A stretch of DNA of 35,967 nt, taken from assembly GCA_017436245.1 (NCBI GenBank), contig JAFSDN010000070.1:1-35967 (forward strand), written 5' to 3'. The stretch comes from Clostridia bacterium (GTDB lineage Bacteria; Bacillota; Clostridia; Monoglobales; Monoglobaceae). A model generated the notes under the pieces. The model saw only the letters and a list, made by a program, of their open reading frames with translations, was not told the DNA's origin and made no database searches. Position numbers and translations under genes: made by a program. Position 1 is the first letter of the stretch. Every line of letters starts with the position of its first letter. Below, piece after piece: positions 1-35,967 of the stretch.

Positions 1-1
1 A

Positions 2-1429
2 ACCCTGCTTGCAGGCTGTGGCGGCGGTGAGGAAAAAACCGCAGAGGGTGGAATTACCCTTCGTTGGTACGCTCGTATCAACAAAGAGGCAGACTGCGAC
101 GAAGTTTTTGAAAAAGCATCTGCAATGGTAAAGGAAAACCTTGGCTTTAACATTGACATCATTCCCCTTGAGGACTACAACACAAAGATGCCTGTTATCA
201 CAGCCAGCGGTGAGGACTATGATATAGTTTACACAGCAAGCACAGTTAACAACTATTATCAGAACGCATCTGACGGTAACTTCCTTCAGCTTGACGAGCT
301 TCTTCCTGAGTTTGCTCCCACACTCTGGAATGAGGTTGAGGAATCTGTATGGGATTCTGTGAGAGCAGGTGACGGCAAGATTTACGGAGTTCCCAATCAG
401 CAGATTTTTGCCCGTGCTCCCGGCTTTATGATTCCCACACAGAACATCGAAGCCCTTGGACTTGACGTTGAGGCAATGAAAAACTGGAAGATGGCTGACT
501 ACGAGGAATATTTCAGACTTATCAAGGAAAAGACAGGCGAATATGCATACTTTGCACATGCATGGGGTGCCGATGGCGCACAGAGAGAAGGCTTTCAGGT
601 AATCCTTGGTTCAAACCTTCCCGGTGCAATCCGTTATAACGAAGAAACAGACAATATTGAAGTTGTGAACCAGTATGACACAGAGGAATTCAGAAATTAT
701 GTTAATCTCCGTGCAAAATGGGTTAATGAAGGTCTTGTTGCACCCATGGAAACAAGCGAAAGTGATATTTCCAAGTATGCAACACCTAAAAACGGTGTTA
801 TTCCCTGGCTTATTACCATGGCTACATATCTCCCCGGCTGTGAAGCTAGTTTCAAGGCGTCAAATGGTATAGACGTGACAGTTGTAACAAAATCCGATGC
901 ACTTCTCACAAGCTACGGAACCACAGCAACAATGGCGGCAGTTAATGCCGATACACGCTATCCCGAAGAAAGCGTTAAGTTCCTTGAATTCCTGAATACA
1001 AATGCTGAGTTCTATAACCTCATTACATACGGAATTGAAGGTAAGCACTACACAAAGATTGATGATAAGTATATTCAGAAGTCAACAGAAAACCCCTATT
1101 CACAGCCCAACTGGGCAATTGGAAACACCTTCAACGGTTATCTCCTTGAAGGTCAGCCCGAAACCTTGGCTGAAGACACAAAGAAAATAAATTCAGAAGC
1201 AAAGAGAAGCCCCATTCTTGGCTTTGTTCCCGAACAGGATTCTCTGAAGGTTGAAATTGCAAACTGCAAGGCTGTTCTTGAAGAATACCTTGACATTGTT
1301 GAACAGGGTATTGTTGAAATGGAAAGCACATATCCCGTATTCCTTGAAAAGCTGAAGGCTGCAGGTGCAGACAAGATTGTTGAAAGCCTGAACAAACAGC
1401 TTGACGAATGGGAAGCAAAAAACAAATAA
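2..1429 (+). CDS. Sugar ABC transporter substrate-binding lipoprotein, 5'-truncated, DUF3502-like C-terminus
   Basis: This is an extracellular solute-binding lipoprotein, the capture subunit of a carbohydrate ABC importer. The frame is open from the window edge, so the start codon and most of the signal peptide are missing. The first residues read TLLAGCGGG, a lipobox whose Cys (bases 17-19) would be lipidated. The mature part begins with a beta strand (ITLRWYAR) typical of type 1 sugar-binding proteins and has the aromatic-rich middle of that group. The last 55 or so residues (LEEYLDIVEQG ... KLKAAGADKIVESLNKQLDEW) match the DUF3502 ending of LplA-type lipoproteins. The first ATG in frame (125) is internal and not the start. 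No permease genes are visible; they may lie upstream. A beta-helix glycan-active gene follows after 28 bases, so the ligand is probably an oligosaccharide. The ligand itself is inferred, not seen. Confidence 0.9.
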   Translation, partial: TLLAGCGGGEEKTAEGGITLRWYARINKEADCDEVFEKASAMVKENLGFNIDIIPLEDYNTKMPVITASGEDYDIVYTASTVNNYYQNASDGNFLQLDELLPEFAPTLWNEVEESVWDSVRAGDGKIYGVPNQQIFARAPGFMIPTQNIEALGLDVEAMKNWKMADYEEYFRLIKEKTGEYAYFAHAWGADGAQREGFQVILGSNLPGAIRYNEETDNIEVVNQYDTEEFRNYVNLRAKWVNEGLVAPMETSESDISKYATPKNGVIPWLITMATYLPGCEASFKASNGIDVTVVTKSDALLTSYGTTATMAAVNADTRYPEESVKFLEFLNTNAEFYNLITYGIEGKHYTKIDDKYIQKSTENPYSQPNWAIGNTFNGYLLEGQPETLAEDTKKINSEAKRSPILGFVPEQDSLKVEIANCKAVLEEYLDIVEQGIVEMESTYPVFLEKLKAAGADKIVESLNKQLDEWEAKNK

Positions 1430-1457
1430 AAAAACAATCAGATTGGAGAGGAAATAA

Positions 1458-4400
1458 ATGAAGAAACGATTGACAGCGGTTTTCCTTTCGATTTTGCTGC
1501 TCCTTGGCACCGTTCCCGTGTGGGCTGTCGGTGATGCGTCGGCATATATGACGTTTTATGTCAGCCCAAATGGCGATGACAGTGGTGACGGAAGTGAAAA
1601 TGCTCCTTTCAGGACTCTGGAACGTGCTCGCGACGAGGTGAGAAAGCACAACAAAACCATGACGGGCGACATTGTGGTGAATCTCTTGCCGGGAAGATAT
1701 GAGCGAACCGAAAGATTTGAACTTGACCCCGAAGATTCGGGCTTCAACGGCTTTGACGTTATCTGGAGAGGAACCGACAAAACAAATCTTGCAACAATTT
1801 CGGGTGCAGCGAAGATTGACGGCACATGGACGGAGGGCGAAAACGGAATCTGGCACGTGAAGGCGGAAAATCTTGACTTTGCGAGAGAAATGTTCATAAA
1901 CGGCGAGACAACGGTTCGTGCAAGAAATCCTAAAAACGTCTGGGGTATCAAAAAGTACACCGACCCCAACAACCCCGAAAGAGAGCTTGGTTTTTATATC
2001 GAAAAGAGCAAGGTTGGACTTTTTGAAAATCCCGAAGATGTTGAAACTCATCATTCTCACACTTGGAAGAGTGCAATAATACATGTTGACAACATCATTC
2101 AGGACCCCGAAAATCCTGATCAGTCAATTGTGATTATGGATGAGCAATACTGGCCAGTGCATATGACAAATGCTGCGGGTACAAACGAGCCCCATTGGAG
2201 CCGAGGCTTTTTGATTGAAAACGCATACGAGCTCCTTGACGAGCCGGGCGAGTTTTACTTTAACAAAAAGACAAAAATCCTCAGCTATTATCCCCGTGAG
2301 GGCGAGGATTTGAACAATTCGGAAGTTCTTGTTCCAAGAATCAATCAGCTTCTTTTGGTGAGAGGTCAAAGCTACCGTGACGAAATTCACAATATTCGTT
2401 TTGAAGATATAAAGCTGGCACACACAACAAACACATTCCTTGAAAAGCTCAGCTATTCTCAAGGTCAGGGCGAATATGTTTATACTTCGGAAACAAGCTA
2501 CAGAATGGGTGTTGCGGCAAACATTGTTTCCTGGGCAAGTGACGTTCATTTTGAAGGTTGCGTGTTCTATGGCTTAACTGCAATGGGTCTCCACTTCAAG
2601 GAAGGCGTTCACGACAGCTCGGTTAAGGGTTGTGTGTTCTCTGACTTGGGCGCAACAGGCTTTGCGGCAGGTACACTCGTCCAGCTTAGCTTAACTCCAC
2701 CCAAAAACCCCGATGCGTTGGGTGATGTGGCATGGCAGGCGGCTTGGGAAGCACCAAACCGTATCCGTGGAGGCGAGGGCACACCAAACCAGACACTTTA
2801 TGAATTTGTAGCTCTGAACACCCTGAGAGAGGATGAGGAGAATTATGGCGAGGTGGGCTATGGCTGGTTCTCAAAGTTTGGTCTTGTTCAGGACATTCAG
2901 CAGTATATCAAGGTTGACTTTGACAGGCTTTACACCCTTGAAACTGTGAAGTTCTCATTCCCGAGCAATGCAACAACCGATGAAAAGAGCAACTTTGAAA
3001 TCCTTCTTTCAAAGGACTATGATTTCAAGGATGCAAAGGTGGTTGCAACGGTTGAAAAGAACACAAATTCAACTGTTGAATTCCCGGTTAAGGACGGCGA
3101 GAAGTACAGATATTTGATGATTCGAAAGACGGCTGCAGGCGAGGACCTTGCCCTGAACGGCGTCTGGGCAATGTCAAAGGACAGAGGCCCCAGAGGCGAT
3201 ATGGGTCTTGGCAGAAATTACGAAATTTCGAATAACTACTTCATCCGCTGTGCTCAGCAGCTCTGGAACACATACCCCATCTGGATTAACTTCACATATG
3301 AGGTTGATATTCTGCACAACGAGATTTATGATGCACCATACAGCGGTATGTCAATCGGCTGGGGCTGGGACAGAACGGCCAATGTGCTTGTTGGTAAAAA
3401 CAATATCTCAAACAACCGGATTGACAATGTTATGAGATATGTAAACGACGGCGGCGGTATCTATATCTTTGGTAAGCAGTATGACACCGTGCTTCGTGAA
3501 AACTATATTTCAAATGTTTTCAACCTTGAAGCAGGTGCATACAACGATAACGGTTCAACGGGAATTTCGTGGTACGACAATGTTGTTGTGAACACAGGTA
3601 ACGCATGGATTCTCAACAACGGCTCGCGAAACAACAAAATGATGGGCTTGTGGTCAGACGTGGGAACATATCAGATTGCAGACGGAACATATGTTGACAA
3701 TATCTATACCGCGGAGAATGCAAAAATATTCTCACTTTCAAAAAGACCCGACAAGGTTACGGAAATTATGGGTAAGGCAGGTCTTGAACCCGATTGGAAA
3801 TGGGTTAAGGACAGAGTTCCCGACAATCAGAGCTATGTTCTTTACGGACCTGAAGGTTCGGAAGCATATCACGTAACAAAGGAAGTGGGCTTGAAGGCTC
3901 CCAAGCGTGTTGACCGTGATGTTCTGATTGCAAACAAGATTATTGACACAGGCGTGTTTGGCGATCTGCCATGGCAGTATGCTCCCGAACATAAAACAAT
4001 CCTTAAATACTGGGTTGAAAGAATTGCAAGCAAGAATGACCGCACAGACGATGTTTCGGGCGGACATATTGAAGAAATGTTCCACCTTGAAAGAGCAATT
4101 GTTGCGGCAAATGAGTCAATTGTTCATCCATCATATGACGAAATGGTTAAAATGTGTGATGAGCTTGCGGCAAATGCAACAACCGACAAGGTTTGGGGCG
4201 GTTATGATGCGGCGGCAATGACCAAGTTCAAGAATGCTGTTGCAGAGGTGAAGGCAACCAACCCCGGCGACGAAGGTGCAAAGGCAATTGCGGCAGGCAA
4301 GCTTGAAAATATTTATGCGGATGTTGCGGCAAGATGTTACACAGCCGAAATCAGAGGCTTTAAGTACGGCGAGGCTGAAACGGAAATTGATGCTGAAAAC

Positions 4401-5123
4401 AAAAAGGTGACGGTTTATCTCCCCAAGGGAACTGACCGCAAGGCAATTGTTCCCGAAATTGAGGTTAATGACTCCGCAAAGGTTGCAGTTGAAGCATCAA
4501 GCTTCAACTGGACAAAGGACAGCGTGAGAGTTCCGCTCTTTGAAACAAATCTCCGCAAGTATGTTTATTGGACGGTTGAATTCCGTGATATGGTTGCACA
4601 GAGTGACAATAGCGTTGTGTCAGGCAACCCCGATGACTGGACAAAGGGTAATCCCAACACACTCTTTGGCAACGGCAACGGAATTATTTCCATTTCGCCA
4701 TGGCATGATGCGGCAATGTGCGGCAAGGCTCTTGGAAACGAAATCAACTTCAGCATCAATGCAAAGCTGGCTGATGTAACCGAGGGCATCGGAATGATTT
4801 TTGCGGCACAGACAACCGATGTTGAGGCTCTTGGAACAGAAGCGAAAAATGCTCATTACCTGCTCCTGCTCAAGGGTCAGAACCTTGAACTGTACAAGGT
4901 TGACGGCGGTGTTCGGACAATTTGTGCCGAGGCAAAGGGAATTGATTTCAAGTACGGAAAATTCAATCCCTTCAAGATTGAAATAACCGAGGAAGGCAAG
5001 GTTGACAGAATCAAGGTCTACATTGAGGGCGATATGATTATTGATACCCTTGCGGAAGAGCATATTGACGATACAGGTTACTTCGGAATCCTTTCACGTC
5101 AGGTTGGCGTTTTGGTCAAGTAG
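1458..5123 (+). CDS. Secreted right-handed beta-helix protein, glycoside hydrolase family 141-like
   Basis: A secreted protein of 1221 residues with an N-terminal signal peptide (KKR, then a run of L/I ending WAVGDA). Residues 33-160 carry the opening seen in GH141-like beta-helix proteins: FYVSPNGDDSGDG, APFRTLERARDEVR, then MFINGETTVRARNP. Beta-helix coils rich in Asn and Gly run to about residue 790. They are interrupted at about 435-570 by an F5/8C-like beta sandwich (YIKVDFDRLYTLETVKFSF ... KYRYLMIRK). After the helix come a helical stretch (about 870-960), an Ig-like segment and a C-terminal concanavalin-like fold (about 1045-1221). GH141 members include alpha-L-fucosidase and xylanase, so a plant or host glycan is a likely target. 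No anchor is seen. A GGAGAGG site precedes the ATG. The fold is clear; the exact family and substrate are inferred. Confidence 0.85.
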   Translation: MKKRLTAVFLSILLLLGTVPVWAVGDASAYMTFYVSPNGDDSGDGSENAPFRTLERARDEVRKHNKTMTGDIVVNLLPGRYERTERFELDPEDSGFNGFDVIWRGTDKTNLATISGAAKIDGTWTEGENGIWHVKAENLDFAREMFINGETTVRARNPKNVWGIKKYTDPNNPERELGFYIEKSKVGLFENPEDVETHHSHTWKSAIIHVDNIIQDPENPDQSIVIMDEQYWPVHMTNAAGTNEPHWSRGFLIENAYELLDEPGEFYFNKKTKILSYYPREGEDLNNSEVLVPRINQLLLVRGQSYRDEIHNIRFEDIKLAHTTNTFLEKLSYSQGQGEYVYTSETSYRMGVAANIVSWASDVHFEGCVFYGLTAMGLHFKEGVHDSSVKGCVFSDLGATGFAAGTLVQLSLTPPKNPDALGDVAWQAAWEAPNRIRGGEGTPNQTLYEFVALNTLREDEENYGEVGYGWFSKFGLVQDIQQYIKVDFDRLYTLETVKFSFPSNATTDEKSNFEILLSKDYDFKDAKVVATVEKNTNSTVEFPVKDGEKYRYLMIRKTAAGEDLALNGVWAMSKDRGPRGDMGLGRNYEISNNYFIRCAQQLWNTYPIWINFTYEVDILHNEIYDAPYSGMSIGWGWDRTANVLVGKNNISNNRIDNVMRYVNDGGGIYIFGKQYDTVLRENYISNVFNLEAGAYNDNGSTGISWYDNVVVNTGNAWILNNGSRNNKMMGLWSDVGTYQIADGTYVDNIYTAENAKIFSLSKRPDKVTEIMGKAGLEPDWKWVKDRVPDNQSYVLYGPEGSEAYHVTKEVGLKAPKRVDRDVLIANKIIDTGVFGDLPWQYAPEHKTILKYWVERIASKNDRTDDVSGGHIEEMFHLERAIVAANESIVHPSYDEMVKMCDELAANATTDKVWGGYDAAAMTKFKNAVAEVKATNPGDEGAKAIAAGKLENIYADVAARCYTAEIRGFKYGEAETEIDAENKKVTVYLPKGTDRKAIVPEIEVNDSAKVAVEASSFNWTKDSVRVPLFETNLRKYVYWTVEFRDMVAQSDNSVVSGNPDDWTKGNPNTLFGNGNGIISISPWHDAAMCGKALGNEINFSINAKLADVTEGIGMIFAAQTTDVEALGTEAKNAHYLLLLKGQNLELYKVDGGVRTICAEAKGIDFKYGKFNPFKIEITEEGKVDRIKVYIEGDMIIDTLAEEHIDDTGYFGILSRQVGVLVK

Positions 5124-5163
5124 GGAAAAATGCTGTCACATAGGCTTGGTATGACGGAAAGAG

Positions 5164-5243
5164 ATGCTTCGACTGCGCTCAGCATGACGGCAACGGCAAC
5201 CGCTTGTGGTCACCCTGAGGGAGCAGAGCGATTCGAAGGGTCT
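5164..5243. repeat. Degenerate copy of dispersed palindromic repeat R1
   Basis: Two half-units in opposite orientation, GCTTCGACTGCGCTCAGCAT and the complement-type CCTGAGGGAGCAGAGCGATT, match the TTCG(A/C)..GCTCAGAATGA motif seen at several other intergenic sites here (15818-15995, 19369-19500, 23919-24059, 30807-30870). The copy is diverged. It sits between two surface-protein genes and could form a hairpin in their transcript. Confidence 0.7.
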
Positions 5244-5315
5244 ACAAAAAATCCCTTCCTATGTTATATAAGCAAAAAATGAAAAAAAATAAAAACAAAA
5301 AAGGAGAAATTTAAA

Positions 5316-8300
5316 ATGAAAAGATTTTTGGCAATTCTTCTTTCAGCTTTGATGGTTTTTTCAACAATGTCGGTTATGGCAGCAGAAGTTGAAAACGAAA
5401 CACCTGAAGTTCCGGTGGAAACTCCGGAGGAAACAGGACTTACAAATGTGGCATTTTGCCGTCCCGTATTTACAAGCTGGACAGCGGGCGCCAATGAGCC
5501 TGACAGAATGGTTGACGAATCCCCCACATTCGGCTGGGTAGGCGGCAAACTTACAGCTTCGGGTGCAACCGTTATTGACGGTTCATACATCTGGGCGCTT
5601 GTTGACTTGGGTGCTGAATACACAATTGATGAAATCAAAATTACGGTTGAGGATAACGACAATTATGTTTCGCGTGACCGCCAGAATTACAGCGTTTATG
5701 TGACCAATACCCGCCCTGACACCAATGTTGCTCCAAACACGGCGGTTAGTGTTGCGGGAATGACCGAGGTTTACACAGCTCCAAGCCTTGCAAATACAAC
5801 CGAGGGCGCACCTGTTGAAAACGTAATTGATGTTGCGGCTGTTGAAGCAACTCAGGGCAACAAATACCGTTATGTTTTCCTGCAAAAGTCAAACATTATT
5901 GACGAAGCTGCAAAGGCAGAAGGCGGCACAGGTATGGGACACTGGTACTGGGCAATCAATGACCTTCAGGTTCTGACCTCGGATGATGTTGCCGAAGACG
6001 CTCCCAAGTGGATTGAGGTTGCAAAGAACAGACCTGCATTTTCGGGTGAGGTTTATGAAAGCGATGCATATGCTGCAAGATGCGCAATTGACGGCGATGT
6101 TTCAACAGTATTCATTGCAGCTGACTGGGGCAACGGCATCAAGGCAAGATTTGTTGTTGACTTAGAGGCGGAATATCCCATTGAGGCGGTTTCTTTCACT
6201 CCCAGATATTTGAAAGATGAGCTTCACGGCTTTGAAATTTATGCAACAAACGACAACACCTTTGAATATATGGCACCGATTCACAAGCAGCCCCTTGACG
6301 AACCGGTTGATTACGGTCATCTTTATTATGAAGCTCCTGAAGCGTTGAGCGGCAAGAAGTACCGCTACATTGTTGTTCAGGCAGATGATGCAAACAACAA
6401 TCTTGGTATTAACGATTTGAAGGTTTATACATCTGACATAACGGCTGAAAGACCCTTTATGATTAACCGTTCATATGTTACAAACGTTAACAGCCCCGTT
6501 GTTACGGATTGCGGACAAAGTTCAACATATCCTTTTGCAAACCTGACAGATAATGATTCGGCAACACATTGCATTGTTTCAAGCGGAAATGACAGCGCAT
6601 ATATCGGTGTTGACCTTGTTGTTCCTCAAAGCATTGACTATGTGACTTATGCTCTCAAAGGCTTTGCCAACTATGACTACGGCATGGAAGTTATTGCATC
6701 AAACAATGCTGACTTGTCGGAGGGTGTTGTTATGTACAGTGCGGTTGACGACGAAGGTAACTACTTCTGCCCCACAGGCACAACAGGCGACACAAAGGGA
6801 TTCCTTTTGTTCCCTGCAACTGAGGAAATGGAAGGTAAAAAGTATCGCTATGTTGGTATGAGATACCCCAAGAATCTGACAACTTCAACTCAGATTGTGC
6901 GTGGCGGCGCAACCATGTTCAATGTTTACACAAAGGGCAGCAACATGAGCGCAGCAATGAGCAATGCGGAAATCACAAAGGTAGGCTATGCATTCACTCT
7001 CACAATCAAGGATTTGCTCACAATCAATGACAAGCTCAGCTTTATCGGTGCGGTTTATGATACAGATGGCACACTTCTTGAAGTTAAAACTGCTGATGTG
7101 AAGCCTGCGAAAAAGCTCAACAGAAGCACAACAGAGGTTTCTGCAACAATTGATTTTGCCGACAGTGACTATGCAGACAGCAATGCAACAGTAAAGCTGA
7201 TGCTCTGGGATTCATTGAGCAACACAGTTCGTCCTGTTTTTGAAGAAGAATTTGCAAATCTTCAAAAAGAAATTGTATATGAATCAGTAACACAGTACGC
7301 AACAAGCCATAAGTCAAGCTCGACTGCGACTGCTTCCAATTATGAAATAGACCCAAGCAACAGATTGGTTGACGGTGACTATTCAACCTTGTACGGAGCG
7401 GGTCCCGCGACAGCTGGGTATTTCACCTTTATCGACTTGGGTGAAGGCGGCAGACGTGTTGACAAGGTTGCAATTACGGTAGATGACCCATATAATCGAA
7501 CTGTTGGTCAGAAGTATTATCTTGCAAATACTCTTCCCATCAATGGCGCAGACCGCTCAGGTTGGGTATATCTTGGTGAAAGAGCACAGGACGGCACAAC
7601 AATGACGTTTGTTCTCACAGCAGAGCAGGCAGGAACATACCGCTATGTTGTTGCAGATTGTACAGGTGAAACGGTTGGTGACTATGTGAACGAAATTGAG
7701 GTTTATAAGGATTCAGACATAGTTGAACCCGTGGTTGCTCAGAATGTTTCAAGGGGCAAGAGCGTGACAGCTTCACATGCGGGAATGTCGGGATATGCCA
7801 ATACGGCGGTAATCACCGACGGCGTGTTTAAAGCAGCAAACGGTAACAATCAGCATATTATAACAAAAGCTCCTTCAACAGTTTGCATTGACCTTGAAGA
7901 TACTTATTCAATTGAAAAGCTGGTTCTGGATGCTGTATTGATAGACGCAACCTATAATTTTACGGTAAATCTTGATGTGTATATTTCGGATTATCCTGCA
8001 ATTGAAAATGCCGTTAACCCGACATCAACAAAGGTTCTGGCAGGCAGTGCAGAAGGATGGGATTCAAGCGTGAAGACTCTTGAACTTGAAAAACCTGTTG
8101 TGGGCAGATATGTGATAATTCAAAAGACTGCACTGGGAGCAAGTAATGACTCATTCCGTCTTTCGGAGGTTCAGGCTTTTGGTATACCTGTCGAGGGAGT
8201 AAGCTATGAATATGAACAGGTTCAGAGTACGGCTGATGTGACATCATATAGTTTTGCACGTTATGCTGCAAACTGGATACAGCAGTATTCAAGTAATATA

Positions 8301-8726
8301 CTGACAGATGGTTTAACCGATAGCGGTACAACTTACGGCTATGGTAACGGTGCGGATATAATTTGGATTGATCTTGGCGAAGCAAAATATATTGATGCTG
8401 TTAAGGTAAGCAATTGCGATTCTGTAAGAACTTATCCAACAGATTCGGTTGTATATTATGTCACAAATGATGTGCCCACACCTGCAAAGCTGGATGCAAT
8501 ATCAAATGCAGACAAGACAATTAACATTCCCGATACATGGGTTGCGCTGAATGCCGAGGGTCATTCATGGTCATATGCAACAGAAGAAGCCGCTTATTTG
8601 TTGGCTGAAGGCGGAGAATATCGTTATATCCTTGTTATGAATCCCAATACAAATTACAATCCCGGTGTTGGTGTTCCCACCAATATTGCAGAGATTACAG
8701 CATATAAGTACGTTTCTGCTGAATAA
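5316..8726 (+). CDS. Secreted multi-discoidin (F5/8 type C-like) protein
   Basis: A secreted protein of 1136 residues. The signal peptide ends around MSVMAAEV and is followed by a Glu/Pro/Thr linker. About six discoidin-like modules can be counted from repeated cues: a Val/Ile-Asp-Leu-Gly strand early in each unit and a KYRYV or RYVI strand near its end. Rough spans are 45-215, 228-375, 380-545, 652-805, 808-960 and 962-1136. A different beta-rich segment lies at 548-643. No catalytic domain, SLH domain, LPXTG or dockerin was recognised, so the protein is probably a glycan-binding partner. The last module is closely related to the first module of the next gene. AAAAAGGAG precedes the ATG. The modules are recognised by pattern, not alignment, so their borders are approximate. 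Confidence 0.85.
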   Translation: MKRFLAILLSALMVFSTMSVMAAEVENETPEVPVETPEETGLTNVAFCRPVFTSWTAGANEPDRMVDESPTFGWVGGKLTASGATVIDGSYIWALVDLGAEYTIDEIKITVEDNDNYVSRDRQNYSVYVTNTRPDTNVAPNTAVSVAGMTEVYTAPSLANTTEGAPVENVIDVAAVEATQGNKYRYVFLQKSNIIDEAAKAEGGTGMGHWYWAINDLQVLTSDDVAEDAPKWIEVAKNRPAFSGEVYESDAYAARCAIDGDVSTVFIAADWGNGIKARFVVDLEAEYPIEAVSFTPRYLKDELHGFEIYATNDNTFEYMAPIHKQPLDEPVDYGHLYYEAPEALSGKKYRYIVVQADDANNNLGINDLKVYTSDITAERPFMINRSYVTNVNSPVVTDCGQSSTYPFANLTDNDSATHCIVSSGNDSAYIGVDLVVPQSIDYVTYALKGFANYDYGMEVIASNNADLSEGVVMYSAVDDEGNYFCPTGTTGDTKGFLLFPATEEMEGKKYRYVGMRYPKNLTTSTQIVRGGATMFNVYTKGSNMSAAMSNAEITKVGYAFTLTIKDLLTINDKLSFIGAVYDTDGTLLEVKTADVKPAKKLNRSTTEVSATIDFADSDYADSNATVKLMLWDSLSNTVRPVFEEEFANLQKEIVYESVTQYATSHKSSSTATASNYEIDPSNRLVDGDYSTLYGAGPATAGYFTFIDLGEGGRRVDKVAITVDDPYNRTVGQKYYLANTLPINGADRSGWVYLGERAQDGTTMTFVLTAEQAGTYRYVVADCTGETVGDYVNEIEVYKDSDIVEPVVAQNVSRGKSVTASHAGMSGYANTAVITDGVFKAANGNNQHIITKAPSTVCIDLEDTYSIEKLVLDAVLIDATYNFTVNLDVYISDYPAIENAVNPTSTKVLAGSAEGWDSSVKTLELEKPVVGRYVIIQKTALGASNDSFRLSEVQAFGIPVEGVSYEYEQVQSTADVTSYSFARYAANWIQQYSSNILTDGLTDSGTTYGYGNGADIIWIDLGEAKYIDAVKVSNCDSVRTYPTDSVVYYVTNDVPTPAKLDAISNADKTINIPDTWVALNAEGHSWSYATEEAAYLLAEGGEYRYILVMNPNTNYNPGVGVPTNIAEITAYKYVSAE

Positions 8727-8751
8727 TCGGGAATTATAATCCCTTTGACTG

Positions 8752-8868
8752 CCCCTCAGTCACCTTGTGGTGACAGCTCCCCTGACAAGGGGAGCCGAGG
8801 GCGAGTGTTAACCGGTCTTGCCTCCCCTTGTGAGGGGAGGTGGGTTGCGGAGCAACTCGGAGGGGTAG
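8752..8868. repeat. GC-rich cruciform intergenic repeat R2
   Basis: A chain of perfect small hairpins: TCACC/GGTGA, GCTCCCCT/AGGGGAGC, CCTCCCCT/AGGGGAGG and GTTGC/GCAAC, bounded by CCCCTC and GAGGGG. It resembles repeats common between genes of gut Clostridia, as I recall them. It is the only copy in this window and has no open reading frame worth calling. Confidence 0.75.
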
Positions 8869-8926
8869 TAAAAACAAAAACTTTAAATAAAAAGCAAAAA
8901 TGCTTTGGTAGGAAAGGAATGAAATA

Positions 8927-11900
8927 ATGAACAGACTGAAGAAGATAATTGCGGCAATGCTCGGCGTTATGCTTTTGCTGACAAGCGTTACGCTTCCTGC
9001 TTTAGCGAATGATGTGGAATATGAAGCGGTTACAAGCTCTGCTGATGTGACTTCATATTATTATCAGTATGGTTCGGCAAAGGGCGCAAACCCCACAGGA
9101 ATACGGTTTACGGATAATGATAGCAGTACAAATGGCGGAAGAGGTCAGGCATGGGATATTGTCTGGATTGACCTTGGCAAAACAAGAAGAATTGATGCCG
9201 TGAAGGTTCAGATTAATGATGGCAATATGGCGGTACCTTCTTCCCCTATGATATTCTATGTGACAAACGATGAACCCGGTGCAGGTGTGGCGGCTTCAAT
9301 AGAGGCGAACGGTAAATTTGTTGCCCCGTCTTCTTGGAAAAGCATCAATGGTGACGGACACATCTGGACAAAAACCGGCATAAGTGAAGCAACATATAAT
9401 CTGGATGAAGGTGGAAATTATCGTTATGTGATTTGCACATCCCCGACCAGGGATTTTGTTAATGACAGTTCAGCGTCAAGCTGCGGAATGGTTGCTTATG
9501 TTTCTGAAATCACGCCGTATAAGGATGCGGCATATGTTGAGGAAGGCAATGGCGGTGAGGTTACCGAACCGATTGATGCGGTTGAGCTTGCAACGGGCAA
9601 GGCGGTATTCACCTACGGCTCACTTGACGGCACCGACCCTGCATTGGCTGTTGACGGCGATTCAGACACATACTGGAAATCGGTTACCGAAACAGGCGGT
9701 GTAAACAAGTCGATTGTTGTTGACCTTGGTGCAGATTGCGTAATTGAAAAGTATGCAATTATTCCAAATGCAACGGGAACGGCAAAGAATCTGAAGGTTT
9801 ACGGTGCAACAGAGGCAAAGCCCGGCACAAGGGTTTTCCACAAGGATATAGTTGGCGTTTTTGATATGAATGTGGGTAAGAGCATTACGGATTCGGGTCT
9901 TGGTTATATAACATGGGACGAAAAACCCACCTATCGATACCTTACCTTTGAAACCACAAATTCGGTATTTGAAATCAGCGACATTTCAATTATGGGCGCT
10001 GTGGCTGACGGAGGCGAGGCAAAGAGCGAGAGTGTTGTGCGTATTACGGATAATGCAACAATCTATGCTTCAAACGATGGGACGCAGTATAACATGACAA
10101 TAGATGCGTTTGCCAACAGGGGAAATGTTGCTGATACCAATCCTTCAACAAGTTTCGGTATGAATCAGGGAGGAGAGTCGGGGGTTATAAGAATCACATA
10201 TGACTTGGGTGCTGAAATGTCCGTTTCTTACATGGTGTATCAGTATTCGGGTATGGAGGATTATGGAAATAACCTGACTCTTTTCGCAACAAACAGTCTT
10301 GACAAAGTGTTTGATGAGACCAATGTTGATAAAATCGGGTTCATCGAAAAGCCCGTTTTCGTGAACTCAAACACCGGATTACTTGTTTTTGAGGTTCCCG
10401 AGGAATTCAAGGACAACAAATATCGTTATGTTGGTATTTACAAAAAGGATTATGCACTAAACAATCTGAGGCGTTTGTCTGCAAACTCACTTTATGCATA
10501 TTCCTCCGAATCGGCAATTGAGGATTTGATTGAGGGTGATGCAGGCTACAACATACTTTCAGAAAAAACAACCCTTGATTTGGCAAATGTTCTGAGCTAT
10601 GATGCATCGGTTGTTGCGGCTTCGGGAAGCTATGGCTTCACGGGCTTGTTCGGAACAAGAGGCGAAGACGGCGGATATATTGAAACCGCTTATGCAAAGG
10701 ATGATATGGTCAGAGGTGTTGTGGGCTTTGATTCAATCAAGCTCAGCAAAGAAATTGCATTCCCCGGAGTCTGGGAAGGTATAATTCTTGACGGACTCAA
10801 GGTTTTGAGTGCTTATACCGATATGGCAAAGGGTACAAAGATTGAAAGCGCTGAATTGGGTTCTGCAACAGAGCCTGTATTCAACAAAATCGGCAACAGC
10901 ATAACACTTGGCGGTAAAGCGAGCGGTGCTTTGGTGGGTATGGTTGTTTTGAAGCCCGGTGCAGATTTTGACGACTTCACAGAGGATGATATTGTTGCTC
11001 ACAAGGTGGTTTATGCTCCGGAATCGGCAAAGGATGCATGGAATTTCAATATTAACTACACTCTTGGCGACGAGCTTGCAACAGGTGATTACACAATTGG
11101 TCTTTTCTGTGATGGAAATGCTTCGGAAATCAGCGGAAAGACATTTGCGGCAGAAAAACTGAACCTTGATGAAATTGTTGAAGTATTTGAAAACGTAACA
11201 GAGGATAATTTTGAAGAGCTTGTTGAGGAAAACAGGAATTTCTTTGGCGATACGGCTGATTTGCTCCTTGACTCCGAAACAATGGCAGAGAGCTTTGTTC
11301 TTGCAAAAGAAGCGTTTGCTCAGGGACTTTTTGACAAGACAATCACAGAATGGAATGTGGATGCACTTTCCAACACCGCAATGGCGGCGATTGTTGTTGA
11401 CAAAACATTGAACAGCACAGATTTTGCTGAGGATATTGCACCTTTTGTGGGTTCAATGCCCGATGTTTTTGGCAAGGACTATGAGGCAGATGAATTTGAA
11501 GAAATCTTCCCTGCAGTTCTGAAAAATACAGAAATTTTGAATGCACAGGACCTTGCTGATGCATACAAAAAGGCAAATGTGCTTTCAATCATTGCAAACG
11601 GAAAGAAAAAGGAAATTGAAAAGGTAATTAAAGAAAACAGCGACCTCCTTGGAATCAGCGAATCAACCTTGAAAAAGGTTACGCCCCTCCAGATTGCGGC
11701 AGGCATCAGCACAAAGCTGGAAACTGTTGCAGGAAGCTATGCAGGAGGTATGGATGATGCGGCAAAGGAGATTGCAAAGAAGCTGAGTGAAACTTCAGGT
11801 TCGGGCGGCAAGGTTCTTGGCGGCGGAGGTTCCGGCGGCGGAGGCGGCAATTCGAGCTTTGTGGCAAGTGTTGCACCAAGCGTTCCTCAGGCTTCGGGCG

Positions 11901-12508
11901 GACAGAGCGCAAGCAATGAAGCCTCTGATTTTGCGGCAGCTTCGTATAACGACCTTGGCGGCTATGACTGGGCGGCAGATTCAATCAAGGCGCTTTCGGC
12001 AAGAGGAATCATAAACGGCAAGGGCTACGGCGTGTTTGACCCTGCAGGCAGAATTACCCGTGAAGAAGCGGTTAAGCTCCTTGTTACAGCAACAGGAACT
12101 CCCACCGACGAAAGCTACAACGGCTATGACGACTGCGTGATTGGAAGCTGGTACTATCCCTACATCACAGCGGCAAAGATAAACAATCTTGTGACAGGCT
12201 TCACAAGAACACAATTCGGTCTTGGAAGTGCGGTAACACGTCAGGATTTGGCTGTTATGATTTACCGTGCAATGCAAAAACAGGGTCTTGTTGAGGCAGT
12301 TGAGGAGGCTGAGTTTGCAGACGAAGCGGCAATTGCCGATTATGCCCTTGAAGCTGTTAAAGCGCTTGGCGGAATGGGCATTATCACAGGCTTTGAGGAC
12401 GGTAGCTTTGCACCAAATGCAAACGCAAGCCGTGCAGAAGCGGCAGTGATTTTTGCAAGATATATAAATTTGGCAGATGATGCCATGGCAGAGGAGGGAA
12501 CAAAATAA
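8927..12508 (+). CDS. S-layer-anchored discoidin protein with C-terminal SLH domains
   Basis: A surface protein of 1193 residues with signal peptide (KKIIAAMLGVMLLL ... ALAND). Three discoidin-like modules are placed at about 30-195, 213-357 and 365-535. A beta-rich part follows, then a mostly helical Glu/Asp/Lys-rich region (about 745-955). A Gly/Ser hinge at about 960-975 leads to three SLH repeats from about residue 1002 to the end (YNDLGGYDWAADSIKALSAR, FDPAGRITREEAVKLL, FAPNANASRAEAAVIFARYI). SLH domains bind pyruvylated secondary wall polymers, so this should be the wall-bound member of the group. Module 1 is a relative of the last module of the preceding protein. Its stop overlaps the next start by one base (TAATG), implying coupled translation. 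No enzyme domain was recognised. Confidence 0.9.
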   Translation: MNRLKKIIAAMLGVMLLLTSVTLPALANDVEYEAVTSSADVTSYYYQYGSAKGANPTGIRFTDNDSSTNGGRGQAWDIVWIDLGKTRRIDAVKVQINDGNMAVPSSPMIFYVTNDEPGAGVAASIEANGKFVAPSSWKSINGDGHIWTKTGISEATYNLDEGGNYRYVICTSPTRDFVNDSSASSCGMVAYVSEITPYKDAAYVEEGNGGEVTEPIDAVELATGKAVFTYGSLDGTDPALAVDGDSDTYWKSVTETGGVNKSIVVDLGADCVIEKYAIIPNATGTAKNLKVYGATEAKPGTRVFHKDIVGVFDMNVGKSITDSGLGYITWDEKPTYRYLTFETTNSVFEISDISIMGAVADGGEAKSESVVRITDNATIYASNDGTQYNMTIDAFANRGNVADTNPSTSFGMNQGGESGVIRITYDLGAEMSVSYMVYQYSGMEDYGNNLTLFATNSLDKVFDETNVDKIGFIEKPVFVNSNTGLLVFEVPEEFKDNKYRYVGIYKKDYALNNLRRLSANSLYAYSSESAIEDLIEGDAGYNILSEKTTLDLANVLSYDASVVAASGSYGFTGLFGTRGEDGGYIETAYAKDDMVRGVVGFDSIKLSKEIAFPGVWEGIILDGLKVLSAYTDMAKGTKIESAELGSATEPVFNKIGNSITLGGKASGALVGMVVLKPGADFDDFTEDDIVAHKVVYAPESAKDAWNFNINYTLGDELATGDYTIGLFCDGNASEISGKTFAAEKLNLDEIVEVFENVTEDNFEELVEENRNFFGDTADLLLDSETMAESFVLAKEAFAQGLFDKTITEWNVDALSNTAMAAIVVDKTLNSTDFAEDIAPFVGSMPDVFGKDYEADEFEEIFPAVLKNTEILNAQDLADAYKKANVLSIIANGKKKEIEKVIKENSDLLGISESTLKKVTPLQIAAGISTKLETVAGSYAGGMDDAAKEIAKKLSETSGSGGKVLGGGGSGGGGGNSSFVASVAPSVPQASGGQSASNEASDFAAASYNDLGGYDWAADSIKALSARGIINGKGYGVFDPAGRITREEAVKLLVTATGTPTDESYNGYDDCVIGSWYYPYITAAKINNLVTGFTRTQFGLGSAVTRQDLAVMIYRAMQKQGLVEAVEEAEFADEAAIADYALEAVKALGGMGIITGFEDGSFAPNANASRAEAAVIFARYINLADDAMAEEGTK

Positions 12509-15500
12509 TGAAAAGACTTTTGGCATTGATTTTGAGCGCTGCACTTTGCATTGGGCTGTTCCCCGTTATGCAGGCTGCGGCGGCAGATGTGGCGGCAGAG
12601 AACGTTGCACTAAATGCAACACTTTACCCAAGCTCCACCATGAACCCTTATTCACCTGCATCTGTTATTGACGGAAATATGAGAACAATCTGGGCAAGAG
12701 GAAACCTGGGCTTAAACGAGCATATGATGTTTGACCTTGGCGAACCCCACAGAATCACTTCTGTTGTGGTTTATCCCCGTATTGACGTTAATGAAAATAT
12801 GTACCGTCAGAGAGTTGCGGTTGAATTTTCAAACACTCCCGATTTTGCGGTGAAGGAAACAATTGTTGCCATGGGCGATGACCCCACACCCTTTGGCGAG
12901 GGTGTTGAGGTTAATCCCTCAAAGACGGCTTACCGTTATGTGAGGGTAGTCAAGACGGACATGCAGATTCTGGTTCTTGCGGAGGTTGAGATTTATGGCT
13001 ATGTTCCCGACCCCAACGCAAATGAGCTTGGTGAAGATGTTGCAGGCTCATTCTGTGAAGGTCCTGTGACCCTTCTTTCGCACCTTGAGGTTATGGAAAA
13101 TGTCAATGACGAGATTTTTGGTATTGACCACCTTATGACAAGGGGCGAAGCGGCTGAAGCTGTTGCCAGAATGGCTTTGGGCGGTGTTAACGGGTTTGGT
13201 GAGGCGCACAAGGTATTCTCGGATGTTCCTGAAGAACACAAGAATTTTGCGGGAATCTCGGCGGCTCATGACATTGGAATTATTTCGGGTGACGGTGATT
13301 CAAGATTCAGACCCGATGATTATGTGACCGAAACTGAACTGATTTACATGACAATGCGTGCAATCGGATATTCCGAGAAGATTCTTGGAAGCTCGGCGGC
13401 ACTTATGGGCTATTGCGACAGACTTGACATTCTTGACAATGTTGAGGGTGATGAGGAAAGCGGTCTTATCAGCCGTGGTAATGCTGCAATCATGCTCTAC
13501 AATGCGTTGCTTGCTCCCACAATTGAAATGACACTCAGCTCGGAAAGCACGGTTTATTATCCCGACGGTGAGAATACTCTTTACAAAAAGCACGGTATAA
13601 CTCTCACCGAGGGTGTTGTGAACGAAAACAGCATCACACGTCTTGACGGAAAGCCCAAGACTGACGAATATGCGGCTGACATCAGCGGCACAAAGTTTAT
13701 TGACAAAACAAATCAGCTGAAAAACCTCTTGGGCAGAGAAGTGATTGTTGCAACTCACAAATCCAACAAGGATAACATTGTTCTTGTATGGCAGACATAT
13801 GAGGACGAGGTTGTTGAGCTGACTGATTCGCAGCTTGTTTCAACAGCGGCGGATATTGCAAAGGGAACAATCATTACCGAAACCGAAAACGGCAAGGAAC
13901 GCAAATTTACAATCGGTCAGGATGTGCCTGTTGTGGTGAACGGTTATGCCGACCCCTACTGGGAGAATGAGGACCTTGTTCTTTGCGGTGGAAGTCTGAC
14001 TCTTGTTAACAATGACAAGGACGGCGCTTTTGATGTTGTGTTTGTGAAGAAATATTCACTTCACAAGGTGGCATCGGCTGTTACGGACGATGAGAATATA
14101 ACAGTTGTAGATACCGATGGTGTGAAGACTGTTCTTGACAAGGCAACTCTCAGAATTACCGATTCTTTGGGCAAGTCCCTTTCGGCAAGCAAAATCAAGA
14201 AGGATACTCTGGTTAAGATTTACAACACACCTGAGGGCAAAAATGCCGCAATTGCGGTTTACAGCGAGCCTGTTACAGGCAAGCTCAATTCAAAGAGCAC
14301 CGACGAGTTTGTTATTGAAGGCGAAAAATACACAATGTCGGCATATTATGAAAAGAACAGACCTGACAATGAGCCTGTAATCGGTTCGGCGGTTCTGGCT
14401 TTTGCCGAAGAAAACGGCGAAATCCTCTGGCTGGAGGAATACACCGAGGGTTCAACCGACTGGATTATCGGATTTTCTCAGGTATCGGGAACGGATGGTG
14501 TTCTTGAAACTTCAACCCGTATTAAGATTTTTGACCAGAGCGGTAAGTGGAATATCTATGAAACAGCCGATAAGGTTAAGCTGGACGGTGCAATGAAGAC
14601 AAAATCCGAGCTTGCCGAAGTTCTTGCAAATGCAAAGAATTCAAACAACTGGGTTTATGAAAAGAATTTCATCAGATACAAGCTCAATGGTGACGGCAAA
14701 ATCAGAGAAATTGACACAACCGTTGAAAATGAAAACTCGGAATTCAGAATGATTGGTAACATTGTATCGGGTCTTTATTCCAAGGAATCGGGTGCGTTCT
14801 GGTCTGAACACAAGCAGGTTGCGGCAGTTAAGGACAACACACCGGTGTTTGTTATTCCCACCGTTGGCGGTCAGTACACAACCGACACAAGCTTTGACGA
14901 TGTGTACCGTGTGGCTGCAAATGTTACAAGCGTTGCAGGCAACCGTTCAAGCCAGACGCAGAACATTGATATGTTCCTGCCTGATGATGTGGGAATGCCC
15001 TCGTTTATGGTTAAGAAAGAGAATTATTCTGCATCAACGGGCGGTCTTGCGTCCGTTACAACCGATAATGCACCGAACATCATTGTTGAGGAGATTGAAG
15101 CGGTTATCAGTGACAGCGAGATTGTTTACAACATCAAGGGTAAGAATCTTTCATCCTTGTCGGATGAGTCATTTGTTGCGGATGAAAACCTTCAGGTGAT
15201 TGAAGCCGGAATTTTGTATCAGGAAAAGAACGGAACCAATTGCTTTGGTTCAAGAGGCATTATTCAGCCTGCTGCAATCAGCACACTTTCGGATGCTGAA
15301 AAGGCAAGATACCTTGCAGATATGTCCGAAATCGGTACAGGCGATATTATCCGTTTTGAAACGTTGAATTCAAAGGCAAGAGCCATCGAGCGTATCTTTG
15401 ACTTTGAACCTTCGGGTCTTCCTGATGTTAACCTTACTGCGGCAGATGCAAAGCCCTTTGTTTGGTTTGCGGCAAACGGATCATATCCGGATTACTATAT

Positions 15501-15756
15501 TGCCTTCAACCGTTATCAGCTTGGCGACCTTACTGATGTGACGGCTGATACCTTTACGGTGACTTCGCTGAAGGGTGTTGAGGAGCAGTATCTCAAAACG
15601 AATGTTCCCAAAATTCTTCTTTGCTCGGGCTCAAGAGCTTTGAGCGTAGAGGAGGCAAAGGATTTGTATGAGTTTACCGATGGTAATTACAAGGTTATGG
15701 TGTTCTCATACAATGCAACGCCCAAGTCGGTTGTTGTTTACGAATATGAAAATTAA
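12508..15756 (+). CDS. S-layer homology protein with N-terminal discoidin module
   Basis: A surface protein of 1082 residues with signal peptide (RLLALILSAALCIGLF ... AAAADV). A discoidin-like module occupies about 30-165 (SVIDGNMRTIW, HMMFDLGEPHRITSVVVYP, YRYVRVV). Three SLH-like repeats follow at about 185-340 (DHLMTRGEAAEAVARM, FRPDDYVTETELIYMTMRAI, GLISRGNAAIMLYNALLAP). Here the SLH block is near the N-terminus, leaving about 740 beta-rich residues free to project. That part has repeating short strands and no catalytic motif that I know. A ribosome binding site (GAGGAGGG) lies inside the end of the previous gene, and the ATG overlaps that gene's TAA. The operon ends at the terminator just downstream. 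The role is inferred as glycan attachment or scaffolding. Confidence 0.88.
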   Translation: MKRLLALILSAALCIGLFPVMQAAAADVAAENVALNATLYPSSTMNPYSPASVIDGNMRTIWARGNLGLNEHMMFDLGEPHRITSVVVYPRIDVNENMYRQRVAVEFSNTPDFAVKETIVAMGDDPTPFGEGVEVNPSKTAYRYVRVVKTDMQILVLAEVEIYGYVPDPNANELGEDVAGSFCEGPVTLLSHLEVMENVNDEIFGIDHLMTRGEAAEAVARMALGGVNGFGEAHKVFSDVPEEHKNFAGISAAHDIGIISGDGDSRFRPDDYVTETELIYMTMRAIGYSEKILGSSAALMGYCDRLDILDNVEGDEESGLISRGNAAIMLYNALLAPTIEMTLSSESTVYYPDGENTLYKKHGITLTEGVVNENSITRLDGKPKTDEYAADISGTKFIDKTNQLKNLLGREVIVATHKSNKDNIVLVWQTYEDEVVELTDSQLVSTAADIAKGTIITETENGKERKFTIGQDVPVVVNGYADPYWENEDLVLCGGSLTLVNNDKDGAFDVVFVKKYSLHKVASAVTDDENITVVDTDGVKTVLDKATLRITDSLGKSLSASKIKKDTLVKIYNTPEGKNAAIAVYSEPVTGKLNSKSTDEFVIEGEKYTMSAYYEKNRPDNEPVIGSAVLAFAEENGEILWLEEYTEGSTDWIIGFSQVSGTDGVLETSTRIKIFDQSGKWNIYETADKVKLDGAMKTKSELAEVLANAKNSNNWVYEKNFIRYKLNGDGKIREIDTTVENENSEFRMIGNIVSGLYSKESGAFWSEHKQVAAVKDNTPVFVIPTVGGQYTTDTSFDDVYRVAANVTSVAGNRSSQTQNIDMFLPDDVGMPSFMVKKENYSASTGGLASVTTDNAPNIIVEEIEAVISDSEIVYNIKGKNLSSLSDESFVADENLQVIEAGILYQEKNGTNCFGSRGIIQPAAISTLSDAEKARYLADMSEIGTGDIIRFETLNSKARAIERIFDFEPSGLPDVNLTAADAKPFVWFAANGSYPDYYIAFNRYQLGDLTDVTADTFTVTSLKGVEEQYLKTNVPKILLCSGSRALSVEEAKDLYEFTDGNYKVMVFSYNATPKSVVVYEYEN

Positions 15757-15758
15757 AT

Positions 15759-15790
15759 AAAAAAGGAGAGGAAAATTCCTCTCCTTTTTT
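15759..15790 (+). terminator. Intrinsic terminator of the surface-protein operon
   Basis: Perfect hairpin with arms AGGAGAGGAA and TTCCTCTCCT, a two-base loop and a run of six T, three bases after the stop codon. The upstream A run could pair with the T tail, so it may also work on the other strand. Confidence 0.93.
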
Positions 15791-15817
15791 GATGTTCTTT
15801 TTCAAATAGGTTCTTTA

Positions 15818-15995
15818 TCAAATATTGGGGTTTAGTACAAAAAAGATGTTTCGACTACGCTCAACATGACCTTGTACCGACAAGCTTTAGTCATTCTGAG
15901 CGCAGCGAAGAATCTTTACAAAGCATTCACTCCAACATTTGCTATAGAACCCTCAAATATTGGGGTAAAGATTATTCGACTTCGCTCAGAATGAC
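15818..15995. repeat. R1 repeat cluster flanked by a 14-base direct repeat
   Basis: Three R1 half-units (about 15843-15871, 15891-15918 and 15967-15995) lie in alternating orientation. The direct repeat TCAAATATTGGGGT occurs at 15818-15831 and again at 15953-15966. This fills the gap between the surface operon and the convergent regulator gene. Confidence 0.8.
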
Positions 15996-16024
15996 CCGAA
16001 AGCCGTCAAAAGAATACGTTGTTT

Positions 16025-16855
16025 TTATTCGCTGTCTTCCTCGTTCTTCTTGCGATATTGCAACGGTGTTATGCCGTAGTATGCCTTAAATGCTTTGAAA
16101 AAAGATGTGTCGGACAAATAGCCCACGGTTTTGCCTATTTCGCTCACGCTCATGTTTGTTGTGCGGAGCAACCAGCCGGAGGAATTCATTCGGGCATTGC
16201 ACAGCTTTTTGCGGAAGTTTGTTCCGTAATTGGTCTGGAGAACACGGTTGAGCTGTCGGGTCGAAAGATTCAGCCTTTTTGCAAGGGCTTCTTCTGTTGC
16301 ATTTTCGGCAAGGTTCTGTTCAAAGAAGTCGTCAATATGGTCAAGTCGTCTGTCGGAATTTGCGCTGTTTGTTTCCTTTGTGTTTTCAAAGCAACCAAGT
16401 TTTTTGAAGATGCCCGAAAGCAAAAGAAAATAAACAGAGCCGACACATTGGTAACGCAAAAGCTCATTTTCGCGGTTTTTGTCAAGAATTTCCTTGCAAA
16501 GTGCAAGCTCAAATTCCGAAAGCTGCATTTTTACGGATTTTGAATTGGATTCGTAAAATCTTTTTGCAAAAGAATCGGTTTTTATGGCAAAGGAGAAGAT
16601 AAAACATTCATAATCGGCGGTCATTTTTTTGGGGCAATGATATTGACCCGGCGCAATGAGCAATGCATCGCCAAATGAAAGGGAAAAGCTCCGGGTGTCA
16701 ACGTCAACCGTACAGCTTCCGCTCAGCGCAACGTGGAATTCAAATTGTGCGTTGCAATGACGCTTTACGTCCCAGTTTGTGATTCTGTGCGGGAATTCGG
16801 GTCCGACGTATATGCGGCACTGACGGTTGCCCAGATTCATTTTTATGGAATGCAT
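16025..16855 (-). CDS. AraC-family transcriptional regulator
   Basis: A regulator of 276 residues. The N-terminal half has cupin-like sensor features (residues 1-110: FHVALSGSCTVDVDTRSFSL, then DALLIAPGQYHC). The C-terminal 100 residues form a double helix-turn-helix of AraC type: EEALAKRLNLSTRQLNRVLQ, then VSEIGKTVGYLSDTSFFKAFKAYYGITPLQYR, which matches the family signature. The start is supported by AAAGGAGG eight bases before the ATG. It lies 75 bases downstream of the aminotransferase on the same strand, with a large palindrome between them. Proteins of this kind bind a small sugar-like ligand and usually activate neighbouring catabolic genes, here probably the surface locus or the aminotransferase. 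The ligand is unknown. Confidence 0.92.
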   Translation of the reverse strand: MHSIKMNLGNRQCRIYVGPEFPHRITNWDVKRHCNAQFEFHVALSGSCTVDVDTRSFSLSFGDALLIAPGQYHCPKKMTADYECFIFSFAIKTDSFAKRFYESNSKSVKMQLSEFELALCKEILDKNRENELLRYQCVGSVYFLLLSGIFKKLGCFENTKETNSANSDRRLDHIDDFFEQNLAENATEEALAKRLNLSTRQLNRVLQTNYGTNFRKKLCNARMNSSGWLLRTTNMSVSEIGKTVGYLSDTSFFKAFKAYYGITPLQYRKKNEEDSE

Positions 16856-16881
16856 ATGAAGTCCTCCTTTGAAAAAATTTG

Positions 16882-16921
16882 GGATGTTACATTATACAAT
16901 TTGGTGTATAATACTACATCC
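16882..16921. promoter_or_regulatory. 40-base interrupted palindrome, probable operator or promoter
   Basis: Outer arms GGATGT/ACATCC enclose inner arms ATTATACA/TGTATAAT around a six-base centre. A TATAAT box occurs on each strand within it. It sits between the aminotransferase stop and the AraC start. Autoregulation by a dimer is the simplest reading; lack of a T run argues against a plain terminator. Confidence 0.6.
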
Positions 16922-16930
16922 CCGGTTTTA

Positions 16931-18256
16931 TTATTTAAGCAATCTCTTGAAGCCTGTCTGACAAACTTTTCCGTCAAGAGCCTCAAGAACTGCCTCCTTG
17001 CCGCCCTTTTTCAAAAGGTCGGCAATTTTTCCGAATACAACGTCAATTGCATCACGGTAACGTGCAACAACTTCGTCATTATGTGCCAATGTGGGATAGC
17101 AGGCCGTGTTTGCAAGGAAGCCTTCGTCAAGCATCAGCACTGTGTACAGAGTTTTGAGTTCAAGGGGATAATTGTCAAAACTGAAGTGCGAAAGGCAGGG
17201 GAATCCGCTGCAGCTGATGTTGAGTCCGTGCTTTTTGCCAAGCTCAATCCAGTTGTTCTGAAGGGCTGTGCCTATCCGTGCCACATGTTCCCAAATCTTG
17301 GTTCTTTCCATTTTTTCAAGGGTTGCAAGTGCCGCTGTGGGGCCAACGGCTTCGGTCCAGTATGTACTGCTGATAAAGGATTCGTGTGCACCCTCCATTG
17401 CGGCTGCTGTTCCGATTACTGCGGCAATGGGATGACCGTTGCCCATTGCTTTTGCGAATACCGCCATGTCGGGGTTAACGCCCAGCTCTTTGTGGCATCC
17501 GCCAAAGGTATAACGCCAGCCGATTGTGATTTCGTCAAATATCAGAAGTGAGCCGTTTTTATGAAGAGTGTCACGGACATATTCCAAAAATCCTTCTTCG
17601 GGAAGCTCGTTTCGCATGGGTTCCATAATTACGCAGGCAAGGTCGTCACCGTGTTCGGCAATGAGCTTGTCAAAGGCTTCTTTGTCGTTTGCCATGAAGG
17701 TATATGCTGTTCCTGCAAGCTGACGGGGAACACCTGAGGGCTTGAGTCCGGGAAGATGAACGCCGTCAAGAGCCTGGTCGTCCGAAAGGTTTGATGCAAG
17801 ATACCAGTCTGACCAGCCGTGATAACCGCTGATTGCAACAAGGTTTCTGCCTGTTGTTGCTCTTGCAATACGTACTGCAATTGCACAGATTTCGCCGCCT
17901 GTTCTTGCAAAACGAGCCTGTTCTGCCCATGGGTGAATTTCGCAGAGACGGTCAGCAAGATAAACTTCTTCGGGTGCGCAGAGAGATGTCATTGCGCCGC
18001 TTTGAATTCTGTTTACCACTGCTGCTGTTACGTCGGGGTCTGTATAACCAAGGAGGCAGGCACCGATTCCGTTTGTTGTCATGTCGGTGTACGTATTGCC
18101 GTCAAGGTCGGTAAGGTGACAGCCCTTGGCGCTTACTGCGTAGTTGGGCCATTTGTCGGGTGCAAACATTTCAGGTCTCTTTGAAAGAAGCTGTACGCCG
18201 CCGGGCATACGTTCTTTTGCGTGAGTATACAATTCTTGTCCTTTTGGTGTATTCAT
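16931..18256 (-). CDS. Class III PLP-dependent aminotransferase, glutamate-1-semialdehyde aminomutase-like
   Basis: A cytoplasmic PLP enzyme of 441 residues. Visible family features are the cofactor-contacting GG in ARTGGEICAIAVRIAR, the ISGYHGWSDW stretch, the Asp of IFDEITIGWR, and the Schiff-base Lys in VFAKAMGNGHPIAAVIG. The overall pattern is the HemL-like branch of class III. However, no haem or tetrapyrrole genes are near, and the GNGHP loop resembles the aminotransferases of sugar and cell-wall clusters more than true HemL. The start has AAAGGAG seven bases upstream. It lies between two AraC regulators and opposite a dehydrogenase/aldolase operon. A role in transaminating a sugar or keto acid is inferred; the substrate cannot be read. 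Confidence 0.88.
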   Translation of the reverse strand: MNTPKGQELYTHAKERMPGGVQLLSKRPEMFAPDKWPNYAVSAKGCHLTDLDGNTYTDMTTNGIGACLLGYTDPDVTAAVVNRIQSGAMTSLCAPEEVYLADRLCEIHPWAEQARFARTGGEICAIAVRIARATTGRNLVAISGYHGWSDWYLASNLSDDQALDGVHLPGLKPSGVPRQLAGTAYTFMANDKEAFDKLIAEHGDDLACVIMEPMRNELPEEGFLEYVRDTLHKNGSLLIFDEITIGWRYTFGGCHKELGVNPDMAVFAKAMGNGHPIAAVIGTAAAMEGAHESFISSTYWTEAVGPTAALATLEKMERTKIWEHVARIGTALQNNWIELGKKHGLNISCSGFPCLSHFSFDNYPLELKTLYTVLMLDEGFLANTACYPTLAHNDEVVARYRDAIDVVFGKIADLLKKGGKEAVLEALDGKVCQTGFKRLLK

Positions 18257-18376
18257 TTTTTTGACTCCTTTATTACGGTTTTTTGTTTTTTATCAGTATA
18301 TCAAAAAAATGATTAAATTTCTATAATTCGTACCGCCAATTATTTTTCAGAAATGTCTTGTGGGGATAGTTTCTGG

Positions 18377-19219
18377 CTATAACTTGCTACCTGATTTTCG
18401 GTATTTGCAAGGGGTACAGCCAAAGGTCTTCTTGAACAGGGAATAAAAATATCTTTCCGAGGGAAAGTTCACATATTCAACAATCTGCGAAACAGACTTT
18501 GTGCTTCGGAGCAACAGCTCTGCGGCAACCGAAAGCCGTTTTTCAATGAGTATTTCTGAGAGCTTCTTTTTGTAGTTTTTCTGTAATATGCGTGATGCCT
18601 GTTTTGTGCTCAGGTGCAGGGATGCCGCAAGGCTTTGAAGATTTATGTCCTTTTGAAAATCGTTTATTATGTCGTCAATTTTCACCAGATAGCTTTCGTT
18701 TGTTACATAATTGGCGTTTTTGGCTGTTGCGTGATGCTTGTATATATTGCAGAAAATAAGCTTCAGCGCCGAGGTTGCCGCATGGCCTGCAAGCTCATCG
18801 GGAAGCTCAAAGGCGTTGTCAATTTCGCCGCACATATGAAAAAGTGTGGACGTTGCGGGAATTTCAAAGGGCTCTGTTCCTGAAAAGAAAAAATCCATAA
18901 ACTGCTGAAAATCCGTAACCTTGGGCTGTGTTTTGTCGTATGAAAAAAGAATACGCAACTGTGATTTCCTGATTGTCCGATGCCTGCAAAAGGGAGGAAT
19001 ACAAACAAAACAGTTTTTGTGTTCGCTGACTGATTCTGCGGTGTGGATAATAATGGGGTCGTCCTCCACAGGAAGAACCTCGTACATAACGTGATAGTGC
19101 AGATTTTTCAGGTCGGAGGGATATGTTTCTGTATGCCCCACAGACTTCTCGATGGTTGCTTCAAAGCTGAGTTCGTCAATTTTAAATTTCAGGTTTTTGG
19201 ATATTCGGTTGTTGCTCAA
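18377..19219 (-). CDS. AraC-family transcriptional regulator
   Basis: The C-terminal 100 residues hold the paired AraC helix-turn-helix (LQSLAASLHLSTKQASRILQ, then VSQIVEYVNFPSERYFYSLFKKTFGCTPCKYR). The N-terminal part is an unassigned cupin-like sensor (HYHVMYEVLP, CFVCIPPFCRH). Start choice: a GTG at 19226-19228 has no spaced ribosome binding site, whereas AAGGTGA lies five bases before the TTG at 19217-19219, so I prefer TTG (280 residues). The gene is divergent from the dehydrogenase/aldolase operon, whose promoter lies about 100 bases away. It is therefore the natural candidate to control that operon. Ligand unknown. Confidence 0.88.
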   Translation of the reverse strand: MSNNRISKNLKFKIDELSFEATIEKSVGHTETYPSDLKNLHYHVMYEVLPVEDDPIIIHTAESVSEHKNCFVCIPPFCRHRTIRKSQLRILFSYDKTQPKVTDFQQFMDFFFSGTEPFEIPATSTLFHMCGEIDNAFELPDELAGHAATSALKLIFCNIYKHHATAKNANYVTNESYLVKIDDIINDFQKDINLQSLAASLHLSTKQASRILQKNYKKKLSEILIEKRLSVAAELLLRSTKSVSQIVEYVNFPSERYFYSLFKKTFGCTPCKYRKSGSKL

Positions 19220-19319
19220 GTATATCACCTTCTCAGTTCATTGTAGCACAAATTCTGAAAAAATCAATAGAAAAGTGAATAAAACGGACATTGTTTTTTA
19301 CATTTGTTCTTTGAGGACA

Positions 19320-19348
19320 TTACAAAAGAGAATTTTATGTTATATAAT
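19320..19348 (+). promoter_or_regulatory. Probable promoter of the dehydrogenase/aldolase operon
   Basis: TTACAA and TATAAT are separated by 17 bases. Two GGACATT heptamers lie upstream at 19286-19292 and 19315-19321, the second overlapping the -35 box. They are candidate half-sites for the divergent AraC protein. This would start transcription near 19355 and give a leader of about 170 bases. Confidence 0.6.
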
Positions 19349-19368
19349 AAAATTAAATTCAAAATGGT

Positions 19369-19500
19369 AATGTCATTAAGTTAAGCAGCTTGTCATTCTG
19401 AACGTAGTGAAGAATCTTTGTAGCAAATAAGATTCTTCGACTTCGCCTTGTGGCTACGCTCAGAATGACTCTTTGCAAATATCCTTAACTTAATGACATT
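19369..19500. mobile_element. MITE-like element with 17-base perfect terminal inverted repeats and R1 core
   Basis: The ends AATGTCATTAAGTTAAG (19369-19385) and CTTAACTTAATGACATT (19484-19500) are exact inverted repeats. Inside is an R1 palindrome (TCATTCTGAACGTAGTGAAG ... CTACGCTCAGAATGA). No transposase is encoded, so any movement would need one supplied elsewhere. The right end stops about ten bases before the ribosome binding site of the dehydrogenase gene. The element should therefore be a long hairpin in that operon's leader. Confidence 0.8.
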
Positions 19501-19523
19501 GTTCAAAACGGAGGATTTTTGAT

Positions 19524-20315
19524 ATGAATGTTATGGAAATGTTCAATCTGACAGGCAAGGTTGCTGTTGTAACAGGCGGTGCAGGTATGTACGGTTATCA
19601 GGTTGTTGAGGCTCTTGCGGAAGCCGGTGCAACGGTCTGGGTTGCTTCAAGAAACAGAAAGAATAATGAAGAACGTCTTGCGGGATTGGTTGAAAAGGGC
19701 TATAAAATCCGTTTTGCGGAGTTTGACCTTGAAGACTATGACAGCATCAAGGCTTTGTGTGACGAGGTTTACAGCAAGGAGAAAAAGGTTGATGTTCTGG
19801 TGAACAATGCAGTTCTCAGATGTGCCGTGAAGGATAACAACGGCGCAGAGGCTTTTGCACGCAGTATGAGCGCCAACGCAACAGCTCTTTATGTTATTTC
19901 AAGGGAATTTGGCGACCGTATGGCAAAGGCCGGCTGTGGCTCAATCATCAACATTGGCTCATATATGGGCATTTTGGGCCCAGACTACTTCCTTTACAAG
20001 GGAACAGATATGATGGGAAAAGACGGAATGATGCCCGGTGACTACTTCTTCCACAAGGGCGGAATGACCAACTACACAAAATTCCTTGCAGGCCACTACG
20101 GTCAGTACGGCGTGCGTGTGAACTGTGCGGAGCTTGGGGGGCTTTTCAATAATCAGCCCGAAAAGTTTGTTGCAAGATATTGCGAAAATACAATGCTTGG
20201 AAGAATGGCAAACAACACCGACCTGAAAGGTCTGATTGTTTATCTTGCAAGCGATGCGTCTCTTTATATGACAGGTGCAATTATTCCCCTTGACGGCGGT
20301 TACAGCGCGAAATAA
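19524..20315 (+). CDS. SDR-family NAD(P)-dependent oxidoreductase
   Basis: A classical short-chain dehydrogenase of 263 residues. Visible are the cofactor loop TGGAGMYG (TGxxxGxG) near residue 18, the NNA stabilising motif, the catalytic Ser in IINIGSYMG, and Tyr/Lys in YFFHK (YxxxK). The C-terminal SLYMTGAIIPLDGGYS is typical of the family. It interconverts an alcohol and a ketone on a small substrate such as a sugar acid. GGAGG lies nine bases before the ATG. It is first in an operon with an aldolase 28 bases downstream. A dehydrogenase plus HpaI aldolase is a usual pairing in uronate and deoxy-sugar-acid pathways. The exact substrate is inferred only to that level. Confidence 0.92.
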   Translation: MNVMEMFNLTGKVAVVTGGAGMYGYQVVEALAEAGATVWVASRNRKNNEERLAGLVEKGYKIRFAEFDLEDYDSIKALCDEVYSKEKKVDVLVNNAVLRCAVKDNNGAEAFARSMSANATALYVISREFGDRMAKAGCGSIINIGSYMGILGPDYFLYKGTDMMGKDGMMPGDYFFHKGGMTNYTKFLAGHYGQYGVRVNCAELGGLFNNQPEKFVARYCENTMLGRMANNTDLKGLIVYLASDASLYMTGAIIPLDGGYSAK

Positions 20316-20343
20316 TATTAAAGGAAAGGTTAGGTAATTTATT

Positions 20344-21111
20344 ATGCATTTGAGAAAAAGTAAAGTATTGGAAAGAATTAAAAGAGGCGAAACTGCACTT
20401 TGCACAAAGCTGAACCTTGCAGACCCCAGAGCTGCCGAGATTGCGGCAATGTGCGGTGTGGACTGCATATGGATTGATATGGAGCACGTTCCGTCGGATT
20501 ATATTGACCTTGAAAATATGATTAGAGCTGCAAAGCTTTATGATGTGGATGTTCTGACACGTGTTTCAAAGGGAAGCTACAATGATTTTATTAAGCCCCT
20601 TGAGGCAGATAGTACAGGAATTATGGTTCCTCATCTTATGAGTCTTGAAGAAGCAAAGAAAATTGTTTACTTCACAAAATTCCATCCCATTGGCAGAAGA
20701 CCCATTGACGGCGGTAATGCCGATGCAAAGTTCTGTATGGTTGACACAGCAGATTACATCAAGGAAGCAAATGAGGAAAGATTTGTGATTGTTCAGATTG
20801 AAGACCCTGAGCCAATGGCGGAGCTTGAAGAAATCTGTGCTCTTCCGGGAATTGATATGATTTTCTTTGGCCCTGCCGATTTCAGTCAGGGAATCGGAAA
20901 TCCTGCCGAAGTATTCAATGAAGAAACCCTCAAGGCGCGCCGCCTTGTTGCGGAAACTGCACGAAAGCACGGAAAAATGGCAGGTACTGTTGGTGGTACA
21001 GCAAACTTCAAGGCTCTTGAAGAAGAAGGCTTCAACTTTATTAGCGTTGGAGCGGATGTTGTGGCATTGAGTGCTTATTTCAAAGACATCGTAAATCAAA
21101 TAAAAGGATAA
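20344..21111 (+). CDS. HpcH/HpaI-family aldolase (2-keto-3-deoxy sugar acid type)
   Basis: A class II, metal-dependent pyruvate aldolase of 255 residues, about the usual family length. Key motifs are WIDMEHVP, the Arg of LTRVSKG, the metal-ligand Glu in IVQIEDPE and the metal-ligand Asp in FFGPADFSQGIG. Relatives split 2-keto-3-deoxy acids or 4-hydroxy-2-oxo acids into pyruvate and an aldehyde. The gene follows the dehydrogenase with AAAGGAAAGG upstream. Its last eleven codons (FKDIVNQIKG and stop, 21079-21111) recur in diverged form after the next gene, at 22111-22143. That suggests a recombination at this gene's 3' end. Confidence 0.92.
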   Translation: MHLRKSKVLERIKRGETALCTKLNLADPRAAEIAAMCGVDCIWIDMEHVPSDYIDLENMIRAAKLYDVDVLTRVSKGSYNDFIKPLEADSTGIMVPHLMSLEEAKKIVYFTKFHPIGRRPIDGGNADAKFCMVDTADYIKEANEERFVIVQIEDPEPMAELEEICALPGIDMIFFGPADFSQGIGNPAEVFNEETLKARRLVAETARKHGKMAGTVGGTANFKALEEEGFNFISVGADVVALSAYFKDIVNQIKG

Positions 21112-21138
21112 AAGGGTAAAAAGAAAAGAGGTAAAACT

Positions 21139-22110
21139 ATGAATTTCCCACTGAATGACAAACCTATTCGTATCGGTATGCTTGGTATGACCGAAGGCAA
21201 TGCGCATCCATTCTCGTGGAGTGCCATGATTAATGGCTACGATCATGACGAAATGTGCAAATGGACAAATGAACTTTATCCAACCATTCCACAATATCTT
21301 GCTAAACAACCAAAAGAAACATTCGGCATTCCCGGTGTTAAGGTTACTCACGTTTGCTTCACAGGATATGAAGACAGGGAGATGGCAGAAAACTGTGCTC
21401 GTGCAACATTTATTCCCAATGTTGTTACAAATCCTGAGGAGATGATTGGTCAGGTTGATGCTATTATTTGTGCAACAGATATTGGTTCGGAGCATGTCGA
21501 ACGTTGCCGTCCGTTTATTGAAGCGGGGCTTCCAATCTTTATTGATAAGCCTCTTACTGACAATGAAGAAGATCTCCGCACAATTGTAAAATGGTATGAT
21601 AACGGAGCCCACATACAGTCTTCATCATCTATGCGTTATGTAAAATCATATGAACCTTTTTATAAGAATCACTATGAGCTTGGTAAGATTCGTTACATTG
21701 TAAGTCCTATGGCTAAATATTGGGAAAACTATGGCATGCACGCAATTGAAGCTATGCATCCTCTTCTTGGTCAAGGCTTTGAATGGGTTGAAAACCTTGG
21801 AGACCATGACCGTGCGATGGTACAGCTTCATCACAAAAATGGTTGCGATGTAAGTATTCCTATGGGATATGGATTTGCTTCCAACGGATTGACCATTATG
21901 GCACAATACGGAAGCTGTGTGCTAAGCGATGGTGATTCATATTATGCATTCAAAAAACAGCTTGATGTATTTGTTCATTATCTGCGCACAGGTGAAGATG
22001 ACCATCCTTTCTCTGATACCATTGAAATGGCAAAAATTCTCATTGCCGGAATAAAAAGCCGTGATGAAGGTGGACGCCGTGTATATCTCAACGAAATTAA
22101 AGAAAGATAA
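21139..22110 (+). CDS. Gfo/Idh/MocA-family oxidoreductase
   Basis: An NAD(P)-dependent sugar or inositol dehydrogenase family protein of 323 residues. The N-terminal Rossmann fold begins IRIGMLGMTEGNAHP, a variant of the usual GxGxxG loop. The signature Lys is in FIDKPLTDNEED, and YGMHAIEAMHP supplies the conserved His. Many relatives are near 340-380 residues, so this one is compact. By eye its third codon positions are richer in A and T than those of the aldolase. It starts 27 bases after the aldolase, with AAAAGAGGT upstream. Its stop codon directly abuts a diverged duplicate of the aldolase's last codons, as if the gene had been inserted as a cassette. Substrate unknown. Confidence 0.88.
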   Translation: MNFPLNDKPIRIGMLGMTEGNAHPFSWSAMINGYDHDEMCKWTNELYPTIPQYLAKQPKETFGIPGVKVTHVCFTGYEDREMAENCARATFIPNVVTNPEEMIGQVDAIICATDIGSEHVERCRPFIEAGLPIFIDKPLTDNEEDLRTIVKWYDNGAHIQSSSSMRYVKSYEPFYKNHYELGKIRYIVSPMAKYWENYGMHAIEAMHPLLGQGFEWVENLGDHDRAMVQLHHKNGCDVSIPMGYGFASNGLTIMAQYGSCVLSDGDSYYAFKKQLDVFVHYLRTGEDDHPFSDTIEMAKILIAGIKSRDEGGRRVYLNEIKER

Positions 22111-22143
22111 TTCAAAGACATCGTAACCAAAATAAGAGGTTAA
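22111..22143 (+). pseudogene. Stranded C-terminal remnant of an HpaI aldolase gene
   Basis: This stretch reads FKDIVTKIRG and stop, against FKDIVNQIKG and stop at the real aldolase end (21079-21111). The first 16 bases are identical, and 31 of 36 bases match when three bases past the stop are included. It begins on the base after the Gfo/Idh stop codon and is in the same frame. It has no start of its own and is too short to function. Confidence 0.85.
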
Positions 22144-22203
22144 AAGACATTTTCAGTATGCAAAAGCGAAAAAGATGCTTTGACTGCGCTCAGACTAACT
22201 TGG

Positions 22204-22238
22204 GGCAATCCTTCTTCTTGAAGGGTTGCCTTTTTTTT
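22204..22238 (+). terminator. Intrinsic terminator of the dehydrogenase/aldolase operon
   Basis: GGCAATCCTTC pairs with GAAGGGTTGCC (one G-U), loop TTCTT, then eight T. A single R1 half-unit (about 22170-22200) lies just upstream. Confidence 0.92.
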
Positions 22239-22250
22239 GAGAATATGGTA

Positions 22251-22344
22251 GAATAGATTTAACAAAGTTAAATCTATTCAGCTAAATTCGCCTGACGGCG
22301 AGCTAAATGTGCTAAAGCACGCTAAAGGCGAATTTAATTTAGCT
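22251..22344. repeat. Nested-hairpin intergenic repeat R3
   Basis: A perfect 13-base-pair hairpin (GAATAGATTTAAC, loop AAA, GTTAAATCTATTC) is followed by a second structure. Its outer arms are CTAAATTCGCC and GGCGAATTT..TAG, and it contains a GTGC/GCAC stem loop. The CTAAA word recurs several times. It ends 28 bases before the preferred start of the next gene, so it may be in that gene's leader. Confidence 0.75.
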
Positions 22345-22372
22345 ATTTCATACATGATTGTGGAGGAAAGCG

Positions 22373-22930
22373 TTGAAAAATCTAATCCGAAATGAAATGA
22401 AAGCAAAACGTCGCCTTATGAACAAAAATGAGGTTGTTGAAAAAAGTCAGAGGGCGGCAGAAATTTTTTTGAACAGCCGGATATACCGGTCAGCAAAGGT
22501 GATTATGCTGTATATGCCTTTGGGCAATGAAGCCGACACAAAGGGAATAATAAAAAGAGCCTTTGAAGACGGAAAAAGCCTTGTTCTTCCTGTGACGGAA
22601 GAAAAAACAGGAAAAATTACAGCGGTTGCCTTTGAGGAGAACACCGTTCTTCAAAAGGGCGGGTTTTCGGTTATTGAGCCGAAAAATTCCAAAGATGTAA
22701 AAAAATCAGATATTGATGTTGTGGTTGTACCGGGGATTGCCTTTGACAAATGTGGTGCCAGAGTGGGCTTTGGCAAGGGGTGTTATGACATGTTCCTTGA
22801 CGGCTGCAAGGCAACAAAGGTGGGTTTTTGCTATGAATTCCAGCTTTGTGAAGGGATTCCTGTCGACTTGCATGATGTGAAAATGGACTTTCTTTTGACC
22901 GAAACCGGTATGATTGAAATAAAGGGGTGA
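22373..22930 (+). CDS. 5-formyltetrahydrofolate cyclo-ligase
   Basis: Converts 5-formyl-THF to 5,10-methenyl-THF with ATP, returning folate to one-carbon metabolism in the cytoplasm. It has 185 residues, the usual size. The signature VPGIAFDKCGARVGFGKGCY is near residue 122, and the N-terminus has the typical basic helix (RNEMKAKRRLM). Start choice: an in-frame TTG at 22358 has no ribosome binding site, while GGAGG lies six bases before TTG at 22373, so that start is used. The gene is six bases from the WYL regulator. Folate genes folT and folC lie about 3 kb away on the other strand. The family is also called YgfA/Fau or YqgN. Confidence 0.93.
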   Translation: MKNLIRNEMKAKRRLMNKNEVVEKSQRAAEIFLNSRIYRSAKVIMLYMPLGNEADTKGIIKRAFEDGKSLVLPVTEEKTGKITAVAFEENTVLQKGGFSVIEPKNSKDVKKSDIDVVVVPGIAFDKCGARVGFGKGCYDMFLDGCKATKVGFCYEFQLCEGIPVDLHDVKMDFLLTETGMIEIKG

Positions 22931-22936
22931 TTTGCC

Positions 22937-23920
22937 ATGAAACAGGCGCAACAAAAGCTGAAGCTGATGTATCTTGCAAAGATTCTGACCGAAGAAACCG
23001 ATGAAGAAAATACAATGACAGTTCCGCAGATGATTGGGGAGCTTGCAAAGGTTGGGATTTCGGCTGAGCGCAAAAGCATTTATGACGATTTGGAACAGCT
23101 TCAGTTGTTTGGACTGGATATTTGTTCCCGAAAATCACGCACAACAGATTACTATGTTGCAAGCCGTGATTTCGAGCTTCCCGAGCTGAAGCTCCTTGTG
23201 GACAGTGTTCAGTCGGCAAAGTTCATCACAAGAAAAAAGAGTATGGAGCTGATTTCAAAAATCGAAAAGCTCACAAGTCACGAAAACGCAAAAAAGCTCC
23301 ACCGTCAGGTTTTTGTGACAAATCGGGTGAAGACTCTCAATGAACAGATTTATTATAATGTTGACAAAATTCATGATGCCATTGCCGCAAACAGACAAAT
23401 AAAGTTCAGATATTTCAATATTGGCATTGACAAGCAAAAGGAATATCGCAAGGATGGCGGTTTTTATACCGAATCGCCTGTTGCACTCAGTTGGGATGAC
23501 GAGAATTATTATATGATTGCGTACAAGAAAAAATATGACAGTTATGTTCATTACCGTGTTGACAAAATGGAAGCAATTTGTGAAACAGAGGAGGAGCGGG
23601 TTCTTTCGGATACGCCCTTTGACCTTTCGGAATATTCAAAGACGATGTTTCAGATGTTTGGCGGTGAGGAAACCGATGTTTCAATGGAATTTCACAACAG
23701 CCTGATTGGTGTTGTTTATGACAGGTTCGGGCTTGATGTTCCTGTTCTGAAGACCGGTGACGAACATTTTTTGTGCCGCACAAAGATTGCCGTGAGTCCA
23801 CAGTTTCTTTCGTGGATTATGAGCTTTGGCAGTAAAGCAAAAATCATTTCGCCTCAACGGGTGGTGGATGAGATTTGTAACCTTGCGGCGGCGGTAAAAG
23901 ATAATTATTTGGAAAAGTAA
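22937..23920 (+). CDS. WYL-domain transcriptional regulator (DeoR/YafY type)
   Basis: A regulator of 327 residues. The N-terminal winged helix region (about 1-65: VPQMIGELAKVGISAERKSI, then YDDLEQL) fits the HTH_11 type. The WYL domain lies at about 140-215: IKFRYFNIG, then VALSWDDENYYMIAYKKKYD. The Ser-Trp-Asp variant stands in place of the classical WYL triplet, as is common. A C-terminal WCX-like part follows (about 235-327). WYL domains sense ligands, often nucleotides or nucleic acid. It sits six bases after the cyclo-ligase and is probably co-transcribed with it, with AAAGGGGTGA as ribosome binding site. No target gene can be assigned. Confidence 0.9.
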   Translation: MKQAQQKLKLMYLAKILTEETDEENTMTVPQMIGELAKVGISAERKSIYDDLEQLQLFGLDICSRKSRTTDYYVASRDFELPELKLLVDSVQSAKFITRKKSMELISKIEKLTSHENAKKLHRQVFVTNRVKTLNEQIYYNVDKIHDAIAANRQIKFRYFNIGIDKQKEYRKDGGFYTESPVALSWDDENYYMIAYKKKYDSYVHYRVDKMEAICETEEERVLSDTPFDLSEYSKTMFQMFGGEETDVSMEFHNSLIGVVYDRFGLDVPVLKTGDEHFLCRTKIAVSPQFLSWIMSFGSKAKIISPQRVVDEICNLAAAVKDNYLEK

Positions 23921-24059
23921 AAAAGATAAAGATTCTTCGCTACGCTCAGAATGACGGTTGCGGAGCGGTAGTTTTGCGGATAAAAAAGATTCTTCGCCAA
24001 TGGCTCAGAATGACATCAGAACATTCATCCTGAGCGTAGCGAAGAATCTTTATCTTTTT
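23919..24059. repeat. Long inverted R1 repeat, probable bidirectional terminator
   Basis: The left arm (AAAAGATAAAGATTCTTCGC, then TACGCTCAGAATGA) and right arm (TCATCCTGAGCGTAGCGAAG, then AATCTTTATCTTTTT) pair over about 34 bases with a single mismatch. A third R1 unit lies between them. It starts at the WYL stop codon and ends 20 bases from the mini-ORF stop, so it separates two convergent units. Confidence 0.88.
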
Positions 24060-24078
24060 ATATAACAGAATTGCTTTC

Positions 24079-24159
24079 TTAGTTGCGGCCTGTTGTCACA
24101 ATTGATTTCATAACTTGCGGAAAGAGAAGTGCAATTCCTACTGCTGCAATGAAGCCCAT
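24079..24159 (-). CDS. 26-residue hydrophobic mini-protein, unrecognised
   Basis: A reading frame of 26 codons plus stop. It begins MGFIAAVGIALLFPQVMK and ends SIVTTGRN. A perfect AGGAGG lies eight bases before the ATG, and an extended -10 promoter (TGGTATAAT) is about 45 bases upstream. The N-terminal two thirds could form one membrane helix with a positively charged end. I know no family for it. Dedicated expression signals on an otherwise empty stretch are the case for its being real. It lies downstream of the GNAT gene on the same strand. Confidence 0.6.
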   Translation of the reverse strand: MGFIAAVGIALLFPQVMKSIVTTGRN

Positions 24160-24205
24160 ATCTTTATCCTCCTGTTTGGTATTGTATGTTTATCTTTATG
24201 TCTTG

Positions 24206-24234
24206 ATTATACCAAGCAAGGTGTCCGAAAAAAA
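24206..24234 (-). promoter_or_regulatory. Extended -10 promoter for the mini-protein
   Basis: On the - strand TGGTATAAT (-10 box at 24206-24211) gives an extended -10 element. The -35 position holds only a T run, so the call rests on the -10. The flanking GTCC...GGAC inverted pair with its T run could end the upstream GNAT transcript. Confidence 0.55.
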
Positions 24235-24260
24235 GGACAGTGAAGTTTATTTTTGATTAT

Positions 24261-24677
24261 TTATATTTGAAATTTCATCCATATGTGGGGGCAGTCTTCT
24301 TCGCATTCAATCTCGCCATATTCCTTGAAGCCGTTTTTTGCATAAAAATCCTTTGCATGAAGCTGTGAGTGAAGAATGAGCGCTTCGCCGCCTATTGACC
24401 GAACATATTCCTTTGCGGCGTCAAGCATCATACTGCCGTAATTTTTGCCACGGCACTCTTTTTTTACTGCAAGTCTGCCAAGGGCAAAGATTTTTGGGCT
24501 TTCGAACTGAAAGACTCTGCATGCCGCAACGGGCAATTTGTTTTCAAACATCACAAAGTGAACGGCAACATCGTCAACCTCGTCATAATCGTAGGAAAAC
24601 CCCTGTTCATCAATAAAAACTGTTTCTCTGACCGTTTTTGCTTCGGGAGGAAGGGTGTTATATATTTTTATTTCCAT
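24261..24677 (-). CDS. GNAT-family N-acetyltransferase (ElaA/YjcF-like)
   Basis: A small acetyl-CoA-dependent acyltransferase of 138 residues. Motif A is clear (LGRLAVKKECRGKNYGSMML, the R-G-x-x-Y-G acetyl-CoA loop). The N-terminal VRETVFIDEQGFSYDYDEVD and the later LHSQLHAKDFYAKNGF and HIWMKF match the YjcF/ElaA group. The start has GGAGTGAG upstream. It is transcribed alone, away from the membrane-protein gene. The acceptor substrate is unknown for most of this group. Confidence 0.88.
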   Translation of the reverse strand: MEIKIYNTLPPEAKTVRETVFIDEQGFSYDYDEVDDVAVHFVMFENKLPVAACRVFQFESPKIFALGRLAVKKECRGKNYGSMMLDAAKEYVRSIGGEALILHSQLHAKDFYAKNGFKEYGEIECEEDCPHIWMKFQI

Positions 24678-24805
24678 ATTATTTTCTCACTCCGTATATA
24701 AGTTCAATGTATAAGTTGAGGTAGTGTTTTTTTGAATTATAACATATAGTTTTTTTGTTTTCAAGGCGGCGCGGACAAAAGTTTTGAAAATCCGACACTT
24801 ATTAA

Positions 24806-24834
24806 TTGACATTTATATTGTTTTGTTATATAAT
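24806..24834 (+). promoter_or_regulatory. Consensus sigma-A promoter
   Basis: TTGACA and TATAAT, both exact, separated by 17 bases. It lies 35 bases before the start of the YesL-like gene and should be strong. Confidence 0.9.
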
Positions 24835-24869
24835 TAATTGATATATTATAGTTTTTTGCGAGGTATAAA

Positions 24870-25754
24870 ATGTTTGGTTTTTTTAATTATTCAAAACCGG
24901 GTCCCGGTGTTCCCAAAAGAGACCCCAATCAATCAAGAATGTCAATTTATTTTGAGCTTCTGAGACGCAAGTGGTGGAATCTTGTTAAGCTGAACTTGCT
25001 TTATTTTGTCAGCGCAATTCCTTTTTTTGTTGTGACAATGGTTGTTATGGGCTTTTTGTCGAGCCGCATTACCGATGCTGTTTCTCCTGTGTTTTATGAA
25101 ATTTCGGAAACCGAGGCAGCGGCTATGCCTATGATTGCTGGGTTTGACTTAATCATCAAATTTGCTCTTGCAATACTGTTTACGGTTTTCTTTGGCTTGG
25201 GGCCTGTGACGGCAGGATATACATATATTCTGCGGAATTACAGCCGTGAGGAACACGTTTATCCCGTTGCTGACTTCTTTGAGCACGCAAAGTCAAACTT
25301 CTTGCAGTCATTCTGCTTGTGGATTATTGACCTTATTGTATTTGTGCTTGTGACAACGGCAATTACATTCTATTCGTCAATGGGCGGAGCTGTTTCACTG
25401 CTGAATGCGTTTATATTCCTGTTTTTGCTGATATATCTGATGATGCACCTTTATATTTATCAGATAATGATAACCTTCAAGCTCTCAATGGGGTCAATCT
25501 TCAAAAACTCCTTTATTTTTGTCATGTCAAATGTACCAAAGAATATGTTGCTTTTGTTGATTCTGGTTGTTGTTCACATTGGTGTTCCTTATGTTATCAC
25601 AACAGTTTTCATGAGCGTGGTGGGACTGGCTGTGTTCTATCTCCTTGAAGCACTTATTCTTGCGGCATTGTTTGGATTCACAACAAACTATTTTGTTTAT
25701 CCTGCAATCGAAAAGTGCATAAAAGAGGCTGAAGCTCAGAGTGATAAAGAATAA
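24870..25754 (+). CDS. YesL-like (DUF624) membrane protein
   Basis: An integral membrane protein of 294 residues with about five to six predicted helices (for example LLYFVSAIPFFVVTMVVMGF, FALAILFTVFFGLGPVTAGY, NMLLLLILVVVHIGVPYVIT). The FFNYSKPGPGV start, the RRKWWNLVKLNLLYF segment and GPVTAGYTYILRN are typical of DUF624 proteins. These often accompany carbohydrate ABC transporters and carbohydrate-related regulators. It is longer than the roughly 210 residues of YesL because of a loop near 65-90 and an extended C-terminus. It is a single-gene unit between a consensus promoter and a terminator. The molecular function of the family is not established. Confidence 0.85.
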   Translation: MFGFFNYSKPGPGVPKRDPNQSRMSIYFELLRRKWWNLVKLNLLYFVSAIPFFVVTMVVMGFLSSRITDAVSPVFYEISETEAAAMPMIAGFDLIIKFALAILFTVFFGLGPVTAGYTYILRNYSREEHVYPVADFFEHAKSNFLQSFCLWIIDLIVFVLVTTAITFYSSMGGAVSLLNAFIFLFLLIYLMMHLYIYQIMITFKLSMGSIFKNSFIFVMSNVPKNMLLLLILVVVHIGVPYVITTVFMSVVGLAVFYLLEALILAALFGFTTNYFVYPAIEKCIKEAEAQSDKE

Positions 25755-25766
25755 TAGTACTATACG

Positions 25767-25804
25767 AAAGTGGATGATGCGTTTTAATGCATCATCCACT
25801 TTTT
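25767..25804. terminator. Bidirectional intrinsic terminator
   Basis: AAAGTGGATGATGC pairs perfectly with GCATCATCCACTTT around an eight-base loop, followed by T on the + strand and preceded by A. It lies between the convergent YesL-like and folC genes and can serve both. Confidence 0.92.
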
Positions 25805-25808
25805 AAAA

Positions 25809-27083
25809 TTAATCTCTGATTTCATCAAAGTCCTTATATAAATACAGCGAGCCGCAGATAATAACAGGTTTACCGATTTTCAGGGCATCTTTATAGGCAT
25901 CTTTGATTTCTGCATATCCAAAAGCATCTGCGCCCACGGTGCGGGCATCACGGCAAACTCTGTCCGTTTCCGCTGCTCTGGGATTGTTCTTCACTTGAAC
26001 CGCAAAAATTTTTGAATTCTTCAAAAGCCCGGAATCTTTCAGAATTTTCAGTTCTCCTGCTATGTCTTTATCGCCCATGAATGCCATAATAAAGGTTGCG
26101 CCGTCCCACTTTGGAAAATAACGATTGAGGCACTTTGCAAGGGCGGTCATGCCGTTTGGATTGTGCGCTCCGTCATATATCACAGCAGGGTTTTGACGGA
26201 TAATTTCAAAACGTCCCCGATGTGTGGCTTTGGCAATGCCATTTTTGATATGCTCCGTGGCAATCCCCAAGGCATTTGCGGTTTCAATGGCAAGAACAGC
26301 ATTTTCGGGTTGATAAAAGCCACAGATGCCACATTTTATGTCCCCAAAGTGCTTGCCGTTGTTTAAAGTGTAATCAAATACCTCGCAAAAGTCCTGTGCG
26401 TCTTTGAGAACAGCTTCATTTGCAACAATAAGTCTGTTTTGTTTTTCGGAGCAATGTTTTTGCAAAACTGCCTCGGCTTCGGGTTTTTGCTTTGCGGAAA
26501 CAGTAATGGGACAGCCTTTTTTGATTATTCCTGCCTTTGCCTCGGCAATTCCTTCGAGCCTGCTGCCAAGATACTCCACATGGTCAATGTCGATGGTGGT
26601 TATAACCGATGCCAGAGGGGGCAAAATCACGTTTGTTGCATCACGCTCGCCCCCAAGTCCTGTTTCAAGAACAACCAATTCACATTTTTGCTCGCTGAAA
26701 TAACAAAAAGCCGCCGCTGTCCATATTTCAAACTGGGTGGGCAGAGCTCCCGTCTCAATCTTCACCTTTTCAGCCGCACCTTCAACCTTTTCAAGAATGC
26801 GGGTTATATTATCATTGCCTATCAGCTCACCGTCAACCGAAATCCGCTCGCAAACCGAAATCAGGTTGGGTGATGTGTATAGCCCTGTTCTGATGCCTGC
26901 TGTTGTGAAAATACTACGCAAAAAGTTGCAGACCGAGCCTTTGCCGTTTGTTCCCGCAACGTGGACAAATTTCAGTTGATTCTGAGGATTTCCCAGATGC
27001 TTCATCAGACAAGTGATTCCCTCAAGCTGTAATCTTGCCACAGCTTGAAAGCTGTTGGCAAAGTTTTTGAAGTCAGTACTCAT
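25809..27083 (-). CDS. folC: Folylpolyglutamate synthase / dihydrofolate synthase
   Basis: Adds glutamate to folates with ATP (and may couple glutamate to dihydropteroate), trapping them in the cell. It is a Mur-ligase-like protein of 424 residues. The P-loop VAGTNGKGS is near residue 42, followed by GLYTSPNLISVCERI (substrate loop). Also visible are ETGLGGERDATN, ITTIDIDHVEYLGS and VIYDGAHNPNGM. All family landmarks are present. The start codon overlaps the stop of folT by four bases (ATGA), so the two are translationally coupled and share the riboswitch-controlled transcript. Uptake followed by polyglutamylation makes physiological sense. Confidence 0.96.
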   Translation of the reverse strand: MSTDFKNFANSFQAVARLQLEGITCLMKHLGNPQNQLKFVHVAGTNGKGSVCNFLRSIFTTAGIRTGLYTSPNLISVCERISVDGELIGNDNITRILEKVEGAAEKVKIETGALPTQFEIWTAAAFCYFSEQKCELVVLETGLGGERDATNVILPPLASVITTIDIDHVEYLGSRLEGIAEAKAGIIKKGCPITVSAKQKPEAEAVLQKHCSEKQNRLIVANEAVLKDAQDFCEVFDYTLNNGKHFGDIKCGICGFYQPENAVLAIETANALGIATEHIKNGIAKATHRGRFEIIRQNPAVIYDGAHNPNGMTALAKCLNRYFPKWDGATFIMAFMGDKDIAGELKILKDSGLLKNSKIFAVQVKNNPRAAETDRVCRDARTVGADAFGYAEIKDAYKDALKIGKPVIICGSLYLYKDFDEIRD

Positions 27084-27616
27084 TTTTTCAACCTTCTAAT
27101 CTTTTCAAGATAGCCTTTCAATGCAAGAATAACAATAAGATGGAGTGCCGCTTTGATTACGCCTGCAACAATTCTTGTGACAAAGGCAACTCCAAAGGAG
27201 GGAAAAATTCCAACCCACAGTGAAAGCACCGCAGTTGTCAAAACCATATCCACCCCAAACAAAACCAAAACACAGGCAACGGTTCGCAATAGATAGCTCC
27301 TTGAAGAAATATTTTGCCTGAAAAAGAAAATACCAAAAACAAAGCCGTTCAAAAATTCAATGAGGGTAATCTGAGGGAGCAAGGCTCCTGACGGTGCAAG
27401 CAGACAGTTGAACAAATCGCCCAAAGTTGCCACAAGTCCGCCGTAAAAGGGCCCGTAAATAACCGCAGTAATAAAGATGGAAATAAATTTCATGGGAATT
27501 TTGATTGCTTCACCTACTCTGAATGTGCAGTACACAGCCAGAACAATAGTGATTGCAATCAGCAAGCCAAGGACACAAATATCCTTTACCGATAGTTTTG
27601 GAAAAAACTTTTTCAT
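27080..27616 (-). CDS. folT: Folate-specific ECF transporter S component
   Basis: The substrate-binding membrane subunit of an energy-coupling factor importer for folate. It has 178 residues and about five to six membrane segments (DICVLGLLIAITIVLAVYCT, PMKFISIFITAVIYGPFYGG, and others). The segment GPFYGGLVATLGDLFNCLLAPSGA is typical of FolT. An in-frame upstream ATG at 27712 would add 32 residues and lie inside the riboswitch region. I therefore use the ATG at 27614-27616, preceded by AAAGGG and a U-rich spacer. The shared EcfA/EcfT module is not in this window. The gene overlaps folC by four bases. The riboswitch directly upstream fixes the ligand as a reduced folate with good confidence. 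Confidence 0.93.
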   Translation of the reverse strand: MKKFFPKLSVKDICVLGLLIAITIVLAVYCTFRVGEAIKIPMKFISIFITAVIYGPFYGGLVATLGDLFNCLLAPSGALLPQITLIEFLNGFVFGIFFFRQNISSRSYLLRTVACVLVLFGVDMVLTTAVLSLWVGIFPSFGVAFVTRIVAGVIKAALHLIVILALKGYLEKIRRLKK

Positions 27617-27655
27617 AAAAAAATCACCCTTTCTGCAGATAGCTACAAAAAGGGT
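27617..27655 (-). promoter_or_regulatory. Expression-platform hairpin hiding the folT ribosome binding site
   Basis: In the - strand RNA, ACCCUUUUUGUAG pairs with CUGCAGAAAGGGU over 13 pairs (two of them G-U) around CUAU, followed by GA and seven U. The AAAGGG of the ribosome binding site is in the stem. This supports translational control, though the U run means early termination is also possible. Confidence 0.75.
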
Positions 27656-27678
27656 AATAAAAAATATACGAATTTTGC

Positions 27679-27781
27679 AGCAACGGAATGCGAAACCAAC
27701 ACCGCAAGCCAAACACGGCTTTTCGTAAAGACGGCAACTTCCCGTCCGTCTCTCACTTAACGCATTGATTCCTACTTTGCT
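27679..27781 (-). promoter_or_regulatory. Tetrahydrofolate (THF) riboswitch
   Basis: Read on the - strand, the RNA shows THF aptamer landmarks in order: AGCAAAGUAGGAAUCA, UGCGUUAAGUG, a GACGG/CCGUC arm capped by GACGGGAAGUUG, UUACGAA, an AGCC/GGCU stem loop, UGCGGUGUUGG and GCAUUCCGUUGCU. The terminal AGCAA/UUGCU helix closes it. It lies in the folT leader, the classical position in Clostridia, with a hairpin over the ribosome binding site 23 bases further on. Bound folate should lower folT-folC expression. I identified it by memory of the consensus, not by a covariance search. Confidence 0.93.
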
Positions 27782-27793
27782 TAAATGCTGATG

Positions 27794-28252
27794 TTATTTA
27801 ATCTGATTTCTGTTGTCTCTGACAATGTTGATGCATTGTTCAAGGTCACGGATTGTCTTTGTAACAACGTTTTCAACATTTTCAAGAAGATAGTCAGCAT
27901 ACTGATATGTTGACTTCTTTGTTGAAGCAGCCTCGGCATTGGCGTTGTCGGTAATCTCGGCAGCAGCAGCCATAGCCTTCTTTGTAATTTCGTTTTCGTC
28001 AATCATGGCAATGAGCTTGTCATTTGCCACCTTGATGATTTCTTCTGCTTCCTTGTTTGCGTCGTCAATAATGTTCTGACGTTCAGCCTTAATCCACTTT
28101 GCCTGTTCAAGGTCGGTGGGCAGCTTGAGACGGATTTCCTGAATGAGTTCAAGAAGCTCTTCCTTGTCAAGCATACAGCGACCCGTAAAGGGAACAGCTG
28201 CACCCTTGTCAATTATATCCTCTAACTCGTTTATCAATTCCAGAGCGTCCAT
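27794..28252 (-). CDS. Coiled-coil DivIVA/ATP-synthase-subunit-like protein, function unknown
   Basis: A soluble, mostly helical protein of 152 residues. The N-terminus (MDALELINELEDIIDKGA, then a Cys-containing loop and LDKEELLELIQEIRLKLP) is followed by an Ala/Glu/Lys-rich coiled coil (about 55-115), like those often labelled ATPase or ATP synthase subunit B/E-like. The better start is ATG at 28250-28252, with AGGAGG upstream, rather than the longer frame from 28273. It lies 23 bases after coaD. This rsmD-coaD-coiled coil order recurs in Clostridia as far as I recall. DivIVA-like membrane or division roles are possible, but nothing proves them. Confidence 0.85.
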   Translation of the reverse strand: MDALELINELEDIIDKGAAVPFTGRCMLDKEELLELIQEIRLKLPTDLEQAKWIKAERQNIIDDANKEAEEIIKVANDKLIAMIDENEITKKAMAAAAEITDNANAEAASTKKSTYQYADYLLENVENVVTKTIRDLEQCINIVRDNRNQIK

Positions 28253-28275
28253 GTTTTTTCCTCCTGTAAACAAAT

Positions 28276-28755
28276 TTAATATCCGAAACGGCGTTTGATA
28301 CCTGCAACAAGCTCCTCGGGAACAAGTGCATCAAGATCGCCGTTGTACTTTGCAACTTCTTTAACAATGCTTGAACTCAAAAACATAAATTCAGCAGAGG
28401 ACGGAATAAAAACCGTCTCAATTTTGTCATAAAGGGCACTGTTTGTCAATGCCATCTGAAATTCATATTCAAAATCAGAAACCGCACGCAAACCCTTGAC
28501 AATAACAGAATAGCCGTTTTTTCTCATAAAATCCGCCAGCAGACCCGAAAAGGAAACAACCTCCACATTTTCGATGTGCTTTGTGGCAATCTTCAACATC
28601 TCAACCCTTTCTTCAAGGGTGAACACAGGATGTTTTTTTTCGTTTATAAGAACAGCAACAACCACTTTTTCAAACATATGGGATGCTCGGGTGATAATGT
28701 CCAGATGCCCGTTTGTGCATGGGTCAAAGCTTCCGGGATAAACAGCAACCTGCAT
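28276..28755 (-). CDS. coaD: Pantetheine-phosphate adenylyltransferase
   Basis: Catalyses ATP plus 4'-phosphopantetheine to dephospho-CoA, the penultimate CoA step. It has 159 residues, as expected. [16 protein letters not shown] carries the nucleotidyltransferase NGH motif (T/HxGH type) at residues 5-20, and [14 protein letters not shown] is the second ATP-binding motif near 127. [16 protein letters not shown] is the conserved middle segment. AAGGAG precedes the ATG. It lies 17 bases after rsmD, a near-universal pairing in Bacillota. Confidence 0.97.
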
Positions 28756-28772
28756 AATTCACACTCCTTGCA

Positions 28773-29312
28773 TCAGCTTTTTTTCAATATCAGAATCACG
28801 GTTTTGCCGTATTTTGCACGTTTGATGATTTCAAAACCCGAATGCTCAGGTTCTTCGCCTCCGAATTCCGTTTCGGCAACAATAATTCCGTCCTCCGAGA
28901 GCAGATTTCTTTCGGCAATCAAATCCACGGCACGCTTCAACATTCCCGTGTTGTACGGAGGGTCAAGAAAGATAATATCAAAAACCTCTCCTGTGCGTTC
29001 AAGATACAAAAATGCATCACCCAAAAAGACTTGGGCACGGTCATCAACTCTTGCAAGTTCAATATTCCGGGACGTAACATTCATGGCACCTTTTGTATTT
29101 TCAACAAAGACACACTTTTCTGAGCCACGGCTCAGGGCTTCAATCCCCAATGCTCCGCTCCCCGAAAACAAGTCCAGTACACAGCGTGCCGGAAGGTGGG
29201 GAGAGATGATATTGAACACAGATTCTTTAACACGGTCGGTGGTGGGTCGGGTGTCCAGCCCCGGCAGTGCAATTAATTTCCGGCCCCTTGCTGAACCTGA
29301 AATAACACGCAC
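28773..29312 (-). CDS. rsmD: 16S rRNA (guanine(966)-N(2))-methyltransferase
   Basis: Methylates G966 of 16S rRNA during 30S assembly, using S-adenosylmethionine. It has 179 residues. MRVISGSARGRKL, TRPTTDRVKESVFNII, the SAM-binding VLDLFSGSGALGIEALSRG, and the catalytic FLDPPY (NPPY class) are all present. The start is GTG with GGGGTGAG upstream; an overlapping ATG two bases earlier is out of frame. It is first in the rsmD-coaD-coiled coil operon. Confidence 0.96.
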   Translation of the reverse strand: MRVISGSARGRKLIALPGLDTRPTTDRVKESVFNIISPHLPARCVLDLFSGSGALGIEALSRGSEKCVFVENTKGAMNVTSRNIELARVDDRAQVFLGDAFLYLERTGEVFDIIFLDPPYNTGMLKRAVDLIAERNLLSEDGIIVAETEFGGEEPEHSGFEIIKRAKYGKTVILILKKS

Positions 29313-29705
29313 ATTCTCACCCCATTGTTAAAAGCATATACTTATATTGTATATATTTTAGCGATTTTGTCAAGGTTTTTTGCGAATTTTTTTCCAAAAC
29401 CTGCTGTTTTTTTGTGCAAGTGCATCCAATATTATAGTTTTTTCAGATTCTTCACTGCGTTCAGAATGACAACTCTCTTGTTTGGGGGGTGCGGCTATGT
29501 GGTAAAAGTCGTGTACCACACAATATTCAAATCCGAGGAGGGGTTGTTTTGGCGAGGAGTCGTACACTAACGCAGTATTTTGGGTGCAGAGCAAACAAAA
29601 AACGAAGTGAATACTTTGTGTATTCGCGAGGCTTTTTCTGCCGCTATGTGCCCGAAATACAAAGTGGGGGTGCGGCTAATCACCAAAATAAACTCTCCAT
29701 ATAAC
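29313..29705. other. 393-base gap without a recognised gene
   Basis: It holds AT-rich DNA upstream of rsmD, a single R1 half-unit near 29445-29470, the inverted repeat TGTGGTA/TACCACA at 29498-29520, and an imperfect inverted repeat (ACTTTGTGTATTCG with CGAAATACAAAGT) around 29612-29662. The word GGGTGCGGCTA occurs twice (about 29487 and 29670). Short open frames here have no ribosome binding site. I see no gene, although an unknown structured RNA is possible. Confidence 0.6.
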
Positions 29706-29903
29706 AAAAAAACCCCGCCTATGCCGTATATGGGATAAGGTAAAAACCTGCATGGCAGGTGGGTAAAATCCCAAAGACATTACAAGTCCACTGGCCGCAA
29801 TCAAGGATTGGGGAGGCATGTGCGCCGCCTTCGGAGAGAAATTCCCTTAATAAAAGTGTTGGTTTTACATTATTCCGCATTCACGTACATCGCAGGGATG
29901 CTG
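29706..29903 (-). ncRNA. ssrS: Probable 6S RNA
   Basis: Read on the - strand, the ends form a long interrupted helix: CCCUGC with GCGGGG, then AUG with CAU, CGUG with UACG, and GGA.UAA.GU with AC.UUAUCC. Next come an open bubble with a small ACCUGC/GCAGGU hairpin on its 3' side and an inner helix (UCCGAAGG with UCUUUGGGA). This is the rod-with-bubble layout of 6S RNA, which sequesters sigma-A RNA polymerase. Seven U follow GGGG at the 3' end, and TTATAA boxes precede the 5' end. The length, near 198 bases, is right. I have not matched it by a model, so another structured RNA remains possible. Confidence 0.6.
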
Positions 29904-30034
29904 AGCCGATTTATAATAAAATTATAAAGCACATATTTAATTTGTATTGTTATCATATTACCACAATATATTCAAAATTTCAATAGGGAATTTATGTTTT
30001 TTTACCCAAAAGTGTATTTGGAAAAAATTTAGGC

Positions 30035-30063
30035 TTTTCAAATTGCGCAAAATAATGTATAAT
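30035..30063 (+). promoter_or_regulatory. Probable mecA promoter
   Basis: TTTTCA and an exact TATAAT are separated by 17 bases. It lies about 65 bases before the mecA start and is the best promoter in the gap after the 6S RNA candidate. Confidence 0.6.
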
Positions 30064-30128
30064 TAGACATAAACTCAAAAAAAGTAAAGTTTTTCAGCTT
30101 TCAGTCGCAGAATTCGGAGGTGGAACAA

Positions 30129-30752
30129 ATGCGTATTGAACGTGTTAATGAAGATAAAATTAAAATAGAAATTGACGCAGGTGACATTAGGGCGTGGAAT
30201 GTGGACATAAAGAACTTTACCGAAAATACTCCTGAGGCACAGGATATGTTTTGGTATGCCCTGAAGCAGGCGGAACGTGATGTTGATTTCCGTGTGGGCA
30301 AGTCACAGCTTATGGTTGAAACGGTTCCCACCGAAAACAACGGCTTTGCAATGCTGGTGAGCAAAATCAAGAGTGAGGAGGATATTGCCGAGGCTCTGAT
30401 AAAAACGGGCAAACGGATAAAGCAAACGGAATTCCGAATTCAGCGCCGCAGAAAAAGCACTATGCTTTTGCGGATTTTTGTATTTGATGATTTTGAAAAT
30501 CTTTGCGACGGTGTTCGGGAAATCTATGAGCTTTATATCGGCGAGAGCCGTCTGATAAAATATCAGGGAAAGTTTTACCTTGAGCTGAAGCCAAGGGATT
30601 CTTTTGGTCTCTTTGAGCTTGAAAACGTACTTTCGGAATTTGCCTCCAAGGCGGCAAATCCCCTTGTTCGTCAGGGTGTCCTCAATGAGCATGGGCTTGT
30701 TATGATGGAAAGCAACGCTGTTTCACTTATTGCTGAAAATTTTGTTAAATAG
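30129..30752 (+). CDS. mecA: Adaptor protein MecA
   Basis: In Bacillus subtilis MecA delivers substrates such as ComK to the ClpC/ClpP protease. Here the protein has 207 residues against about 218 there. The N-terminal MRIERVNEDKIKIEIDAGDI is the family start, and the C-terminal domain (about 110-205: LRIFVFDDFENLCDGVREI, then YLELKPRDS) has the MecA fold pattern. The linker is short. A GTG at 30120 overlaps the GGAGG ribosome binding site, so the ATG at 30129 is the right start. It is monocistronic, followed by an R1 repeat. Confidence 0.9.
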   Translation: MRIERVNEDKIKIEIDAGDIRAWNVDIKNFTENTPEAQDMFWYALKQAERDVDFRVGKSQLMVETVPTENNGFAMLVSKIKSEEDIAEALIKTGKRIKQTEFRIQRRRKSTMLLRIFVFDDFENLCDGVREIYELYIGESRLIKYQGKFYLELKPRDSFGLFELENVLSEFASKAANPLVRQGVLNEHGLVMMESNAVSLIAENFVK

Positions 30753-30806
30753 TATTTAAAAGTGCTGTTGCGTTAATGAAAATAGTGTGCATAATAATCC
30801 GACAGT

Positions 30807-30870
30807 GTCATTCCGAACAAAGTGAGGAATCTTAAAATCATAAGATTCTTCGTCGCCGGCTCAGAATGAC
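30807..30870. repeat. Inverted R1 repeat
   Basis: GTCATTCCGAACAAAGTGAG continues to GAATCTTA, then pairs with TAAGATTCTTCG and GCTCAGAATGAC. This imperfect hairpin lies between mecA and yabP. No clear T tail follows. Confidence 0.85.
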
Positions 30871-30962
30871 GCTCCCGGATTTTTTACTTCCCGTTTTTGT
30901 CATAAATCCTTTTATATTCAAATATAATAAAACAGCAAATTAAAAGGAAGGGTTGTGACCTT

Positions 30963-31244
30963 ATGGATGAACGACGCAAAGAGGAGATATGCCACAGGCT
31001 GACCATGACCAACCGGGAAAAAATTACCCTGACGGGTGTTGAAGATGTGGGCAGCTTTGATGATGACAGAATTATTATATACACCGTTGAGGGGATGTTG
31101 ACCGTGAAAGGTGCTGATTTCCGAATCAACCGTCTGAACGTTGAGGACGGAGAGCTGGAAATTGAGGGCGAGGTGGACAGCATTGAGTACTCCGATGGTC
31201 ATAAAAAAGAAAAGAGCAGTATTTTTGGCAAAATATTCAAATAG
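30963..31244 (+). CDS. yabP: Sporulation protein YabP
   Basis: A small protein of 93 residues. RHKLTMTNREKITLTGVEDV-like residues (here RLTMTNREKITLTGVEDVGS) and FDDDRIIIYTVEGMLTVKG define the YabP/YqfC fold. It is needed for normal spore cortex in Bacillus subtilis. It is followed after eleven bases by yabQ and then by divIC and yabR, the same order as in B. subtilis. GGAAGGG lies upstream. Expression in the mother cell under sigma-E is expected from the family; I did not identify that promoter. Confidence 0.93.
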   Translation: MDERRKEEICHRLTMTNREKITLTGVEDVGSFDDDRIIIYTVEGMLTVKGADFRINRLNVEDGELEIEGEVDSIEYSDGHKKEKSSIFGKIFK

Positions 31245-31255
31245 GGTGATGAAAA

Positions 31256-31765
31256 ATGCAATCTGCCCTGACAGTTGAAACAGGATTTTTTCTTGCAAGC
31301 ATAACCACGGGTATTGTTGCCGCTTTTCTCTATGACATTCTGCGTGTCAGCAGACGTATTCTCGGTCCCGGAGATATTGTTGTTACGATAGAAGATATTT
31401 TGTTCATTGCATCGCTGGCTTTTATAGTTTTTTATGCCGCATACAAAAAAAACAATGGTGAAATCCGCTGGCACGGTTTCATCGGCAACGGGCTGGGCAT
31501 TGGACTTTATGCCTTCACAATACGTAACCGTTTTTTGAATCTGAGCACCTTTCTGATAAAATGGCTGCTGAAATTGACCGAAAAAATTCTGCGTATTTTG
31601 TTTTTTCCCATACGTCTTATCTTTCTTGTTTTCAAAAAGCCGGTCAGCATAATAATCTGGTATACGGGCAGAGGCGTGCGCCGGGCACGGCGTATTTTGA
31701 ACAAAAACCGTGCAAGGCTCAGTGTCAGGCTGAAAAATACTTACTACATATTGCGAAAAAAGTAG
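31256..31765 (+). CDS. yabQ: Spore cortex biosynthesis protein YabQ
   Basis: A membrane protein of 169 residues. The N-terminal helices (ETGFFLASITTGIVAAFLYD, then ILFIASLAFIVFYA) and EIRWHGFIGNGLGIGLYAFT match YabQ. The C-terminus is strongly basic and includes a third hydrophobic stretch. YabQ is required for cortex formation in the outer forespore membrane in B. subtilis. It is coupled closely to yabP (eleven-base gap holding the ribosome binding site). Confidence 0.92.
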   Translation: MQSALTVETGFFLASITTGIVAAFLYDILRVSRRILGPGDIVVTIEDILFIASLAFIVFYAAYKKNNGEIRWHGFIGNGLGIGLYAFTIRNRFLNLSTFLIKWLLKLTEKILRILFFPIRLIFLVFKKPVSIIIWYTGRGVRRARRILNKNRARLSVRLKNTYYILRKK

Positions 31766-31775
31766 TCTCAAAGTA

Positions 31776-31804
31776 TTGACAAAGCCAAATGTTTGCTATA
31801 TAAT
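31776..31804 (+). promoter_or_regulatory. Consensus sigma-A promoter for divIC
   Basis: Exact TTGACA and TATAAT boxes are separated by 17 bases. It starts eleven bases after the yabQ stop. It would give vegetative expression of divIC and yabR independent of the sporulation genes upstream. Confidence 0.9.
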
Positions 31805-31846
31805 GTAATTATCTGTATAAGTATATCCGTAAACGGAGGTGAGATT

Positions 31847-32152
31847 GTGTCTGCAAAAAACAAAAAAGCAAAAATTTCGGTAAAAAAGCTTATTAAATTT
31901 GCCGGAATTATGATTGTGTTTGTTTATGCCGCTTTCATTTTGGTGAAACAGCAGCTTACACTTTCTCAGCTTGAAGCCATCCGTGAAAAAAAACAGGAGA
32001 GCATTGCCGCTGCAGAGCTTGAAAATCAGGCGTTGCAGGACGAATACGGCAAAACCTCCACTGACGAATATCTTGAGCAGGCAATTCGTGAAAATCTTGG
32101 CTTTGTAAGACCAAATGAGCGTATCTTTATTGATATAAGCCAGCAACACTAA
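31847..32152 (+). CDS. divIC: Septum formation initiator, DivIC/FtsB family
   Basis: A bitopic division protein of 101 residues: basic N-terminus, one membrane helix (LIKFAGIMIVFVYAAFILV), a coiled coil (LSQLEAIREKKQESIAAAEL, then ENQALQDEY) and YLEQAIRENLGFVRPNERIF, the conserved DivIC/FtsB ending. It acts with FtsL and DivIB/FtsQ at the septum. The longer frame from 31793 has no ribosome binding site. GTG at 31847 follows GGAGGTGAGATT and is used. Position after yabPQ agrees with divIC rather than ftsL. Confidence 0.92.
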   Translation: MSAKNKKAKISVKKLIKFAGIMIVFVYAAFILVKQQLTLSQLEAIREKKQESIAAAELENQALQDEYGKTSTDEYLEQAIRENLGFVRPNERIFIDISQQH

Positions 32153-32225
32153 ATAAAATGCGGAAACATTCCGTTTTATACAAAAGATGCCGTCAACGGC
32201 GTTTCGGGGAGGAAATTTTAAAACT

Positions 32226-32678
32226 ATGCAAATTGAAGAAGGAACAATACTTCGTGGAAAGGTGACGGGAATTGCGCCCTTTGGAGCGTTTATTGAGCTT
32301 GAAAACGGGAAAACAGGTCTGGTTCACATTTCAGAAGTCTCATCCGAATACGTTGATGACATCAGCAAGCATCTCACCACAGGTCAAAACGTGAAGGTGA
32401 AAATCATTTCTGTTGACGAAAACGGAAAAATCAGTCTTTCAATCAAGAAGGCGGTTGAGGACAAACCAAAAAGGAAGCCTGCTGAAAAAACAAAACGAAG
32501 CGGTGGTATTCAAGGTGCCCCCGAGGTTTTTGAATTTTCTCATAAGAAAAAGGATATGGAAGAAATGTCCTTTGAAGACAAGCTCTTGAAATTCAAGCAG
32601 GACAGCGAAGAAAAGATTCAGGATTTAAAGCGAAACACTGAAGGAAAACGCAACGGCGGTTATAAAAGAGCATATTAA
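32226..32678 (+). CDS. yabR: S1-domain RNA-binding protein (YabR-like)
   Basis: A protein of 150 residues. The S1 domain occupies residues 1-75: GTILRGKVTGIAPFGAFIEL, GLVHISEVSSEYV, then VKVKIISVDENGKISLSIKK. The rest is a charged, Lys/Glu-rich tail, longer than in B. subtilis YabR. It probably binds RNA or the ribosome. ATG at 32226 is in frame with an upstream ATG (32187) that has no ribosome binding site. GGGGAGG lies 13 bases upstream, which is longer than usual. The gene ends the divIC unit before a terminator. Confidence 0.92.
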   Translation: MQIEEGTILRGKVTGIAPFGAFIELENGKTGLVHISEVSSEYVDDISKHLTTGQNVKVKIISVDENGKISLSIKKAVEDKPKRKPAEKTKRSGGIQGAPEVFEFSHKKKDMEEMSFEDKLLKFKQDSEEKIQDLKRNTEGKRNGGYKRAY

Positions 32679-32684
32679 TATCTT

Positions 32685-32718
32685 CAACGGGACTTTTTAA
32701 AGTTCCGTTGCTGTTTTT
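32685..32718 (+). terminator. Intrinsic terminator after yabR
   Basis: CAACGGGACTTT pairs with AAAGTTCCGTTG (one G-U), then CTG and five T. Confidence 0.9.
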
Positions 32719-32805
32719 AAGCCCATCAACAATCACAAGCTCCGGTTATGCCTTTACAGACAGCTTCGGATAGTCATTGTTGGGCTGAAAGAAAGGAGTC
32801 CGTTT

Positions 32806-33240
32806 ATGAACAGTTTAGCAATAATGTGGCTGATTCTTGCAGTTGTTCTCGGAGTTATTGAAGCATTCACACCTGCCCTTGTGTGCATCTGGTTTGCTGT
32901 TTCGGCCCTTGCGGCAGCTCTGATTTCTGCGCTTGGACTTGGTGTATGGTGGCAGATTGGCATATTTATTTTGCTTTCGGTTATACTGCTGATTATAACC
33001 CGCCCTTTGGCACGGAAATTTGTAGCTTCAAAAACGGTTGCAACCAATGCCGACCGCATTATCGGAGCCGAAGGTGTTGTAATTCTTCCATTGGACCCGA
33101 TTGAAAACAACGGTCAGGTAAAGGTTATGGGGCAGATTTGGTCAGCAAAGTCCCTCAGCGGTGAAAGAATTGAAAAGGATGCCGCGGTTGTTGTAAAAGG
33201 CCTTGAAGGTGTTAAGGTGGTTGTGGAAAGAATAAGATAA
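32806..33240 (+). CDS. NfeD-like membrane protein
   Basis: A protein of 144 residues with two to three N-terminal helices (IMWLILAVVLGVIEAFTPAL, VCIWFAVSALAAALISALGL, GIFILLSVILLIITRPL). A C-terminal OB-fold follows (about 80-144: RIIGAEGVVILPLDPIENNG, GQIWSAKSLSG). This is the short NfeD type that pairs with SPFH proteins, as it does here, with the partner 28 bases downstream. They are thought to organise membrane microdomains or proteolysis. AAAGGAG precedes the ATG. Confidence 0.92.
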   Translation: MNSLAIMWLILAVVLGVIEAFTPALVCIWFAVSALAAALISALGLGVWWQIGIFILLSVILLIITRPLARKFVASKTVATNADRIIGAEGVVILPLDPIENNGQVKVMGQIWSAKSLSGERIEKDAAVVVKGLEGVKVVVERIR

Positions 33241-33268
33241 TACAAATTTAATTCAGGGAGATGTTTTT

Positions 33269-34192
33269 ATGCCGACAATTATATTTATTCTGGCTGTTAT
33301 TCTGATTGTTTTACTGGCTTCTTGTATAAAGATTGTTCCTCAGGCCTATGCATACATTGTTGAGCGCCTTGGTGCATACAACGGTACATGGGGCACAGGT
33401 CTTCATTTCAAAATTCCGTTTATTGACCGTATCTCAAAAAAAGTTAATCTGAAGGAAATGGTTGTGGATTTTGCGCCGCAGCCTGTTATCACAAAGGATA
33501 ACGTAACCATGCAGATTGACACGGTTGTATACTTCCAGATTACCGACCCCAAGCTCTACACCTACGGCGTTGAGCTTCCCATGTCGGCAATCGAAAATCT
33601 GACAGCAACCACTCTCCGAAACATTATCGGTGATATGGAGCTGGACGAAAGCTTGACTTCACGTGATGTAATCAACACAAAGATGCGTGCAATTCTTGAT
33701 GAAGCCACCGACCCGTGGGGAATCAAGGTGAACCGTGTTGAACTCAAAAACATTATTCCCCCTGCAGGAATCCGTGAGGCAATGGAAAAGCAAATGAAGG
33801 CAGAGCGTGAAAGACGTGAATCCATACTCAAGGCAGAGGGCGAAAAAAAGTCTGCAATTCTTGTTGCCGAAGGTGAAAAGGCGGCTGCAATTCTCAAAGC
33901 AGAGGCTGAAAAGGAATCTCAGATTCTCAGGGCGGAGGCTGAAAAAGAGTCTGCAATCCGCATTGCCGAAGGTGAGGCTCAGGCAATTCTTTCGGTTCAG
34001 GAAGCAACTGCAAGGGGTATCAGAATGCTTAACGAAGCGGCTCCCAGCAATCCTGTTCTTACCATAAAGAGTCTTGAAGCCTTTGCAAAAGCAGCAGACG
34101 GCAAGGCAACAAAAATCATTATTCCGTCGGAAATTCAAGGTCTTGCAGGTCTTGCTGCAGGTCTCAAGGAAATTATCCACGAGGAAAAATAA
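33269..34192 (+). CDS. SPFH/Band 7 (stomatin-like, QmcA-type) protein
   Basis: A protein of 307 residues. One N-terminal membrane segment (TIIFILAVILIVLLASCIKI) is followed by the Band 7 domain (VPQAYAYIVERLGAYNGTW, then GLHFKIPFIDRISKKVNLKE). A long Ala/Glu/Lys helix lies near 170-235, with repeated AEGEK and AEAEKES units. It should oligomerise at the membrane with the NfeD partner upstream. The repeating units vary in number between relatives. The role is known only broadly: membrane microdomain or quality control. Confidence 0.94.
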   Translation: MPTIIFILAVILIVLLASCIKIVPQAYAYIVERLGAYNGTWGTGLHFKIPFIDRISKKVNLKEMVVDFAPQPVITKDNVTMQIDTVVYFQITDPKLYTYGVELPMSAIENLTATTLRNIIGDMELDESLTSRDVINTKMRAILDEATDPWGIKVNRVELKNIIPPAGIREAMEKQMKAERERRESILKAEGEKKSAILVAEGEKAAAILKAEAEKESQILRAEAEKESAIRIAEGEAQAILSVQEATARGIRMLNEAAPSNPVLTIKSLEAFAKAADGKATKIIIPSEIQGLAGLAAGLKEIIHEEK

Positions 34193-34282
34193 TGTAATAC
34201 AGAGAAGGCGTGTTGCATAAGGCAACGCTGTTTCCTTCGAGATAAAATCAAATGACACTTATACATTAGGAGGAAAAATAAA

Positions 34283-35029
34283 ATGTCAGGACATTCCAAA
34301 TGGGCAACCATAAAAAGAAAAAAAGGAGCACTTGATGCAAAAAGAGGAAAGCTCTTTACTAAAATAGGCAGAGAGCTGGTTGTTGCGGTGAAGGACGGCG
34401 GACCCGACCCCGACAGCAACTCAAAGCTCCGTGATGCCATTGCAAAGGCAAAGGCAAATAATATGCCCAACGATACCATTCAGAGAAGCATTAAAAAAGC
34501 CGCAGGCGAAGACAGCAACAAGGAATACTTTGAACTCACATACGAGGGCTACGGTGCAAGCGGTGTTGCCTTTATGGTTGAAACTCTCAGCGACAACAAA
34601 AACAGAACTGCAGGGGATATGCGTCACTATTTTGACAAATTCGGAGGAAATCTTGGTCAGACAGGAAGCGTTGGCTTTATGTTTGAGCGCAAGGGTCAGC
34701 TTGTAATTGCAAAGACTGACAAGGTTGATGAGGACACTCTTATGATGGATGCTCTGGATGCAGGTGCAGAGGATTTCAGCGCCGAGGATGAATGCTTTGA
34801 GGTTACCACAACCCCCGAGGATTTCAGCAAGGTGCGTGAAGCACTGGAAGCAAAGGGCTATGAGTTTGAACAGGCTGAAATCAGTTATATTCCTCAGACA
34901 CTTACTCAGGTGGACGACCCTGAAGCTGTGAAGAATCTGGAAAAGCTCATTGATATGCTTGAAGATAACGATGACGTTCAGAATGTTTATCACACTTGGG
35001 ATATGCCCGAGGATGGGGACGAAGAATAG
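34283..35029 (+). CDS. yebC: YebC/PmpR-family protein
   Basis: A protein of 248 residues of the YebC/PmpR family. These act as DNA-binding regulators in some bacteria and more recently as factors helping ribosomes through proline-rich stretches. [20 protein letters not shown] is the signature start. [36 protein letters not shown] and [11 protein letters not shown] are conserved. TAGGAGG lies upstream. The end, [14 protein letters not shown] and stop, is the normal acidic tail. A diverged copy of these last codons recurs after the toxin-antitoxin genes, at 35879-35923. Confidence 0.96.
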
Positions 35030-35057
35030 TCCCGGCAAGTCTGAATAAAAATGTGAC

Positions 35058-35090
35058 GCCGAATATGTATTTTACATGTTCGGTGTTTTT
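35058..35090 (+). terminator. Intrinsic terminator after yebC
   Basis: GCCGAATATGTA pairs with TACATGTTCGGT (two G-U) around TTT, followed by a T-rich tail. Confidence 0.85.
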
Positions 35091-35110
35091 ATTTTATATT
35101 GAATAAATTA

Positions 35111-35165
35111 TTGACAATTACGATATTATCGTATATAATAATAACAAAGATACGATAATATCGTA
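35111..35165 (+). promoter_or_regulatory. Toxin-antitoxin promoter with two palindromic operators
   Basis: Exact TTGACA (35111-35116) and TATAAT (35134-35139) are 17 bases apart. Palindrome 1, TACGATATTATCGTA (35119-35133), fills the spacer. Palindrome 2, TACGATAATATCGTA (35151-35165), differs only at its central base and covers the start-site region. The centres are 32 bases apart, about three helical turns. This suits cooperative repression by the HigA-like protein. Confidence 0.88.
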
Positions 35166-35193
35166 TAAATATTTTTGCAAAAGAAGTGGCACA

Positions 35194-35523
35194 ATGATTA
35201 GAGAATTTATTTTTACGAAGCCATTTTTAGCTTCGTGGAAAGCAATGGGATTAGACACTGCGAGTTTGAAAATACTTGAAGAGATACTTCTTGAGAATCC
35301 TCATATTGGAGATGTTATCCAAGGAACTGGCGGAGCAAGAAAAATGAGGATACAACTTGATGGTCGAGGAAAAAGCGGCGGCAGTAGAGTTATTTACCTT
35401 GATGTATTTGAGAAAGAAAAGCTTTATCTGCTGTTTGCATATCCCAAAAATGTGCAGGAAGATTTGACTGAAGAGCAAAAGAAAGCTATAAAGAGCTTAA
35501 TAGATGCAATAAAGAAGGAGTGA
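35194..35523 (+). CDS. RelE/HigB-type toxin
   Basis: A protein of 109 residues of the RelE/ParE-fold toxin superfamily (HigB/Gp49-like). Visible landmarks are the early helix, GDVIQGTGGARKMRIQLDGR, GKSGGSRVIYLDV, and LYLLFAYPKNVQEDLTEEQK. Relatives cleave ribosome-bound mRNA. The toxin precedes the antitoxin, the usual HigBA order. The gene is AT-rich compared with yebC. The pair is bounded upstream by the yebC end and downstream by a duplicate of that end. Confidence 0.9.
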   Translation: MIREFIFTKPFLASWKAMGLDTASLKILEEILLENPHIGDVIQGTGGARKMRIQLDGRGKSGGSRVIYLDVFEKEKLYLLFAYPKNVQEDLTEEQKKAIKSLIDAIKKE

Positions 35524-35527
35524 GAAT

Positions 35528-35878
35528 ATGGCTGAAATTCGTTTTAAATCGTCATTATCTATTGAAGAAGTCGAGGAAAATTTTAAAGAAATAGACTTTT
35601 TTTCTGGAATAATGGATGGACTAACTGAAGCTCTTGCGTACGAAAAGGGTAAAGCAAGTGCAGAAACATTTGCCAGGAAACAGTCTTTGCCGGCAATAAA
35701 TGTGTTAGAGGTAAGAAAATCTCTTTCGATGACTCAAAAAGCATTTGCAAATGTTTTAGGTGTTTCTTGCCGTACAGTTGAAGCTTGGGAGTGCGGTAAA
35801 AGCACGCCCACCCCTACGGCAAAAAAGCTTATCTATTTGATTCAACAGGATAATTCTCTGGTTGATAGATTAGTTTAA
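35528..35878 (+). CDS. HigA/NadS-type antitoxin, XRE-family helix-turn-helix
   Basis: A protein of 116 residues. The C-terminal half is a Cro/XRE helix-turn-helix (VLEVRKSLSMTQKAFANVLG, then VSCRTVEAWECGKSTPTPTA). The N-terminal half is acidic and helical and probably binds the toxin. It starts four bases after the toxin stop, with AAGGAG at the end of the toxin gene. It should repress its own promoter through the two palindromes at 35119-35165. Its stop codon directly abuts the yebC-end duplicate. Confidence 0.92.
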   Translation: MAEIRFKSSLSIEEVEENFKEIDFFSGIMDGLTEALAYEKGKASAETFARKQSLPAINVLEVRKSLSMTQKAFANVLGVSCRTVEAWECGKSTPTPTAKKLIYLIQQDNSLVDRLV

Positions 35879-35923
35879 TTTTACCACACATGGGTTATGC
35901 CAGATTGCGAGGACGAAGAATAA
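35879..35923 (+). pseudogene. Stranded C-terminal remnant of a yebC gene
   Basis: This reads FYHTWVMPDCEDEE and stop, against [14 protein letters not shown] and stop at the real yebC end (34985-35029). Nine of 14 residues and 34 of 45 bases match, with several changes at third codon positions. It begins on the base after the antitoxin stop and is in the same frame. It has no start and cannot be a gene. The remaining 44 bases of the window show no feature. Confidence 0.85.
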
Positions 35924-35967
35924 ACCTTTTGATACGTATATTAATTGTAACAGGCAAACGCCGACCT

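What the first reader, a model, noticed from the sequence alone, without database searches (positions are those of the whole stretch)
24079..24159. 26-codon hydrophobic mini-ORF with full expression signals
A tiny frame (MGFIAAVGIALLFPQVMK...TTGRN) has an exact AGGAGG at ideal spacing and an extended -10 promoter, in a gap otherwise filled with repeats. Usual gene callers would miss it. A single membrane helix with a basic tail could be a regulator of a membrane complex or a small toxin.
Basis: partly seen in the sequence, partly recalled or inferred. Interest (0 to 1): 0.6.

Follow-up and report, generated by a model that had tools for sequence, protein, structure and literature searches.

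The report
Orphan mini-gene behind a shared promoter
A 26-codon, membrane-type mini-gene with real-looking start signals sits behind a palindrome-containing promoter that related bacteria use for quite different genes; the peptide itself has no detectable relative, so it is probably an expressed orphan or a vestige rather than a known small protein.

Summary
The frame is real as described, but it lies on the minus strand (24159 to 24079): MGFIAAVGIALLFPQVMKSIVTTGRN, AGGAGG 8 nt before ATG, extended -10 TGGTATAAT. SD plus frame plus extended -10 never occurred in 20,000 shuffles of the gap. No family, phage or plasmid relative was found. Pattern scans of 51 order-level genomes and about 85,000 species genomes found no homologue. 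Three same-genus genomes that keep the upstream acetyltransferase (61-64% identity) lack it.

New: the promoter is conserved, the peptide is not. A dyad TGTCC-N8-GGACA in the -35 region, the -10 and part of the leader recur in four other genomes and one viral contig, ahead of unrelated genes. In G173 the dyad and a 216-aa gene lie convergent to the same WYL-regulator orthologue (75%), exactly where the mini-ORF lies here. Most likely: an expressed single-helix orphan peptide under a repressible promoter. Main rival: a promoter left driving a remnant. The regulator is unproven: the neighbouring WYL protein or an XRE-type repressor. Regulator-of-complex or toxin function is neither supported nor excluded.

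The parts
24079..24159 (-). mini-ORF, 26 codons plus stop: MGFIAAVGIALLFPQVMKSIVTTGRN
   Evidence: translation; no homologue
24168..24173 (-). Shine-Dalgarno AGGAGG, 8 nt before the ATG
   Evidence: sequence; shuffles
24206..24214 (-). extended -10, TGGTATAAT
   Evidence: sequence; similar -10 in relatives
24222..24239 (.). dyad TGTCC-TTTTTTTC-GGACA overlapping the -35 region, probable operator
   Evidence: exact pattern in 4 of 51 order genomes, control 0; conserved in the 5-sequence alignment
23920..24059 (.). palindromic dispersed repeat, 30-bp stem with T-rich tails on both sides; probably a bidirectional terminator between two convergent genes
   Evidence: repeats; fold (z -4.7); terminator role inferred (strict scan with short loops finds none)
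22937..23920 (+). WYL/WCX transcriptional regulator gene, convergent with the mini-ORF; candidate regulator
   Evidence: Pfam PF13280, PF25583; orthologue convergent with a dyad-bearing promoter in G173
24261..24677 (-). GNAT acetyltransferase gene just upstream on the same strand
   Evidence: Pfam

Best explanation
An expressed orphan small protein under a regulated promoter. A transcription factor binds the TGTCC-N8-GGACA dyad over the -35 region and controls an extended -10 promoter (inferred: probably repression). RNA polymerase starts near 24198, the roughly 40-nt leader presents AGGAGG, and a 26-residue peptide with one short hydrophobic helix and a basic C-terminal tail is made and likely inserts in the membrane; transcription ends in the palindromic repeat shared with the convergent WYL gene. 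The promoter-operator is a shared control element with exchangeable downstream genes; the mini-ORF is the local occupant. Shown: sequence signals, promoter conservation, changing downstream genes, convergent WYL arrangement in a second genome. Inferred: expression, membrane insertion, repression, regulator identity. What the peptide does is open; the likeliest role is a membrane-acting small protein made when the repressor is released.
For: SD + frame + extended -10: 0 of 20,000 shuffles. Dyad pattern CACTGTCCTTTTTN2-4GGACA once each in 4 of 51 order genomes, 0 control hits, plus G173 elsewhere in the class; alignment of the five promoters is identical over both dyad arms and the T run, similar over the -10 and leader. 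Each of the five has an ORF with a start codon close behind it. In G173 the promoter and its 216-aa gene lie convergent to a 75% WYL orthologue, the same layout as here. All five dyad genomes carry that WYL orthologue at 71% or more, against 8 of the other 89 genomes searched. It is the only dyad of this T-rich form in the genome.
Against: No homologue of the peptide in 51 order genomes (3 mismatches allowed), about 85,000 species genomes or viral, phage and plasmid collections, so no conservation argues that the peptide itself is selected. The hydrophobicity is only a 1 in 30 to 1 in 60 event by chance. Eight genomes have the WYL orthologue and no such dyad found by the exact patterns.
Confidence: 0.5

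Rival explanations
1. Vestigial unit: the conserved promoter once drove a longer gene (such as the 216-aa gene that sits there in G173); that gene was lost or cut by a repeat-associated rearrangement, and the mini-ORF is the leftover start or a chance frame behind an intact SD, with no function of its own.
For: Same position and orientation next to WYL is taken by a 216-aa gene in G173; the mini-ORF stops about 20 nt before the palindromic repeat; no homologue of the peptide anywhere.
Against: No trace of the 216-aa or 84-aa gene in the gap by tblastn; the peptide start is not the start of any longer protein found by pattern; SD and spacing are intact.
Confidence: 0.3
2. The functional product is the RNA: a roughly 200-nt regulated small RNA ending in the palindrome, with the frame incidental or dual-function.
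For: The transcript as drawn folds better than shuffles (z -4.7).
Against: The fold is almost wholly the dispersed repeat; no Rfam match in the region; a perfect SD argues for translation; the promoter's relatives all drive coding frames.
Confidence: 0.1
3. Type I toxin-like membrane peptide with an antisense RNA antitoxin.
For: Short, hydrophobic, basic tail; repeats on the convergent side (sequence).
Against: No promoter-like site on the opposite strand within or downstream of the frame; no padloc, PHROGs, Pfam or NCBIfam match; a probably regulated promoter is already present.
Confidence: 0.05

Closest known systems
Small single-helix membrane proteins under a regulated promoter (e.g. MgrB in the PhoQ/PhoP regulon; abstract of PMC8404706)
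   Same: short hydrophobic peptide, own SD and promoter, regulated expression likely
   Different: no sequence relation claimed, no partner gene identified, no conservation of the peptide; MgrB is 47 aa and a known kinase inhibitor
WYL-domain repressors with inverted-repeat operators (BrxR, PMC9122601; CapW)
   Same: WYL protein gene next to an inverted repeat close to a -10 element; promoter control inferred
   Different: BrxR operators are 11-bp repeats with a 5-bp spacer upstream of brxR itself; here 5-bp arms with an 8-bp spacer at the promoter of a convergent gene; no defence genes; no PDB sequence match of the WYL protein
XRE-type phage repressor operators
   Same: related dyads CTGTCC-KTTTT-GGACAC lie between genes close to small XRE-like proteins on several viral contigs (L094, L099, L103)
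   Different: no XRE gene next to the mini-ORF; the link is by motif resemblance only and the XRE calls were made by eye

Membership tests
functional small membrane protein (sORF) | translation signals beyond chance | tested here: met
   0 of 20,000 shuffles with SD, frame and extended -10
functional small membrane protein (sORF) | conserved peptide in relatives | tested here: not met
   none at species distance; strains not available
functional small membrane protein (sORF) | transmembrane helix | tested here: inconclusive
   best 19-mer mean hydropathy 1.9, helix contains P14
functional small membrane protein (sORF) | peptide detected in cells | not testable with these tools
   no expression data
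type I toxin-antitoxin | antisense RNA promoter on the opposite strand | tested here: not met
   plus-strand promoter-like sites only at 24792 and beyond (consensus scan)
type I toxin-antitoxin | toxicity on expression | not testable with these tools
   needs bench
KdpF/CydX-type complex subunit | adjacent genes of the complex | tested here: not met
   neighbours are folate, WYL, GNAT and DUF624 genes
WYL (BrxR-like) regulon | operator bound by the WYL protein | not testable with these tools
   co-occurrence and one shared convergent layout only
XRE repressor operon | XRE gene adjacent to the dyad | tested here: not met
   in the window the genes flanking the dyad are WYL and GNAT; XRE-like genes lie near such dyads on some viral contigs (by eye)

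The most novel reading that the evidence does not exclude
A conserved promoter-operator cassette whose downstream gene is exchanged between species (216-aa protein, membrane proteins, a 26-residue peptide), with the mini-ORF as a recently born, functional membrane peptide that was recruited to this regulated slot.
Probability: 0.25. Interest if true: 0.5.

Novelty: new member of a known kind. Interest (0 to 1): 0.3.

Why it matters
If the frame is translated, it adds an orphan membrane peptide that annotation misses. The promoter is the more useful part: one dyad-controlled promoter is kept across distant genomes while its cargo changes, which gives a clear handle (one operator, one candidate WYL regulator next to it) to find what turns it on and so what the peptide responds to.

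Tried and rejected
Family libraries (Pfam weak DUF4244 hit, E 0.03, below cutoff; NCBIfam, PHROGs and padloc empty). Plasmid tblastn gave only E 4-8 hits in rhizobia. The genome-wide RBS+N-terminus pattern gave three chance hits (Methanoregula, Balneolaceae, Methanolinea). The viral hit with MGFIAAVG lies inside a longer open frame and reads on differently; from memory it resembles high-light-inducible proteins, not a relative. Remnants of the 216-aa or 84-aa genes in the gap: none. The 216-aa protein has no family and no viral relatives. A published operator of this sequence: none of the 8 papers listed (of 34 sharing an 11-mer) concerns a bacterial operator of this kind, judged by title. The search for related loci refuses queries this short; structure prediction was not attempted (under 30 residues).

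Full report
Observation. The frame at 24079-24159 is on the minus strand: MGFIAAVGIALLFPQVMKSIVTTGRN followed by TAA. AGGAGG ends 8 nt before the ATG and TTGGTATAAT stands about 45 nt upstream of the ATG. There is no good -35 hexamer; instead the perfect dyad TGTCC-TTTTTTTC-GGACA (24222-24239) covers that place. Downstream lies a palindromic repeat (arms 23920-23959 and 24020-24059), pieces of which recur elsewhere in the window, then the end of a convergent WYL regulator gene. Upstream on the same strand is a GNAT acetyltransferase gene.

Chance. In dinucleotide shuffles of the 340-bp gap an AGGAGG-led ATG frame of 20 or more codons appears in 45 of 20,000, and with an extended -10 upstream in none; over the whole window the SD-led frame alone is expected about 0.5 times. 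So the SD by itself is weak evidence and the combination is strong. The other AGGAGG-led frames of more than 20 codons in the window are long frames.

The peptide has no relatives I can find: Pfam, NCBIfam, PHROGs, padloc, phages and plasmids, 38 genomes of the family by protein (a weak test, since no candidate passed the first look for so short a query), 51 genomes of the order by a degenerate 10-codon pattern with 3 mismatches, and about 85,000 species genomes by GGAGG plus MG[FLIMV][IM]AA[VIM]G (three chance hits). Same-genus genomes that keep the GNAT gene at 61-64% identity have other genes behind it. Strain-level relatives were not available; this is the main gap in the evidence.

The promoter has relatives. 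The pattern CACTGTCCTTTTTN2-4GGACA occurs once each in 4 of 51 order genomes with no hit for the reversed control, and once more in G173, another family of the class. In an alignment both dyad arms and the T run are identical and the -10 and part of the leader (ACATAAAGA-like) are similar. The genes behind it differ: the 216-aa protein (no family) in G010, G018 and G173, an 84-aa hydrophobic protein in G042, the mini-ORF here. A viral contig has the same kind of dyad and -10 ahead of a signal-peptide-like protein. The other class hits of the looser pattern (G258, G464, G480) do not look like promoters and the control had two hits, so that looser scan is not by itself significant.

Who binds the dyad? 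In G173 the dyad promoter and its 216-aa gene lie convergent to an orthologue of the window's WYL gene (75% identity), the same layout as here. All five dyad genomes carry this orthologue at 71% or more; 8 of the other 89 genomes searched do. These genomes are related and G173 was chosen for its dyad, so I give no p-value. WYL repressors such as BrxR are known to bind inverted repeats near -10 elements (PMC9122601). Against this, in G010, G018 and G042 the WYL gene is on another contig, and related dyads on several viral contigs lie near small XRE-type proteins (judged by eye). Regulator identity therefore stays open, about 0.4 for the WYL protein.

Mechanism. Best reading: a repressible promoter drives a short mRNA that ends in the palindromic repeat and yields a small single-helix peptide with a basic tail. 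Expression, membrane insertion and repression are inferred. The main rival, a promoter left driving a remnant where G173 keeps a 216-aa gene, cannot be excluded, though no trace of such a gene remains.

Verdict. It is a plausible orphan small membrane protein of a known kind, with a modestly interesting conserved promoter.

Noticed in passing
window 23920-24059, 15899-15986, 19401-19460, 29461, 30861: Dispersed palindromic repeats with TCAGAATGAC / AAAGATTCTTCGC blocks in several places, probably acting as bidirectional terminators where they lie between genes.
   Followed up: partly
G010:C4:7813-8460 (L026), G018 (L027), G173 (L060 2501-3151): A 216-aa protein family without any confident Pfam, NCBIfam or PHROGs match, behind the TGTCC-N8-GGACA promoter in all three genomes seen, absent from 48 of 50 relatives.
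   Followed up: partly
window 22937-23920: The WYL regulator is 71-76% identical across different families of the class while the neighbouring GNAT gene is only about 62% identical within the genus; the patchy distribution suggests horizontal transfer or strong constraint.
   Followed up: no
viral contigs L079, L094, L099, L103: Dyads CTGTCC-KTTTT-GGACAC in intergenic positions near small XRE-like proteins or promoter-like sites: a likely phage repressor operator type.
   Followed up: partly
G000 contig C94:41341-41359 (L017): A longer palindrome GTGTCC-N9-GGACAC in the chromosome of the same genome, upstream of a 155-aa gene beginning MNKIASFTVDHRFIREWIYISR.
   Followed up: no
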